Part shown: piece after piece, positions 1 to 60,554 of the stretch
How positions within the stretch are numbered: the first letter of the stretch is position 1
How the letters are laid out: every line of letters begins with the position of its first letter
NCBI GenBank assembly: GCA_022447205.1
Contig: JAKVBQ010000017.1
Location: 1 to 60,554 of the forward strand
From: Phycisphaerales bacterium
Lineage (GTDB): Bacteria > Planctomycetota > Phycisphaerae > Phycisphaerales > SM1A02
Length of the DNA stretch: 60,554 nucleotides
Direction: 5' to 3'
Made by a program: the position numbers and the translations under genes
The notes under the pieces: generated by a model
The model's database searches: none
The model's input: only the letters and a program-made list of their open reading frames with translations
Told to the model about the DNA's origin: nothing

Positions 1-5
1 TCTGA

Positions 6-179
6 TTGTGGACCCCTTTGAATCTGTTCCCCCAGCTTGGCACAGCTGCCAACATCGCCAAGACCGAGGGTGTGGGAGCCCTCTACAGCGGTATAGTGCC
101 CGGCCTACAGAGGCAAATGGCCTTCTCAGCCATCAGGATCGGCGCACATTTCCATGCGACTCACAAGCATCCTGATTGA
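6..179 (+). pseudogene. Mitochondrial carrier (SLC25/UCP-like) fragment
   Basis: One reading frame, open from just after a TGA at 3-5 to a TGA at 177-179, contains the segment KTEGVGALYSGIVPGLQRQ followed by MAFSAIRIG. This matches the end of a repeat in eukaryotic mitochondrial carriers of the uncoupling-protein/dicarboxylate type, where a short loop, LYxG, GLQRQ and an RIG helix are typical. Homology stops after RIG (about base 146), where LYD would be expected and AHFHATHKHPD appears instead. The similarity begins right after a pyrimidine-rich stretch ending in CAG at 24-35, which resembles a eukaryotic 3' splice acceptor. No start codon or RBS is visible. The family call rests on recalled family motifs. 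I read this as foreign or chimeric DNA at the window edge, not a working bacterial gene. Confidence 0.6.
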
Positions 180-832
180 CAGGACTTGCCTCATGCCGGA
201 AGCAGGATTGCCCGGATTTTCAACTTTGAACTAGTGCCGCCGAATTTGACTGGTAATTTCCTGAGTAGGAGGTTGTGCAGAGCCGCAGATGTTGCCGGAG
301 CCGCACCAAGAGACCGGACGCAGTTCCACGTCTGGAAAAGGGACGAGGAGACACGAAGATCCAACGAGGGTGCTGAAAGACATTCGGCCATCGTTCGATG
401 GCCCCCAGCCAGTCCGAAAACGAGCTGAAAAACCCCGGGGCTCAACGAGCCACGACTCCCACCCGCCGTCGTCACTTCGTGGCGGCGGCCGGGTTTTTGG
501 GGCCTCCACGGAGGCGCGGGCAGGCAAAAGCGAAATGCCCGTTTCATCCCGCCAAGAAAGCGCCTTTTTTGGGCTCAATGGCGGAAAAGACAGGGTTGCT
601 GAAGTTATTCGGGGAACTGGCGGTATGCTGTAGGCGTCGGCCTCATCCTCTTTATTGGGGTGGCGCAGGCCCGGCACATCAAACAATCCTCCCAAGGTGC
701 GTGTCACATTGGGAGGGTTGCCTACGATCTACATGCGGCTCACTACCCGCAGACATGAATTCCCGTCAGGCACATACCCCACCAAAGCCTGACAAGCATT
801 GACTTCGAATCGAAAGAAATGGAGAACCAGAC
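180..832. other. Gene-free stretch with small hairpins
   Basis: About 650 bases without a convincing gene. Several open frames exist on both strands, but none has a recognisable protein, a good RBS or sensible composition. A hairpin (CCTCCCAA at 688-695 pairing with TTGGGAGG at 709-716) lies ahead of the first secreted protein. It lacks a T-run, so it may be a leader structure instead of a terminator. The junction between foreign-looking sequence (1-179) and planctomycete DNA probably falls at or near the start of this stretch. Confidence 0.5.
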
Positions 833-2251
833 GTGAAACTTCCAATCACACTCGGTGGCCTGGCCTTGGGTACTGCGGCGGTCTTCATCGGCCACATGAA
901 CTCCGATGCAATCGCGGCACGCTCGAATGGCGGAGGCGAAACAGCTCCTGATGTCATCGTGGGCGATCTCCATGAGATCATGCGCCACGGCCAGGTCAAT
1001 GGAATCACCGCCTACTCCGTCGGCACCAACTCGTGCAACATCGGCAACGACTACCTGACCTGGGAGCCCAACAACAACCAGCACCCCACCATCGGTGGTT
1101 CGATCTACCGCATCCTCACCTTGGAGAGCGGCTGTACCAAGATCGAACAGATCGGTCGCTCCTGGCTCAAGCATGGGTTCTGTGCGCTCCAGCAGACGCT
1201 GTGCGGAAGCTGCTCGAACTCCGCCGGCGGTGGTTGTCCGAGTCGTCTCGGCTGGAACTGCTCCGATCCGTACTCGGCAAGCCTCAATGGCCAGCAGTCG
1301 AACCTCGGACCGCGTGAGGAAGTCAACCCCACGACCGGTTACTTCGAGTATCCCCCCGGTGGCGGCAGCTATGCAGCAACGATCGGGCGTCGCCTTCAGG
1401 TCCCCACGGACCTGCTGCAGGCGGAAAACGCATCCTTCCTCGCTGATGGCATCTACATCCACCCCGAGGATGCCGCGGCCTGCAACGGCAACAACAACGC
1501 CTCGTACCGTCGGCTCAACAAGTCCGGAACCAACACGCTGACCTTCGGAGGCAACCAGACCGTCCGAATGTCCCCTGCGATCTTCGCCTGGGAAGCCGAG
1601 GACCCCAACGTCCGCATCACCACGATCGACATCTCGGACTGCAACGAGCGCATTCACTACGGACAGTCCGTCTGCGAGAACGCCGACGGCAGCTGGACGT
1701 ACATCTACAGCGTCTACAACCTGAACCTGCACAGTGCGGTCGGGGGCATCTCGATGCCGTTCGGCGGAGACGCCGTCCCGAGTGATGCAGAGGCCAACCT
1801 CTGCCCGTACCACTCCGGTGAAGTCTACGCAGACCCCACCTCGCAGTGGGACACCACGGTCGATTCGGGCACGCTGAGCTTCATGTGCGAGTCGTACGCC
1901 TCGAACCCGGACGCAACCGCGATCATGTGGCAGAGCCTCGGAACCTTCAGCTTCACCACTGACAGCGCACCGACCGAAGGCTTCGTCGACATCCACCTGC
2001 ACAAGACAGGTGCGATCGAACAGGTCGCGACCCTGGTTCCGGGTATACCCGTGAACCCCCCCACGCCCTGCGAAATCGCCGACCTCAATGACGATGGTCT
2101 CGTCGACGGCACCGACCTCTCGCTGGTCCTCGGTTTCTGGACCGATGACTGCGGCGGCGGCTGCATCGGCGACGTCAACGACGACAACAAGGTCGACGGC
2201 GCGGACCTCTCCTACATCCTCGGCTTCTGGAACTGCGACGACGAAGGATGA
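833..2251 (+). CDS. Secreted protein with C-terminal dockerin-like repeats
   Basis: A 472-residue exported protein with a GTG start and GGAG about 9 bases upstream (821-824). Residues 1-30 form a plausible signal peptide. The middle is Cys-rich and contains the segments VGDLHEIMRHGQ and GRSWLKHGF, which I associate with uncharacterised planctomycete secreted proteins; no catalytic motif is visible. The last 60 residues hold two dockerin-like calcium-binding repeats (DLNDDGLVDGTDL and DVNDDNKVDGADL, each followed by a LGFW-like helix end). The same tag ends the next two genes. No cohesin gene is present in the window, so the tag's partner is unknown. Function of the main domain is unknown. A strong terminator follows. 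Confidence 0.85.
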   Translation: MKLPITLGGLALGTAAVFIGHMNSDAIAARSNGGGETAPDVIVGDLHEIMRHGQVNGITAYSVGTNSCNIGNDYLTWEPNNNQHPTIGGSIYRILTLESGCTKIEQIGRSWLKHGFCALQQTLCGSCSNSAGGGCPSRLGWNCSDPYSASLNGQQSNLGPREEVNPTTGYFEYPPGGGSYAATIGRRLQVPTDLLQAENASFLADGIYIHPEDAAACNGNNNASYRRLNKSGTNTLTFGGNQTVRMSPAIFAWEAEDPNVRITTIDISDCNERIHYGQSVCENADGSWTYIYSVYNLNLHSAVGGISMPFGGDAVPSDAEANLCPYHSGEVYADPTSQWDTTVDSGTLSFMCESYASNPDATAIMWQSLGTFSFTTDSAPTEGFVDIHLHKTGAIEQVATLVPGIPVNPPTPCEIADLNDDGLVDGTDLSLVLGFWTDDCGGGCIGDVNDDNKVDGADLSYILGFWNCDDEG

Positions 2252-2306
2252 TCGGAAGGTGGCGACGGCACCGGCCGTCTCCACACGACATTGAATTGTC
2301 TTCAAG

Positions 2307-2340
2307 CGACGGCGGCCCCAGGGCCGCCGTCGTTCTTATC
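2307..2340 (+). terminator. Rho-independent terminator after the first dockerin protein
   Basis: CGACGGCGGCC (2307-2317) pairs with GGCCGCCGTCG (2322-2332) around a CCAG loop. The following GTTCTTATC is only moderately T-rich. It ends transcription of the gene at 833-2251. Confidence 0.8.
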
Positions 2341-2734
2341 ACGCGTTGCGAGCCGCCTCACACCCTCGAGCACGGGTTCCGGAAACGACACCCCTGAAGC
2401 GTGCCCGCACACCCCTCACGGTTGGATGAAGGGCATTGGCAGAGGCCTGAAACAGTACTGGACCCACTGTCAATGAGGGGTATAGTCTTGATGGGGCGGA
2501 AGTGCCCAACAGTCCTCTGCGAAAGGTCCGATCACTCCCGGAGACCGGGAGGAGGTACGGCCCTGGACCAGGCTGGGAGGAAGTGTCGGCCGATTGCGGC
2601 CGTCTTCACACGGCCTCTTCATTCCCGAGACGATCCTGACGAACAGACAAGCCGGCTGCTGTGACATCCTGACCCGCGGCTCGACACATCAGCGGAACAC
2701 GAGATCAACTCCTCCACAGACTTGGAAACACTGA
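2341..2734. other. Intergenic leader region
   Basis: About 390 bases between the terminator and the first metalloprotease with no gene. A small perfect hairpin (CTCCCGG 2535-2541, loop AGA, CCGGGAG 2545-2551) and G-rich segments around 2550-2600 suggest some leader structure. I recognise no riboswitch class. Confidence 0.4.
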
Positions 2735-5050
2735 ATGCGCACATTCACTCGACAAGCCATGATCGCCATCGCCAGCGCCAGCATCCTCCCGACGATTGCG
2801 GTCGGAGACGAAGCTCCGAGAATCCATCTCACCGGGCACCTCGCCGAGAAGTCCGAGTTGCAGATTCCCGGCGTCGCCAGCCACGAGCTCGTCGAGATCG
2901 ACTGTCCGAAGGAACTGGCAGCACGCACCACGGTGGTGGTCCCGATCGACGGAATCGATCGAACCCTCGAGCTTTACAGGTACTCCCTTCGAGCGGCTGA
3001 CTTCGAACTGCTCGTCCACGATGGCGTGCAGTTGAACCTGGTGGAGGCTCCTCCGCACCGGACCTACCGAGGCACCGTTCGAGACATGCCCGGCTCGTCG
3101 GTCAGGGCGACGATCCTCGAGAATGGGCTCGGCGCCCGCATCACGCTGGGGCAGGGTCTTGGGGACCGATGGGTCCAGCCGATCAGCACACTCGAGTCCG
3201 ACGGAATCATGCCCCCCGAAGGCTCCACCGAAGAGACGCATGTCGTCATGACCGGTGTCAAGAGCGCCTTCATCGACGGGCATCGATGCGGCAACGACCT
3301 GTATGACCTGGGCACACCCGACCAGCCCACGGATGGTGGTCTCGCCGGCGACGTCAGCGGCAACCGACTCAATTCGATCGCTGCGTGCGCGGACTACGAG
3401 TTCTTCCAGAAGAACGGCTCGAACGTCGACAACACCTTGAGCGACATCGAGACGATGATCAACTTCTACGAATCGATCTACGAGGACGACACCTCCGACG
3501 GAGGCGTGAACCTCAACTTCGAATTCTCGGCAGCGATCATCCATGCGAGTTCAAACGACCCGTACAGCTCGAGCTCGGCTGATGGCATACTCTGCGAATT
3601 CAGGAACGAATGGAACTCGGGCGAGGAGACCAGCATTCGAAGGGATGTCGCCCAGATCTACACCGGCAAGAACGTGACCGGAAGCGTCATCGGCCTTGCG
3701 TGGCTGGGCGTGGTCTGCAACCTCCTGGGCAACGACTGCGGGTCGTACGGCAACCTCGCGTACAACATGATCGAGAGCCGCTACGTGAACAATTACGGTT
3801 TGCGCACGTCGCTCGGTGCGCATGAACTCGGGCACAACTACAACGCCCCCCACTGCGACAGCTACAGCGACTGTGAGATCATGTGTTCAGGCAACGGAGC
3901 CTGCGGTTCAGGCACGCCGAACGACTTCAACCCCCAGTCACGCGCCTCGATCTTGGGTCACATCAACAGCCAGAGCTGTGACATCGGTGTCGGCGACCCG
4001 ATCGAACTGCCGTTCCTTGATGAATTCGATTCGATCTCGACGAACACCTGGGTGTTCAACAAGGGGGGTCTCGCAAGCACCAGTGCGGTGGGCGAACCGA
4101 GTCCGAGCCGTTCTCTCCAGCTTGATGCGACCGGTTCGGGCACCTATGACGCCGACGAAATCCGGACACGTTCCATCCAGGCCGCTGGCTACGACCCACT
4201 GTTCGTCAGTTTCCACACCCAGTTCAGGGGCGTCGAAGCCGGCGAGGGTGTCCGAGTCGAATACACGACCGGCAGCTCCGGCGGCTGGCAGGTTCTCGAC
4301 GAGATCCTGAGCACCAGCGGCGGCACGGAATCCTCCTTCACCTTCCATGAATACGAGATGCCCGCATCGGCACAGACCAATCGGTTGAGACTTCGTTTCG
4401 TCTCCATGGTGAACAGTTCAGGCGATGACATCTACATCGACGACCTCTCCATCGGCGACTCGAGCGAGCCGCCCGTGGACCCACCCTCCAACGATGAATG
4501 CGGATCCGCCACGATCCTGACCAGCACCGGCACGATTCCGATCAATCTGAATGGAGCGACCAATTCCGCCGTACCGGGCTGCACCAGCCTCCAGAAGGAC
4601 GTCTGGTATTACTTCGTGACCGGTACCCAGGGCACGGCGACCGTGACCCTGTGCGGCAGCGCTGCCCTCGACTCATCAATGGCCTTGTACACGGGACTTG
4701 CAGGCTGCCCCTACCAGGACTCGCAACTCCTCGAATGCCAGGACGACTCACCGGAGTGCGGCGATGATCCGTACATCCAGTATCAGACCACGGACTATGC
4801 CGCCGTCTACATCAGGATCGGATCGTTCACCGGCGAAACGACGGACCAGGATCTCCTGCTCACCATCTCGATCGAGGAGGACGAGACTCCATGCCCCGGT
4901 GACTTCGATCTCAATGGGCTCGTGGACGGAGCGGACCTCGCCTTCGTGCTCGGCGCCTGGAACACTGCAGACGGTGATGTCAACGACGACGGCAACACGG
5001 ATGGGGCCGACCTCAGCATCGTCCTGGGCAACTGGGGCGGATGCCCCTGA
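2735..5050 (+). CDS. Secreted M12-type (reprolysin-like) zinc metalloprotease with dockerin-like tail
   Basis: 771 residues, exported. Residues 1-24 are a signal peptide ending near AVG. Next comes a propeptide-like domain with TYRGTVRDMPGSSVRA near 110. The catalytic domain carries HELGHNYNAPH at about 363-373, fitting the metzincin HExxHxxGxxH pattern except that Asn replaces the usual Gly. A Met-turn-like EIMCSG follows. Next is a beta-rich region (FLDEFDS onward), then a Cys-containing module starting NDECGSATIL near 588. The C-terminus has two dockerin-like repeats (DFDLNGLVDGADL, DVNDDGNTDGADL). It is a close paralogue of the next gene, evidently a tandem duplication. Likely an extracellular or envelope protease; the substrate is unknown. 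Confidence 0.9.
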   Translation: MRTFTRQAMIAIASASILPTIAVGDEAPRIHLTGHLAEKSELQIPGVASHELVEIDCPKELAARTTVVVPIDGIDRTLELYRYSLRAADFELLVHDGVQLNLVEAPPHRTYRGTVRDMPGSSVRATILENGLGARITLGQGLGDRWVQPISTLESDGIMPPEGSTEETHVVMTGVKSAFIDGHRCGNDLYDLGTPDQPTDGGLAGDVSGNRLNSIAACADYEFFQKNGSNVDNTLSDIETMINFYESIYEDDTSDGGVNLNFEFSAAIIHASSNDPYSSSSADGILCEFRNEWNSGEETSIRRDVAQIYTGKNVTGSVIGLAWLGVVCNLLGNDCGSYGNLAYNMIESRYVNNYGLRTSLGAHELGHNYNAPHCDSYSDCEIMCSGNGACGSGTPNDFNPQSRASILGHINSQSCDIGVGDPIELPFLDEFDSISTNTWVFNKGGLASTSAVGEPSPSRSLQLDATGSGTYDADEIRTRSIQAAGYDPLFVSFHTQFRGVEAGEGVRVEYTTGSSGGWQVLDEILSTSGGTESSFTFHEYEMPASAQTNRLRLRFVSMVNSSGDDIYIDDLSIGDSSEPPVDPPSNDECGSATILTSTGTIPINLNGATNSAVPGCTSLQKDVWYYFVTGTQGTATVTLCGSAALDSSMALYTGLAGCPYQDSQLLECQDDSPECGDDPYIQYQTTDYAAVYIRIGSFTGETTDQDLLLTISIEEDETPCPGDFDLNGLVDGADLAFVLGAWNTADGDVNDDGNTDGADLSIVLGNWGGCP

Positions 5051-5100
5051 CCAGCCATGTGCGGACCAGGCAGGCCTTCGGATCCAATAACGTCCGGAGC

Positions 5101-5129
5101 TTGCCTGAACCATGCCTGGAAGTCATAAA
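5101..5129 (+). promoter_or_regulatory. Possible sigma-70-type promoter
   Basis: TTGCCT (5101-5106) and CATAAA (5124-5129) are spaced by 17 bases in a locally AT-rich stretch ahead of the second metalloprotease. Each box matches consensus at four of six positions. This is sequence resemblance only. Confidence 0.3.
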
Positions 5130-5222
5130 AATCAGAACCGAAAAATCAAAGACACAGGCTTGAGTTAGACTGAATACAGCAAGATGAACTCCTCCAAAGA
5201 GAAAACCCGCCCCAGAGAACGG

Positions 5223-7559
5223 ATGACCGCGATGACCTCGAAGAAGACCACGCTCCTTGCACTCTGTTTTGCAGCCCTTGGCACGATCAACACCACGAGC
5301 CAGGCTGATGACGGACACAGGGTCGCGTTCACGGGCCACCTTGACCAGAAGCAAGGGGACGTCCTCGGGATGGCGGAGCATGATGTTGTCGAGATCCCGC
5401 TGCCAAGGGAACTCGCCGAGCGCACCTCGATCAACGTGCTCGTCGATGGTGCACCGATGGACATCGATCTCTTCAAGTACTCCCTGAGATCACTCGACTT
5501 CAACCTGTTCGTCGCGGACGGAAACCTGATGGTTCCGGCCGATCCCCCCGAGGTGCGGACCTACCGAGGCACCGTTCGAGGACTTCCCGATTCCGATGTC
5601 AGGGCGACACTCGCGGATGATGGCCTCTACGCCAGGATCGACCAGGGCCCCGGCCTGAAGACATGGTGGGTCCAGCCGGTCCACACCATGATCGAGGAAG
5701 GGTTCGTACCTCCTGCAGGGTGGACCGAACGAAGCCATATCGTGATGTCAGGTCCCCACGGGACCTTCCTTCCGGGCTACCAGTGCGGGAATGAACTCAT
5801 CGAAGACGACGGCAGGGGCAACGTCGAAGGTGGCGGAGGTCTTGCCGGGGAAGTCCCGGGCAACAGGCTTCATGCGCTCGCGGCATGCGCCGACTACGAG
5901 TATTTCCAGAAGAACGGGTCGAGTGTCGATGCCACCCTCATCGATCTCGAGATGCTGACGAACTTCTACGAAGCGATCTACGAGAAGGGCCCCGCAGCCG
6001 GTGGCGTGAACCTGAACTTCGAGCTGTCAGGTGCGGTCATTTACGCCACACCAAACGACCCCTACGAAGGCAACGACATCGGCACGATGCTGAACGATTT
6101 CGGGGACGACTGGAACCAGTGCGAAAAGCAGTCGATCTACAGGAACGTCGCAATCCTGCATACCGGCAAGCCGACCGGAAGCACGATCGGACTTGCATGG
6201 GTCAGCGTGGTCTGCTCGAACCCGGGCCTGAGCTACAACGTGTGCCAGTCCCAGTACACGCAGAACATCACCTACCGAACCTCGTTGGGAGCCCACGAAC
6301 TCGGTCACAACTACAGCTCGAGCCACTGCAACTCGGACAGTGATTGCAGGATCATGTGCTCGGGCAACGGCGCGTGCGGGGCTCCGACCAGTTTCGGGGA
6401 GTACGCACAGGAGAGGATCGAGGACTGGATCGCCCAGTACCCATGCGGCTACATCCTTGCCGACGAAGCTCCCCAGATGCCCTTCCTCGACGAATTCATC
6501 CCCGGCGAGTCCGATGGCAACTGGGCCTACTTCGTAGGAGCGGTCTTCGCACAGGACTCGGTGAATCCACCGAGCGGTCCCTACACTCTCCGTCTCTCCG
6601 GAACCCTGGACCCCACCGGAACGGACGAGGAACCGGCATGTCCCAACACCTTCCAGGTGCATGAACTCCGCAGCTGGTCGCTTCCTGCCGGTGGTTACGA
6701 CCCGCTGTTCATCAGCTTCCACACCCAGTTCAGGGGCGTTGATGCAGGCGAAGGTGTCCGAGTCGAATACGTGAACAGCATGGGCAACTGGACCCTCCTC
6801 GACGAGATCATCTCGACGACCGGAGCCGACGAGAACGTGTTCACCCTGCATGAATACGAAATGGGCTTCGATGCGATGAGCGACCAGCTCCGCATTCGAT
6901 TCATCGCCATGGTCGATGAAGAGGATGACTACATCCACATCGATGACCTGTCGATTGGTGACCCCAGCTCACCTCCACCCCCGAACAACGAGTGCGAGAC
7001 GGCGATGTTGGTCACCGCCATGGGCGAGATGCCAATCAGCATCGCTGGAGCGACCACGTCGTACGTCCCCGGCTGCTCGCAGCTGAGGAGGGATGTCTGG
7101 TACTACTACGACTCCGAGACCTACGGGACCTGCACGATCTCGCTCTGCGGCAGTGATGCTCTCGATACGGCTCTCGCCGTCTACAACGGACAGTTCGGGT
7201 GCCCGAACCTCGCCGGTCAGCTCATCTCCTGCACCGATGATCCGCCTCAGGATCTCGAAGACGAATGTGACGATGATCCCCAGATGTCCTTCTCGACCAT
7301 CGAGTACCAGTCGGTCTTCATCCGGGTCGGTTCCTTCGTGGGGCAGGTCACGACGGAGGACCTGGTGCTCAGCATCGAACTCGAACCATTCGTTTCGGAG
7401 TGCCCGGCCGACTACAACGGCGATGGCGTCGTCGATGGCGGCGACCTCAATGCGCTGCTCGGTTCATGGGGCACGCCCGCACGGGACATTGATGGCGACG
7501 GCAACACGGATGGCGCGGATCTCAACATCTTGCTGAGCTCCTGGGGCCCATGCGAATGA
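5223..7559 (+). CDS. Secreted M12-type zinc metalloprotease, paralogue of 2735-5050, dockerin-like tail
   Basis: 778 residues from this start; an in-frame ATG at 5184 would add 13 residues. I chose 5223 because it puts a normal signal peptide (LLALCFAALG core) at the N-terminus and has GAG at -8. Domain order repeats the upstream paralogue: propeptide with TYRGTVRGLPDSDVRA, zinc motif HELGHNYSSSH near 358-368 with Ser instead of the metzincin Gly, Met-turn RIMCSG, beta-rich domain, Cys module from NNECETAM, and two dockerin-like repeats (DYNGDGVVDGGDL, DIDGDGNTDGADL). The catalytic Glu and three His are intact, so activity is expected. A perfect hairpin terminator follows. Confidence 0.88.
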   Translation: MTAMTSKKTTLLALCFAALGTINTTSQADDGHRVAFTGHLDQKQGDVLGMAEHDVVEIPLPRELAERTSINVLVDGAPMDIDLFKYSLRSLDFNLFVADGNLMVPADPPEVRTYRGTVRGLPDSDVRATLADDGLYARIDQGPGLKTWWVQPVHTMIEEGFVPPAGWTERSHIVMSGPHGTFLPGYQCGNELIEDDGRGNVEGGGGLAGEVPGNRLHALAACADYEYFQKNGSSVDATLIDLEMLTNFYEAIYEKGPAAGGVNLNFELSGAVIYATPNDPYEGNDIGTMLNDFGDDWNQCEKQSIYRNVAILHTGKPTGSTIGLAWVSVVCSNPGLSYNVCQSQYTQNITYRTSLGAHELGHNYSSSHCNSDSDCRIMCSGNGACGAPTSFGEYAQERIEDWIAQYPCGYILADEAPQMPFLDEFIPGESDGNWAYFVGAVFAQDSVNPPSGPYTLRLSGTLDPTGTDEEPACPNTFQVHELRSWSLPAGGYDPLFISFHTQFRGVDAGEGVRVEYVNSMGNWTLLDEIISTTGADENVFTLHEYEMGFDAMSDQLRIRFIAMVDEEDDYIHIDDLSIGDPSSPPPPNNECETAMLVTAMGEMPISIAGATTSYVPGCSQLRRDVWYYYDSETYGTCTISLCGSDALDTALAVYNGQFGCPNLAGQLISCTDDPPQDLEDECDDDPQMSFSTIEYQSVFIRVGSFVGQVTTEDLVLSIELEPFVSECPADYNGDGVVDGGDLNALLGSWGTPARDIDGDGNTDGADLNILLSSWGPCE

Positions 7560-7590
7560 GCTCACCAGACTGAATGTCAGGAACGATCCT

Positions 7591-7634
7591 GTACGACAGC
7601 ACCCCGTCGCCTGCGCGACGGGGTGCTGTCGTAC
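7591..7634. terminator. Perfect 20-bp hairpin, bidirectional terminator
   Basis: The 20-base arm 7591-7610 (GTACGACAGC then ACCCCGTCGC) is exactly complementary to 7615-7634 around a CTGC loop. It lies between convergent genes ending at 7559 (+) and 7637 (-), so it can serve both. No long T-run follows on either side. Confidence 0.75.
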
Positions 7635-7636
7635 GA

Positions 7637-8524
7637 TCATGTCTTGCGGGTCGGTTCGAGCGCTGGAGACTTCACCACCCGAGGAGGTCCGGTCCCGAGC
7701 AGATCCTCGGCATAGCTCGTCTCGATGCGGCGCTGGGTGATCGGTCCCTCGGGGTCACCGCGGAGGAATTGGCGGATCAGCTTCCGGGTGTCATCAAGCG
7801 ATTCGGCCTCCTTTTCGGAGATCGAACGCAGGTGGTCGAATTCATCACGGGTCCCCACCATGAGCACCTTGCCCTTGTCCAGCATGCACATCCGATCCGC
7901 GATGGTGAACGCGGAATCCATCTCATGGGTGACGACGACGCTGGTGACACCGAGCTTCCTCGTCAGGTCCAGCATCAACTGATCGATTTCAGCCGATGTC
8001 ACGGGATCCAGCCCGGCGGACGGTTCGTCGTAGAAGAGGATCCGGGGATCGAGGGAAAGGGCCCTGGCCAGGCCGGCACGCTTCTTCATGCCACCTGATA
8101 TCTGAGAGGGATACTTCGATGCATGCTCCCGGAGTCCGACCAACTCAAGCTTGATCTTGACCTGGATGTCGATGATGTTCGGATCGAGCACGGTGTGTTC
8201 ATGCAGAGGCAGGGCGACGTTCTCCGCGATCGTCATCGAATTGAAGAGCGCCCCCGACTGGAACAGGATCCCGAATCGCTTGCGGACATCATCCATACCG
8301 TCCTCGTCAAGCGAGGCAAGATCGCTCCCGAACAGTTCCACCCGACCGGAGGTGGGTGTCAGTGATCCGATCAGGTGGCGAAGGAAGGTGGACTTGCCGC
8401 ACCCCGAGCCCCCCATGACCACCATGGTCTCCCCAGGCATGATCTCCAGGTTGACCCCATCGAGCACGGTCTGGGTGCCGAAACGCTTGACCAGGTCAAT
8501 GGTCCTGATGATTGGCTCGGTCAT
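7637..8524 (-). CDS. ABC transporter ATP-binding protein, MlaF-like
   Basis: 295 residues, cytoplasmic ATPase. Walker A GGSGCGKST near 38-46, a signature ISGGMKKRAGLARAL near 143, and Walker B ILFYDEPSAGLDP are all present. The SGGMKKRxGLARA form is typical of the MlaF/Mkl subfamily, which powers phospholipid or hydrophobic-compound trafficking at the envelope. The usual MlaE permease and MlaD substrate-binding partner are absent here. Instead it overlaps (ATGA at 8521-8524) a small membrane protein that itself overlaps a second one, so the three genes are translationally coupled. The C-terminal 40 residues extend past the usual domain. Lipid transport is an inference from subfamily resemblance. 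Confidence 0.9.
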   Translation of the reverse strand: MTEPIIRTIDLVKRFGTQTVLDGVNLEIMPGETMVVMGGSGCGKSTFLRHLIGSLTPTSGRVELFGSDLASLDEDGMDDVRKRFGILFQSGALFNSMTIAENVALPLHEHTVLDPNIIDIQVKIKLELVGLREHASKYPSQISGGMKKRAGLARALSLDPRILFYDEPSAGLDPVTSAEIDQLMLDLTRKLGVTSVVVTHEMDSAFTIADRMCMLDKGKVLMVGTRDEFDHLRSISEKEAESLDDTRKLIRQFLRGDPEGPITQRRIETSYAEDLLGTGPPRVVKSPALEPTRKT

Positions 8525-9225
8525 TCGGACTTCCGATCCGATCGGGTGATTGGAGGGAACCGAACGAGCACCTGCTCGCCATCAGGTCCTTCTCCTTCGA
8601 GGCGGAACCAGTCGAGACGCAGGGTACCCGATGGGAGCCGGTCCAGACCGATCGTCCCACTGACCGACCCGGTCCAACCTCCCTTTTCAGGATTCGAGAA
8701 GAGCACTTCGTAGTCTCCAAGCTCCCACGGTGGTGGGCCGTCGAATTCCGGTGGTTCAGTCCGGGTTGAGCGAGCCCTGCCGAAGATCCCCAGCTTGGTC
8801 TTCACCAGCCCCGCCAACACCTCGATCTCCTCGTCCGTCGCCTCGGATCCGGCGCCAATGAATTCCGCGCGAAAATCATCGAAGGCTCCTTCCTGCATGG
8901 CGAAGAGGGCATTGTTCGGACCGGTCAGGAGCACTCTCCACTCCGTCTCCCAGCGATCCGTCGCCACACCCCAGAGGAGGGACACTGCAACGAGGCTTGT
9001 CGTCCCCAACGCCATGCCGCCATAAGCGTATTTCCGCCAGGAGACATCCTGCGCACGCATCCCGAGCACCAGGGCCAAGCCGCCGGCGAGGACGGCAACG
9101 AGACCGGTGCCGGGGCAGCAGAGGACGAGACCGGACGCGAAGGACAGGATGGCAAGCCTGGCTGCAGGACTCCGCTCGCCCCGCACGCCGGCAGGCTCGA
9201 TCGGCTGTTCCGTGGACTCGGTCAT
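8521..9225 (-). CDS. Small membrane protein, DUF4190-like
   Basis: 234 residues. Two hydrophobic segments lie at about 24-50 (AILSFASGLVLCCPGTG onward) and 68-88, followed by a soluble domain of about 140 residues. The LSFASGLVLCCPGTG stretch with its paired Cys resembles DUF4190-type planctomycete membrane proteins. It is the middle gene of a minus-strand operon, with ATGA overlaps both to the upstream paralogue and to the downstream ATPase. The function is unknown; the coupling suggests an accessory subunit of that ATPase or co-regulation. It is too small and has too few helices to be an ABC permease by itself. Confidence 0.75.
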   Translation of the reverse strand: MTESTEQPIEPAGVRGERSPAARLAILSFASGLVLCCPGTGLVAVLAGGLALVLGMRAQDVSWRKYAYGGMALGTTSLVAVSLLWGVATDRWETEWRVLLTGPNNALFAMQEGAFDDFRAEFIGAGSEATDEEIEVLAGLVKTKLGIFGRARSTRTEPPEFDGPPPWELGDYEVLFSNPEKGGWTGSVSGTIGLDRLPSGTLRLDWFRLEGEGPDGEQVLVRFPPITRSDRKSE

Positions 9226-9950
9226 GGCGCGACCTCATCCGTCGCGCGCGTTGTCGAGGCATCCTGCGGCGCACCCTCCTCGAGGTCGTCACCGGACTCC
9301 CCTGCAGGCGTGACATCCGAGACGGGAAGCTGAACCAGCTGCCCTCCCGGGAGGGTCACTTCGAGCAGATCAAGACGGATTTCCAGCATGGCACCCAACG
9401 CGGCATGAAGCTCGCAGACCGCTCCTCCAGTCGCTGAATCGTTCTCGAACTCGAAGACAAGTGCGATCTCATGGACCGGCCTGGGCAGATCCGAGGAGAC
9501 CGAAAGCTGGGCGATCGACACGGACACGAACGCACCGAGCTCGGATGTGACCGACTCGACGAAGGCGTCGGCTTCCTCAGGAGTCGGATAGCTCCCCTTG
9601 TGCCGAAGGAACACCGATTCGAGCGCCTCCTTCCGATCGTCGGCCTCAACGTCGAAGACGACCTCGACCGCATGCATCACATCGGAGCGAATGAGATCGG
9701 TGCTCATCGCCTGGTACTTCTGGATGAGGATCATCTGGAAGGGAAGCATGCAGACTCCCAGGATGATCGCCCAGATCGCGATACGACGCCCACCGTAGAC
9801 CCCACCGGAGGAGTCGATGACTCGAAGCGCGAACCAGCCGACGACCACTCCGAGGAGACTCGCCAGCGGACAGCAGAACACCAGGGAACAGGCCAGTGCG
9901 ATCAGCGCAGGCGGATAGGTCTTCCAGGTTTGCATCTGGTTTCGTGGCAT
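9222..9950 (-). CDS. Small membrane protein, paralogue of 8521-9225
   Basis: 242 residues and first gene of the minus-strand operon. Hydrophobic segments occur at about 15-44 (ALIALACSLVFCCPLAS) and 55-73. The CCP motif in the first helix is shared with the next gene, so the two look like diverged duplicates. A soluble domain with an acidic C-terminus follows. The stop codon overlaps the next start (ATGA at 9222-9225). It is divergent from murD with only 62 bases between starts, so both promoters must lie in that short gap. No catalytic motif was seen. Confidence 0.72.
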   Translation of the reverse strand: MPRNQMQTWKTYPPALIALACSLVFCCPLASLLGVVVGWFALRVIDSSGGVYGGRRIAIWAIILGVCMLPFQMILIQKYQAMSTDLIRSDVMHAVEVVFDVEADDRKEALESVFLRHKGSYPTPEEADAFVESVTSELGAFVSVSIAQLSVSSDLPRPVHEIALVFEFENDSATGGAVCELHAALGAMLEIRLDLLEVTLPGGQLVQLPVSDVTPAGESGDDLEEGAPQDASTTRATDEVAP

Positions 9951-10012
9951 GAGGAGCTCCCCGGAGTGTACCGCGGGAACCGCGGATTCGGCGGCAGTGC
10001 TAGACTCATGTC

Positions 10013-11392
10013 ATGGCGAATGCCGATGGATCAGATCGCACTGTTGTCATGGGGCTGGGCCGTTTCGGTGGCGGAAGCGGCGTTGCAAGACATCTCCTCG
10101 CCCGGGGCCACGAAGTGCTGGTGACCGATCTCCAGGATCGGGAAGTCCTCGCGGAAGAAGTCGCGCGACTCGAACGATGCGCAGGTTCGGAGCAACTCGA
10201 CTGGCGACTGGGCGGCCATGATGTCGGTGACTTCGAGAATGCAGGACTCGTCGTCGCAAACCCCGCCGTACCGAGGCCATGGGACAACGAATTCCTCGCC
10301 GCAGCGGACCGGAACGGCGTCAGGATCACGACGGAGATCGAGCTCGGGCTGGATCGCATCGCCGGCGGGAAGGCCATCCTGGTGACCGGGAGTGCGGGCA
10401 AGTCCACGACCTGCGCCATGATCGACCATCTGATGAAGGCCGCCTCCCGTCGCAGCATTCTGGGTGGCAACATCGGCGGTTCTCTGCTGGATCCTTCGGA
10501 TGAAGAGATCGAGGATGCGGATGCGGTGGTCGTCGAAGTCTCGAGTTTCATGCTCCACTGGTTGGGCCGATCCCCCGGAAGACGCGACCCTTCCGTTGGT
10601 GTCCTCACCAGCCTGAGCGACAACCATCTCGACTGGCATGAATCACGCGCCCACTACATCAACAGCAAGAAGATCATTCGAGACATGGTGCGTCGGGAAC
10701 GCTTCATCGGCCCACTCCATGAAGATGAGGTTGCCGAGGAGATACGCCATGACGATTCCATCACACCGTGGTGGAACCCGGATCCGGACGACCCCTTCAT
10801 GTCACGGACCGATCGGGAGGAGGTCCTGGACATGATCCGACTGGACCTGCCTGGAGCGCATCAGATCCGGAACGCATTCACCGCACTTCGAGCCGCCACG
10901 ACCCACCTCGAACCCGATCCTGCACGCCGATGCAGACTGGCGATCGAGCTTGCGCCAGCCCTGGCCGACTTCAGAGGCCTGCCCCACAGACTGTGCCCCG
11001 TCGCGAACATTGCTGGCATCAGAGTCGTGGATGACTCGAAGGCAACGACACCGTCGGCGACCCTCCGGGCGGTTCGATCCTTCGAGACCCCGTCGCGAAT
11101 TCATCTCATCGCAGGCGGATTCGACAAGGGGGCCGACCTTGGACAAATCGATGCGCTGGGAAACGAGGTGGGCGGGCTGTATGCGATCGGGGCAACCGCA
11201 CCGATGATCGTGTCAGGATCGAATGCCAGGATCTGCGAGACCGTCGGGGAGGCAGTCCGAGCCGCTGCAACACGAATGCAGGAGGGAGACATCCTCCTGC
11301 TCAGTCCGGGATGTGCCAGCTGGGATCAGTTCGACAACTACGAACACCGCGGTGAGGTCTTCCTCACCGCGGCGAATCGTTGTCTGGGTTGA
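10013..11392 (+). CDS. murD: UDP-N-acetylmuramoyl-L-alanine--D-glutamate ligase
   Basis: 459 residues, cytoplasmic. It adds D-glutamate to UDP-MurNAc-L-Ala in peptidoglycan precursor synthesis. The N-terminal Rossmann region has GLGRFGGGSG. The ATP-binding loop is TGSAGKSTT near 126, where most Mur ligases have TGTNGKTT. Central motifs VEVSSFML and SDNHLDWH follow, and the C-terminal domain has VDDSKATTPSAT, AGGFDKG and LSPGCASWDQF. Length is normal for MurD. The protein occurs as a single gene here, not in a dcw cluster. Its presence fits the evidence that planctomycetes make peptidoglycan. Confidence 0.93.
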   Translation: MANADGSDRTVVMGLGRFGGGSGVARHLLARGHEVLVTDLQDREVLAEEVARLERCAGSEQLDWRLGGHDVGDFENAGLVVANPAVPRPWDNEFLAAADRNGVRITTEIELGLDRIAGGKAILVTGSAGKSTTCAMIDHLMKAASRRSILGGNIGGSLLDPSDEEIEDADAVVVEVSSFMLHWLGRSPGRRDPSVGVLTSLSDNHLDWHESRAHYINSKKIIRDMVRRERFIGPLHEDEVAEEIRHDDSITPWWNPDPDDPFMSRTDREEVLDMIRLDLPGAHQIRNAFTALRAATTHLEPDPARRCRLAIELAPALADFRGLPHRLCPVANIAGIRVVDDSKATTPSATLRAVRSFETPSRIHLIAGGFDKGADLGQIDALGNEVGGLYAIGATAPMIVSGSNARICETVGEAVRAAATRMQEGDILLLSPGCASWDQFDNYEHRGEVFLTAANRCLG

Positions 11393-11420
11393 AGCCGGGT
11401 TTCGGCGTGCTGCGATCCCG

Positions 11421-11921
11421 TCACTCGTAGATTCGCTGGTTCCCGCTCTCGGGGATTTGGCCACCCTCGGGCGACAGATGAGATGCGCCCTCGTCCATGT
11501 CGATCCGGTATCGCTCGCTGTCAGGCGATTCCGGCGCTTCCGGATCCCGAAGTTCGATCTGGATGCGACATGCCTGCTCGGGAGGACAGGTCAACTGGTT
11601 CTCGAGCTGGCTTGCCGAATCCCCCGCTTCGGAGAACCCCCACTGGAGTCGACCGGGTGAATAGATCGGATCATCCCCGCCATCGGACAGGAACCGGAAG
11701 TTCAACTGCTTCCCGACCGGAACATCCTGGACGAAGAAGGGCGTGTCCGAACGCATGTCGTAGATGACCACGGTCTTCGGCGACATGGGCGTGGACACGT
11801 AGGCGAAGTATCCGGTCACACCGCCGTTCTGGTTGAAACAACCGCCTGCAGCCAGCAGGAGAACCATGGAGCATGGCAGGGCCAGCCGGGAAAGCAGGGG
11901 GCGGAGGGTTCGAGAACTCAT
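11421..11921 (-). CDS. Putative lipoprotein
   Basis: 166 residues with a start at 11921 preceded by GGAG. The N-terminus MSSRTLRPLLSRLALPC leads into a hydrophobic stretch and the lipobox AAGGC, making Cys28 the probable lipidated residue. The mature part (about 138 residues) is probably periplasmic and mostly beta, with no family I recognise. It is convergent with murD (28-base gap) and divergent from ispF. An upstream in-frame extension exists but would bury the signal sequence, so I rejected it. Confidence 0.75.
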   Translation of the reverse strand: MSSRTLRPLLSRLALPCSMVLLLAAGGCFNQNGGVTGYFAYVSTPMSPKTVVIYDMRSDTPFFVQDVPVGKQLNFRFLSDGGDDPIYSPGRLQWGFSEAGDSASQLENQLTCPPEQACRIQIELRDPEAPESPDSERYRIDMDEGASHLSPEGGQIPESGNQRIYE

Positions 11922-12044
11922 CAGGGCTCCTTCGAAATCAGGATCATGCGGACAGCCCGAAGGTGCTGCCCTCTGGAACCCTATCGGCACAGACGGGCCC
12001 GAGGCGTTGGCATTTACACCTCGGCTGAGGGTACAGTTGGCATC

Positions 12045-12560
12045 ATGCCCCTCCAGGACCCCCGAATCGGCCATGGCTACGACCTTCACCGCCTCGAGCC
12101 CCCTCCGCCAGAGGGAGCCGGCCAGCCATTCATCCTCGGTGGAATCAGGATCGACCATGACCGGGGACCGGTCGGACATTCGGACGGCGACGCCCTCCTC
12201 CATGCGGTCACCGACGCGATCCTCGGTGCGCTTGGAGAGCCGGACATCGGCCAGATCTTCCCTGATGACGACCCTCGGTGGCATGAAGCCGACTCAGCCG
12301 GCTTTCTGGAAGAGGCGGTGCAACGGATGGCTCAGGCCAACTTCGTGCTGGGCAACCTGGATTGCACCGTGATCTGCGAGCAGCCGAAACTGAGCCCGCA
12401 CAAGGAAGCGATCACCAACACACTGGCACGACTCCTCCACACCGAGCCGGAGCGCGTCAATGTGAAGGGCAAGACCCATGAACGGGTGGATGCGGTCGGT
12501 GAAGGTCGTGCGATCGAGGTCCATGCCGTCGTACTTCTGCTCCCCCGATCAAACGCCTGA
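12045..12560 (+). CDS. ispF: 2-C-methyl-D-erythritol 2,4-cyclodiphosphate synthase
   Basis: 171 residues. It makes MEcPP in the non-mevalonate isoprenoid pathway. The start at 12045 places the canonical N-terminus RIGHGYDLHRL, holding the zinc-binding Asp and His, at residues 6-16. GPVGHSDGDALLHAVTDAI supplies the third zinc ligand, and KLSPHKEAI and GKTHERVDAVGEG are further family signatures. A weak candidate promoter sits almost on top of the start codon. It is convergent with the glycerate kinase gene 24 bases downstream. Length is normal. Confidence 0.93.
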   Translation: MPLQDPRIGHGYDLHRLEPPPPEGAGQPFILGGIRIDHDRGPVGHSDGDALLHAVTDAILGALGEPDIGQIFPDDDPRWHEADSAGFLEEAVQRMAQANFVLGNLDCTVICEQPKLSPHKEAITNTLARLLHTEPERVNVKGKTHERVDAVGEGRAIEVHAVVLLLPRSNA

Positions 12561-12584
12561 ACGGAACACCTGCATCAGGAGCCT

Positions 12585-13706
12585 TCAAGCCAGGGCATGG
12601 ACTTCGGCAAGGTGTGCACCGGCTCGTCTCAAGCGTTCCAGATGGCAGGTGATCTCTGGAAAAGCAGCCTCCAGAGAGACATGCCGGGCGAAGGGGTCAT
12701 GAGCCATGGCTTGGCTGGACCGAGCCAGCCGACCTGCCACGAGTGCCACCGGTACCCCAGCCTCAGCTGCCAACCGCCCCACTTCCCAGGCCACCTTGCC
12801 ATTGGGCGTCTGGTCGTCGTAGCAGCCCTCTCCAGTAACGACGAGATCGACTCCGTTGCAGGCAGCAGGCAAGCCGACCAGCTCCCCAACCGCTCGGGCA
12901 CCTGGCCGCAGGAGCCCACCAAGACCGACGCGGAGCCCATACCCCGCTCCTCCAGCCGCCCCATCCCCCTCATCGCTTCCAGACGCCCCCAAGAGGTCGG
13001 AGAGGCGCTCCAGACCGGCAGCGAGCCGAGCGACCGCGTCGGGCCCGGCCCCCTTCTGGGGGCCGTAGACGGCTGCTGCGCCGTTTGGACCGCAGAGTGG
13101 GTTTCGGACATCAACCGCGACCTCGATCCGGATCCCGGCACACCGATCACGAGCAGGCCCAGGGTCAATAGAGTCCAACCTGAGCAGATCGGCACCCAGA
13201 CATGGTCGATCCAGACGTGCACCATCAACAACAACCCCCGCCCCCAGTGCCTGCAGGAGGCCTACTCCGCCGTCCACCGTCCGGCTCCCTCCAAGGCCGA
13301 TCATCAGATGGGAGATGCCCTGGTCCAGAGCGCTCAGGATCACCTCACCAACCGGGTAGGTGGTCGCTGACTCGGGATCAGAAACCTGAAGGCCGGAATC
13401 CATAAATCCAGCGGTATCAGCAACTTCCACAATGCCAAACCCCTCAGCCGTTTCATACCAACGCCCACGCTGCGGGGTACCCTCCCGGCCAGATGACCGA
13501 ACCTCGACTTGATGCCAGCGGCCAGACAAGGTCGATGCAATGACCTCCATGGTTCCTTCACCTCCGTCAGCCATCGGGAGGACCTGGACGACCGCCTCGC
13601 TGGCGACGGAACGAATGCCGACCGAGAGTGCTTCCGCCGCTTCGAGGGCCGATACCGTGCCCTTGAATGAATCTGGGGCGCATGAGACGGTTGGCGGCTT
13701 GCTCAT
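12585..13706 (-). CDS. Glycerate kinase (GarK/GlxK family)
   Basis: 373 residues, cytoplasmic. It phosphorylates D-glycerate, feeding glyoxylate or sugar-acid carbon into glycolysis. Family hallmarks are APDSFKGTVSALEAAEAL at the N-terminus, PMADGGEGTMEVI near 44-56, GLGGSRTVDGGVG near 138, and GEGCYDDQTPNGKV near 294. Which carbon (2 or 3) is phosphorylated cannot be told from sequence. It is a single gene, convergent with ispF and divergent from the DedA gene. Confidence 0.9.
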   Translation of the reverse strand: MSKPPTVSCAPDSFKGTVSALEAAEALSVGIRSVASEAVVQVLPMADGGEGTMEVIASTLSGRWHQVEVRSSGREGTPQRGRWYETAEGFGIVEVADTAGFMDSGLQVSDPESATTYPVGEVILSALDQGISHLMIGLGGSRTVDGGVGLLQALGAGVVVDGARLDRPCLGADLLRLDSIDPGPARDRCAGIRIEVAVDVRNPLCGPNGAAAVYGPQKGAGPDAVARLAAGLERLSDLLGASGSDEGDGAAGGAGYGLRVGLGGLLRPGARAVGELVGLPAACNGVDLVVTGEGCYDDQTPNGKVAWEVGRLAAEAGVPVALVAGRLARSSQAMAHDPFARHVSLEAAFPEITCHLERLRRAGAHLAEVHALA

Positions 13707-13792
13707 GGTCTGTTTCTTCCAGCCTGGAAGCGAGGGGCACTTCGACTCTCTGCGGGTTGCTCCGGCTACACTTACGGCCCTCCTGAGAGCAG

Positions 13793-14563
13793 ATGACCGT
13801 GCCTGAACTCCTCACCACTGTACTTGCCCACGGCCTTCCCGAAGGCCTTGCCATGGGAATCGGAGCACTGACACCGGCTCTCGATCCGAGCTCGGGTCCG
13901 TTCGATTCATTCATCGGCGAGTTCGGCCCATGGGCGATGATCATCCTCCTCTTTGCCTCGGGATTCGGTATTCCAATCGGCGAGGAGGTCGTGAACATTC
14001 CAGCGGGGATCTTCGTGGGCCAAGGCGAACTCGCTCCCGGTTCCGCGTACCTGGCCGCCTACATCGGAGTCCTCGGTGGCGACTTCATCTGGTTCTCACT
14101 CTGCAGGTTCCTCGGCAAGTCACTGCTCAGGAGGAAGTGGTTCAAGCGACTCGCACACCCCCGCAGGCTCCTCCAGGTCAAGCACAAGTTCGATCGGAGG
14201 GGTGGCTGGGTGCTGGTCATCGCGCGCTTCATTCCAGGTACACGGACGCCGGCACTCACGGTGGCGGGCATCATGCACATGCCCTGGCGGTCATTCACCC
14301 TGATCGAACTCGGGCTCTGTGCGGTCACCACCTCCCTGCAGGTCACATTGGGGGTCCTGATCGGAAGACGAATCGCAGGGCAGTCCCTTGAGGCGACGGT
14401 CCTGACCGCACTGGCGACGGTGGCCGCCATCCTCGCCACCACCGCCCTCATCACCTGGCTGGTGAACCGGCGCAGGAAAAACACCCCATCACCTCGTGAA
14501 CGCATGGCCTGGCTGAAGAGCTTCCGACGGAATCACGGGTACCATGGGACAGAATCGAAGTAA
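13793..14563 (+). CDS. DedA family membrane protein
   Basis: 256 residues, inner membrane. DedA (SNARE-associated/VTT) proteins act in lipid-carrier recycling and membrane homeostasis. The family motif ARFIPGTRTPALTVAG is at about 144-159, an FG-x-P-IGEE motif near 63-69 enters the membrane, and four to five hydrophobic segments are visible (about 45-60, 80-105, 165-190, 200-225). The C-terminus is basic and cytoplasmic. It is followed after 36 bases by the P-loop fusion gene. Confidence 0.88.
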   Translation: MTVPELLTTVLAHGLPEGLAMGIGALTPALDPSSGPFDSFIGEFGPWAMIILLFASGFGIPIGEEVVNIPAGIFVGQGELAPGSAYLAAYIGVLGGDFIWFSLCRFLGKSLLRRKWFKRLAHPRRLLQVKHKFDRRGGWVLVIARFIPGTRTPALTVAGIMHMPWRSFTLIELGLCAVTTSLQVTLGVLIGRRIAGQSLEATVLTALATVAAILATTALITWLVNRRRKNTPSPRERMAWLKSFRRNHGYHGTESK

Positions 14564-14599
14564 TCACAGAACTCCAGAAGATCGATCCGGAGCACGCAC

Positions 14600-15733
14600 A
14601 TGAGAGCCGTCGTCACAGGACAGATTGGCATCGACAAGAAGCCCTACCTCCAACAGGTCAGCGCCGCCGCCGGCGAGAGGGGCGAGTCGGTCCCCCTGTT
14701 CAATGTAGGTGAGATGATGTACGGGGAGGCTCCCGACGTCAGACCGGGTCGCATCCTGGACCTGCCGATTTCCCGACTTGCCAGCCTGAGAAGAGCGGCG
14801 TTCAAGGACATCATCGCTTCGAGCACGCCCGCCGAGGAACACCCGTCGATCATGGTCAACACCCATGCGACGTTCCGATGGCGTCACGGACTGTTCAGTG
14901 CCTTCGACTTCGACCAGATGGGGCTCCTCGACGCCAACATGTTCATCTGCCTGGTCGACAACGTCGAGACGATCCACCAGCGACTCCATGAGGAACACGA
15001 CATCGACGCCACGCTGAAGGACTGCATGGTCTGGCGGGAGGAGGAGATCCTCGCGACCGAACTTCTCGCGAATGCGATGGGTGCACATGACCAGTTCTAC
15101 ATCCTGAGCAGAGGCAGACAGCAGGACACGATCGACACCTGCCTGCGACTGGTCACCCGACCCGACATGCGAAAGGTCTACCCATCGTTCCCGATGAGCC
15201 ACGTCGTCGGCATGCCTGACATCCTTGATGAGATCGACAGGTTCCGGGCGGAGATCGCCAAGTACTTCGTCGCGTTCGATCCGGCCGATGTCGACGAGAA
15301 GCTCCTTCTGGATCGAGCACTTGATGCCGCACGTGAAGGGCAGGACTGGGTCGAGGTGGAGCCGCACACCTTCGGCGGACGCAAGGAGGATTCCGGACTG
15401 CGCATGCCGGTCAGGGAGGTCCTCGACATCGCCGGGGACATCGACGGCCAGATCTACATGCGGGATTTCAAGCTCGTGGACCAGTCCGACATGATCGTCT
15501 CCTACATCCCGGAACTTGAGGGAGGCGTCCCGGGACTCTCAAGCGGTGTCGAGCGAGAGCTTCACCACGCCTTTGAACACACCAAGGAGGTGTACGTGGT
15601 GTGGAAGCCGAAGAAGGCACCAAGTCCATTCATCACGGAGACCGCCACCAAGATCTTCCCGTCCGTCGATGACGCGCTCGAGTACTTCGGCGAACAGGGC
15701 ATGTTCCCTCAGCAGGATCTCTTCGGAAACTGA
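14600..15733 (+). CDS. P-loop kinase-like / nucleoside deoxyribosyltransferase-like fusion
   Basis: 377 residues, cytoplasmic. The N-terminal half begins VVTGQIGIDKKPYLQQV, which sits like the phosphate loop of archaeal-type adenylate kinases, but the GxxxxGK[ST] motif is altered (Asp for the second Gly, Lys for Ser/Thr). The C-terminal third (about 285-365) has MRDFKLVDQSDMIVSYIPE, then SSGVERELHHAF and VYVVW, resembling the D-x-VxxSD...SxG...ExxxA pattern of nucleoside 2-deoxyribosyltransferase-like folds. Such a fusion suggests a role in nucleotide metabolism or modification, but no reaction can be assigned. It lies 8 bases upstream of truA, so it is probably co-transcribed. Confidence 0.72.
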   Translation: MRAVVTGQIGIDKKPYLQQVSAAAGERGESVPLFNVGEMMYGEAPDVRPGRILDLPISRLASLRRAAFKDIIASSTPAEEHPSIMVNTHATFRWRHGLFSAFDFDQMGLLDANMFICLVDNVETIHQRLHEEHDIDATLKDCMVWREEEILATELLANAMGAHDQFYILSRGRQQDTIDTCLRLVTRPDMRKVYPSFPMSHVVGMPDILDEIDRFRAEIAKYFVAFDPADVDEKLLLDRALDAAREGQDWVEVEPHTFGGRKEDSGLRMPVREVLDIAGDIDGQIYMRDFKLVDQSDMIVSYIPELEGGVPGLSSGVERELHHAFEHTKEVYVVWKPKKAPSPFITETATKIFPSVDDALEYFGEQGMFPQQDLFGN

Positions 15734-15741
15734 ACGCGGGC

Positions 15742-16551
15742 ATGCCTCGCTACAAGATCACAGTTGCATACGAGGGCACCGACTTCCACGGCTGGCAGAA
15801 ACAGGAGCCGCTGGGAAGGCTCGTGCTCAGAACCGCCCAGGGTGTCCTCGAGGACGCCGTGACGAGGGTGGTCAGGGAGCCGGTCGTCCTCACCGGCGCA
15901 TCGAGGACCGATGCCGGAGTGCATGCGCACGGGCAGGTCGCGGCGTTCACCACCACCAGGGACATTCCCGCAGTGAAGTTGCCGAGGGCGATCACGGCAC
16001 GATGCCCGGCCGACATCCAGGTCCGTGAAGCGGAAGTGGTTCCGGAGCACTTCGACCCGATCGCGCATGCGACGAACAAGGAATACCACTACCTGATCCA
16101 GCACGGCCCGCACCTGCCCCCCCTCTTCGACCGCAGAACGATCTGGCGCACGCATCACGACCTCGATCCGGACCTGATGAATGTGGCGGCCAGGGGGCTG
16201 GTCGGACGCCATGATTTCGCGGCCTTCGCGCAAGCAAGCCATGGTCGTGAATCGACCGTCCGGGAGCTCTATCACTGCGAGGTCCATGCCATCGACCCGA
16301 ACCGGCTGCGCATCGAGGTCCGAGGAAACGGGTTCCTCTACCACATGGTCCGGATCATCGCAGGCACCCTGGTCGAGATCGGTCGAGGCGCGTTTCCGGT
16401 GGAGAACATCACCAGGGCACTCGAAACGGGCGAGCGAAGGTGCTGTGGGCCGACCCTCGGACCACAAGGGCTCTGCTTGAAGTGGATTCATCATGAAATC
16501 CCGGAACCACCGCGATCCGGAGAGGAGTCGGGTGCGGAGAGTGATCCGTGA
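15742..16551 (+). CDS. truA: tRNA pseudouridine(38-40) synthase
   Basis: 269 residues. It isomerises uridines 38-40 in the anticodon stem-loop of tRNAs. The N-terminus YKITVAYEGTDFHGWQ and the catalytic motif GASRTDAGVHAHGQVA (catalytic Asp near residue 57) are clear, as is FLYHMVRIIAGTLVEIG near the C-terminus. The stop overlaps the GTG start of the next gene (GTGA at 16548-16551), so translation is coupled. Confidence 0.94.
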   Translation: MPRYKITVAYEGTDFHGWQKQEPLGRLVLRTAQGVLEDAVTRVVREPVVLTGASRTDAGVHAHGQVAAFTTTRDIPAVKLPRAITARCPADIQVREAEVVPEHFDPIAHATNKEYHYLIQHGPHLPPLFDRRTIWRTHHDLDPDLMNVAARGLVGRHDFAAFAQASHGRESTVRELYHCEVHAIDPNRLRIEVRGNGFLYHMVRIIAGTLVEIGRGAFPVENITRALETGERRCCGPTLGPQGLCLKWIHHEIPEPPRSGEESGAESDP

Positions 16552-18785
16552 CCGCTCCCGATCTCCGTACCTGCATGTCCGTGGTGCTGTGCCTGTCGCT
16601 CTGGGGCGGCCCCCCGGCTTCCGCCCAGTTCCTCGATCTGTCACCCATGCCGGAACGACCGGAACTTGGCGAAGACTCGACGCCTGCCATCCAGGCGGAA
16701 GTGCTCCGGGCGGAGATCAGTTCACTCAGGGGAGCCCCGTCGAATCCCACGAACGAGGTCGAACTGGTGGTCGACTGCATCAGAAGATCGCTGCTCACCT
16801 ATCGATCGATCACCTTCAGGCTCCTCGCCGAGGCTGCGTCACGACCTGACGCGGACCACCTCGCCGTCACGGGTCTCATGCTTGCGGAGATGAGGAACGC
16901 CCTTGACGAGACCCTGATCCGGCTCACCGATGCCGCGCCAACGAAGGGCGACGGGACGATCCTCGAAGATGCGGAGCTCGCACGACTCCTCGCACTTCTC
17001 GACGCGTTCAGCGCTGGAGGCAGCAAGCTCATCGATCGAACGGACGTTGCGGATCCCGTCCAGCTCGACGAAACGCTTTCGATCGTACTGGCCCCACTTC
17101 TTGAAGCGTTGCTCGAAATCGAACCGCGTTCGCTGGAGGACCCCTGGCCTGCAGGGAGCATGAACGGCCGTGAGTCGAGCATAGCCGGGGGCTTCACCCC
17201 GGAGTCGATGCCTGATGCGACTCTTCGCGAACTCGCGAATGCGGTGATCGAGGGACTCAAGGACAGAATCGAACACCCGGACCTCAGGCAGGAAGCGGAG
17301 TCCGACATCGTGCTCATCGAACGCGGACTCCAGCTTGCGGTCCTCCTCGAGGAGGCCGACTGGATCCGCTCGTCTGGGCAAACGAAGATCCGAGACAGGA
17401 TCAGGACTGCATTGGAGACATGGACGGCCCGCGGAGCAACGGCCTACAGCCGCCATGCATTCAACCAGTTCATTGCCCTGAGCCACCTGATCGAAGTGAC
17501 CATGAACTTCGTCGAAGTGACCATGAACCTCGGCAGGTTGAGTCCACAAGTCAATTCGATCCAGCATGGCGTGAGGATGATCGCCACGCTGCCCCTCGCA
17601 AAGGGGTCGGATGAACGGGTCACATCGAGGCTTCGGCGAATCGACCTTGCAACCAAGGCGATCCAAGGCGAGAGGCGTTACCGGGAACTGAGACGCAATT
17701 CCCCACCCCGCCATCTCCTGGCCCCGACGAATTCCATCGACCGGAACTACAAGCGCTCGGAACAAGAGGTCTTCGAACGACTCCCAGATCTGGTGTCCTC
17801 CTCGATGGCGCTCACCAATCCGCAGCTGACCGGCACCGTGAAACGTCAGCTGGAGCTGATGGAGGACCTCTCGATACTCCAGGAATCGACCGGATGGAGC
17901 GAACTGGTGGTGGAACTCGTCCCGGAGGAAGAGGACGACTTCAACTCCATGATCGGAAGACTGGGCGATCGACTTCTCCAACCCGGCCGGAGAGAGGAAG
18001 CCCGACTTGCGCTCCGAACGATGAAGAAGCAGTTCGACGAAGCGATGCAGGACTCGATGTCCGCGAAACTTCGCGACGGAAGCCCCGATACCATCGCGAT
18101 CACGGGAGGAAGGGACCAGGAGCTCCTCGTCGCGTTCGACTCTGCGAGAAGGGCGCTGATCGATGACTGGATGGATGGCGCGCCGGATGATGGCGGAGCG
18201 GACCGATTCAATGCCGTTGCATCCACGTTGAGCCGCATCGAGAGCCTCATGCAGGTCGACCAAGGAGGCGAGGACCTCTCACTGAACCGATGGGGCGGTT
18301 GGCCCATGCCCAGGTCATCGGGACTGATCGCTGCTTCTGTCCTGAAGAGTCGACTGAAGCTCGCGGTCGAATGCCTCCTCGCCGACGACCATCAGGGTCT
18401 TGGGCGACAGCTCGCCGAGATCGACGACCAACTTCCCATGACCAGGCTGGCGATACACATCGATTCGAAGATCGGCCCGCATACCAGCCGGATCCCCTTG
18501 GATACGGCTTCGAAGCTCGCCCGCATTGCGTGCCCTCCGACCAGGGGCGACATGCTGGTCTCCTTCAGGGAAGACCTCATCACCCTGGCCCGGTTCGTCT
18601 GGGAATTGAACCGGGCTCGGAGTTCGGGTGACGAGGCACTTGCCGAGGAGATCTTCTCCTACTGCACGGAACTTGCAGATACGATTCTGCATGACCTCGA
18701 GGGCGGGGAAGACACACTGCCGACACTCGCTCCGCTTCGGAACGATGATGTACCAGGCATGAACACGATGAACGGATCTCCATGA
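16548..18785 (+). CDS. Large secreted protein of unknown function
   Basis: 745 residues with a GTG start inside the truA stop. Residues 1-26 are a signal peptide (CMSVVLCLSLWGGPPASAQ). The mature protein is predicted mostly helical, charged, and without transmembrane segments or motifs I recognise. An in-frame 21-base tandem duplication (17491-17532) gives the repeat IEVTMNF / VEVTMNL. It is probably periplasmic. It stays in operon phase with truA and is followed after 39 bases by the PIG-L deacetylase gene. Function unknown. Confidence 0.82.
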   Translation: MTAPDLRTCMSVVLCLSLWGGPPASAQFLDLSPMPERPELGEDSTPAIQAEVLRAEISSLRGAPSNPTNEVELVVDCIRRSLLTYRSITFRLLAEAASRPDADHLAVTGLMLAEMRNALDETLIRLTDAAPTKGDGTILEDAELARLLALLDAFSAGGSKLIDRTDVADPVQLDETLSIVLAPLLEALLEIEPRSLEDPWPAGSMNGRESSIAGGFTPESMPDATLRELANAVIEGLKDRIEHPDLRQEAESDIVLIERGLQLAVLLEEADWIRSSGQTKIRDRIRTALETWTARGATAYSRHAFNQFIALSHLIEVTMNFVEVTMNLGRLSPQVNSIQHGVRMIATLPLAKGSDERVTSRLRRIDLATKAIQGERRYRELRRNSPPRHLLAPTNSIDRNYKRSEQEVFERLPDLVSSSMALTNPQLTGTVKRQLELMEDLSILQESTGWSELVVELVPEEEDDFNSMIGRLGDRLLQPGRREEARLALRTMKKQFDEAMQDSMSAKLRDGSPDTIAITGGRDQELLVAFDSARRALIDDWMDGAPDDGGADRFNAVASTLSRIESLMQVDQGGEDLSLNRWGGWPMPRSSGLIAASVLKSRLKLAVECLLADDHQGLGRQLAEIDDQLPMTRLAIHIDSKIGPHTSRIPLDTASKLARIACPPTRGDMLVSFREDLITLARFVWELNRARSSGDEALAEEIFSYCTELADTILHDLEGGEDTLPTLAPLRNDDVPGMNTMNGSP
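17491..17532 (+). repeat. 21-bp in-frame tandem duplication
   Basis: TCGAAGTGACCATGAACTTCG at 17491 is followed immediately by a second copy at 17512 with one mismatch. It adds seven residues within the 745-residue secreted protein and looks recent, because silent positions are still nearly identical. Confidence 0.85.
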
Positions 18786-18824
18786 GATCCCGGACCCGAA
18801 TCGGGTCACGAGAGAAGACCGATC

Positions 18825-19502
18825 ATGAGAATACTCGTCGCAGGCCCGCATCCGGATGACCAGGAACTCGGCATGGGGGGAACGATCGCACGCCTCGCCG
18901 AGCAAGGGCACGAGATCCTGCTCCTGGACATGACCGACGGTGAGCCCACCCCACATGGAGATCCGGAAACGAGGGCGAAGGAGGCGGAGCACGCTGCGCG
19001 GACCCTCGGTGTACGACGGAGGAACCTCGGCCTGCGCAATCGATACATCGAACACTCGATCGAAACCCGCCACGCAGTGGCAGGCGTTCTCCGAGAGGAG
19101 AGGATCGAGGTCATCTTCACCCCCTATTTCCTCGACGCCCATCCAGATCATGTGGCGACGACGAGAATCGTCGAGGACGCTCGCTTCGACGCGAAGCTGA
19201 CGAAGATCGACCTGCCGGGGGATCCCTGCCATCCAAGAAGACTCATCTACTACTTCTGCACGCACCTGAAGATCGTTCCGCAGCCGTCATTCATCTTTGA
19301 TACCACGGGATTCCAGGATCGCCGCAGGCAGGCGATCCTCGCGTACGAAAGCCAGTTCGTCGTACCAGAGAAGAACAGGGCGATCGTGGACTGGATCGAT
19401 GCCAGTGCCACCTTCTACGGAAGCAGGATCGGATGTGAATCCGGAGAGCCGTTCTACGTGCACGAGCCGATGGGTGTCCAGTCCCTGGACGGGTTCCTCT
19501 GA
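18825..19502 (+). CDS. PIG-L family deacetylase, BshB1-like
   Basis: 225 residues. Zinc-dependent N-acetylglucosamine deacetylase fold. The zinc motif AGPHPDDQELGMGGT is at about 6-20, and the second site LDAHPDHVA near 104-112 carries the third ligand. The GMGGT form and length match BshB1, the deacetylase of bacillithiol synthesis, but related PIG-L enzymes act on other sugar conjugates, and no BshA or BshC is in the window. The gene meets the aminotransferase gene tail to tail with 8 bases between. Confidence 0.85.
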   Translation: MRILVAGPHPDDQELGMGGTIARLAEQGHEILLLDMTDGEPTPHGDPETRAKEAEHAARTLGVRRRNLGLRNRYIEHSIETRHAVAGVLREERIEVIFTPYFLDAHPDHVATTRIVEDARFDAKLTKIDLPGDPCHPRRLIYYFCTHLKIVPQPSFIFDTTGFQDRRRQAILAYESQFVVPEKNRAIVDWIDASATFYGSRIGCESGEPFYVHEPMGVQSLDGFL

Positions 19503-19510
19503 CCCGTGAC

Positions 19511-20710
19511 TCAGAGCGATCGAACGATGGAAACCAGGCTGTCGATCACGTGTGCTCGCTGGGCATCGGTGAGATCGGGGTAGATGGGCAAGGCGATCGT
19601 CTCCAGCGCAGCGCGCTCCGCGTTCGGAAGGCTGCCCTCGGGCTGCCCGCACTCCATATAGCAGTCCTGCATGTGCAGTGACAGCGGATAGTAGATCTCG
19701 GAACCGACGTTGACCTCGGCGAGCTTCTCACGAACATGATCGCGATGGGCGGCCGGAACACGGACGATGTACTGGTTGTAGATGTGCCGTGCGCCTTCGG
19801 GGGCGGGTTCCGGGGAACGGAGCGGAAGATCGGAGGCCTCGTCGAGGCACAGCGCGGACGTCGCACCACCTGCATCCGCGATGACCTGGTCGTAGTACCG
19901 GGCATTGGCCTGCCGACCTGCGGACCAGGTGTCGAGATGCCGCAGCTTTACAAGCAGCACCGCTGCCTGGAGCGCATCAAGGCGGGAGTTCATGCCGATC
20001 TCTGAATGGTAGTACTTGGGATCCATGCCGTGATTGCGCAGACGGGCGACGTGATCCGCGATCGCGTCATCATTGGTGGTGATGATCCCGCCGTCACCGA
20101 ATCCGCCGAGATTCTTGCTGGGGAAGAAGCTGAAGCCGCTTGCGGAACCCATGGAACCGGCACGCCTGCCATGCACGTCCTCCGAACCGATCGCCTGGGC
20201 CGAGTCCTCGATGACGGGAATGCCGTGCTCCTGAGCGACGGCATTGACGGCATCCATGTCGGCGCACTGTCCGTACAGGTGGACGGGCACGATCGCCTTG
20301 ATGCGATCGGCATCCGGTCCGGCGAAGGCCTCGGCCAGCGACTTCGGACAGATGTTGTAGGTGGTCGGATCGATGTCGACGAACAGCGGACGGGCACCGA
20401 GTCGGGTGATCGAACCGGCGGTGGCGAAGAACGTGTAGGTCGGACAGACGACAAGGTCGCCATGTCCGACACCGACCGCCTGAAGCGGAAGCAGGACGGC
20501 ATCCGAACCACTCGCGCACCCGATCGCACGGGAAGCAGAGCAGTAACCGGCGATCGCGGTCTCGAGTTCGCCGAGCTTGGGACCTCCGATGAACCACTGG
20601 CTCTCGATGACCTCGCGAACCACGGGCTCGACCTCGTCACGAATCGTCTCGTACTGAGCCTTCAGGTCGAGGAGGGGAACCGTCACGTTGGTGGTGGAAA
20701 CCGTCGTCAT
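19511..20710 (-). CDS. DegT/DnrJ/EryC1/StrS aminotransferase
   Basis: 399 residues, PLP-dependent, most likely a sugar aminotransferase for surface polysaccharide. The start at 20710 follows AGGAG and gives a normal N-terminus (VPLLDLKAQYE). GSDAVLLPLQAVG near 64, the PLP-contacting region VIEDSAQAIGSE near 155-166, and FSFFPSKNLGGFGDGG (Schiff-base Lys near 185) are all present. HIYNQYIVRVP is a family signature near the C-terminus. It is the last gene of the long minus-strand run; no nucleotide-sugar genes are beside it. Confidence 0.9.
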   Translation of the reverse strand: MTTVSTTNVTVPLLDLKAQYETIRDEVEPVVREVIESQWFIGGPKLGELETAIAGYCSASRAIGCASGSDAVLLPLQAVGVGHGDLVVCPTYTFFATAGSITRLGARPLFVDIDPTTYNICPKSLAEAFAGPDADRIKAIVPVHLYGQCADMDAVNAVAQEHGIPVIEDSAQAIGSEDVHGRRAGSMGSASGFSFFPSKNLGGFGDGGIITTNDDAIADHVARLRNHGMDPKYYHSEIGMNSRLDALQAAVLLVKLRHLDTWSAGRQANARYYDQVIADAGGATSALCLDEASDLPLRSPEPAPEGARHIYNQYIVRVPAAHRDHVREKLAEVNVGSEIYYPLSLHMQDCYMECGQPEGSLPNAERAALETIALPIYPDLTDAQRAHVIDSLVSIVRSL

Positions 20711-20769
20711 GTGCCATGCACTCCTTGCCACATCATGGGAATCGGGCATCGTAGTGGAAACGATGGTGC

Positions 20770-21213
20770 TCAGGTACCCGTGGAGCCGAATCCGCCGGCC
20801 CCCCGGACGGTCTCCTCAAGGGTGTCCACTTCCTCGATTTCCGCCCTCATGACTGGGGAAATCACCATCTGGGCGATCCTCATGCCGGATTCCACGGTGA
20901 ATGGTTCCCGGCCGAGATTGATCAGGGGGATCTTGACCTCGCCACGATAATCCGCGTCGATCGTGCCCGGGGCGTTCGGCATCGAGACACCATGCTTCGT
21001 GGCAAGGCCACTTCGCGGCCGTACCTGGGCCTCGAAACCCGGCGGAATCGCCATCGCGAAACCACATGGGATCAATTCAATGTCTCCGGGTTGGACCTCG
21101 ACCGAGGACTCGAGCGCAGCATGAAGATCCATGCCTGCCGCATGTTCCGTCTGGTAGTGGGGCACGGTCGCGAGCGGGGAAAGACGCTGGAAGCAGAACT
21201 GAACGGTATCCAT
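20770..21213 (-). CDS. dut: Deoxyuridine 5'-triphosphate nucleotidohydrolase
   Basis: 147 residues. It hydrolyses dUTP to dUMP, keeping uracil out of DNA and feeding dTMP synthesis. All five trimeric dUTPase motifs can be seen: [42 protein letters not shown] and the flexible C-terminal [11 protein letters not shown]. Length is normal. It lies between bcp and the aminotransferase gene on the same strand. Confidence 0.95.
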
Positions 21214-21282
21214 GAAGACAGTGTACCTCTGGCCCAGGGCCGAATTGAAGTGCCGTTCCGGAGGAAGTGAGGCCCGAGCCGA

Positions 21283-21765
21283 TCAGAGCGCCTTCACGGC
21301 CTCCAGGACCTCGTCGGCGTGGTCGGTCACCTTGACCTTGTCCCACCGTCGAGCGACCTTGCCATCCTCGTCGATCAGATAGGTGGTCCGGACCACTCCC
21401 ATGTACTTGCGGCCGTACATCGACTTCTCCTGCCAGACTCCGTACTTCGCGCAGACCTTCGGATCGCCATCGGCATCCTTCGGATCCGCCAGGAGGGTGA
21501 AGTTCAGCCCATGCTTGTCGATGAACTTTCGATGGCTCTTCTCGTCATCGGGGCTCACCCCGAGTACCACGGCGTTCGCTCGCGAGAACCGGGCCTTCAG
21601 GTCGCGGAAGGCGCAGGCCTCCTTGGTGCATCCGGAGGTGTCATCCTTGGGATAGAAGTAGAGCACCACCGCCTTGCCACCGAAGTCCTTCAGGGCATGC
21701 TTGCGACCATCCTCGTCCGACAACGTGAATGCAGGAGCCTTGCGGCCCGGATCAACCAGCGACAT
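21283..21765 (-). CDS. bcp: Thiol peroxidase of the Bcp/PrxQ type
   Basis: 160 residues, cytoplasmic. It reduces hydrogen peroxide and organic peroxides. The peroxidatic Cys is in [16 protein letters not shown] near residues 39-54, with the paired Cys five residues later as in atypical two-Cys PrxQ enzymes. [13 protein letters not shown] and [12 protein letters not shown] are family signatures. I chose 21765 as start because it gives the normal N-terminus; it overlaps the 3' end of the oppD-like gene by 14 bases, so it is probably translationally coupled to the transporter operon. Confidence 0.92.
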
Positions 21766-22879
21766 CTGACACCTCGACCTGAAGATCGTCCCTTCGATAC
21801 TGGAGATCGGGGACACGACTCGGATGCTCCGCGACATGCTCGCTACGGAAGACTCCGACCCAGCGGTTGGGGGCGATCTCGTGCAGGGCATGTTCGTTCA
21901 TGGGGTCGGCAAGCTCCGGCTTCACGCCCTTGGGCGGATCCGGCCACCAGGGGACGATCCCCTTCTCGAATCCGTCGAGCTTCACGTACTCGGCGGGGCT
22001 CTCAACCACCTCCTCGACGGTCGTGAGCCGGTCCTTGATGTCACGAAGCATCGGAATCGACTTGAAGAGGCCGCGCGTGTAGGGATGAAGCGGATTGTCG
22101 AAGAGCTCGTAGACGTTGGCGTATTCGACGACACGACCAGCGAACATCACGCAGACGACGTCGGCGTTCTCGGCGACGACCCCGAGATTGTGGGTGATGA
22201 GCATGATCCCCATGTTCTTGGTCCGCTGCAGGTCGCGGAGGAGTTCGAGGATCTGGGCCTGGATGGTGACGTCCAGGGCGGTGGTCGGTTCATCCGCAAG
22301 CAGGAGCTTGGGCTGGCAGGCGAGCGCCATGGCGATCATCACACGCTGCCTCATCCCACCGGAGAACTGGTGCGGATAGGCCTTCAGTCGCTGTTCCGGC
22401 TGCGGAATGCCCACGTCATCCATCGCCTTGATCGCGATGGCGTTGGCCTCGTCGATCTCGACGTTCTGATGGAGGAGGATCGCCTCGATGATCTGGTCAC
22501 CGATGGTGTAGACCGGATTCAGCGAGGTCATCGGTTCCTGGAAGATCATCGCGATGTCGTTTCCCCGAAGGGCACGAATGCGCTTCTCGTCGAACTCGAG
22601 CACGTTCTCCCCGCGGAAGAAGGCCTCGCCCCGGTCGAACCTGCCGGGAGGCCGCGGCACGAGCTGCATCGTGCTCATCGCCGTGACGCTCTTGCCACAG
22701 CCGGACTCCCCCACCACTGCAAGGGTCTGCCTCGGGTAGATCGTCATGTTGACGCCGGCGACCGCCTGAACCCGAGGACTGCTCGGTGAGGACGGGTTCG
22801 AGAAGGACACTGCGAGATCACGAACCTCCAGGAGAGGCACCGTCGGATCGAGTGTGACATTGTCAGCTTGATTTGCCAT
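21752..22879 (-). CDS. Oligopeptide ABC transporter ATP-binding protein (OppD-like)
   Basis: 375 residues. It energises peptide uptake. Walker [12 protein letters not shown] near 58-68, Q-loop [15 protein letters not shown], signature [15 protein letters not shown] and Walker [13 protein letters not shown] are all intact. [12 protein letters not shown] near 273-284 is the OppD/DppD C-terminal peptide-transporter extension. The start overlaps the stop of the permease gene upstream (TGATG at 22877-22881). The expected second ATPase (OppF) is missing from the window, so this protein may form a homodimer or pair with a distant partner. Confidence 0.92.
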
Positions 22880-24789
22880 CAGTGCGCCGCCTTACGCATC
22901 TTCGGATCGATCGCATCACGGAAGTTCTCGCCGAGCACGTTGTAGGCAAGCACCGTCAGGAAGATCGCGACACCGGGGAAGACCGCCATCCACCAGAGGA
23001 AGACTCCGGTCTCACCGGTCGTCAGGGAGAGGAGCTTGCCCCAGGAGGACTGCCCGTAGGGCCCGAGCCCGAGATAGCTGAGGGTCGCTTCCGCGATGAT
23101 CGCCGCCGCGACACCGAAGGATGCCTGGACGAGGACCGGGGTCACGCCGTTGGGCAACATGTGCCGGAAGAGCGTCGAGTGCAGGGGAAGTCCCACTGCA
23201 CGACAACTCTGGACGAAGTCCTGGTTGCGGAGCTTCAGGAATTCGGCACGGATGAAACGGGCCGAACCCGTCCAGGTGACGCAGCCGATGATGACCATCA
23301 TCACGTAGGTGTTTCGTGGGAGAACCGAAGCCGCGACGATCAGCAGGAAGAGGACCGGGACCGCCATGAAGATCTCGACGATGCGGGAGAGGACGAGATC
23401 CACCCACCCGCCGAAGTATCCCATGAGGGAACCGACGATCACCCCGATGAGCACGGAAAGCCCGGTCGACACCAGTCCGATCGAGATCGAGAGGCGGCAG
23501 GCATGCAGCATCTGGCTGAGGACGTCCCGGCCGATCGGATCGGTCCCCAGGATGAAATCCCTCTGGCCGTAGCTGGTGCTGCCGACTTCCGCGGCCTCGC
23601 GCACGTACGCGACGCGCTCATCGACCTTCTTCCCCAGTTCCTCGCCGGCATCGGTGATCGTGATGCGACCATTGCGGCCCGAGGGTGTCAGTTCACCGGA
23701 TGTCAGGACCACGGCATCCGCCGCCTTGCCCGCGGCATCACCGTCCTGCGCCTCGATCGCGGCGGAATACGCCTGGAGCTGGTTCGCCATGCGCTTGAAG
23801 ATGTCCAGGTTTCCGGGGGAGAAACCGGCTGATTCGAGCCGGGGCAGGACGGGGATCTCCTCCGCATCCTTTGCATCAACACCCTCTACGAGCAGAAGGA
23901 CCAGGTTGGCACGTGAGCGCTTGGTGAGCGGCAGCGAGTCCTCGAACGACTTCAGATTGAAGACGATCGCTCGTGCGTAGAAGGCCACACCGTCCTCCAC
24001 GCGGGTTTTCGCAACCAGTTCATAGGCATCAGCAGCGGTTCGAACGGGCCTACGGGAATAGAAGACCGGTCGGGACTGGGTCGGCGACCAGGGGACCAGC
24101 GTATAGGTGTTGTCGAGGACGCCTTCATCCTGACCACGGATGAATCGTTCGGGGTTCAGCACCGGAGCCGTCCAACGATCGGCGGACACGTATCCCGTAG
24201 AGAGGCAGATCACCAGAGCGAAGAGCGCGCGACCCCAGATCGGCCGGAAGGTCGGAAGCCAGAAGAGCAGGACGGCCACGACGAGTGAGGTGCCGAGGCA
24301 GAGGAACCACCTGAATCTGTCGGACTGGGACAGGTCGGTGACCTCGTCTCCGACCAGGAGGTACCGGAGCGTCGCGATCGAGACCACGATGGTGCCCGAA
24401 AGGAGTGCGGCTCCGGAGATCAACCCGAGACGATGCTGCTTGCCCATGGAGATGGGCAGGAAGAAGAAGATTGTGCCGAGAACTCCACCAAGGAGGAGGA
24501 GGATGTCCGTCGGGGTCAGGGACTGGAAGAGCGGGGAGTAGCCCGTACCGACAGTACCGTCCGCGGAGATCTCGCGAGTCCAGATGGGAAGTCCGTTGGC
24601 GATGACGGGCGCGAAGATCGCGAAGAACCCGATGATCCCGATCCAGATCAGGCCGAGCTGCGCACCACGTCGGATCACCACGCGATGCCAGGCATCCGCC
24701 CAGAAGGGGCGAGCACGTTCGACACCGACTCCACGCATCACATCGATGCCGGAAATCGTCTTTTCAGTTGTGCTCTCGCTGGAACTCAT
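22879..24789 (-). CDS. Oligopeptide ABC transporter permease (OppC-like), enlarged
   Basis: 636 residues, about twice the usual OppC length. The C-terminal 230 residues are a standard permease: [18 protein letters not shown] near 411-428, several helices, an EAA-type loop [20 protein letters not shown], and [17 protein letters not shown]. The N-terminal 400 residues hold about six further hydrophobic segments (near 45-65, 95-115, 128-150, 160-180, 190-205) and a long soluble insert that probably lies in the periplasm. It sits between the oppB-like gene (15-base gap) and the oppD-like gene (overlapping). Confidence 0.9.
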
Positions 24790-24804
24790 TGAATGGGGTC
24801 TCGA

Positions 24805-26529
24805 TCAATCGTAGGTCACTCTCGGGTCGGCCATCGCATAGAGGATGTCCGCCAGGAGCAGCGCGATGAGGTTCAGGACGGCAATGATGAAGACGTTGGC
24901 CAGGATCACGTCCCGGTCCATGTTGAAGATCGCCTGCAGGATCAGGGAGCCCATGCCGGGCACCGAGAAGATCCTCTCCACGACGACCGACCCGGCCAGC
25001 ATCGCAGGGAAGACCAGGACGAAGATCGTGATGATCGGCAGGAGACTGTTGCGGAATACGTGGTACCACTGCACGTCGTAGTTCGAGACCCCCTTGGCTC
25101 TCGCGGTACGTACGAAGTCCATCGTGTAGTTGTCAAGCATCGCGGCCCGGGTCTGCTTCGCGAGCACGGCGAAACCGCCGTAGACGAGGCACATCACGGG
25201 CAGCACGATGTGCCAGAGCAGATCGAGGAGGTAGCCTGACTGGAAGCTGCCTCCCGCCCCCCAGACCGGAAGGTACGGCATGTCTTCCGCACCGTTGGAA
25301 TGCAGGCCGGATGCCGGGAACCACCCGAGATAGTCCTTGTCGGCGAGGAAGCCGATGGCAAGCACGCCGGCCCAGACGACCGGGATCGACCAGAACATGA
25401 CGAAGATGGTTCCGGAGACCTTGTCGAACCAGCGGTTGTGCCTCGAAGCGGCATGAATCCCGAAGGGAACCGCCACGAGGTAGATGATCGGAATCGCGAC
25501 GAGGTTGAGGAGCAGCGTCACCGGGAGTGCCTCACCGATCAGGTCGAGCACCGGGCGACCGATGGAGAAGCTCTTCCCGAAGTCCGGCCAGTCCAAACTG
25601 ATGACGTTGCCGAATCCGACTCCTGCGGTCGGGTACGGTCCCCTGTCGAATGCCGCCTGGACCCTGGAAAGCGCCGCAACGGCCTCCGCCTGCCTGCGAA
25701 CGGTGTCGCTGGCGGCCTCGAGGACCGAATCCCAGGCCGGTACCGTGATGTCAGGAGTCAGTTCCTTCAACATCCCGTAGTCGATCACGTTGGCATCGCC
25801 GACCGTTGCCGAGAACTCGGAGGTCACGGAACCTGCAGCCTCCCGTTCGGCGATGTCCTCAGGGACGCCTTCCTGGATGAGCTGGTCACGTCGGACCGCG
25901 ATCAGACGTTCGGTGTCCTCGGCTGCATACCGCGCAATGGCGCCCCCAAGAGCGCGAGTCGCGAAGAGATACTCCGCTCGTGCACGTGAATAGGCCTTGT
26001 CCGCATCCTTGAACTCGGGGATTGCGGCAGGATCGCTTCCGACAGCGAGCCCCTTGGCCTCGCGCTCCCGAGCCAGATCCATGGCCGCCTCGACAGCCGC
26101 GATCCTGGCATCGGTGACGTCATCGGCGACAATCGCGTTCTCCTTCGCGATCTTCGCGAGCTCCTCATCCGAGAGCGACAGACCGTCACCGAACCATGAC
26201 ATGTCCGTGGGAAGATCCTTGACTGCACGCGGGGGGACCTCGAGGTCGTCCGCATAGTTCCGAAGGGAGCGGGTGCCGATCTTGACCGGAGAGATCTTGC
26301 CAAGCCAACGGAAGTACTGGGTCACCGCATTGTCATCAAGACCGTACCGGTCCTCGATGTACAGGAGCTGAAGACTCGCCTTGCTGTCGGCATCCACCTC
26401 GCCACCAGCAGCACGAAGCGAGGCACCGATGCCACCTGGTGCCAATGCAAGGAGCATGAACACCAGGAATGTGATACCGAACAGAGTCGGGATCATGAGC
26501 AGCAGTCGGCGGATGATGTATCCAAGCAT
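24805..26529 (-). CDS. Oligopeptide ABC transporter permease (OppB-like), enlarged
   Basis: 574 residues, where OppB is usually near 310-330. The first helix YIIRRLLLMIPTLFGITFLVF is typical of OppB. A soluble insert of about 280 residues follows, rich in Ala/Glu and likely helical and periplasmic. The remaining helices begin near 325. The coupling loop FVRTARAKGVSNYDVQWYHV is near 455-475, and the terminus ADILYAMADPRVTYD is canonical. The insert matches the expanded OppC partner, so the two probably interact through it. Confidence 0.9.
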   Translation of the reverse strand: MLGYIIRRLLLMIPTLFGITFLVFMLLALAPGGIGASLRAAGGEVDADSKASLQLLYIEDRYGLDDNAVTQYFRWLGKISPVKIGTRSLRNYADDLEVPPRAVKDLPTDMSWFGDGLSLSDEELAKIAKENAIVADDVTDARIAAVEAAMDLAREREAKGLAVGSDPAAIPEFKDADKAYSRARAEYLFATRALGGAIARYAAEDTERLIAVRRDQLIQEGVPEDIAEREAAGSVTSEFSATVGDANVIDYGMLKELTPDITVPAWDSVLEAASDTVRRQAEAVAALSRVQAAFDRGPYPTAGVGFGNVISLDWPDFGKSFSIGRPVLDLIGEALPVTLLLNLVAIPIIYLVAVPFGIHAASRHNRWFDKVSGTIFVMFWSIPVVWAGVLAIGFLADKDYLGWFPASGLHSNGAEDMPYLPVWGAGGSFQSGYLLDLLWHIVLPVMCLVYGGFAVLAKQTRAAMLDNYTMDFVRTARAKGVSNYDVQWYHVFRNSLLPIITIFVLVFPAMLAGSVVVERIFSVPGMGSLILQAIFNMDRDVILANVFIIAVLNLIALLLADILYAMADPRVTYD

Positions 26530-26571
26530 GGGTTCAGCCGTGTTCTGGTGGAGTGCGCGACGTGAAGAACG

Positions 26572-28626
26572 TCAGTTGCCGGAAGGGACCCGGAAGAACT
26601 CTCCTGGGGAGAGTCCGGCGGGATAGGTCTGCACGTTTCCGACATCACGCTTGATCATCCGGATCCACGGGGAGACGCGGAGGAAGGTGTAGGGCTGCTC
26701 CTCGTGAACGACCGAGTGGAAGTCGTGCCAGACGAGCATGCGCTCGTCCCGGTCCATGCTGGTCCGGCCCTTGTCGACCAGGTCGCTCGCGGCCTGACTG
26801 TCCCACTGGATGAAGTTGTCACCCTGATCCTGGATCGAGGACCGGTGCCAGATCTGGCGGGGATCGGACTCGGGGGAGCTCGCACTCCAGGCCATGATCA
26901 TGGCATCGAAGTCCCGGCGCTTGAGCATGTCGGAATAGAAGGACCAGTCGACGACGCGAGGCACGCAGGTGATGCCGACTTCCTCGCATTGACTCACCAG
27001 GTAGCTGATGATCCGTTCGGAGGTCTCGCCACTGTTGGTGATGGTGAACTCGAACTTGAAGGGCGTTCCCTTGGAGAAGTACTCGTCATCCTTCTGGTAC
27101 TCGAGGATGCCATCACCATCAGCGTCCTCCCAACCGGCTTCCTTCAACAACGCACGAGCGCCATCGAGGTCGTACGGCCAGGGGGTGATTGCCGGGTTGG
27201 AAGACGGAGAAGAGGGGCTGTTCGGTCCGGTGGAGACGACGCCGACACCAGCCCAGATGTCACGAATCATGTCCTCGCGGTTCAAGGTCATGGTCATTGC
27301 ACGGCGAACACGCATGTCGTGGAAGGGCGTCCAGGGTCCATCGGCCGAACCCCCGCGACGACCGCACTGCCATCCGATGAAGGAATAGCCGGATCGCATG
27401 TTGACCCACTTGTAGATCGCGTTGTCGGCCAGGAAATCGGTGTCCGAACGAAGCTTGTCGTACTGGGTCGAGCTGGGGGTGAGCATGTCACCATCACCAT
27501 TTCGATAGCCCACCAGCGCGGCGGTGCTCTCCTTGATGACCTTGAATCGCATGCTCGAGAGCGGTGCCTTCTCCGCTCCCCAGTAGCGTTCATTCCGGAC
27601 GATCTGGATGTCCTCTCCCGGGGACCACTGATCGTCGGGGTTGATGATCTCGAGCCTGAAGGGTCCGGAACCCATGATCAGTCCGGTGGACTGGTTGATC
27701 GTCGACTCCTCGAGCTTGCTGTAGAAGTGCTTGGGGAGCACGTAGATTCCGAGGGTGTAGTCGAGGTTCGTGAAGACCGCCTTGTCAAAGGTGAATTCAA
27801 CGGTGTGCTCATCGATGATTTCGACGTCCTGGATCATCTCGAGGGTGGATCGTGATCGTTCCGCCTCGATTCGCTCGTTCTTGATGAAGTCCATGACTGT
27901 GTAGCGGACGTCCTCGGCGGTGACGGGGACACCATCGCTGAACCGCGCATCCGGATTGATGTGAACTCGGAGCCAGAGGCCGTCCGGATCGAACTGCCAG
28001 GCATCGGCAAGCACACCACGAGTCTCGAGGGTTTCCGAGTCGTATGCACCGAGTGATTGCATCACCTGGTCGATGACGCGTCGTCCATAGACATCACTCG
28101 AAAGGTACGGGGTGATTCGGGGCGGCTGGGCGCCGATGATCTCCGTGAACTCGCCGCCCTGCTCGAAGCCGGGAATGTCCCGGGGATTCGTGGCGAAGGA
28201 CCATGGCTCCTGCCAGGCGATCTCGACGCCGGGACGAGCCCAGCCGTCCTTGCTCGCGGACCCCGAGTCGGCGGGAGCCGTGGTGACCGGCGCATCGGTG
28301 CCGGATTCGGTCTCGGCATCGGTCGTGGAAGTCGTCACGGTTGGTGAACCGGACACCCCCATCCCCGACATGTTGATGTTGATGGGGCGAGTCGCGATCG
28401 CGTCACGGATGGCATTGAGCTCCGCACGCAGTTCGCTGACATCAGCTGACGAACTCCCCTGCTGCTGGGAGGCAACCGCACCCTCGAGTTCTCCGATCTT
28501 GGCGTCGACCGCCTGAAGCTTGGAGAAGACCCGATCGTTTCCATACATCCCGACGACGACGAGGACGCCGACAATCAGGAGCAGCACCAGGAGAACACCA
28601 TCTTTGAACCCGAATCGATTCTGCAT
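26572..28626 (-). CDS. Membrane-anchored oligopeptide-binding protein (OppA-like, SBP family 5)
   Basis: 684 residues from the ATG at 28626, which has GGAAGG just upstream. An upstream GTG at 28647 is the alternative. Instead of a cleavable signal, residues 9-30 form a single long hydrophobic anchor (GVLLVLLLIVGVLVVVGMYG), followed by a short coiled-coil stretch (FSKLQAVDAKIGELEG) and a Ser/Thr-rich linker. The binding-protein fold starts near 170. Motifs such as LRVHINPDARFSDGVPVTAEDV and the C-terminal domain are normal. It is thus tethered to the inner membrane, as in many Gram-negatives with enlarged periplasm. Confidence 0.9.
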   Translation of the reverse strand: MQNRFGFKDGVLLVLLLIVGVLVVVGMYGNDRVFSKLQAVDAKIGELEGAVASQQQGSSSADVSELRAELNAIRDAIATRPININMSGMGVSGSPTVTTSTTDAETESGTDAPVTTAPADSGSASKDGWARPGVEIAWQEPWSFATNPRDIPGFEQGGEFTEIIGAQPPRITPYLSSDVYGRRVIDQVMQSLGAYDSETLETRGVLADAWQFDPDGLWLRVHINPDARFSDGVPVTAEDVRYTVMDFIKNERIEAERSRSTLEMIQDVEIIDEHTVEFTFDKAVFTNLDYTLGIYVLPKHFYSKLEESTINQSTGLIMGSGPFRLEIINPDDQWSPGEDIQIVRNERYWGAEKAPLSSMRFKVIKESTAALVGYRNGDGDMLTPSSTQYDKLRSDTDFLADNAIYKWVNMRSGYSFIGWQCGRRGGSADGPWTPFHDMRVRRAMTMTLNREDMIRDIWAGVGVVSTGPNSPSSPSSNPAITPWPYDLDGARALLKEAGWEDADGDGILEYQKDDEYFSKGTPFKFEFTITNSGETSERIISYLVSQCEEVGITCVPRVVDWSFYSDMLKRRDFDAMIMAWSASSPESDPRQIWHRSSIQDQGDNFIQWDSQAASDLVDKGRTSMDRDERMLVWHDFHSVVHEEQPYTFLRVSPWIRMIKRDVGNVQTYPAGLSPGEFFRVPSGN

Positions 28627-28692
28627 TTCGCCTTCCAGACCGGCCACCAGGACCGTTCTTGACCATGAGATCGTCGTGACAGAGGGAACAGG

Positions 28693-29694
28693 CTACGTTC
28701 TCACACGAACGGGATCAAACCGTTCCTTGAGGTGGTCACCCACGAAGTTCAGGGCCAGGAGGGTCGCTCCGATGAGCACACAAGGCCAGAGAAGCAGCCA
28801 CCAGCGACTCTCGACGGTGTTGAGCTCGCTCAGCCCCCCCGAAGCGAGGTTCCCCCAGCTGGGCAGTGGATCCTGGACCCCTATCCCCAGAAAGCTCAGG
28901 AAACTCTCAGAGAGGATCGCCGCAGGGACCGCCAGGGTCGCATAGACAATGATCGGGCCCATCAGATTCGGGAGGAGGTGGCGCAGGAACTGGCGCCGAG
29001 CGGGGACCCCTCCGGCCCGTGCGGCTTCCATGAACGGCTGTTCCCGCAGGCTGAGGACCTGCCCCCGGATCACCCTGGCCATGGCCAGCCAGCTGACCCC
29101 CCCGATTGCCACCAGAAGCGTCAGAACATTCAGAAAATGACGAAGACCGGAGCCCGGCTCCAGGCCACCACGAGCCATGAGGCCTTCGACTGCGACCGCC
29201 AGCAGGACGACGAGGAGGATGTAGGGCAGGCCGAACAGGATGTCGATGAGACGCATCAAGGCGGCGTCGACACGCCCCCCCTTCCATCCGGCAAGCGCTC
29301 CGTACAGGGTGCCGATGAGGACGGCGATCAGTGCCGAGGACAGTCCGATCGCGAGACTGATCCCTCCACCGGCCAGGCAGCGGGCGAAGAAATCGCGGCC
29401 CATGCGATCGGTCCCCATGAGCCGACCGGGAACATAGGCGCCGCTCCTTCGCAGTTCATCGATCCTTGCCAGGACGGACGGACTCGTGCTCCACCAAGAC
29501 GGGGGGAGCAATGCAAGATCAAGATTCTGGGCCTCGTACCGGCTGCGCTGGTTCCCGTCGGCATCAACCGTCGAAAATGCCCAGGGCGCACCCAGCACGC
29601 ATGCTCCTCCGATCAAGGCAAGGAGGATCAGGCCGAACCAACCTGGTCCGACTCGACGCATGGCGGGCCTGTGGTCCACGGCATGACTGCTCAT
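28693..29694 (-). CDS. Second OppC-like peptide transporter permease
   Basis: 333 residues of standard OppC size, with start at 29694 (AGG a few bases upstream). Helix 1 is FGLILLALIGGACVLGAPWAF. GTDRMGRDFFARCLAGG near 110-126 and the coupling loop FMEAARAGGVPARRQFLRHLLP are canonical. SFLGIGVQDPLPSWGNLAS closes the core. It comes 66 bases before the OppA gene, so the operon appears to encode two OppC-type subunits (this one and the enlarged one) and one OppB. The pair might be used alternatively. Confidence 0.9.
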   Translation of the reverse strand: MSSHAVDHRPAMRRVGPGWFGLILLALIGGACVLGAPWAFSTVDADGNQRSRYEAQNLDLALLPPSWWSTSPSVLARIDELRRSGAYVPGRLMGTDRMGRDFFARCLAGGGISLAIGLSSALIAVLIGTLYGALAGWKGGRVDAALMRLIDILFGLPYILLVVLLAVAVEGLMARGGLEPGSGLRHFLNVLTLLVAIGGVSWLAMARVIRGQVLSLREQPFMEAARAGGVPARRQFLRHLLPNLMGPIIVYATLAVPAAILSESFLSFLGIGVQDPLPSWGNLASGGLSELNTVESRWWLLLWPCVLIGATLLALNFVGDHLKERFDPVRVRT

Positions 29695-29749
29695 GAACCT
29701 GATCCTAGTCGAGTTGAGGATGGAGCTGGTGACCGCGGAGCGATCGAGA

Positions 29750-30640
29750 TCAAAGACCGGAGCCTGCAACCGACGTCCTGTCGGTGACGGGAGACGGATC
29801 AGCGGGCGCGGGTCGATCCGAGCGTGATCCCGCGTCGACCGAGGGGCCCTGCCCCACCGTCGTCTCCTCCTCGACAGGAGACGGCTCGACCGGGGCGGCG
29901 ATCACCCGTTCGACAAGCTGTTGGGCTCGTTGGACACGTTCGGTGGCCTCAAGCAGGAGCTCGCGACGCAGCTCCTCGAGCGCATCGGCCATTGCGGCCA
30001 GTTCCTCGCCACGGACACGCATCTGGAGATCGATCTGCTCCTGTGCCTTCTCCTGGATGTCGGTGAGGAGCCTCACGACATCCTCGGAGCGTTGTTCCGC
30101 AAGCGCGAGGCGGTAGGCGATGCCGAGTTCCTGCAGGCGCTGCCGCGTGCGAATCTCCTTGATCCTCAGGGTATAGAGTCCGGGATTCTGCTTTCGAAGC
30201 TCGACCAGCTGCCAGAGTCGACGACCGTAGTTGCTGATCGCCTTGCGGAACGCCTCTTCATCCTGCTCACCCAGCTCGTCGAGCGTCTTGCCCCAATCAG
30301 GGTTCAGCTCCTTGACGACCTCCATGAACAGTTCGATGTCCGCCTGGGACGGGTTTCTCCAGCGCCCGAGAGGACGTCCTGTTCCGGAACGATCCCTGGC
30401 TCGCTGGCCCAGGACTCCCTGTCGATCCCCGCGTTCCGGATCACGATTCGATCGAGGCATCTCCTCCGACCCTGCTTCGGGGTCGGTCGCACGATCGACC
30501 TCTTGGGAGGAATCGACCGCATCCTGCTGGATCGCGTTCGTGGCTGCCGTCAACATCGCGGCGCAGATGACCATGAAGCACAGCCCCGCACATGGAAGGG
30601 CTCGTTTGTGTCGACGGTTGTGAGGCTCCATGTCGTCCAT
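29750..30640 (-). CDS. Secreted coiled-coil protein of unknown function
   Basis: 296 residues; an in-frame ATG at 30631 is an equally plausible start. Residues 12-35 are hydrophobic (ALPCAGLCFMVICAAML), a signal peptide or anchor. A charged, Arg-rich linker follows, then a long helical region at about 100-250 with heptad-like Glu/Leu/Arg spacing (LADIQ-like and EELRRELLLEATERVQ). The C-terminus is Pro/Ser-rich. It is third in a sigma factor / anti-sigma gene row on the minus strand and may be a regulated output or a sensor of that system. No known family recognised. Confidence 0.75.
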   Translation of the reverse strand: MDDMEPHNRRHKRALPCAGLCFMVICAAMLTAATNAIQQDAVDSSQEVDRATDPEAGSEEMPRSNRDPERGDRQGVLGQRARDRSGTGRPLGRWRNPSQADIELFMEVVKELNPDWGKTLDELGEQDEEAFRKAISNYGRRLWQLVELRKQNPGLYTLRIKEIRTRQRLQELGIAYRLALAEQRSEDVVRLLTDIQEKAQEQIDLQMRVRGEELAAMADALEELRRELLLEATERVQRAQQLVERVIAAPVEPSPVEEETTVGQGPSVDAGSRSDRPAPADPSPVTDRTSVAGSGL

Positions 30641-30694
30641 GCCTTGATGATGAGGTCAACGATCAGGAAGGAAAGCGGGCCGCCGGAGATCTGA

Positions 30695-31258
30695 CTATCG
30701 GCGAAGCTCCACCTCGATCAGGGATATCTCTGCAAGATAGTCGTCAAAGCCCACGCCGGTCGTTCCGAGGATGGGCGCGAAGGCTGCACCCACGGCATCA
30801 GCCCCCTGGAGATCCTCGACCTGTCGGATCTGGCCGTTCTCCCCCGCTTCGAGGAGAGCCACCAACACGGTGTCGGACTCCGTCGGCAGGGAGAAGCCAT
30901 CGAGAGGCGGAAGTTCGTTCGATTCGGGTGCAACCGCGACCATGCCGCGTTCAACGGTCGTGGCAACGTCATTGGAGTTCATGAACATCCGGGCCGCGAC
31001 TGCAAACGCAAGCAATGCACACGCCGCCAGCGCGACTCGGCCCCAGACCCAGCCGGGCCGGTCCTGGATCGAATACGTGGCAGGGACGGGCAGGTGCTCG
31101 GTCGACGCCTCATGGACGCGATCAACCAGGCCTGCGCGATCGCGAAAAGCATGACCGCGTGCGTCAAGACGACCAGCAAGATCACGCAACCCGGCATCAA
31201 GCCGAAACTCATCAGCATCGTGATCGGGCAGTTGGGGGTTCTTATCGGCGTCGGTCAT
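30695..31258 (-). CDS. Probable anti-sigma factor, single-pass membrane protein
   Basis: 187 residues from the ATG at 31258; a TTG at 31297 would add 13 residues and no clear RBS decides. The N-terminal 70 residues are acidic and soluble. One transmembrane helix follows (VALAACALLAFAVAARMFM, near 75-93), then a periplasmic domain of about 95 residues. There is no obvious zinc-binding HxxxCxxC motif. It starts 130 bases downstream of an ECF sigma factor gene on the same strand, and this order and topology are the basis for the anti-sigma call. Confidence 0.6.
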   Translation of the reverse strand: MTDADKNPQLPDHDADEFRLDAGLRDLAGRLDARGHAFRDRAGLVDRVHEASTEHLPVPATYSIQDRPGWVWGRVALAACALLAFAVAARMFMNSNDVATTVERGMVAVAPESNELPPLDGFSLPTESDTVLVALLEAGENGQIRQVEDLQGADAVGAAFAPILGTTGVGFDDYLAEISLIEVELRR

Positions 31259-31387
31259 GGACTGGACCCAGACATCGAAACGAGGTTGAGCGGCCAAAAA
31301 GCGGCTTCATGAGGTCCTGAGACGGATTTGAACCGCCATCAAGGGCCTTCCACGGGTATGGAACGCAGGATCGGAAGCCGGATTGCA

Positions 31388-31999
31388 TCAAACTCCGCCC
31401 TTTCTGGAGATCTTGGGGTCCGGCTGGAGCGCCTCCTTGAGCTTCTTCAGGGCACGGTGGTGTCGCGCAAGAAGCGTACCGACCGGCTCCTCAAGGAATT
31501 CGCTGATCTGTCGGAAGCTCATACCCCCGACGTGTCGGAGATCGATGATCTGACGATCCGCCTCCGAGAGCTCGGCAAGTGCAGCGTCAAGGGCTTGGAG
31601 CTCGACCGGCTCCAAGCTCGACTCAGCTGCTGTCTCGCCACCACCAAGGCCGACCAGGGACGCCTCCTCCATCGGCGTGGCCTGCCTCTTTCGACGTCGC
31701 ATCTCATCTCGAAGACGATTCATGGCGATTCGAAAGACCCAGGCATCGAATCGACCGAACTCCTTGTAACCACTGATTTTCTGGGCAACCGTGCAGAACG
31801 CGGACTGGACGATCTCTTCAGCGAGCTCCGGATCCCCACACTGGGCACGGATCAGTCCGAAGACGCGAGGCGCGTAGGCATCGACAATGACCCGCCAGGC
31901 CACTTGATCCCCCTCCGCAGCGGCTGCCAGGGTCTCTGCAAGGCTTTCTGGCGTCGGGGTGTCCATGGGGTGCTCGGTGTGACAACGGGCCTTCGACAT
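31388..31999 (-). CDS. RNA polymerase sigma factor, ECF/sigma-70 family
   Basis: 203 residues. Region 2 spans about 38-103 (VFGLIRAQCGDPELAEEIVQ, then FDAWVFRIAMNRLRDEMRRR, the -10 recognition helix). Region 4 spans about 140-190 (LSEADRQIIDLRHVGGMSFRQISEFL, then GTLLARHHRALKKLKE, the helix-turn-helix for -35). The linker is Gly/Ala/Glu-rich, and no region 1 or 3 is present, as expected for ECF factors. An alternative start at 31966 (MDTPTPES) is possible. Followed by the putative anti-sigma gene, so these two likely form a regulatory pair. Confidence 0.9.
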   Translation of the reverse strand: MSKARCHTEHPMDTPTPESLAETLAAAAEGDQVAWRVIVDAYAPRVFGLIRAQCGDPELAEEIVQSAFCTVAQKISGYKEFGRFDAWVFRIAMNRLRDEMRRRKRQATPMEEASLVGLGGGETAAESSLEPVELQALDAALAELSEADRQIIDLRHVGGMSFRQISEFLEEPVGTLLARHHRALKKLKEALQPDPKISRKGGV

Positions 32000-32079
32000 G
32001 AAGGTCTACCCGCTCTCTCATCGGCCGGGTGCGCTTTCGGGCAACACGAACAGGAGCCGTTGCTCCCGGAGAAGCCGCC

Positions 32080-33561
32080 TCAGGTCGGCAGGCCGCCGTG
32101 GTCAGGCTCGGAGGGCGAGGTCGGCACCCGCTGGAGCCGGGTTTCCACACCATCATCAGGGTGCCTCATGCCGCTGGAATCCCTGTAGCGAGTCGAGGCC
32201 GCATCCCAGGTCAGGTGGACGGTGCCGGTCGGACCGTTGCGCTGCTTTGCAATGATGATCTCACCCACGCCGACCTTGTCAGGATTCGCGATGCCCCAGT
32301 CCGGGTCATCGCGGTGGTAGTACTCCTCCCGGTGCAGCATCATCACCACGTCGGCATCCTGCTCGATCGAACCTGACTCACGCAGGTCACTCATGCGCGG
32401 ACGGTGACCTTCACGCTGCTCTGCAGCACGATTCAACTGACTGAGGCAGATCACGGGAATACCCAGTTCACGTGCCATGGCCTTGACGCCACGACTCATC
32501 TCCGCGACCTCCAACTGTCGACTCTCGGTCCGTGATCCGGAGTGCATGAGCTGGAGGTAGTCCACCACGACGGCCTGGATGTCGAAACGCTCCTTCATCC
32601 GGCGAGCCTTCGAACGAAGCTGCAGGAGCGAAAGTCCGGGGGTGTCGTCGATGTACAGCGGCGCGGCATTCAGCTCATCGCACGCAGCGTAGATGCGGCG
32701 GTAGTCCTCCTTCTGCAGCATGTTTCGCCGCAGACGCTGCGAATCGATGCCGCCACGAGCGCAGATCAGGCGTTGAACGAGCTGCTGACGCCCCATTTCA
32801 AGCGAGAAGATCGCTGCGGGGTGACCGTTCATGGCCATGTGCTCGATGATGTTCAGGGCGACCGCGGTCTTGCCCATCGATGGTCGTGCAGCAAGGATGA
32901 TCAGCTCGCCAGGCTGGAGTCCGTTGGTGAGGTCGTCAAGATCACTGAATCCGCTTGGAAGACCGGTGAGTGCTCGCCCCTCGTTCTCCTCGAGCGTTCT
33001 CATGACCTCCTCAAGCAACTCCCCGAGCTGCTGTGCAGAGGAATGCTCTCGCTTCTGGGCGATCCTGAAGATCCGCTTCTCAGCCTCCTCCAGGATGATC
33101 TGGGCTTCCTCCGGACTCGTATGGGCCTCATGGAGGGTCGCCCCTGCCGCTTCGATCAGTTCACGAAGCGTCGCCTTCTCACGGACCAGGCGAGCGTAGT
33201 GCGGGGCGTTGGACGCGCTGGGAACACTCTCCGCGAGCTCCGCGATGTACTCGATGCCCCCGACTTCCTCGAGGATGTCCCGGTCCACGAGATGTTGTGC
33301 AAGTTGCTCGACGTCAAGCGCACCATGCTTGTCGTAGAGATCGATCATGGCATCGAAGATCGCACCATGTGCGGGACGATAGAGATCGCCTCCGGACGAG
33401 ACGATGCCGATGACGTCAGGGATGACCTTGTGGTCCCAGAGCATCGCACCGAGGAGGCTCATCTCCGCACCGGGTGCGTGGGGTGGGAGAGCCTCGAACA
33501 GACGCGTCAGGTCGCGCGATCCGAGTTCGGTCGAAGCAGTTGTCTCGGTACGATCACTCAT
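32080..33561 (-). CDS. dnaB: Replicative DNA helicase
   Basis: 493 residues. Hexameric helicase that unwinds the fork and recruits primase. The start at 33561 follows GGA and gives a sensible N-terminus; an upstream in-frame extension lacks support. The N-terminal collar domain has PHAPGAEMSLLGAMLWD near 25-41. The RecA-like domain has Walker A ILAARPSMGKTA near 220-231, LEMGRQQLVQRL, Walker B VVVDYLQLM and the arginine-finger region RAAEQREGHRPRMSDLRESG. The last 25 residues are a poorly conserved tail. It has no intein. The HU gene precedes it on the same strand. Confidence 0.95.
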   Translation of the reverse strand: MSDRTETTASTELGSRDLTRLFEALPPHAPGAEMSLLGAMLWDHKVIPDVIGIVSSGGDLYRPAHGAIFDAMIDLYDKHGALDVEQLAQHLVDRDILEEVGGIEYIAELAESVPSASNAPHYARLVREKATLRELIEAAGATLHEAHTSPEEAQIILEEAEKRIFRIAQKREHSSAQQLGELLEEVMRTLEENEGRALTGLPSGFSDLDDLTNGLQPGELIILAARPSMGKTAVALNIIEHMAMNGHPAAIFSLEMGRQQLVQRLICARGGIDSQRLRRNMLQKEDYRRIYAACDELNAAPLYIDDTPGLSLLQLRSKARRMKERFDIQAVVVDYLQLMHSGSRTESRQLEVAEMSRGVKAMARELGIPVICLSQLNRAAEQREGHRPRMSDLRESGSIEQDADVVMMLHREEYYHRDDPDWGIANPDKVGVGEIIIAKQRNGPTGTVHLTWDAASTRYRDSSGMRHPDDGVETRLQRVPTSPSEPDHGGLPT

Positions 33562-33681
33562 GGTCCATCCATGAGACCACGGAAAAGCCCCGGTCTGACA
33601 TGTTTGACAGGTCATCCACGCAAAGTTTGGGAATCAATCAGCCCGAGAGCTCGGTGGCCAGGAGGTCCTGATGGCGGCCGT

Positions 33682-34011
33682 TCAGTCGACGAGGACCTCA
33701 CCGGCCATGACAGGAGCAGCCTCTTCCTGGTGCTCGAGAGTCTCGCGCATCAGGCGGCCGACCTTGAACTTCACGGTCTTCCGGGCCGGAACCTGGACCC
33801 GCTCGAGGGTCTTCGGGTTCTGGGCGACGCGAGGCGCACGCTCCTTGATTTCAAAGACACCGAAGTCTCTGAATTCGAGTCGGTTTCCACGTCCGAGTTC
33901 ATCGATGACCTGATCAAGGAACGCTTGAACGGTTCGCTTGACATCGGCTCTTCTCTGCTGAGTGGAGTCTGCGATTCGGTCGATCAGGTCTTTTTTAGTC
34001 GTCGTAGGCAT
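33682..34011 (-). CDS. HU/IHF family DNA-binding protein
   Basis: 109 residues. Small dimeric nucleoid protein that bends DNA. The start at 34011 has AAGGGG upstream. TKKDLIDRIADSTQQ, a dimerisation helix, and the DNA-binding arm GRGNRLEFRDFGVFEIKERAPRVAQNPKTLERVQVPAR fit the family; the intercalating Pro of the beta arm is the one before KT. The C-terminus is acidic (EHQEEAAPVMAGEVLVD), longer than in E. coli HU. Located 120 bases upstream of dnaB. Confidence 0.93.
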   Translation of the reverse strand: MPTTTKKDLIDRIADSTQQRRADVKRTVQAFLDQVIDELGRGNRLEFRDFGVFEIKERAPRVAQNPKTLERVQVPARKTVKFKVGRLMRETLEHQEEAAPVMAGEVLVD

Positions 34012-34159
34012 GCGGGCCCCTTTGCTGCAAGCTCCATGAAGGAGCCATAAGGAGAAACGATGCGTTCGACTTGCTAAATGGCATAGGCCCACATCTGACG
34101 GGGTCCCCCCTGAACTCCGCTGCTTAGCCTTCCAGCGTATCAGTCAAACGCCCGAGACG

Positions 34160-34189
34160 AGTATCGGCAGGGGACCACATCGGTGTCAA
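34160..34189 (-). promoter_or_regulatory. Candidate promoter of the HU gene
   Basis: On the minus strand TTGACA (34184-34189) is followed after 18 bases by GATACT (34160-34165). The -35 is a perfect consensus and the -10 matches at four positions. It predicts a start near 34153 and a leader of about 140 bases, which contains an inverted repeat near 34031-34045. Confidence 0.5.
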
Positions 34190-34218
34190 CCCTTGACTGG
34201 AAACTCTAAGGCCAAGAT

Positions 34219-34590
34219 TTACCGGTCGATGCGGGTTATCGAACGTGTGGTGTCGGCGTAACTGTTGGACGGCCGGCCACGATTTGAATACTGACGATCC
34301 CTGATCGATCGTTCATATCCAGACGCCAATCGCTCGATCACGGGGGCATGGGCACCCACCCTGGCATCCCGGCGGCCCATGAAGACCCCGAATTCCGAGC
34401 CTGAAACAGGGATCTGGGCGATCTGGGCCACTGCTCGCGCCTGCAAGGTGGGGAGAACGAGGCTGTGGTCGGAGGCCACGGGACCGACCATGTCGGGGGA
34501 GACGGACGCGTTCGAACGGTGGGCACACCCCGGAAAAACAAGGGCCAAACCACAAAGAAGGGGCACCAATTCCAAGCATCCAAATCTCAT
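34219..34590 (-). CDS. Small putative lipoprotein
   Basis: 123 residues, with GGAG upstream of the start. The N-terminal hydrophobic segment (LVPLLCGLALVFPGC) ends in Cys22. The -3 residue is Phe and -2 is Pro, so this is a poor lipobox and lipidation is uncertain. The mature part is basic, rich in Arg and Ser, with no family I recognise. It lies upstream of the HU gene on the same strand, separated by the candidate HU promoter. Confidence 0.55.
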   Translation of the reverse strand: MRFGCLELVPLLCGLALVFPGCAHRSNASVSPDMVGPVASDHSLVLPTLQARAVAQIAQIPVSGSEFGVFMGRRDARVGAHAPVIERLASGYERSIRDRQYSNRGRPSNSYADTTRSITRIDR

Positions 34591-34723
34591 GATTTACTCC
34601 ATCGAAGGGGGCACCCGGACCTGACACCAGGGTCGAACTCCCGCATGGAAAGGGTGCCACAGGAGGGCGCGACGTCCAGCGGCAAGATGAAGAACCGGGG
34701 TTGGAATCGCTCGAAAGAGTCCG

Positions 34724-34747
34724 AAAAAAGGGCTCAGGCCTCGGAGC
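34724..34747 (-). terminator. Weak intrinsic terminator at the end of hldE
   Basis: On the minus strand GCTC (34744-34747) pairs with GAGC (34732-34735) around CGAGGCCT, then CC and six T residues (34724-34729). The stem is short and overlaps the stop codon. The T-run makes a termination role plausible. Confidence 0.4.
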
Positions 34748-36251
34748 GAATGCGATCGATCACCGAAGTCGAGCCGAGCCCCGGACGGTGTGCGAGAACA
34801 CGCACATCGATACCGAGTTCCTCAAGCAGTTCGTACTCGACGATCTGTTCCGGGCGGTAGTCGCCACCCTTGACGTAGACATCGGGAGCGATGGCACGGA
34901 TGAGTTCATGTGCCGTCTGTTCTCCGAAGACGACGAGGTAATCGACGCATCGGAGTTCGCCGAGAATCTCAAGACGCTCGCGCTCCGAGAAGATCGGACG
35001 GTCTGGCCCCTTGAGGGAAGCCACCTGTTCGTCGGAATTCACTCCGACAACGAGCACGTCTCCCGTCTGGCGAGCCTCACGAAGGTAGGCGACGTGACCG
35101 GCATGAATGACATCGAAGCAACCGTTGGTCAGGACGATGGCATCCCCCTTCGAACGATGGGCCTCGAGTTCAGGAAGCAGTTCCTCCATGGTGCGCACCG
35201 GACCGAGTCCGCTCCCGGACTCCTCCAGGAGTGCCCGACGCAGTTCGGGAATCGGAATGGGGCGGACACCGAAGGTCTCGACCTCCAGGCCTGCCGCGAC
35301 ATTCGCGAGGGCGACCGAATCGTTCAATGCCAGATCGTTCGCGATGCCCGAGGCCAACGCGGCAAGCACCATGTCTCCTGCACCAGTCACGTCGTAGACG
35401 CTGCGTGCCCGGGTGGGCAGGTGACTCGGCTCATGCCCCCGCTGCTGCAGGACGGCTCCGTCCCTGTCGAGCGTGATGACGACCGCATCGACCGCCCACT
35501 GGTCGAGATAGGTCCCCGCCAGCTTGAACCCATGAGCCACGCCACCCTCCTCGGGAGGCGAGATCCGGGTCGCAAGCTCCGCCTCGCTCCTGTTGGGCGT
35601 GACCAGGGAAGCTCCTGCATAACGCGCACAATCCTCGAGCGCGGCCGGATCGACAAGGACCGGAATGCCTCGCTCACGAGCAAGGCGTATCACATGCTGG
35701 CAGACCTCCGGCGTGCAGACACCCTTCGCATAGTCCTCGATGCAGACGACCGCCGCGCCCTCCAGAGCACGTTCGAAGGACTCGACGACCCGCCTTTCGA
35801 CATCAGGGGCAAGTGGTTCACGTGACTCGAAATCGAGCCGGAACATCTTCTGGGGATGGCGATGCTGGGCAAGACCCACCAGACTTCGCTTCACGGTCGT
35901 CGGCCGAGTGGCATCCTCCACCATTCCCGTGACGTCGCAGCCGGATGACTCGAGACTCGCCTTCAGTTCACGACCTTCGGCATCGCCTCCGATCACGCCG
36001 ACCAGATGGACGACGCCCCCCAGTGCGGCGAGACAGGCGGCGACATTGCTCGCGCCTCCGGGCATGCTGGTGATGTCGTTCTGGCTGCGCGCGGTCAGGA
36101 TCGGAACCGGGGCTTCGGGACTCATGCGTTCGGCCGCACCTCGGATCTGCTGGTCCAGCATGAAGTCACCGACAAGGACCGCCTTGAAGGGCGTGAAGTC
36201 GGCGAGCTCCTCGTGGAGTCGAGCATGCATGTTGTCCGCTGGATCGGTCAC
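34734..36251 (-). CDS. hldE: Bifunctional D-glycero-beta-D-manno-heptose-7-phosphate kinase / 1-phosphate adenylyltransferase
   Basis: 505 residues. It makes ADP-heptose precursor for the inner core of lipopolysaccharide. The N-terminal ribokinase-type domain runs to about 330 with GDFMLDQQIRGAAERMSPEAPVP, PGGASNVAACLA near 66 and the anion hole DVTGAGDMVLA near 289 (catalytic Asp). The C-terminal nucleotidyltransferase domain has LTNGCFDVIHAGHVAYL near 376-392, the HxGH motif, and VKGGDYRPEQI near the end. Last gene of the LPS cluster, 11 bases after lpxK. Confidence 0.94.
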   Translation of the reverse strand: MTDPADNMHARLHEELADFTPFKAVLVGDFMLDQQIRGAAERMSPEAPVPILTARSQNDITSMPGGASNVAACLAALGGVVHLVGVIGGDAEGRELKASLESSGCDVTGMVEDATRPTTVKRSLVGLAQHRHPQKMFRLDFESREPLAPDVERRVVESFERALEGAAVVCIEDYAKGVCTPEVCQHVIRLARERGIPVLVDPAALEDCARYAGASLVTPNRSEAELATRISPPEEGGVAHGFKLAGTYLDQWAVDAVVITLDRDGAVLQQRGHEPSHLPTRARSVYDVTGAGDMVLAALASGIANDLALNDSVALANVAAGLEVETFGVRPIPIPELRRALLEESGSGLGPVRTMEELLPELEAHRSKGDAIVLTNGCFDVIHAGHVAYLREARQTGDVLVVGVNSDEQVASLKGPDRPIFSERERLEILGELRCVDYLVVFGEQTAHELIRAIAPDVYVKGGDYRPEQIVEYELLEELGIDVRVLAHRPGLGSTSVIDRIRSEA

Positions 36252-36262
36252 CGATGTTGATT

Positions 36263-37294
36263 CTACAGCACGGGAGCGGTGCCACAGGCCTCCCGGATCC
36301 GTTCAACGACCACATCCCGTCCCTCGAGAAACTCGATACGCACCACGGGCACGAGAACGGGGGTTATCAGGGACTCGATGCCTGGAGAGCGCGCAAGTTT
36401 GACCCAATCCTTCGCACTGGTGAGGACGGCATCGGCACCGGCGGCCGCATGGCGTATCGACTCGAGCTCTGCAGGCCCGTAGTGAACGTGATCGGGAAAG
36501 GCGAGATGCTCGACGACGTTCATGCCTGATTCGGTCACGTGATCGACCAACGATGCAGGGTTGCCGAGGCCGCTGCAGACGACGACCTTCCGTCCCGGAC
36601 AACTGGCGGGGTCGATCACGTCCTTGTGCACGCCGGACTCGTAGACGTCGATGTGCGACCAGCCATGGCGGCAGGTCGCATCGTGGCCGACGCCTCGATG
36701 CCTTCGGATCAGATCGTGGACACGACCGTCGTCCCCGCCCGACCTGGTGACGACGACCAGGTCCGCACGTTCGAGCGACCGTGCGGGCTCACGAAGCCAT
36801 CCGTTGGGCAGGAGGTCACCATCGATCCCGGGGCGCAGTGCATCGACGAGCACGATGTCGAGATCACGGTGCAACCGTCGATGCTGGAAGCCGTCGTCGA
36901 GGAGGATCACGTCCGGCGCGTTCCCCTTTCGAGCGAGCGCTTCACGGATCGTGGTGACACGATCGGCGCCGACCAGCACTGGAAGCCATGGATGCTTCTG
37001 CCTGTATTCCTCCGCTTCATCGGAGCCACCGGTGCGATCGGCTCGGTAGCCACGCATGGCGATGGCGGGTGAGGCCCCGGCCTCGTGCAATCCATCGGCA
37101 AGAAGACTGCAGAACGGAGTCTTCCCGGTCCCCCCCACCGTGAGATTTCCGATCGAGATGACCGGCGCACCGACTCGTGCGGGACCACCATGAAGCTGGC
37201 GACGGACATCAAACGACCAGCCGAGGTGATAGACCCTGGCCGCCAGATAGCCGAGCGGGGACAGGAAACGCGGAAGTGGGCCTTGCGAATTCAT
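36263..37294 (-). CDS. lpxK: Tetraacyldisaccharide 4'-kinase
   Basis: 343 residues. It phosphorylates the 4' position of the lipid A disaccharide. The P-loop ISIGNLTVGGTGKTPFC is near 46-62, and the LDDGFQHRRLHRDLDIVLVDA motif near 130-150 carries catalytic Asp and His residues. The N-terminal helix RFLSPLGYLAARVYHL is the usual membrane-associating segment. The start overlaps the stop of the preceding small membrane gene (ATGA). Its presence shows a lipid A outer membrane. Confidence 0.93.
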   Translation of the reverse strand: MNSQGPLPRFLSPLGYLAARVYHLGWSFDVRRQLHGGPARVGAPVISIGNLTVGGTGKTPFCSLLADGLHEAGASPAIAMRGYRADRTGGSDEAEEYRQKHPWLPVLVGADRVTTIREALARKGNAPDVILLDDGFQHRRLHRDLDIVLVDALRPGIDGDLLPNGWLREPARSLERADLVVVTRSGGDDGRVHDLIRRHRGVGHDATCRHGWSHIDVYESGVHKDVIDPASCPGRKVVVCSGLGNPASLVDHVTESGMNVVEHLAFPDHVHYGPAELESIRHAAAGADAVLTSAKDWVKLARSPGIESLITPVLVPVVRIEFLEGRDVVVERIREACGTAPVL

Positions 37295-37716
37295 GACTCT
37301 GGCTCCGTGGCGTCACGCTCGATCGAAGCACGCTTCACTTCCGCGATCTCGGCCTTGAGCCGATCCGCCGCCTCAAGCGCATCCATCATGAATTCACGGC
37401 GGTGGATGCGAAAGCTGTTGATCACATCCACCGCAAGCAGGAGCACGGTGAGAAAGATGAGCCCGAGTGCGGAGAGCCATGCGACGACGTAGCCGCTCGG
37501 GCTCACTTCGGAATCGACGAAGCTGGCGGCCCGCAGCAACGCGAATACGGCGAGCACCGCAAGGACGAGGGTTCCACGACGCAAGGCACGGGTCGAAGGC
37601 AGGAAGGACTCGGCACCCAGGCGGTGCCAGTACCACACGGAGAGGAGGATCAGGGCTGCCGAGACCAGCAGGCCTGCGGGGACGGGGACATCGATCGCGG
37701 AGAGTGGCATGATCAT
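37291..37716 (-). CDS. Small membrane protein of unknown function
   Basis: 141 residues with three hydrophobic segments (about 12-30, 48-64, 76-98), then a C-terminal coiled helix of about 40 residues. No family I can name. It overlaps maf upstream and lpxK downstream by ATGA, so it is translationally tied into the LPS cluster. A role in lipid A or envelope assembly is only inferred from position. Confidence 0.75.
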   Translation of the reverse strand: MIMPLSAIDVPVPAGLLVSAALILLSVWYWHRLGAESFLPSTRALRRGTLVLAVLAVFALLRAASFVDSEVSPSGYVVAWLSALGLIFLTVLLLAVDVINSFRIHRREFMMDALEAADRLKAEIAEVKRASIERDATEPES

Positions 37717-38336
37717 GCTGACCCCCCGCCTTCAAGCAATCCTCGAAGCTGGGGCTCGAGTTTCCTCATCGGAAGACCCATCACCGTGCTCGGATCACCA
37801 TCGACCTCGATCGTCCAGCCTGCAGCGATTCGGTCCGCGAGGTTGTACCCGCCGGATTTGCCCTTCCACTCACCGGAGGCGACGTAGTCCTTGATCGTGT
37901 CGTCATCCAGTGGACCGATCCGAACGACGGTCGCATCACTCCATATGGACCGTGAATCATCTCGGAGATCGATGATCGCCACCCCGGTGACCGTTCGATG
38001 TGTGCGACCCGCCAGCTCCCCGATCATCGCCATGGCTTCCCTGTCGTCTCCGGGCTTGCCGATGAGGCGGCCTTCCGATGCACACAGGGTGTCTGCGGCG
38101 AGAACGACGCCTTCGCTGACGGAACGTCCCTCGGAGCCCGCGATCCGGCTCAGCGCACTGACTGCGGCACAAGCCTTGAACCAGGCTCGGGCAAGACAGG
38201 CGGCATCGACTCCGCCGACCGCCTCGACGAGCGAGTCGTCGTCGACGTCGAACCTCGCACGATGAGGCTGAAAGCCCGCCTCCTCGAGCATGAGCAGCCT
38301 GCGAGGCGATCCGCTGGCGAGCCACAACTGCCTCAC
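37713..38336 (-). CDS. maf: Maf family nucleoside triphosphate pyrophosphatase
   Basis: 207 residues. Maf proteins hydrolyse non-canonical or canonical NTPs and can affect division. The N-terminal LASGSPRRLLMLEEAGF is the hallmark phosphate-binding motif. LAADTLCASEGRLIGKP near 75-91 and GKSGGYNLADR near 165-175 (Tyr in place of the usual Ala-Tyr) are the other family signatures. Specificity (dTTP/UTP versus m7GTP) cannot be judged. It overlaps GT9 upstream and the membrane protein downstream. Confidence 0.9.
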   Translation of the reverse strand: MRQLWLASGSPRRLLMLEEAGFQPHRARFDVDDDSLVEAVGGVDAACLARAWFKACAAVSALSRIAGSEGRSVSEGVVLAADTLCASEGRLIGKPGDDREAMAMIGELAGRTHRTVTGVAIIDLRDDSRSIWSDATVVRIGPLDDDTIKDYVASGEWKGKSGGYNLADRIAAGWTIEVDGDPSTVMGLPMRKLEPQLRGLLEGGGSA

Positions 38337-39403
38337 GCGCCGACCCCCAGTCTCGAGGAAAGTGCTCCGAAGACCTCGTCGACCCCCAGGGAGAGCATGC
38401 TCGGTGCCGGTCCAGCCCCAGAGCGATAGTCATGACCATGCCCGGTGGCGGACGGATCCCGAAGGACGGAGTCAAGACATCCATACGGTCCGACCTCCTC
38501 GGGATCCGTGGGGCCGAAGAGGGCGACCATCGGCCTTCGGAACCCCACCGCCATGTGAAGGGCCGCCGAGTCGGATGCGACGACGACACGACTGCCCCGG
38601 ATGACCGCCATGAGCTGGCCGACCGTGGTCTTTCCTGCAAGGACATGAACCCGCAGTGACGAGGCGGACGGATCGCTCATGATCTCGGAGGCGAGTGATT
38701 CAATCGACGAGGACTCGGCAGGACTGCCGACGAACACAAGATCCTGAAGTCCAAGATCGCCGCTCCGATGCGCGAGCTCGACCCATCGTTTCGCCGGCCA
38801 CTCCTTGGAAGGCCATCGGCTTCGGGGTGCGAAGACTGCGTAGCCTTCGGCCGGACGATCCGGAAGGGACGACCACCAGTCGATCGCGTCGTCCGATGCG
38901 TGCAGGTCCATGTCCATCACCCGTGGGATCCCGAGGTCATCGACCAGTGACATCATCCGGTCCACGGCATGCGTCACGGAGGTGCGCACCCTGGTCGTGT
39001 AGTGGATCCAGCCGAATTCACGAGCATCCGCGAACCCGATGCGGCGGCGTGCTCCCGTGCATCGAGTGAAGAGTGCGCTTCGTGCGAGTCCCTGGCAGTC
39101 GAGGACGAGATCCCAGCCATGCTTCCGAAGCCCTGAAGCCCACCGGACTCCACGCAACGCACGAGATGGGGATCGCCAGGCTCCACGAAGCCGGGAACGG
39201 GGAAACGATACGACCGAATCCAGGGCGGGGTGGGAGGCGACGACCTCCGTGAACTCCTGCTGAACCAGCCAGTCGATCCGGGCATCCGGCCAGGCCGCAC
39301 GGAGCGAGGAGAGCACCGGCACCGTCCTGCAGACATCGCCGAGCGCGCTCGGTCGGATAATGAGAATGGATCGAGGTGTCGATTCTTGCATCGTTTCCCG
39401 CAT
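38333..39403 (-). CDS. Glycosyltransferase family 9 (heptosyltransferase-like)
   Basis: 356 residues; an ATG at 39391 is an alternative start. Family 9 enzymes transfer heptose or related sugars to the LPS core. The N-terminus SILIIRPSALGDVCRTVPVL is the classic GT9 start. FAPRSRWPSKEWPAKRW near 205-221 and the ADP-binding stretch VVASDSAALHMAVGFRRPMVALFGPTDP near 285-312 are typical. First gene of the ATGA-linked run that continues with maf, so it fits ADP-heptose use from HldE. Confidence 0.92.
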   Translation of the reverse strand: MRETMQESTPRSILIIRPSALGDVCRTVPVLSSLRAAWPDARIDWLVQQEFTEVVASHPALDSVVSFPRSRLRGAWRSPSRALRGVRWASGLRKHGWDLVLDCQGLARSALFTRCTGARRRIGFADAREFGWIHYTTRVRTSVTHAVDRMMSLVDDLGIPRVMDMDLHASDDAIDWWSSLPDRPAEGYAVFAPRSRWPSKEWPAKRWVELAHRSGDLGLQDLVFVGSPAESSSIESLASEIMSDPSASSLRVHVLAGKTTVGQLMAVIRGSRVVVASDSAALHMAVGFRRPMVALFGPTDPEEVGPYGCLDSVLRDPSATGHGHDYRSGAGPAPSMLSLGVDEVFGALSSRLGVGA

Positions 39404-39591
39404 GGACGCAGCTGCTGGCCGTGTCCATGCGGAGTATATGACGGAGGACCGGGTTGTAACCTATCCTCAAGCATGCGACGCGGAAGGATGGCGGTTGTAG
39501 TATCAACCGACACCGGTTGGGAGAGGCTCCCCTGCCGGCACGACAGGGCATACGTACCAGCTCGAGAGCTTGCGAAGAAACAGGACCTCAC

Positions 39592-40941
39592 TTGAACGAC
39601 GGCACTCCATCTCGACCTCAAGACACACCGCAGAAGGGACATGGTGGCGACAATGGCGCCTCCAGCGAGCGGTCGGATCCGACGGAGGACTCGAGGGAAT
39701 CCTCCCGTACCGGACCGGGATTCGACACGGTCATCGGACGAACGATCGTCGATCGAGGGCTCGTCACCTCGGACGAACTCGATGAGGCGATGTCGATCGT
39801 CGCGGAGCGGCGCAAGCTGGAACCGGCCACGACCCTGCCATCGATCCTGCTCGAGGAGGAACTGCTGACCCCGAAGCAGCTGGAGCGAGTGCGAGGAGAA
39901 GTCGAAGCGGACAGCACCAGCCAACGGATCCCCGGCTACAAGATCCTCCAGAAGCTGGGTGCCGGTGCCATGGCAACGGTCTTCCTCGCCCGGCAGCTGA
40001 GCCTCGATCGGCTGGTTGCGATCAAGGTGCTGCCGAAACGACTTTCCGCGAGCGAGTCATTCATCGAACGGTTCTACAAGGAAGGTCGCGCTGCAGCCAA
40101 GCTCAATGACCCCAACATCGTTGCCGCATACGACGTCAACCAGGCCGGAGAGCACCATTACTTCGTGATGGAGTACGTCGACGGCGAGACTCTCTACGAC
40201 CGGATCAAGCGCGAACGGCAGATCGACGAGCCTGAAGCCCTGAAGATCGTCCGCCAGGTCGCCTCCGCACTCAAGCACGCACACGAACGGGGCTTCATCC
40301 ACAGGGATATCAAGCCCAAGAACATCATGCTCGGCAAGGCCGGCAAGGTGAAACTCGCAGACCTCGGACTGGCCAGGGCACTGACTGACAAGGAAGCTGC
40401 CGAGGCCGAGGCGGGGCGTGCCTATGGAACACCCTTCTACATCAGCCCGGAGCAGATTCGTGGCAAGGTCGAACTCGGTCCGGAAGCGGACCTCTACGGC
40501 CTGGGCGCAACGATGTACCACATGACGACCGGGCGAGTTCCGTTCGAGGGCCGCACACCCTCACAGGTGATGCATCGCCACCTCCGAGATGAAGTCGTCC
40601 CCCCAGATCATGTCAACTCAAGGCTCTCGCCCGGGACTGCGCAGATCATCGAGATGCTGCTCGAAAAGAGACCGAGCGACCGGTACGGCTCGGCATCCGA
40701 CCTGATCGAGGACATCGACCTGGTGCTGGCCGGCAAGAGTCCGTTGCATGCGGGAGGACGCGTCGACCTCTCTTCAGTGGCGGAAGCACTCTCGGGTGGC
40801 ACCGAGTCCCAGCCAGCCATAAAGCTGCGCAAGGCACCCCGAGGGAACTCCATGTTCGGAGAACCGGTGGTCCTGATGCTGATGTGCCTGCTGGGCCTGG
40901 CCCTCTTCGTGATCCTGCTGCTGGTGCTGAACCAGGCGTGA
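39592..40941 (+). CDS. Serine/threonine protein kinase with GspE-N-like domain
   Basis: 449 residues from a TTG at 39592 preceded by AGGA; another TTG at 39517 would add 25 residues. Residues about 50-105 (IGRTIVDRGLVTSDELDEAM, then ILLEEELLTPKQLERV) resemble the small N-terminal domain of GspE/MshE. The kinase domain has the ATP loop LGAGAMATVF, VAIKVLPK, HRDIKPKNIML, DLGLAR and GTPFYISPEQ, all intact. A single helix lies at the C-terminus (VVLMLMCLLGLALFVILLLVL) with almost nothing after it. It is therefore a cytoplasmic kinase tethered by its tail, with no extracellular sensor. Confidence 0.9.
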   Translation: MNDGTPSRPQDTPQKGHGGDNGASSERSDPTEDSRESSRTGPGFDTVIGRTIVDRGLVTSDELDEAMSIVAERRKLEPATTLPSILLEEELLTPKQLERVRGEVEADSTSQRIPGYKILQKLGAGAMATVFLARQLSLDRLVAIKVLPKRLSASESFIERFYKEGRAAAKLNDPNIVAAYDVNQAGEHHYFVMEYVDGETLYDRIKRERQIDEPEALKIVRQVASALKHAHERGFIHRDIKPKNIMLGKAGKVKLADLGLARALTDKEAAEAEAGRAYGTPFYISPEQIRGKVELGPEADLYGLGATMYHMTTGRVPFEGRTPSQVMHRHLRDEVVPPDHVNSRLSPGTAQIIEMLLEKRPSDRYGSASDLIEDIDLVLAGKSPLHAGGRVDLSSVAEALSGGTESQPAIKLRKAPRGNSMFGEPVVLMLMCLLGLALFVILLLVLNQA

Positions 40942-40985
40942 CCGCCATGCCCCAGGCCGGGCAACTACGCCGTCCGAGGAGCCGA

Positions 40986-41462
40986 TCAGCGGACCCGGGC
41001 GATCATCTCGATCTCCACGGGTGCATTCAGGGGAAGGCCGATCGAGCCGACTGCGGCGCGTGCGTGACGGCCGGCATCACCGAAGACCTCGAGGAGCAAC
41101 TCGCTTGCACCATTCGCGACGGTCGGCTGAGCATCGAAACCAGGCTCGCACTGGACGAAGACACCGATGCGAACGATCTGTTCGACATCCTGCAGACCTC
41201 CGTCCAATTGTGCCGCCAGGACCGCAAGCGCATTCAGGACCGAAAGCCGGGCGGCACTGGAGGCATCCTCGATCGATACCTGATCAGGGACCCGCCCGCA
41301 GACGGAGAGCGCACCATCCACGAAGGGCAGCTGCCCGCTCACGAAGACCAGGTCACCCGTCCTGACCGCGGGCACGTAAGCGGCAACAGGAGCAGGAGCA
41401 GCGGGAAGGGAGAGCCCGAGGGCACACAAGCGTTCTTCAGGAGTCATGAGACTTGGCAGCAT
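40986..41462 (-). CDS. RidA/YjgF family protein
   Basis: 158 residues. RidA proteins deaminate reactive enamine/imine intermediates from PLP enzymes, and some relatives differ. LVFVSGQLPFVDG, LDGGLQDVEQIVRIGVFVQ, FGDAGRHARAAVG with the catalytic-type Arg, and LPLNAPVEIEMIARV are the family blocks. Start at 41462 (ATG) chosen because it has GAGG about 12 bases upstream; a later ATG at 41447 is possible. Convergent with the kinase gene, 44 bases apart. Confidence 0.87.
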   Translation of the reverse strand: MLPSLMTPEERLCALGLSLPAAPAPVAAYVPAVRTGDLVFVSGQLPFVDGALSVCGRVPDQVSIEDASSAARLSVLNALAVLAAQLDGGLQDVEQIVRIGVFVQCEPGFDAQPTVANGASELLLEVFGDAGRHARAAVGSIGLPLNAPVEIEMIARVR

Positions 41463-42280
41463 ATCGCCACGACCTCGGCAAGGACCCACCCCGCAGCCTC
41501 AATCAGCGCCTGCCACCAATGGCTGGTAACCACCTGGACCTCGATCTGGCCGGCACCCTCTCGTCAGTTCGATCGGAGCAAAATCGGCGACAGAAGCCTC
41601 CAGGGGGGATTCTGAGCACTCCAGCACCCCTGGTCGGTGCCAGCGAGCAGTGGGCAGCGGTGGGAAATCGAGCGAAATTGCAACAACTTGACATCCTCTG
41701 GTGGCCCCATACCGTATACGTGGAAGCACTGGGACATCCCCAGGGTGCCTTTTTCCTGTCGACGAGAGGATCAACACCTTTTATTCCGAGCACTGGCCCG
41801 CACCTTTACTGCTTTGCTTCATACGTACCGCGCGCCAAGACTCACCATGCCCTTCATGCCCGGCCTTCAACGGCCGATTCTGAACTCCCCACTCGTCGAC
41901 GACAATCCGAGTAACGACCGCCGAATCCACCAAAAGGTGGACCTGGCGTGCTTGAGTGTCGCGAAACCGTGACAATCCGAGAACCGTGACCCCCCTGAAC
42001 AGGGACTTGTCTCAGGTTCGAGATGTGAGGATCGGCCTCAGGGCCGTTCAAGCACCCGCATGAAGAGGTTCTGGCACATGTCCAGTACAGACAGCGTCAG
42101 GGGCCCGTGGCACCAGAAGTGTCGCCCCCGGCACCTCCTCAGATCGGCACCCATGAAGACAGAAGTTGACCTGGGAGGTCCATGCAGCATGCATGACCGA
42201 CCGGAAAGACAGGCGTTCCGACTATCATTCATTGATTCACACTGAACTCATTTTTACCTCTATCAAATACGGAGACAACC
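41463..42280. other. Gene-free stretch upstream of the pseudopilins
   Basis: About 820 bases with no gene that holds up. Short open frames appear on both strands without recognisable proteins. A candidate -35 TTGACA is at 41688-41693 with only a weak -10 (TACCGT, 41710-41715), and a hairpin with a T-run follows at once at 41726-41754. The last 40 bases before the pseudopilin start are AT-rich and hold GGAG at 42272. It could contain a small RNA or long leader, but no class is recognised. Confidence 0.4.
41726..41754 (+). terminator. Terminator-like hairpin in the gene-free stretch
   Basis: GCACTGGG (41726-41733) pairs with CCCA (41739-41742) and GTGC (41745-41748), a two-base bulge between them, and is followed by five T (41750-41754). 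No upstream + strand gene is present, so any transcript it ends would be non-coding or very short. Confidence 0.4.
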
Positions 42281-43267
42281 ATGCACAAGAGCCGCGGATT
42301 CACGCTCGTTGAGTTGCTGGTGGTGATTGCGATCATCGCACTCCTCATTGGCTTGCTGCTTCCTGCACTTGCCAAGGCCAGGGAGTCAGCCAAGGCCACC
42401 AAGGACAGCTCACAGATCAATCAGGTCCACAAGGCCATGCTCATCTACGCGAATGGCGACAAGGACAACGAGCTGCCCATCCCGGGCAAGATCTGGCCCG
42501 AGTGGTACCAGAACGGTGGAACCACCTACGTGGGTCGCTTTGGCCAGGAACGCGGCAATGTGAACAACGCCCACAACCTCTACGCGGTCGGTGTCGCGCA
42601 GGAATTCTACAAGCCCGAGATCCTGATCAGCCCGGTCGAAGTCAGCGACATCGTCAAGCGCGACGAAGACTATGACTACGACAAGTACCGTCCCACCGCA
42701 GAAACCTACTGGGACAACACCTTCACCGCTGACATCAACGGCAGCCAGAGCGGCCACTCCGATGACGCTGAAGCTTGGGGCGGCGAGCGACCCGAAGACG
42801 AATGCAACGTCTCGTACGCACACCTTGCGATCCACTCCAACGACATCGGCGCCAACGGCTCCAGTGGCCAGGAAAACCGTCGCCGAACCCGCTTCTGGGT
42901 CAACTACGCCCGAACCGGCGTCCCCGTGCTCGGCACCCGCGGCGTCCAGAGCGGCCTGACCACCGGCACCCGCTACGAGAAGTCCCCGACTCTCAGGATG
43001 CTCGGCCCGGAAGCCCAGTGGAATGGCAACCTCTGCTTTGCAGACAACCACATGGAATCCGTCGACAACTTCTTCGCAGCGAACTACATGTGCGAAACCG
43101 AAGGCGGCAACCTGCCGGACAACATCTTCAACTGTGAATTCGAATGCAGTGATGATGACAAGTGGATGCAGGCTGACGCCTGGCTGATCATGGCCTTCCG
43201 CGCCAAGGATGCCGGCAGCAGCTTCGGCACTGGCTCCACTTCCCGATACGACAGGCTGGACCCCTGA
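42281..43267 (+). CDS. Pseudopilin-like protein with prepilin N-terminal motif
   Basis: 328 residues. RGFTLVELLVVIAIIALLIG at residues 5-24 is a type IV prepilin/pseudopilin leader and helix: cleavage after Gly6 and methylation of Phe7 expected, with Glu at +5. A helical stem follows (LLPALAKARESAKATKD). The remaining 270 residues are a large globular C-terminal domain with many Asp/Asn and a few Cys, without a known family. GGAG lies about 9 bases before the start. Together with the next gene it forms a tandem pair. It probably belongs to a type II secretion-like or pilus system, but no assembly ATPase or secretin is here. Confidence 0.85.
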   Translation: MHKSRGFTLVELLVVIAIIALLIGLLLPALAKARESAKATKDSSQINQVHKAMLIYANGDKDNELPIPGKIWPEWYQNGGTTYVGRFGQERGNVNNAHNLYAVGVAQEFYKPEILISPVEVSDIVKRDEDYDYDKYRPTAETYWDNTFTADINGSQSGHSDDAEAWGGERPEDECNVSYAHLAIHSNDIGANGSSGQENRRRTRFWVNYARTGVPVLGTRGVQSGLTTGTRYEKSPTLRMLGPEAQWNGNLCFADNHMESVDNFFAANYMCETEGGNLPDNIFNCEFECSDDDKWMQADAWLIMAFRAKDAGSSFGTGSTSRYDRLDP

Positions 43268-43342
43268 GGCCTTCAAGGCAAGATCCATCCAGCTTGAGCC
43301 AAGTAAACATCGACACGTTCGATTCAACAAAGACACATTGAT

Positions 43343-44269
43343 ATGAATGGACTATTCATGAACAAGAACCGCGGATTTACACTGATCGAGCTGCTCGTGG
43401 TGATGGCAATCATCGCCCTGCTGCTCGGCATCCTGCTGCCCGCGCTTTCCAAGGCCCGTGCCAAGGCACGTCAGGTCAAGGATGCGTCACAGCTCAGCCA
43501 GATCCACAAGGGTCAGGTTGTGTTCTCCTCCGACCAGGACGGCGTATTCATGACGCCCGGCCTGATCAACCGACAGCCCTTCGGGGGAGCAGAAGTTCCC
43601 GGCAAGGGGCTCGAGGATCTGACAGTCAACCACCATGCTGCTCTGTATTCCTGCATGGTCCAGCAGAACTACGCTTCTCCTCAGGTTCTCTACTCTCCCG
43701 CAGAGAACAACGTCAAGGTCGTCCCTGACTCGAACTACAACTTCGAAGAGTACAGACCCCTCGAAGGTCTTTACTGGGACGAAGCTTTCAGCGCCAACCT
43801 CGGTCTTGAATGCAATGTCTCCTACGGCACGATGATGATCAACGGTGCTCGCAAGAAGAAGCACTGGCGGGACTCGCTGGCTTCGGACTTCGTCGTCATC
43901 GGCACCCGGGGCATCAACGAGAACGACGGCACCCGATACGTCATTCCATACAATGGCGATTCAGGCAACACTGATCTCTATAATGAGAGCAAGCTGCTTG
44001 ACTACTTCGGTGGTCGAAACGAGTTCTTCGCGAACCACTGCTACAACGATGGCCACGTGAAGCACACCAACCAGTTCCAGCCTGATGGGCATGCCCTCTA
44101 CGAGGACGGCGACGGCGAAAAGCAGCCGGATGACGTCTACACGCACGAGACCTCGAACATCGACGGACCGACCGCCGGTTCCGACGCGTTCCTCTGCATG
44201 ACGTACGGTGTCGAGAATGATGACCCCGATGACGTCAACAACCAGCTGATGACCTGGGACGATGATTGA
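43343..44269 (+). CDS. Pseudopilin-like protein, paralogue of 42281-43267
   Basis: 308 residues; an ATG at 43358 (MNKNRGF) is an alternative start and no clear RBS supports either. The leader RGFTLIELLVVMAIIALLLG and stem LLPALSKARAKARQVKDASQ mirror the preceding gene. The C-terminal domain shares the same type (TRGINENDGTRY, FFANHCYNDGHVKH resemble ARTGVPVLGTRGV and LCFADNHME upstream). Tandem duplication followed by divergence is the simplest history. A strong terminator follows. Confidence 0.85.
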   Translation: MNGLFMNKNRGFTLIELLVVMAIIALLLGILLPALSKARAKARQVKDASQLSQIHKGQVVFSSDQDGVFMTPGLINRQPFGGAEVPGKGLEDLTVNHHAALYSCMVQQNYASPQVLYSPAENNVKVVPDSNYNFEEYRPLEGLYWDEAFSANLGLECNVSYGTMMINGARKKKHWRDSLASDFVVIGTRGINENDGTRYVIPYNGDSGNTDLYNESKLLDYFGGRNEFFANHCYNDGHVKHTNQFQPDGHALYEDGDGEKQPDDVYTHETSNIDGPTAGSDAFLCMTYGVENDDPDDVNNQLMTWDDD

Positions 44270-44312
44270 CCCGGATTCATCGAGGTCCAGGGCAACCTGA
44301 CCACGTCTTCAC

Positions 44313-44347
44313 AACGGCCGCCCCGACCAGGGGCGGCCGTTTTCCTT
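44313..44347 (+). terminator. Rho-independent terminator after the pseudopilin pair
   Basis: AACGGCCGCCCC (44313-44324) pairs perfectly with GGGGCGGCCGTT (44330-44341) around GACCA and is followed by TTTCCTT. It separates the pilin pair from the NfeD/FloA operon. Confidence 0.88.
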
Positions 44348-44378
44348 CAATGACCTTGATCCAGCTAAGATTGACTCG

Positions 44379-46043
44379 ATGCCTTCCACCACACTGAAAG
44401 CCATGGCGATCTGCATGTCGGCGCACGCCTGCTGGGGCACTCCTGCAGCATGGCAGGAGCAGGCAGTCCCTCCCGGACGCAGGGCCGACCATGTCGCCGT
44501 GATGGAGATCGAGGGCCCCATCGATTCGATCACGAAGCAGGCACTGCAACGCATGACCAGCGAGGCCGTCGAGGAGGGTGCGGACCTCATCGTCCTGGAA
44601 CTCGATACGCCGGGGGGCGACCTTGAAGCGACCCTGGAGATCTGCAACTTCATCAAGCAGGAGACGGGCATTCGAACCAGGGCATGGGTCCGTCCGGAGG
44701 CATACTCCGCAGGTGCGATCATCGCACTCGCCACCGAGGGCGTCATCATGGCACCGGGTGGTCGAATGGGTGACGCGGCGCCGATCAGGGGCGTGCCGGT
44801 GGCCGGGATGCTTCAGATGCCGGCGACGGAACGCGCCAAGATCGAAGCGCCGGTCCTTGCGGAGGTCGTCGATTCCGCTCGGCGCAACGGATACGACGAG
44901 AAGCTGGTCCAGTCGATGGTCAGCGTCAGGTTCGCCCTGTGGGAACTCGAGGCGGTCGACGGGTCCCGCAGGATCTTCGTCGATGCCAATGAGTACAAAC
45001 GGATCTTCGGATCCGCTCCACCGATCGACCTGGGACGGGGCGAGTCACCAAGCGTCCCTTCCGAAGAACCACCCCTGGCCGGTGAGACCCGTCAGGAAGT
45101 GACATTGCTGCAGGACATCACGAGCGAACGGCCCAGGCTCGGGCCAGAGGACGCGGATCAGTGGCGCCTTCGAGGGCAGGTGATCGGAGAAGAGGGCCTG
45201 CTGGTGGCGAATGAGACGGATGCCTTGAGGATGGGTCTGTCGAATGCCACGATCGCGGATGACGATGAACTCAAGCGTCACTTCGGAGCGAGCCGGCTCG
45301 TCCGCCACCGGGAGAACTGGATCGAATCCACGACGCGGTTCCTCACCAGCTGGCCGATCCAGGCGATCCTCATCGGGATCGTGGTGATCGGCTTCCTCAT
45401 CGAGATCGCGGCACCGGGCACGAGCATCTTCGGAGGGGCCGCCCTGCTCGCGCTCGCCCTGCTCGTCGGGGCTCCGATGCTCGTCGGACTCGGGGAGTGG
45501 TGGGATGTCATGCTCATTCTGGGCGGGCTGACCCTCGTCGGGGTGGAGATCGTGTTGATGCCCGGGGTTGGCATTGCCGGCATCATCGGGACCACGAGCC
45601 TGATGGTCGGACTCGTCGGGGTGATGGTCACTGCCGACATGGGGACCCCAGAAGCCAACAACCAGATCACGATCGGCGTGCTTGCGGTCATCGCCTCGCT
45701 GCTTCTCGGGGGAACGGGCGCATGGTGGTTCTCACGGCGTTCCGGTGGCTTCTGGCTCTTCAACAGACTCGTTCTCGACACCCAGACGGGAACGACGACC
45801 GACGCTCCCGACAAGGCAGACACGCCCTCCGCGAACACCGGGGACATCGGTCACGCCGCGACCAATCTGAGGCCCGGAGGCCGGATCGAGATCGAGAACA
45901 CCCTCCACGCCGCCAGGTCGACGACCGGCTGGATTGACGCGGGCACGAGGGTCAGGGTGCTCAGGGAATTCGGCGGGGAGCTTGAAGTTGAGCCGATCGA
46001 AGACGTGCCGAGCGAGGGCCCGGCACGAAAGGAGACACGATGA
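44379..46043 (+). CDS. NfeD-type membrane-bound serine protease (ClpP-class)
   Basis: 554 residues. The N-terminal 25 residues are a signal peptide. The S49/ClpP-like protease domain carries LELDTPGGDLEATLEICNFI and EAYSAGAIIALATEG (catalytic Ser near 110), then GRMGDAAPI. C-terminal helices begin near 325 (WPIQAILIGIVVIGFLIEIAAPG), with a soluble NfeD-like OB-fold tail at the end. These proteases cleave membrane-associated partners such as flotillin/stomatin-like proteins. The stop overlaps the next nfeD gene (ATGA), and floA follows. Confidence 0.9.
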   Translation: MPSTTLKAMAICMSAHACWGTPAAWQEQAVPPGRRADHVAVMEIEGPIDSITKQALQRMTSEAVEEGADLIVLELDTPGGDLEATLEICNFIKQETGIRTRAWVRPEAYSAGAIIALATEGVIMAPGGRMGDAAPIRGVPVAGMLQMPATERAKIEAPVLAEVVDSARRNGYDEKLVQSMVSVRFALWELEAVDGSRRIFVDANEYKRIFGSAPPIDLGRGESPSVPSEEPPLAGETRQEVTLLQDITSERPRLGPEDADQWRLRGQVIGEEGLLVANETDALRMGLSNATIADDDELKRHFGASRLVRHRENWIESTTRFLTSWPIQAILIGIVVIGFLIEIAAPGTSIFGGAALLALALLVGAPMLVGLGEWWDVMLILGGLTLVGVEIVLMPGVGIAGIIGTTSLMVGLVGVMVTADMGTPEANNQITIGVLAVIASLLLGGTGAWWFSRRSGGFWLFNRLVLDTQTGTTTDAPDKADTPSANTGDIGHAATNLRPGGRIEIENTLHAARSTTGWIDAGTRVRVLREFGGELEVEPIEDVPSEGPARKETR

Positions 46044-46651
46044 ACTGGATGACCATGCTTGCAGGCACCACCGGACTCTGGACCACCCTGGCGGCGCAGG
46101 CACCACAGGCCGATGCCTCGAACACCGCCTACATCATCGCGGCATTCGCACTCATCGGCTGCTCGGTGCTCTTCTTCATCCTTGAACTGTTCGTCCCGAG
46201 CGGAGGGATCTTCGCCCTGATCTGTGGTGCATGCACGATCGCATCGGTGGTGACGATGTTCATGTACACCCCCGCACTGGGACTGATTCTGCTCATCGGG
46301 TACGTGATCGTCGGGCCCTTCGCGATCTACTGGGGCATACGTGTGTGGGAGAACTCGGGGGTCGGCCGCCGACTGATCCTCGACGCGGAACTCGACTCTT
46401 CGGCAACGAACGAGCTGGGTGACCCCGACGAGAACGAGGAAGACGCTGAGGAATTCTCGATCCGCTCGCTGGTCGGCGAGGAAGGGGTGACGGACTCCTC
46501 CCTTCGTCCCGTTGGTTTCGTGAAGATCAAGGGCCGGCGGATCGATGCGATCGCCGAAGGCGACCTGATCGAAGCCGGAAGGACCGTCCGGGTCGTCGAT
46601 GCATACGACAACCAGCTCAAGGTCCGTGAGGTGACGGACGACCAGCCATGA
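46040..46651 (+). CDS. NfeD family protein
   Basis: 203 residues. Two to three hydrophobic helices at about 28-85 (YIIAAFALIGCSVLFFILELFVPSG and neighbours), then a charged linker and a C-terminal OB-fold-like domain (LVGEEGVTDSSLRPVGFVKIKGRRIDAIAEGDLIEAGRTVRVVDAYDNQLKV) typical of NfeD. It works with flotillin-like proteins in membrane microdomains. Translationally coupled to the protease upstream; the flotillin-like gene follows after 43 bases. Confidence 0.9.
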   Translation: MNWMTMLAGTTGLWTTLAAQAPQADASNTAYIIAAFALIGCSVLFFILELFVPSGGIFALICGACTIASVVTMFMYTPALGLILLIGYVIVGPFAIYWGIRVWENSGVGRRLILDAELDSSATNELGDPDENEEDAEEFSIRSLVGEEGVTDSSLRPVGFVKIKGRRIDAIAEGDLIEAGRTVRVVDAYDNQLKVREVTDDQP

Positions 46652-46679
46652 CCCCGGACAAGTGGTAGGCTACCCCAAT

Positions 46680-46685
46680 AGGAGG
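46680..46685 (+). promoter_or_regulatory. Strong ribosome binding site of floA
   Basis: AGGAGG, a perfect Shine-Dalgarno core, lies 9 bases before the ATG at 46695. It is among the best RBS sequences in the window and fits high expression of this scaffold protein. Confidence 0.8.
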
Positions 46686-46694
46686 ACCTGATTC

Positions 46695-47720
46695 ATGCTG
46701 CTTATCCAACCCGTTCCAGTCCTGGCCCTTGCATGGTGGTGGTGGATTCCCATCGGCATCGGCGGCTTGATACTGCTGATCTGCACCCTGTTCGTGATGC
46801 AGTACTTCTCGCTCTGGCTCCAGGCCAAGCTGTCGAACGCCCCGGTCACCTTCTTCAGTCTGATCGGGATGCAGTTCAGGAAGGTCAAGCCTGACGTCGT
46901 GGTCCTCAACAGGATCTCCGCCAAGAAGGCCGGCATGGATCTCCCGACGAATCAATTGGAAGCCCACTTCCTCGCGGGTGGCAACGTGAGCCGTGTGGTG
47001 CGTGCGATGATTGCGGCCGACAAGGCCAAGATCAACCTCTCCTGGGAGAACGCCACCGCCATCGACCTGGCCGGACGTGACATCCTGACTGCAGTCCAGA
47101 CTTCGGTCGACCCGAAGGTCATCGACTGCCCGTCGGTCGATTCCGGCAAATCGACGATCGCAGCCGTCGCCCAGGACGGCATCCAGCTGCGGTCGAAGGC
47201 AAGGGTCACGGTGCGGACGAACATCGCCCGTCTCGTCGGCGGTGCCACGGAGGACACGATCATCGCACGTGTCGGCGAGGGGATCGTCTCGGCGATCGGC
47301 TCCTCGGCAAACCACAAGGTCGTTCTCGAGAACCCCGACAACATCTCGAAGACGGTTCTGGCCAAGGGCCTCGACTCCGGAACCGCATTCGAGATCCTCT
47401 CGATCGACATCGCAGACATCGATGTCGGCGAGAACATCGGAGCGAAGCTCCAGGCGGATCAGGCCGAGGCTGACACGAAGCGTTACCAGGCCGAGGCCGA
47501 GCAGCGACGTGCACTTGCAGTCGCCCATGAAGCCGAACACCAGGCCGATGCCCAGAAGAACCGAGCACTCGTCATTCTCGCCGAGGCCGATGTCCCCAAG
47601 GCGATGGCGGACGCCTTCAGGTCCGGAAGACTTGGCGTCATGGACTACTACAAGATGCAGAACGTCGTCTCCGACACGGACATGCGCAGATCGATTGCGG
47701 ACCCGGACGACAACGGCTGA
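46695..47720 (+). CDS. floA: Flotillin-like protein FloA
   Basis: 341 residues. It assembles into inner-membrane microdomains that organise other proteins. A re-entrant or transmembrane segment is at about 12-35 ([23 protein letters not shown]). The SPFH-like domain runs to about 230 ([48 protein letters not shown]). A helical Ala/Glu-rich coiled-coil region ([21 protein letters not shown]) follows. The C-terminal tail DADDNG-like region is short. Third gene of the operon with the NfeD proteins, the standard gene neighbourhood for FloA. Confidence 0.94.
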
Positions 47721-47739
47721 TTCGGAAAGCACCGTTCAT

Positions 47740-48474
47740 TTGCCAGTCGTTCACATGGTCATCCCCTGTTTCAACGAAGCGAACACGCTTCGGCACTGCT
47801 TCCAACGTGTGACTGAAGCTCGTCTCCCGGACGGATGGGGCCGCGAGATCACCATTGTCGATGATCATTCCTCGAGCGAGACCGAAACCATCGCACGGGA
47901 CATCGTTGCCGGGAACGAGCAGGCCCGCCTGATCCGCCATGACAGGAATCGTGGCAAGGGTGCGGCAGTTCGCACCGGGTTCTCCGATGCGCTCGGACGC
48001 GCCGGCGACGATGACGCGGTCGTGGTGCAGGACGCAGACCTCGAGTACGACCCGAACGACATCGCCCCGATGCTGAAAGCGCTCGAGGGCGACGGCATCG
48101 ACGCCGTCTACGGAGATCGTTTCGACCGGGGCAGACGGGTCTCCCCACTCGGACGACTCCACACCCTTGTCAATCGTTCCCTCACACACCTCAGCAACCT
48201 CGCCACGGGACTTCGCGTCCATGACATGGAATGCTGCTACAAGTGCATCCGTGCCCCGCTGGCGAAGCGGATCCTCCCCGAACTCAGCGAGGACCGGTTC
48301 GGCATAGAACCCCAGGTCACCGCCGCGCTGGCACGAGCGGGCGCACACATCACGAACCTGCCGGTGAGCTACCAGGCGAGGGGGTTCGACGAGGGCAAGA
48401 AGATCGGTGCAAGGGATGGAATGAGGGCGGTCACGGTGATCCTCAAGGAATGGTTTCGCAGGGGACCGCGATGA
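47740..48474 (+). CDS. Family 2 glycosyltransferase, DPM1-like
   Basis: 244 residues from a TTG at 47740, which gives the normal pre-motif strand; an ATG at 47755 would cut it short. The GT-A fold is shown by VIPCFNEANTLRHC, ITIVDDHSSSETE, NRGKGAAVRTGF and the DxD-like VVQDADLEYDP. VYGDRFDRGRRV and MECCYKCIRA resemble polyprenyl-phosphate mannosyltransferases, and no C-terminal membrane helices are present. It probably makes a lipid-linked sugar donor. The gene overlaps the next one by ATGA. Confidence 0.87.
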   Translation: MPVVHMVIPCFNEANTLRHCFQRVTEARLPDGWGREITIVDDHSSSETETIARDIVAGNEQARLIRHDRNRGKGAAVRTGFSDALGRAGDDDAVVVQDADLEYDPNDIAPMLKALEGDGIDAVYGDRFDRGRRVSPLGRLHTLVNRSLTHLSNLATGLRVHDMECCYKCIRAPLAKRILPELSEDRFGIEPQVTAALARAGAHITNLPVSYQARGFDEGKKIGARDGMRAVTVILKEWFRRGPR

Positions 48475-49499
48475 CGGACACCGATGACAGATCAATCGCC
48501 GACGTTCGCAGAAAGATGCTTTCGCCGAAGCGCATCGCGATCCAGATCCTCGGATTCCTGATCGGCCTGGCCTTCGTCATCTACCTCGTCAAGCTCGCCT
48601 TCTACGGCGAAGCGGACTGGTCACGAATCCGTGAGGCATCACCCTGGCTGATCGCCGGCCTCCTGTTGACCGGCCTGCTCGGCACGGTCCTCGACGGGCT
48701 CGTCTTCTGGGGGATCATGCGCCCCTATCACAAGCTCGGCGTGATGGAGGTCCAGGGTGCGAACATGACGGCGTCGTTCCTCAACTACGCGCCGGTCAGG
48801 TTGGGCACGGTCTTCAGGATCATCTTCCATGCAACGGTCGATCGGATCGCGCTGATCCCCATCTTCGGGTGGTTCGCGGCGATCACCGTGACCACGCTGG
48901 CGTGCATGGCATCGGTCGTCTGCGCGACGCTGATCACCGGTGGGCCGGGCGTCTGGTGGCTCTTCCTGCTCGGTTGCATGCTTCTCGTGTCAGGAATCCT
49001 GATCTGGTTCATTGCCAGGTTGCCAGTCGTCGAGAAGCATGGACGCGGCATCGACCGGATGTTCGGCGACCCCCGCGCACTGATCGCGGGGCTGGCAGGC
49101 CGACTCATGGTCCTTGCCTCGGGTTGCCTCAGGATGGCGATCGCCGCTGAGATCCTGGGGATCCCCCTCGGCGTCTCGGAGGTGATCCTGCTCTCGGTTG
49201 CAGCCCTGATGCTGAGTTTCAACCCGCTTGGCCGGTTCGGATGGCGCGAAGCCACCGTCACGATGGTGACCGCCCAGTTCGCCGCGAGCTCGCTGGGTGG
49301 AGAGAACGTGCAGGAGATCGCAGCCCAGCTCGCGCTCATCGAATCGGCAGGTGAAGCTCTGGTGGTCGTGCCGCTCGGAATCGTCACATCGATCTGGGCG
49401 ACGAGACGAATCGCCCGGAGCAGGTCGAAGGTCAACTCGACCAGTTCGCCCGAAGAATCCGGCGAAGACCGTCGTCAAGTCTCAGATAGCGAAGCCTGA
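48471..49499 (+). CDS. Flippase-like / lysylphosphatidylglycerol synthase TM-region protein
   Basis: 342 residues, preceded by AGGGG. About eight hydrophobic segments (near 25-45, 60-80, 125-150, 155-175, 205-225, 235-250, 295-310) fit the UPF0104/LPG synthase transmembrane family, as do FNPLGRFGWREATVTMV and SFLNYAPVRLG. These often flip or transfer lipid-linked cargo and are commonly next to DPM1-like GT2 genes, as here. The last 68 bases overlap the opposite-strand YkgJ-type gene. Confidence 0.85.
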   Translation: MTDTDDRSIADVRRKMLSPKRIAIQILGFLIGLAFVIYLVKLAFYGEADWSRIREASPWLIAGLLLTGLLGTVLDGLVFWGIMRPYHKLGVMEVQGANMTASFLNYAPVRLGTVFRIIFHATVDRIALIPIFGWFAAITVTTLACMASVVCATLITGGPGVWWLFLLGCMLLVSGILIWFIARLPVVEKHGRGIDRMFGDPRALIAGLAGRLMVLASGCLRMAIAAEILGIPLGVSEVILLSVAALMLSFNPLGRFGWREATVTMVTAQFAASSLGGENVQEIAAQLALIESAGEALVVVPLGIVTSIWATRRIARSRSKVNSTSSPEESGEDRRQVSDSEA

Positions 49500-50709
49500 C
49501 CAGCTCGATCGGGCTGCCGAGCCAGGGAGCGCGCCCTGCATGGCGGTCGACTCGACCGATGCCGGTACGAACATCCTCGAGCCTCACCATGGGGCGGGAG
49601 TCGGCGGCGGAGCAGAGTCGGGCGATCCAGCCCGCACAGGCGATGTTCAGGACCATCGACTGCAGACCGTCCACGATCGACCAGCCGTAGTGGGCACTGC
49701 CCCACAGCCTCGATCCATGCAGAGAGGAACGGATCCAGCGAAGGCAGAGTTCGTCGATCTCACTGGAATCAGGAGACTCGACAAACGGTCCGACACCCTC
49801 GATCGCACGGAAGTCGACACCCTCCGGCAGCACCACTGACAGCTTGGGCGTGAGGCCCCTGCCACGCCTCATACTCCGGTTCCGTCGCAACTGGGAAAGG
49901 GTGGTCATGAGACGCCCGCGATGCCGGTTGCCATCGTTGATCCTCGGGTCCTCGGTCCTGGCGAAACTCGCCTGCCGAAGCAATGCGGACTGTCTTCCGG
50001 TCGGAGGTTCGATGGGCAGCAGTTCCAGTTCACCGGGCAGGGCCTCACCGAGAAGTCGGACGAGGTCCGTGAATCGATCCTCACGGACATCATCGAGTCG
50101 TGCGTTGCCGAGTGACTGTGCGATCCAAGCAACGCCGTCAAGCCGAACTGAAAAGGCGATGTCATCGGAAAGCAGCCAACCATCCAGCACCGACAGGAGT
50201 GCCTGCCGTTCTCGCCTGCTTGCAGGCTCCAGGCCTCGAGCGAGGCGAGCCTCGGGGGCGGGGGCAGCGAGCTCCGGAAGCTCCTCGGCAAAGCGGCGGA
50301 GATCCGGAAGATGGGTTTCAAGCTCCGCCCCCTTGTTCTCCTGGACACTTCGGCAGAGGTAGTTCACACCGACCCGAAGCTTGCTCTCGCCGGGAGCGAG
50401 ATTGAAAGGGAACACCTGACAGGCGATCGGCTTGGCAGCGAAACCATGATCGGCATGGATCCGGCAAAGGCCGTCCTCCTTGAGGAAGACGCAGCTCCCG
50501 TCATCATTTCTCTTCAGGTACGGGCTGCCCCGGAAGTGCACGATGGGCGATTCCCCGAGGATTCGATCCCAGGACTGTTCCTCGAGCTTCAGGAGATCCT
50601 CCTCACGAAGCTGGACGGTGAAATCCCGACAGCAGACACCGCACCCATGACAGCTGTACTGCTGCCATTTCATCCTGGGAACGAGTATCGGTAGCGCGAC
50701 GTTTCCCAT
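49432..50709 (-). CDS. YkgJ-type Cys-cluster protein with long C-terminal extension
   Basis: 425 residues. Residues 15-115 hold the YkgJ metal-binding core: SCHGCGVCCRDFTVQL near 19-34, then CVF, CRIHADHGF, CQVFPFNL and CRSV, a Cys set thought to bind zinc or an Fe-S cluster. The remaining 300 residues are a soluble extension, mostly helical and Arg/Leu-rich, which I do not recognise. Start choice is uncertain; MKWQQYS at 50673 is an alternative. It is convergent with the flippase-like gene and overlaps it by 68 bases. Confidence 0.82.
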   Translation of the reverse strand: MGNVALPILVPRMKWQQYSCHGCGVCCRDFTVQLREEDLLKLEEQSWDRILGESPIVHFRGSPYLKRNDDGSCVFLKEDGLCRIHADHGFAAKPIACQVFPFNLAPGESKLRVGVNYLCRSVQENKGAELETHLPDLRRFAEELPELAAPAPEARLARGLEPASRRERQALLSVLDGWLLSDDIAFSVRLDGVAWIAQSLGNARLDDVREDRFTDLVRLLGEALPGELELLPIEPPTGRQSALLRQASFARTEDPRINDGNRHRGRLMTTLSQLRRNRSMRRGRGLTPKLSVVLPEGVDFRAIEGVGPFVESPDSSEIDELCLRWIRSSLHGSRLWGSAHYGWSIVDGLQSMVLNIACAGWIARLCSAADSRPMVRLEDVRTGIGRVDRHAGRAPWLGSPIELVRLRYLRLDDGLRRILRANWSS

Positions 50710-50713
50710 CGGT

Positions 50714-51349
50714 TCATGCCGGATGGTCGAGCAGGTCGCCGATCCGGTCCTTGATCAGCTCGGCCATGGCACGGGAGGCCGCACCTCGATGACTTCGGGC
50801 GTTCTTCTCTTCCGGGGCGAGTTCCGCACTCGTACGTACATCACCGGACACCTGGAGGTAGGGGTCGTAACCGAATCCGTTGCTTCCTCTCGGCTCGTCC
50901 ACGATCGCTCCCTCGAAGACCCCCCTGGACTCGGCGAGCACCTCGCCATCAGGAGTGGCGAGGCACATCGCACAGACGAACCGTGCCGATCGATCCTCTT
51001 CGGGAATCCCGTGCATCAAGGCGACGAGTTTCTCGTTGTTGGCCCGATCCCGCTCTTCCCTTGACCCTTCGATCCCGGACCAGCGCGCGGAATGAACACC
51101 CGGGGCGCCATCGAGTGCGTCGACCTCGAGCCCGGAATCATCGGCAAGGCAGATCCGGCCGGTCATCCTCGCGTACTCGACTGCCTTGATGCGAGCATTC
51201 TCCTCGAACGTGCTTCCGTTCTCGTCGGGCTCGGGATGGACATCAGGAAGAGCGTCGAGCCCGTCAACCTCGATGCCGAGAGGCTGGAGCACCGGCCTGA
51301 CCTCATCGAGCTTGTGAGGATTGCCACTCGCAAGGAGCACTCGGGTCAT
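50714..51349 (-). CDS. rdgB: dITP/XTP pyrophosphatase
   Basis: 211 residues. It removes deaminated purine triphosphates from the nucleotide pool. LASGNPHKLDEV at the N-terminus, STFEENARIKA near 47-57, LADDSGLEVDALDGAPGVHSARW near 70-92 and GYDPYLQV near 162 are the family blocks. HRGAASRAM near the C-terminus also fits. Same strand as, and 11 bases downstream of, the carboxylase beta gene. Confidence 0.94.
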   Translation of the reverse strand: MTRVLLASGNPHKLDEVRPVLQPLGIEVDGLDALPDVHPEPDENGSTFEENARIKAVEYARMTGRICLADDSGLEVDALDGAPGVHSARWSGIEGSREERDRANNEKLVALMHGIPEEDRSARFVCAMCLATPDGEVLAESRGVFEGAIVDEPRGSNGFGYDPYLQVSGDVRTSAELAPEEKNARSHRGAASRAMAELIKDRIGDLLDHPA

Positions 51350-51360
51350 GAGAGGTCCCT

Positions 51361-53016
51361 TCAGGTCTGAAGCACACCGGTACGGAAGGATTCGTCGGAC
51401 CTCGCACCCTCCGCGACCTGCAGGGCGAAGGCAAGTTCATCACGCGTCTCACGGGGATCGATGATGCGATCCAACCAACCGCGAGCCGCTGCATAACGAA
51501 CGTCCTGCTGCTGCTGGTAGGAATCGGAGATCGCTTCCAGAAGCTGCTTCCGGGTGCCCTCGTCGATCTCCTCGCCACGACGCTTGCGTGCGGCAAGGTC
51601 GATCTGCAGCAGGGTGCTGGCAGCCTGCCCCGCTCCCATCACGGCGACCTTGGCATTGGGCCAGGCAAGAGTCAGCATGGGATCGAAGGCCCGACCACAC
51701 ATGGCGTAGTTGCCTGCTCCGTAGCTCGAATTGAGCAGCAGCGAGATCTTGGGCACCACGCAGTTGGACATCGCGTTGACCATCTTCGCTCCGGCCCGGA
51801 TGATCCCGCCCTGTTCGCTGTCCCGGCCGACCATGAAGCCGGTGGTGTCACTGGCGAAGATGATCGGGATCCTCCGCTGGTTGCAGTCCATGATGAAGCG
51901 TGCCGCCTTGTCCGCACTGTCGTCGTAGATGACCGCGGGCATGTTCATCGAGCTGGTCGGTCCGGTCCGGCCACCCGGCAGACGACGTTCGGTGAGCTTG
52001 CGCTGGTTCGCCACGATCCCGCAGCTCCGGCCACCGACCCTCGCATAGGCACAGACCATCGAGGATCCGTAGTCATGTCGATAGAGGTCGATCGAGTTTC
52101 CGTCCACGAAGCACTCAAGCAGTTCGACCATGTCGTACTGACTGCCGGGAGTCGAACGGAAGATCGTCAGGATCTCGTCGGTCGAACGGACAGGGGGTGA
52201 AGCCTCGAAGGGAGGCTCCGAAACGGTGGGCACGGAGTCGTATCCGAGCATCAACCTCTGGAGACGATTGATGCAGGCATCATCGTCAGGCTCCCTGAAA
52301 TCGACGGTCCCCGAGATCTCGGCATGCATCTCGGCCCCACCGAGATCCTCGGAATCGACTTCCTGGCCGATGGCCGCCTTGACCAGGGCAGGCCCTGCGA
52401 GATAGAGACCGCTTCCTTCGGTCATCACGAGTGAATCGCACAGGACGGGGAGGTAGCCTCCGCCGGCGACGCAATTGCCCATGATCGCCGCCAGCTGCGG
52501 CAATCCAGAGGCGGATAGCACGGCGTTGTTGCGGAAGATACGCCCGAAGTCATCGGTGTCCGGGAAGACATCTTCCTGCAAGGGCAGGAAGACACCCGCG
52601 GAATCAACGAGGTAGATCAGGGGCAGACGCGTCATCTGGGCGATCACCTGGGCGCGGATGATCTTCTTGCAGGTCATCGGGAAGAACGCACCCGCCTTCA
52701 CGGTCGCGTCATTGGCGATGATCATGGTGAGGCGTCCGGCAACCTGCCCGATCGTGGTGACCACGCCGGCACCGGGTGCGCCCCCGTACTCACCGTACAT
52801 GCCCCATGCCGCCCAGAGCCCGAGCTCCATGGGACGAGTACCGGCGTCGACAAGGCGATCGATCCGCTCCCGAGCGGTCAACCGGCCATGACCATGCTGG
52901 CGCTGCACTCCCTTGGCTCCACCACCCGCCCGAATCTGCTCCTCGAGGAGGGCATATTCTCGGACTGCTTCTGCAAGAGCCGGGTCATCATGAATGTCCG
53001 TCGATTCTGAATTCAT
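51361..53016 (-). CDS. Acyl-CoA carboxylase carboxyltransferase (beta) subunit
   Basis: 551 residues. Carboxyltransferase of the propionyl-/methylcrotonyl-CoA carboxylase type. RLTARERIDRLVD near 46-58, VTTIGQVAGRLTMIIANDATVKAG, YLVDSAGVFLPLQEDVFPD near 131-149 and MGNCVAGGGYLPVLCD near 173-188 form the first crotonase-like half. FMVGRDSEQGGIIRAGAKMV and ANYAMCGR-like GAGNYAMCGRAFDP form the second half. The biotin-carboxylase partner subunit is not in the window. Substrate (propionyl, methylcrotonyl or geranyl) cannot be assigned. Confidence 0.92.
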   Translation of the reverse strand: MNSESTDIHDDPALAEAVREYALLEEQIRAGGGAKGVQRQHGHGRLTARERIDRLVDAGTRPMELGLWAAWGMYGEYGGAPGAGVVTTIGQVAGRLTMIIANDATVKAGAFFPMTCKKIIRAQVIAQMTRLPLIYLVDSAGVFLPLQEDVFPDTDDFGRIFRNNAVLSASGLPQLAAIMGNCVAGGGYLPVLCDSLVMTEGSGLYLAGPALVKAAIGQEVDSEDLGGAEMHAEISGTVDFREPDDDACINRLQRLMLGYDSVPTVSEPPFEASPPVRSTDEILTIFRSTPGSQYDMVELLECFVDGNSIDLYRHDYGSSMVCAYARVGGRSCGIVANQRKLTERRLPGGRTGPTSSMNMPAVIYDDSADKAARFIMDCNQRRIPIIFASDTTGFMVGRDSEQGGIIRAGAKMVNAMSNCVVPKISLLLNSSYGAGNYAMCGRAFDPMLTLAWPNAKVAVMGAGQAASTLLQIDLAARKRRGEEIDEGTRKQLLEAISDSYQQQQDVRYAAARGWLDRIIDPRETRDELAFALQVAEGARSDESFRTGVLQT

Positions 53017-53272
53017 GCCATGTTGGTCCTTGGAACCTCCCTGAGGGGCTCACATGATGGTTTGACGGCGATCAGTCCAGTTTAACAAGGGTGAGACAGA
53101 AGCCCCTGATCCTCCTTCGGTAGGATCCACCTCCCACTGGAGGATCGGCCAGACCCTTGCGAGAAATGGCCTTCGCAGGTACCCTTCCACGTTCTGTGCA
53201 TTGAATTCAGAAGCAAACCCCGGCTGGGACCGGGTGCCCCCCCGATTGGCGGGAGGGCAAGACGGATGACAG

Positions 53273-53542
53273 ATGACCATCACCGCTGACAAGAAGAACG
53301 AGCTCGTCCAGGAACACCGGGCGAATGACAAGGACACGGGTTCACCCCAGGTCCAGATTGCCATTCTCTCCGAGCGCATCAACGCGCTCCAGGGACATTT
53401 CAAGAGCAACCACAAGGACCACGCATCGCGTCGTGGGCTCCTGATGATGGTTGGGCGACGAAACCGGCTGCTCCGGTACCTCGCCCGAACCGATCGACAG
53501 GAATACCTGCAGTTGATCAAGAAGCTCGGCCTCCGCAAATAA
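53273..53542 (+). CDS. rpsO: 30S ribosomal protein S15
   Basis: 89 residues. Binds 16S rRNA in the central domain. [36 protein letters not shown] is the RNA-contacting core, and [15 protein letters not shown] closes it. Length is normal. A terminator follows, and pnp lies 200 bases downstream, the classic rpsO-pnp order. Confidence 0.96.
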
Positions 53543-53547
53543 TCCAT

Positions 53548-53577
53548 CACCTCGGGACTTGCACCCGAGGTGTCTTT
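53548..53577 (+). terminator. Terminator after rpsO
   Basis: CACCTCGGG (53548-53556) pairs perfectly with CCCGAGGTG (53564-53572) around ACTTGCA, followed by TCTTT. It partly separates rpsO from pnp. Confidence 0.8.
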
Positions 53578-53664
53578 CGATTCATGCCGCAGGAGCGGCA
53601 GTGGGCGTCATGCACTCGTTCAATCGACTGCTGGACGCCTTCTGCCGACCGAGTGGCGAAACGA

Positions 53665-53691
53665 GTGAATCTCCCCCAGGGGCCGATTCAC
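53665..53691 (+). promoter_or_regulatory. Stem-loop in the pnp leader
   Basis: GTGAATC (53665-53671) pairs with GATTCAC (53685-53691), with an inner CCCC/GGGG stem (53674-53677 with 53679-53682) inside. It lies 52 bases before the pnp start. In E. coli a leader hairpin is cut by RNase III and used by PNPase to regulate its own mRNA; a similar role here is inference from position. Confidence 0.55.
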
Positions 53692-53743
53692 GTCACCCAT
53701 ACGCCAAAGCGCTCGTTTGAGAACGGGCCAGGCAGGAGTACTC

Positions 53744-55894
53744 ATGAAGAAAACAATGGTTGAACGCGAAGTCGGCGGCAGGATGCTGCGCTTCGAGACC
53801 GGACGCGTCGCCAAGCTCGCCTCCGGCGCAGTGATCGTCACCTACGGTGAAACCGTGGTGCTTGCGACCTGCATGCGAGCGGACCCGCGCCCGGGACTCG
53901 ACTTCTTCCCGATGCAATGCGACTACCGCGAGAAGATCAGTGCGGGAGGCAAGTTCCCCGGTGGCTTCCGCAAGCGAGAAGGACCGCCGAGTGAGAAGGA
54001 AGTTCTCACGATGCGCATGATGGACCGCCCGATGCGGCCCCTCTTCCCCGACGGCTTCATCGACGAGGTCCAGATGCAGGCATGGGTCATGTCCCATGAC
54101 GGCCAGAACGACGCCGACGTCGTCGCCTGCTGTGGCGCATCCGCGGCACTCCACATCACCGACGCCCCCTTCGAGGGCCCGGTCGCGACCGTGCGTGTCG
54201 CCAGGATCTACACCGACGACGGCCCTCAGTTCGTCCTCAACCCCTCCCAGTCCCAGGTCGAATTCAGTGATCTCGACCTCGTGCTCTCCGGACACAAGGA
54301 CGGGATCAACATGATCGAGGTCGGTGCGGCCGAGATCACGGAAGAGGACATGGTCGCCGCCATGAAGTTCGGCATCGAAGAGGGCATCACGCCCATCCTC
54401 GAGCTGATGGAGGAGCTCAGGGAGAAGTGCGATGCCCCCGAGAAGCGACTCGGCGAACTCGCCCTCCCCTCCGACGAGGTCTTCAACACCGTCAAGGATG
54501 CGATCTACGACGAACTGGTCGAGGCGCGCAAGATCCACGGCAAGCACGATCGGAACTCGACCGTCGATGCGCTCCGTGAGAAGGTGCTCCACGAGCACTT
54601 CGCACTTCCGGAAGGCGGCAGCTACCCGGAGTACAAGGCAGCGGAAGATCGACACAAGCAGGCCAAGGAAGCATTCCGGAAGCTTGAGAAGAAGATCACC
54701 CACATGCTTGTCGCGGAAGAAGGCATCCGTGCCGACGGCCGTGGTCTCAAGGAGATCCGCGCCATCGAGATGGAACCGTCGATCTTCCCGCGCACCCATG
54801 GCTCCGCCTTCTTCCAGCGTGGCGAGACCCAGAGCCTGGTGACCTGCGTGCTCGGCACGACGAAGGCCGAACAGATCGTCGACGGACTCATGCCCGAGTA
54901 CGCCAAGAAGTTCTATCTCCACTACAACTTCCCCCCCTTCTGCACCGGCGAAGCCGGCCGCATCATGGGACCGGGTCGTCGCGAGGTCGGACACGGCTCC
55001 CTGGCTGAACGCAGCCTGCTGGGCATCCTGCCCTCCGGCGAGGACTTCCCCTACACCATCCGCCTCGTTTCCGACATCACCGAATCCAACGGCTCCTCGT
55101 CGATGGCTTCGGTCTGTGGCGGCTGCCTGGCCCTCATGGATGCCGGCGTCCCCATCGTGAACATCTGCGCCGGCATTTCGGTCGGTCGATTCACCTCGGC
55201 AGCGGGCAAGGTCTCCCACGTCACCGACATCCTCGGCGAGGAGGACTTCTTCGGCGAGATGGACTTCAAGGTCTCCGGCACCGTGGACGGCATCACCGGG
55301 ATCCAGCTGGATCTCAAGGCCCGAGGGCTCTCCATCGAGGAGATCGAGACGATCTTCGAGCAGGCCAAGGTCGGTCGACTCGAGATCATCGAGCAGATCA
55401 AGTCCGTCCTGGAAGCACCCAGGGACGACATCTCGAAGTACGCCCCCAGGATCATCACCGTCAAGATCGATCCGGACAAGATCGGCAAGCTCATCGGACC
55501 CGGTGGCAAGACGATCCGCTCCATCCAGGAGCGCACCGGAGCGACCGTGGACGTCGAGGAGGACGGCACCGTCTTCATCGCCTCCGTGGACGCGGACGGC
55601 GGTCTCCAGGCCAAGGCCGAAGTCGAAGCCCTCGGGGCGGAGATCAAGGTCGGCTCCATCTACGATGCCAAGATCGTGTCCACCAAGGACTTCGGTTGCT
55701 TCGTGGAGCTGGCTCCTGGAACCGATGCGATGTGCCACATCTCCGAACTGGACAACGGCTACGTCGAGAACGTCAACGACGTGGTTTCGGTCGGGGACGT
55801 GATCAAGGTCAAGGTGATCAACGTGGACGACAACGGACGCATCAAGGTCTCACGTAAGGCCCTTATGCAGGAAGAAGTTGCGTCCGAAAGCTGA
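53744..55894 (+). CDS. pnp: Polyribonucleotide nucleotidyltransferase (PNPase)
   Basis: 716 residues from the ATG at 53744, which has AGGAG at -10. It degrades RNA 3' to 5' using phosphate. The first RNase PH-like domain runs to about 210 (GKFPGGFRKREGPPSEKE near 74). The helical domain follows, then the second catalytic domain with RTHGSAFFQRGETQSL, FCTGEAGRIMGPGRREVGHG and DITESNGSSSMASVCGG. A KH domain (IDPDKIGKLIGPGGKTIR near 582) and an S1 domain (VGSIYDAKIVSTKDFGCFVEL near 641) end the protein. Length is normal and all blocks are intact. Confidence 0.97.
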   Translation: MKKTMVEREVGGRMLRFETGRVAKLASGAVIVTYGETVVLATCMRADPRPGLDFFPMQCDYREKISAGGKFPGGFRKREGPPSEKEVLTMRMMDRPMRPLFPDGFIDEVQMQAWVMSHDGQNDADVVACCGASAALHITDAPFEGPVATVRVARIYTDDGPQFVLNPSQSQVEFSDLDLVLSGHKDGINMIEVGAAEITEEDMVAAMKFGIEEGITPILELMEELREKCDAPEKRLGELALPSDEVFNTVKDAIYDELVEARKIHGKHDRNSTVDALREKVLHEHFALPEGGSYPEYKAAEDRHKQAKEAFRKLEKKITHMLVAEEGIRADGRGLKEIRAIEMEPSIFPRTHGSAFFQRGETQSLVTCVLGTTKAEQIVDGLMPEYAKKFYLHYNFPPFCTGEAGRIMGPGRREVGHGSLAERSLLGILPSGEDFPYTIRLVSDITESNGSSSMASVCGGCLALMDAGVPIVNICAGISVGRFTSAAGKVSHVTDILGEEDFFGEMDFKVSGTVDGITGIQLDLKARGLSIEEIETIFEQAKVGRLEIIEQIKSVLEAPRDDISKYAPRIITVKIDPDKIGKLIGPGGKTIRSIQERTGATVDVEEDGTVFIASVDADGGLQAKAEVEALGAEIKVGSIYDAKIVSTKDFGCFVELAPGTDAMCHISELDNGYVENVNDVVSVGDVIKVKVINVDDNGRIKVSRKALMQEEVASES

Positions 55895-55923
55895 ACGGCA
55901 CTGCCGTCACGCCAATGACACGC

Positions 55924-55969
55924 AAGCCCCTGAGGAGATCATCCGATCCCCTCGGGGGCTTTTTCTTTT
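55924..55969 (+). terminator. Rho-independent terminator after pnp
   Basis: AAGCCCCTGAGG (55924-55935) pairs with CCTCGGGGGCTT (55950-55961) apart from one T-G wobble, then a T-rich tail (TTTTCTTTT). This is the strongest terminator on the + strand here. Confidence 0.92.
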
Positions 55970-56059
55970 CACGAAACAGCCCCTCGTTCCAACTTGCCAA
56001 AATGGCGGGCAGCGCAGAAGATCTGCCCCAGTCAAAGAGAACATTGGGGCGCACAGCAC

Positions 56060-56338
56060 ATGCCGGAACAACAAACTGACTCGAGTGCCGAAATTGACTC
56101 GATCGAGGGCGAAGTGAAGTGGTTCGACGCTCGAAAGGGATTTGGTTTCATCGTAGGACCGAGTGGTCAGGACATTTTCGTTCACTTCTCCGTCATCGAC
56201 CAGGAATCCGGATTCCGGACTCTGAAGGACGGCGAGAAGGTGACTTACAGCGCGACCGAGGGCACGAAGGGCTGGTCGGCGACACAGGTACGAGCACTTG
56301 CTCGAACCGGCGCCGAAGCAACCCAGACCGCCACCTGA
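56060..56338 (+). CDS. Cold-shock (CspA family) protein
   Basis: 92 residues. Single cold-shock domain with a short N-terminal extension of about 14 residues. RNP1 is KGFGFIVG and RNP2 is DIFVHFSVI; GEVKWFDARKG opens the fold. Binds single-stranded RNA or DNA as a chaperone. A short T-rich acidic tail follows. The start ATG has no strong RBS, and a longer in-frame start 66 bases upstream is less likely. It is 36 bases from the histidine kinase gene. Confidence 0.9.
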   Translation: MPEQQTDSSAEIDSIEGEVKWFDARKGFGFIVGPSGQDIFVHFSVIDQESGFRTLKDGEKVTYSATEGTKGWSATQVRALARTGAEATQTAT

Positions 56339-56374
56339 TGATCGCCACGTCGCCGGTTCCAGCTGGGCGACATC

Positions 56375-57202
56375 ATGGACATTGAACCAGTGGAGCTCCT
56401 GACGTCAGCACTCGTGGTTGCGGTACTGACTGCGCTCTACCTCCAGAGCCGGCTGGTCAAGAAGATGCGACAGTCCAGGGAGGCGGAACGCCGAGCTCAG
56501 GCTGCCGAGAGGCTCGCTGAACTTGGTTCCATGACCAGCGGACTCGCGCACGAGATCAAGAATCCGCTCTCGACGGTCGTGTTGAACGCCCAGTTGATCA
56601 ACGAGGAGCTCGAGGAAGCGGGTCTGGATCAGGAGCAGGGTGGCCGCCTCCAGCGACGAACGAAGGCTCTGGAGCATGAAGCGGTCCGACTCAGGGAGAT
56701 CCTCGAGGATTTCCTGAGGTTCGCAGGGCGCATGAACCTCGACCCGAGCGAACATGATGTCAGGGCGATCGTCGACCAGCTGGTCGACTTCTTCCACCCG
56801 CAGTGCGAGCAGGCGAACGTCCTGATCCGTGCGGATCTTCCCGACCATCCGATCCGGATCAAGGTCGACGAGGGACTGCTCAAGCAGGCCCTGCTGAACC
56901 TGATGATCAATGCAGTCCAGTCCATGGAAGACCTGCCGGACGACAAGGTGCGCGAAATGATGGTTCGGCTGGAGGAGGACGAGAAGGAGGTCCGCATCCA
57001 CATCATCGATCACGGCCCGGGAATCGCCGAGGATCGAAAGGACGAGATCTTCCATCCATACGTCTCGAGCAAGCAGGGTGGGAGCGGCCTGGGACTCCCG
57101 ACGACGAGGCGGATCATCGAGGTCCACGGTGGCCACATCGAGCTGCACAGCAAGGTGGGTTCCGGAAGTGACTTCACGGTCCACCTCCCCCGCTCCGAGT
57201 GA
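56375..57202 (+). CDS. Orphan sensor histidine kinase
   Basis: 275 residues. One transmembrane segment is at about 8-25 (LLTSALVVAVLTALYLQ), with no periplasmic domain, so it senses from inside or through the membrane. HisKA motif GLAHEIKNPLSTVV has His59. The ATPase domain has N box LLNLMINAVQSMED, G1 DHGPGIAED, F box IFHPYVSSK and G2 GGSGLGLPTTR. It lacks a response-regulator neighbour; the cold-shock gene is upstream, and topoisomerase VI is downstream on the other strand. Confidence 0.9.
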   Translation: MDIEPVELLTSALVVAVLTALYLQSRLVKKMRQSREAERRAQAAERLAELGSMTSGLAHEIKNPLSTVVLNAQLINEELEEAGLDQEQGGRLQRRTKALEHEAVRLREILEDFLRFAGRMNLDPSEHDVRAIVDQLVDFFHPQCEQANVLIRADLPDHPIRIKVDEGLLKQALLNLMINAVQSMEDLPDDKVREMMVRLEEDEKEVRIHIIDHGPGIAEDRKDEIFHPYVSSKQGGSGLGLPTTRRIIEVHGGHIELHSKVGSGSDFTVHLPRSE

Positions 57203-57217
57203 CGCCCCCGCCGAAGT

Positions 57218-58540
57218 TCAATCGAGGAAGTCCATCTCCCTCAGTCGTTCCGGAACGTAGACCTCGGTCACGTAGGAGATGTCCTTGGTGATGAGGGCTT
57301 CGACCTCCATCTTGAAGCCGTTCCCGAGCATCTTCTTGATCTCGCGCTGCCAGCCCCGTCGATCCTGGAACCACGGATACTCTGCGATCTGCTTCGCCCT
57401 CGTGCGATCGCGGTCGTTCAGGTCGATCTTCACGTCATCGCTGAGATCACATCGTTCGTAGTCATCCGAACGGATGCCGATGTACTTCGCCTCGGGCACC
57501 GCCATGCGCCGACTCTCGAATGCAAGGTTGATGGAACCCTGCTTGATGACGCTGTAGATGTAATGCCCCCAGGGGTCACAGTCGAGAAGGCAGTAGATCG
57601 GAAGTCCCAGTTCCGCATGAAGTCGGTGCAGCATGCGGCGCACCCCGCGCGGCGGCTGTCCAGATCCCTCGGTCAGGATGCAGTTGTGCTTCTCCCAGAA
57701 ACGGTCCTCGTTGAAGCGACTCCAGACCGTGTCCTTCTCGACATGCAGGACGAAATCCGCCTCGCACTTCCCGAACTGGATGACGTTCGGTTCGCAGATC
57801 GATGGAATCGCGTAGCCACCGGTCCCCATGCGCCGGCAATCGATCTCATCCCCGTTGTCGAACACGGTGATGTTCCCGACCATGGTCCCCCGCTTCTTGG
57901 CGAAGATGTGGAGGTCCTCACGCAGGGTGTCGAGGGTGACCTCGATGTCCTCGAGGATCCCGTCCGATTCCCCCTGGTCGGCGAAGGTCTTCTCCTTGGT
58001 CCCCTCGATCGTGTGGAGGCTCATGTAGTACATGCCGCGGAGACTGAGGGTCTTGCTCGCCTCGACGAGATCCTTGCAGCCCTTGGAGAGCAGGATCGTC
58101 TGCATGAACTTCCTGGCCTGGTTCAGGTTGAACAACTCCCGACGCTGGGTGTTCGACCCCATCTCCAGGATGCGCTCCTTCTTGTTGAACCGCATGTTCG
58201 AGACGGCACGGGTCGGGACGTCGAAGAAGGGATCCTTTCGGGCGAGGCTTCTCGAGACGACGTCTGCGGCAAGCTTCTCGATCCGTTCAAGGGTCTGGAG
58301 ATCCCTCTCTTCACGGCTGATGACCGGCTGGGCGGCCCGTTTCTTGCGGGCCGGTGCCTTGGAGGTCTTCTTCTTGCTGCCGGACTTCCCTGCCGCGGCG
58401 GTCTTCGCCTTCTTCTTGGTGACCTTCTTCCGACCGGTTGCTGTAGCGGAGGCCGCCTTCTCGGTCTTCTTCAGGATCCGACCGGCCTTGCGAACGGTGC
58501 TTCCAGCGGAGGCTTTCTTTCGTGTGGTCTTGCGAGCCAT
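57218..58540 (-). CDS. top6A: DNA topoisomerase VI subunit A (Spo11-like)
   Basis: 440 residues. Type IIB topoisomerase subunit that makes double-strand breaks through a tyrosine. Residues 1-70 are a Lys/Ala/Ser-rich tail like histone H1 (MARKTTRKKA, TGRKKVTKKKAKTAAA). The winged-helix/5Y-CAP domain carries LSLRGMYYMSLH with Tyr171 and Tyr172, the second being the likely nucleophile. The Toprim domain has LHVEKDTVW (Glu268) and LLDCDPWGHYIYS (Asp320, Asp322), the metal-binding acidic residues. The protein is complete. It follows top6B with a 3-base gap. Confidence 0.93.
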   Translation of the reverse strand: MARKTTRKKASAGSTVRKAGRILKKTEKAASATATGRKKVTKKKAKTAAAGKSGSKKKTSKAPARKKRAAQPVISREERDLQTLERIEKLAADVVSRSLARKDPFFDVPTRAVSNMRFNKKERILEMGSNTQRRELFNLNQARKFMQTILLSKGCKDLVEASKTLSLRGMYYMSLHTIEGTKEKTFADQGESDGILEDIEVTLDTLREDLHIFAKKRGTMVGNITVFDNGDEIDCRRMGTGGYAIPSICEPNVIQFGKCEADFVLHVEKDTVWSRFNEDRFWEKHNCILTEGSGQPPRGVRRMLHRLHAELGLPIYCLLDCDPWGHYIYSVIKQGSINLAFESRRMAVPEAKYIGIRSDDYERCDLSDDVKIDLNDRDRTRAKQIAEYPWFQDRRGWQREIKKMLGNGFKMEVEALITKDISYVTEVYVPERLREMDFLD

Positions 58541-58543
58541 GGG

Positions 58544-60394
58544 TCACTTCCTCCGGGTTCGCTTGGCACGTGTGCGAGAGGCTCCCGCCTTCTTGCGTGA
58601 AGTCCGCGAAGCAGCCGAGGATCCGGTTGAAGCGGAAGCTGCCCCCCCGAAGAGGTCCTCTTCATGTTCACCTTCACCGGGACGAGCCTCGTCGAGAATC
58701 ACGACGTCCTCGTCCCGGGCGAGTCGGCTGGATTCCTCGACGACACGGCCCTCGTCATCGAGGACCTGATCGGCTTCGGCGGTCTTCTTCTCTGCAAGGG
58801 CGAGCAGGGCGTCGTACGTGAGCTTCGCATCCGAACCGGTGATCGACTCGCAGCCGCGAGCGATCTCGCCGATATAGCGCTCGAAGACGGAACGGCGATC
58901 GGATTCCCGCCTCATCTTCTGTCGGCGACGGATGTAGGTACCCAGCTTCCGACCGCATTCCTGAAGCGCGAGCTTCATCTCCTTGCGGATCTCATCGTAG
59001 TCAGCGATCGCTTCCTTCGATTCACTGGTGAAGGGGACCCAGACACTGGCCATGTGGATCATGATGACCATCGGGCCGACAGGCACGCTCCCACGAGGCT
59101 GGGTCAGCCCGTAGTTCTTCCAACTCGCCTCGATGGCAGCCTTGAAGGAGCAACAGGCCGATTGCTGATAGAGCAGCGGGACACGATTCGCGAAGCGAAG
59201 GATCCGCGCATGATCATCCCCGGGAAGCGAACCGCCGTAGGCCAGACCGACCTCGATCTGGAACGGATTGCCACGGTAGACCGCGGGTGGCCGGCAGGTC
59301 GCCGTGAAGAACTCGGCCCGAACCTCCTTGAGGAGTCCGGCGAGGAGTGACTTGCTCCCGATCGGAACGAGGCAGTTCGTCGGCGGGGACATGATCCGCA
59401 CCTTCTGGATCGCGTCGTAGAGCTTCTCGGCGTCCTGATGCTCGACCGCCTTGATCCAGGTCCGATCGGTCAACCCGGCCTTCGAGCAGATCTCCTTGGC
59501 GACATTCGGCCCGACCCGGCAGAACTCGTTCTTGAAGAACGCTCCAAGCTTGGTCGACTGGGTCCTCTCCAGCATCTGGATGAGGGTCCCCAGTTCGATG
59601 CCCTTCGGGTGTGGCTTGATCTCGGTGGGTTCGAGCGGAAGTTCATCGACAGCACGAGGGAACTCGATCTCGTTGCTGCTCGGCGTCACGTAGGTGATGC
59701 TGGCATGCGGGTTGGCGATTGCGGTCTGCTCGAGGTACTCGCCGATCGACTGCTTTCCCTTCAGGAAACGACCTTCGAGTTCGATGGACACCTGGGTGCC
59801 ATGACCATCCTTGAAGAGATGATCGACTTCGGGATGTTCGGTCTCGCTCACAACGTCCGCACGATTCTTCGAGGTGTCCATCTTCAGGATCACTTCGTGT
59901 GCGGGCTTGCGACGGCCGGTCTTCGTGATGATGACCACCGGTTGCCCCGTCGTCATCAGCCCGTACATGCCGGCAGCGGAGATGCCGATCCCCTGCTGCC
60001 CACGACTCATCTTCATTCGATGGAACTTCGAGCCGTAGAGAAGCTTTCCAAAGATGTTCTCGATCTGCTTGCGAACGATTCCGGGACCGTTGTCCCGCAC
60101 CGTGATCTTGAACCGAGTCTCGGAGAGTTGCAGGATCTCGACCCGGATGTCGGGAAGCACCTTCGCCTCCTCGCAGGCGTCGAGCGCATTGTCGACGGCC
60201 TCCTTCACCGTGGTCAGCATCGCCTTGCGCGGATTGTCGAAGCCAAGGAGGTGACGGTTCTTCGCGAAGAACTCACTCACCGAGATCTCACGCTGGCGAC
60301 TGGCCATCTGTTCGGCGGACGCACCGCCGGACTTCGAGGCCTTCCTTCTGGTGCTGGACTTCTTGGATGCGGTCACTTCGGCTACAGAACTCAT
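58544..60394 (-). CDS. top6B: DNA topoisomerase VI subunit B
   Basis: 616 residues from the ATG at 60394. ATP-binding GHKL subunit that couples ATP to strand passage. The Bergerat fold has VKEAVDNALDACEEA near 53-67, VRDNGPGI, and KFHRMKMSRGQQGIGISAAGMYG. An H2TH-like helix (VAKEICSKAGL), a transducer domain (GNPFQIEVGLAYGG, PLLYQQSACCSFKAAIE) and a helical clamp (IADYDEIRKEMKLALQECGRK) follow. A long acidic then basic tail ends the protein (DEARPGEGEHEEDLFGG, then RTSRKKAGASRTRAK). Upstream gene of the pair. Confidence 0.93.
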   Translation of the reverse strand: MSSVAEVTASKKSSTRRKASKSGGASAEQMASRQREISVSEFFAKNRHLLGFDNPRKAMLTTVKEAVDNALDACEEAKVLPDIRVEILQLSETRFKITVRDNGPGIVRKQIENIFGKLLYGSKFHRMKMSRGQQGIGISAAGMYGLMTTGQPVVIITKTGRRKPAHEVILKMDTSKNRADVVSETEHPEVDHLFKDGHGTQVSIELEGRFLKGKQSIGEYLEQTAIANPHASITYVTPSSNEIEFPRAVDELPLEPTEIKPHPKGIELGTLIQMLERTQSTKLGAFFKNEFCRVGPNVAKEICSKAGLTDRTWIKAVEHQDAEKLYDAIQKVRIMSPPTNCLVPIGSKSLLAGLLKEVRAEFFTATCRPPAVYRGNPFQIEVGLAYGGSLPGDDHARILRFANRVPLLYQQSACCSFKAAIEASWKNYGLTQPRGSVPVGPMVIMIHMASVWVPFTSESKEAIADYDEIRKEMKLALQECGRKLGTYIRRRQKMRRESDRRSVFERYIGEIARGCESITGSDAKLTYDALLALAEKKTAEADQVLDDEGRVVEESSRLARDEDVVILDEARPGEGEHEEDLFGGAASASTGSSAASRTSRKKAGASRTRAKRTRRK

Positions 60395-60554
60395 GATGGG
60401 GGATCCACTTGCGAACATCCAACCGGGATCCTGCAGCGAAAAGCGTGCCGTACGATCCCCTGCTGGTTGGCGAGTCGCGATCCACCGCATCGAAGGCCCG
60501 ACCTCCGTGCCGAGCGCGACCGGAGATGATGCTACTCGAAGGGGCATTGGCAGG

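Follow-up and report, generated by a model that had tools for sequence, protein, structure and literature searches.

The contig JAKVBQ010000017.1 (Phycisphaerales bacterium), analysed here over a window of 60,554 nucleotides, encodes a complete topoisomerase VI as an intact Top6B-Top6A operon, with both genes on the reverse strand. Comparisons with relatives and with solved archaeal enzymes make it fairly likely that the enzyme is a genuine type IIB topoisomerase VI working beside gyrase as a topoisomerase IV-like decatenase, and that the form found here (planctomycete type I) was born of a swap of the A gene. The operon is composed as follows:

57218..58540, reverse strand: Top6A, topoisomerase VI subunit A of planctomycete type I (440 aa; open reading frame and profile matches)
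58325..58540, reverse strand: Top6A residues 1-72, basic N-terminal tail rich in Lys, Ala, Ser and Thr (from composition, net charge +26)
58544..60394, reverse strand: Top6B, topoisomerase VI subunit B (616 aa), with GHKL ATPase, H2TH region, transducer, stalk, hairpin and tail
58790..58903, reverse strand: Top6B residues 498-535, C-terminal helical hairpin, predicted to bind the Top6A winged-helix domain (from homology to Methanosarcina mazei and co-variation with Top6A type)
58547..58729, reverse strand: Top6B residues 556-616, acidic-then-basic tail, mostly predicted to be disordered (from composition and model)
58643..58657, reverse strand: Top6B residues 580-584 (DLFGG), conserved LF short linear motif (from conservation against shuffles)

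The two genes are separated by 3 bases. Because the contig stops at 60554, it lacks the DNA upstream of Top6B; the Top6B frame is open upstream as far as this end, position 60394 being the presumed start. Top6A scores above the NCBIfam equivalog cut-off of NF003333, and Top6B above those of NF003218 and TIGR01052; Pfam gathering scores are passed by Toprim (PF21180), TP6A_N and Topo_VI_alpha in Top6A and by the transducer (PF09239) and HATPase in Top6B. The preliminary description, which had reported both subunits as intact, is borne out by the open reading frames, these cut-offs and the alignment of the active sites. In the alignment to M. mazei, the second residue of the Tyr pair of Top6A (171/172), Y172, is the counterpart of the catalytic Y106 in the winged-helix domain. 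Together with the published M. mazei active site (Y106/E202/D254/D256/E342; PMC13040014), this alignment gives Y172, E268, D320, D322 and E412 as the catalytic residues, the last four being the Toprim metal-binding acids. Top6B has its GHKL and transducer residues: N69, DNGPG at 101, an ATP lid spanning 131-139, and K460, all of them invariant in an alignment of this protein with 29 relatives. The Toprim acids and the Bergerat ATP site, aligned to solved archaeal enzymes, are intact as first read. Residues 27-514 of Top6B align continuously to M. mazei 6-489, spanning the H2TH region between GHKL and transducer, for which the alignment and the predicted model (helices at 268-305) are the basis.

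The M. mazei enzyme (PDB 2q2e; 9o0g and others) is thus alike in domain order, catalytic Tyr, Toprim acids, GHKL site and transducer Lys, with Top6B about 50% identical and Top6A only about 32%. Sulfolobus shibatae topoisomerase VI (PDB 2zbk) provides the best-scoring solved Top6A for the locus (243 bits, about 40% identical), whereas its Top6B is only about 35% identical. The C terminus of Top6B differs. M. mazei Top6B has an immunoglobulin-like C-terminal domain, but no globular or immunoglobulin-like domain is found there in the predicted model of the locus protein, which closes with helices at 466-519 and 523-542, followed by residues 571-616 at pLDDT < 50; such a domain was accordingly rejected, and a mostly disordered acidic-basic tail is predicted instead. 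In archaea, a link has been drawn between C-terminal extensions of Top6B and the possession of gyrase, and the gyrase-associated archaeal Top6B described in PMC9348778 have the immunoglobulin-like domain that the predicted model lacks.

The genome itself, a 95%-complete draft, contains one GyrA and one GyrB gene, and no gene for topoisomerase IV or for a second type IIA enzyme was found in it. Gyrase therefore coexists with topoisomerase VI, which answers a question raised in the preliminary description, and the combination pointing to replacement of topoisomerase IV (topoisomerase IV absent, topoisomerase VI present) is found in this draft. The same combination has already been published for other planctomycetes: PMC11302465 describes topoisomerase VI with gyrase and without topoisomerase IV in Anaerohalosphaeraceae, Sedimentisphaeraceae, Lacipirellulaceae, Pirellulaceae and Thermoguttaceae, the Phycisphaerales being absent from the families it names. 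Topoisomerase VI had been called scattered in bacteria, an understatement for planctomycetes, in which Top6A occurs in 108 and Top6B in 110 of 195 genomes.

GyrA/ParC-family genes were detected in 194 of these 195 genomes, the exception (G006, with no PF00521 match) being left out of the contingency table. Topoisomerase VI accompanies a single PF00521 gene in 99 genomes and two or more in 11; genomes devoid of topoisomerase VI have two or more PF00521 genes in 52 cases and one in 32. Topoisomerase VI and a second type IIA gene are thus mostly mutually exclusive (Fisher p 1e-14 over 194 genomes, uncorrected for kinship). The exclusion persists when GTDB families are scored by majority state (p 0.003 for 57 of 59 families, with two mixed families left out and the family of G006 included; p 0.002 without the family of G006). 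The class to which the locus belongs has 24 genomes with topoisomerase VI and one PF00521 gene, and a single genome with one such gene and no topoisomerase VI. One family of the same order and class (f4) has no topoisomerase VI, and all four of its genomes possess two PF00521 genes, one with and one without a GyrA box; the second copy lacked the GyrA-box pattern in 7/7 genomes checked. It is possible, if doubtful, that topoisomerase VI is accessory or redundant in these cells, decatenation being left to gyrase alone, as in bacteria without topoisomerase IV. The 11 genomes in which topoisomerase VI accompanies two or more type IIA genes favour such a role, as do the 32 of 194 with one type IIA gene and no topoisomerase VI, among them G117 of the same order, and because of these 32 the absence of topoisomerase IV is not in itself proof of replacement. 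The strength of the overall exclusion argues against it, as does the pairing of a GyrA-box copy with a box-less one in 4/4 genomes of the family without topoisomerase VI, and PMC11302465 refers to unpublished work in which M. mazei topoisomerase VI complemented an E. coli parE mutant.

Planctomycetes have two unrelated types of Top6A, with 51-100% (type I) and 31-37% (type II) identity to the locus Top6A among best matches. Type I is present in 32 genomes and type II in 76, and no GTDB family has both. The Top6B body shows no separation by Top6A type: among Top6B regions only the C-terminal hairpin, to which a role in Top6A binding is assigned by homology to M. mazei (PMC13040014), follows it. 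Identity over residues 498-535 is 51% within type I, 47% within type II and 17% between types, whereas in the other four Top6B regions identity between types is merely 0.8 to 5.4 points below that within type II. In a chosen set of 43 Top6B (15 type I, 28 type II), the hairpin was nearest to its own type in all 43, and separate pairwise alignments concur. This co-variation, confined to the hairpin, suggests a swap of the A subunit with a matching change in the Top6B hairpin.

It is also conceivable, though somewhat unlikely, that two complete topoisomerases VI (A and B) entered planctomycetes separately from different archaea, and that their Top6B bodies are alike through slow evolution. PMC11302465 describes two bacterial clusters in both the Top6A and the Top6B trees and infers at least two transfers. 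Top6B is also the more conserved subunit in planctomycete-M. mazei pairs (mean identity 50%, against 32-36% for Top6A); Top6A in general evolves faster, and rate accounts for part of the discordance between the subunits. AU tests are compatible with a single Top6B clade of type II carriers (p 0.079) and of type I carriers (p 0.17), neither being rejected. Separate entry accords less well with three deep type I genomes (f15, f39, f56): compared with Phycisphaerales type I and with type II, respectively, their Top6A is 55.6% and 34.0% identical, and their Top6B 56.0% and 56.7%; nor does it account well for a hairpin that alone tracks Top6A type. Planctomycete Top6B, moreover, share a common stem apart from M. 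mazei and Natronorubrum, with support of 100/99 when S. shibatae is left out.

The trees, which sample archaea thinly (four Top6A and three Top6B, with no Methanococcales or DPANN Top6B), reject planctomycete Top6A as one clade (AU test, p 0.0003), a result that loses significance without S. shibatae (p 0.155), which the tree tool flagged as a long branch. Planctomycete Top6B as one clade is not rejected by the AU test. Two lines of argument were given up. A quick first tree had nested the type I carriers as one Top6B clade (SH-aLRT 98), but careful trees of the Top6B body did not keep it. When B identity was regressed on A identity, pairs of different type lay 14.7 points above the line, but planctomycete-M. 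mazei pairs exceeded it too, by about 8 to 10 points on average, and the regression was set aside as evidence for a swap. A phage origin was rejected as well: searches of 50,697 phage records (with Top6A queries only) and of viral contigs gave no match to the locus Top6A, and a type II Top6A likewise found none. The Top6B alignment search returned 2 viral loci.

The preferred A-gene swap concerns an enzyme whose two tails belong to type I, one of two planctomycete types, and are not phylum-wide: in 28/28 aligned type II Top6B, no more than about ten residues follow the hairpin. Since GyrA/ParC-family genes are nevertheless nearly universal in the phylum, the archaeal link between gyrase and Top6B extensions does not simply carry over. 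The Lys/Ala/Ser-rich start of Top6A, put at about 70 residues in the preliminary description, comprises 72 (20 K, 7 R and 16 A), and the Top6B tail is, as also noted there, first acidic (residues 556-590, net -7) and then basic (591-616, net +11). The likeness to histone H1 is one of Lys/Ala-rich composition only; the sole Pfam matches in Top6A are topoisomerase VI families, and linker-histone identity of the tail was rejected for want of any linker-histone match. A start-site artefact, which the tails' absence from close homologues would have indicated, was rejected too. From 198 loci, 80 were kept, of which 77 were usable (in L004, L044 and L062 the frame runs off the contig or lacks a start), and a net basic N-terminal extension is retained in 77/77 under either of two start-codon rules. 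Under the first of these, in which translation is taken to begin at the last MA-type start ahead of the core, the tail is 18-102 residues long; Top6A begins with MAK in 65/77.

The Top6B tail carries the LF motif in 78 of the 80 type I tails scored (77 of 79 distinct ones, L037 and L107 having identical tails), compared with 5.1 +/- 2.1 in shuffles. The set consists of 71 of the loci L003-L082, those whose contig includes the Top6B C terminus, together with eight hand-picked loci and the locus itself. The position of the motif shifts among these tails: it may precede the basic block or lie as far along as the extreme C terminus. Outside the set, f39 (L113/L123, the same gene) carries SLF, whereas no LF motif was found in the Top6B tails of the early type I families f43 (L092), f50 (L100) and f15 (L116). 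A regular expression written for a DDxVII-like stretch in the tail matched 37/80 and was too strict for use. The bacterial sliding-clamp-binding consensus is of the Q-x-x-[LM]-F type, in which a small residue is followed by L or M and then F, as in DNA polymerase III alpha. The presumed clamp-binding site of the host DnaE reads GQEVLFGG, and the LF core is alike in QEVLFGG of DnaE and EEDLFGG of the locus Top6B; at sequence level, then, the Top6B motif resembles the presumed clamp-binding site of the host polymerase. The leading Gln sets them apart, being present in 6/78 Top6B motifs and in 12/14 host-clade DnaE sites (the 14 of 25 loci extracted by pattern). That the tails are functionless low-complexity drift, tolerated at free protein ends, seems improbable. 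Their variability would fit drift, given the range in Top6A-tail length, the early families without LF (f15, f43, f50) and the exclusively short Top6A starts of f43 and f50, but drift would not readily preserve a basic charge in every usable relative or LF in nearly all distinct tails where about 5 are expected, even though its position shifts.

TopA is a type IA enzyme. In Streptomyces and mycobacteria its lysine repeats make it, like the locus Top6A, a topoisomerase with a lysine-rich tail, which in TopA raises processivity (PMC7398561); the tail sits at the C terminus of TopA and at the N terminus of Top6A. The words 'tail' and 'lysine' are absent from the main text of PMC11302465, and discordance between A and B is not described in its main-text sections on topoisomerase VI trees and planctomycetes. 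The exclusion pattern, the two Top6A types, the hairpin co-variation, and the type I tails with their LF motif seem to be new beyond that work.

Next to gyrase, topoisomerase VI (A2B2) would be the second type II enzyme of the cell, and most likely takes the job of topoisomerase IV, the unlinking of replicated chromosomes. As established for relatives, Top6B with ATP would close its clamp on the transported duplex, and Y172 and the Toprim acids of Top6A would cut and then reseal the other duplex. The type I form appears to combine the phylum-wide Top6B body with a Top6A lineage unlike the one that partners this body in most planctomycetes. In the likeliest history, for which we infer the direction of the swap, the A gene was swapped together with the 3' end of B, or the 3' end of B re-adapted afterwards, so that the hairpin gripping Top6A would have changed along with it. 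The basic Top6A tail probably gives a non-specific grip on DNA, with longer residence time or processivity, and the acidic-LF-basic Top6B tail is probably a docking motif with an extra DNA contact. A fuller version, in which a resident Top6B was recoupled to a foreign Top6A through hairpin exchange and the hybrid then gained a basic A tail and a clamp-binding-like B tail tethering a topoisomerase IV-substituting decatenase to the replisome, is speculative and, taken whole, unlikely.

Planctomycetes offer repeated natural contrasts on whether topoisomerase VI can replace topoisomerase IV. If the swap is true, it would be a natural experiment in which a type II topoisomerase exchanged the subunit that cleaves DNA and kept its ATPase, and would pinpoint the small part of Top6B that needs to change with it, which would be relevant to Spo11 and its B-like partners.

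The Top6A and Top6B genes are separated by 3 bases and lie at the end of the contig (60554).

58544-60394, minus strand: Top6B, topo VI family match above the curated cut-off
57218-58540, minus strand: Top6A, topo VI family match above the curated cut-off

The catalytic bodies of both subunits can be aligned with solved archaeal subunits. The preliminary description of a complete topo VI with intact active sites is borne out by these family matches and by alignment to the M. mazei active site of PMC13040014, which makes Y172 (numbered in the window's proteins) the catalytic tyrosine, E268/D320/D322/E412 are the other catalytic residues of Top6A, and N69 and K460 are those of Top6B. The ATP site of Top6B is invariant in an alignment of the window's protein and 29 relatives. 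The operon is not universal; in families f6, f7, f8 and f56, Top6A and Top6B lie on separate contigs or far apart on one. The Top6B transducer match falls into two pieces in f53 (G089, G129, G188, G192), f56 (G114) and f39 (G056, G081, G102), implying an insertion within the transducer.

A single GyrB gene and a single GyrA/ParC-family (PF00521, hereafter type IIA) gene are present in the draft genome, which is 95% complete. The GyrB passes two gyrase B subfamily cut-offs and misses that of TIGR01059; the type IIA gene is GyrA by NCBIfam, above the cut-off, and contains a GyrA-box pattern. Gyrase thus coexists with topo VI, a point on which the preliminary description had been undecided, and the search of this draft turned up no topo IV gene. 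Of 195 planctomycete genomes, 108 have Top6A, 110 have Top6B (including those 108) and 194 have GyrA/ParC. In the 194, the one genome without a PF00521 match being left out, topo VI is accompanied by one type IIA gene in 99 genomes and by at least two in 11, whereas genomes without topo VI have at least two in 52 cases and one in 32 (Fisher p = 1e-14 by genome, kinship ignored). By family majority state (57 of 59 families) the exclusion has p = 0.003, and p = 0.002 once the family containing the left-out genome is dropped, both without tree correction. In the window's class (n = 29), topo VI occurs with one type IIA gene in 24 genomes and with at least two in none; without it, four genomes have at least two and one has a single gene. 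Within families, f18, f29 and f53 fit the exclusion, whereas f44 and part of f12 show the opposite, and some members of f2, f19 and f31 have neither topo VI nor a second type IIA gene. G117, from the window's order (98% complete), has a single GyrA-type gene and no topo VI, which three genus mates possess; this absence is either a real loss or a gap. Seven genomes that lack topo VI and have two type IIA genes were examined; in all of them one copy has the GyrA-box pattern and the other does not, as expected for GyrA plus ParC. The co-occurrence of topo VI and gyrase without topo IV is not new; it has been published for five planctomycete families, in a paper that discusses topo VI as a possible substitute decatenase (PMC11302465, 2024).

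Planctomycete Top6A falls into two types, and two bacterial Top6A clusters have already been reported (PMC11302465). Type I, that of the window, occurs in 32 genomes (51-100% identity to the window's Top6A), and type II in 76, with best matches of 31-37%; they are found in 12 and 25 GTDB families, respectively, and no family has both. Type II is 51-60% alike to M. jannaschii Top6A, whereas type I is closest, among four archaeal sequences compared, to that of S. shibatae (37-44%). The window's Top6A and two other type I sequences exceed the NCBIfam NF003333 cut-off; for two type II sequences the top family is NF003337, at scores short of its cut-off. Type I genomes (0 of 32) never have a second type IIA gene, which 11 of the 78 remaining topo VI genomes do have. 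Second Top6A copies were found in G013, G056 and G102 (30%, 28% and 26% identity to the window's Top6A). The first (L151, G013:C70:499-1554) is interrupted by one in-frame TAG and looks like a decaying duplicate; the others (L152 and L153, family f39), on other contigs and 24-29% identical to matched references, are very divergent and could encode a Spo11/MksG-like nuclease.

Top6B does not split into these two classes. In three deep type I genomes, Top6A shares 55.6% identity with the Phycisphaerales type I form and 34.0% with type II, whereas the Top6B values are 56.0% and 56.7%. Along Top6B, identity between types stays within about 7 points of that within type II until residue 484 and then drops, reaching 17% in the hairpin (498-535), where identity within type I is 51% and within type II 47%. 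The hairpin is nearer its own type in 43 of 43 Top6B of a chosen set. Local alignments made pair by pair from the final 46 residues in the hairpin region, excised by multiple alignment, agree: the average score is 32 for pairs of different type, 119 and 110 for same-type pairs and 20 when shuffled. In M. mazei, this hairpin contacts the Top6A winged-helix domain (PMC13040014). Since the hairpin alone splits by type, the part of Top6B touching Top6A tracks it and the remainder does not. A single clade of all planctomycete Top6A is rejected with S. shibatae included (AU test, p = 0.0003) and not rejected without it (p = 0.155); a single planctomycete Top6B clade is not rejected with three archaeal Top6B sequences, and neither type forming a Top6B clade is rejected at 5% (type I, p = 0.17; type II, p = 0.079). 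Given these outcomes and the archaeal Top6B sampling of three, we prefer a swap of Top6A with replacement or re-adaptation of the Top6B hairpin, and two transfers of the whole enzyme (A and B) remain a serious rival. In the swap, as the gene order is B then A, one exchange could have delivered a new Top6B 3' end and a new Top6A at once.

Tails characterise the type I enzymes; type II Top6B terminate at the hairpin or close by. From 198 loci found, 80 were kept, 77 with a usable Top6A start, and the basic N-terminal extension noted in the preliminary description recurs in all 77 (median 37 residues; MAK start in 65), and is still net basic when the longest possible start is taken. Length and sequence drift, so charge rather than sequence is conserved. 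In Top6B, the usual tail order is a DDEGKVVDDGG...DDxVII-like part, an LF motif (DLFGG in the window's protein) and a basic stretch; alternatively, LF lies by the extreme C terminus (inside the last seven residues in 30 of 78). Of 80 type I tails scored, 78 contain LF (77 of 79 when identical tails are counted once; 5.1 +/- 2.1 when each tail is shuffled). Among the 78, 76 have T, S, G, D or N immediately before the motif, and six have Gln three before the L. It is absent from f15, f43 and f50, among the deepest type I families. One of the two scored tails without LF, L140 (f56), ends in QLQMF. At what is presumably the internal clamp-binding position of DnaE, as in E. coli, 14 host-clade proteins all have L/M/F then F (Gln in 12), and that of the window's genome reads GQEVLFGG. 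Clamp binding by the LF tail is, on these sequence likenesses, a fair lead rather than a result. In an AlphaFold model of Top6B built from 30 sequences, with a mean pLDDT of 70, a long stalk helix spans 466-519 and a further helix 523-542; there is no globular C-terminal domain, and pLDDT is below 50 over 571-616.

Topo VI also occurs in records filed as viral. L197 (IMGVR_UViG_3300028558_000016, 482156 bases) encodes a complete divergent enzyme at 3971-6797, in the order Top6B, Top6A (identity to the window's subunits about 34% and 26%), near a gene for a family-B DNA polymerase; it is apparently a giant phage carrying its own topo VI. L196 (IMGVR_UViG_3300037657_000197, 34.7 kb) has a planctomycete-kind type I pair (57% and 56%) and is possibly a misfiled bacterial contig. 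Three records titled Singulisphaera sp. GP187 (L026, L029, L030) are probably misnamed, because their topo VI resembles the Phycisphaerales form and L030 Top6B is placed within Phycisphaerales in trees.

M. mazei topo VI is described as a preferential decatenase (PMC8837201). Decatenation instead of topo IV is the likeliest role of the window's enzyme. Its tails may increase DNA residence, like the lysine repeats of Streptomyces TopA (PMC7398561), and may dock topo VI, perhaps at the replication clamp.
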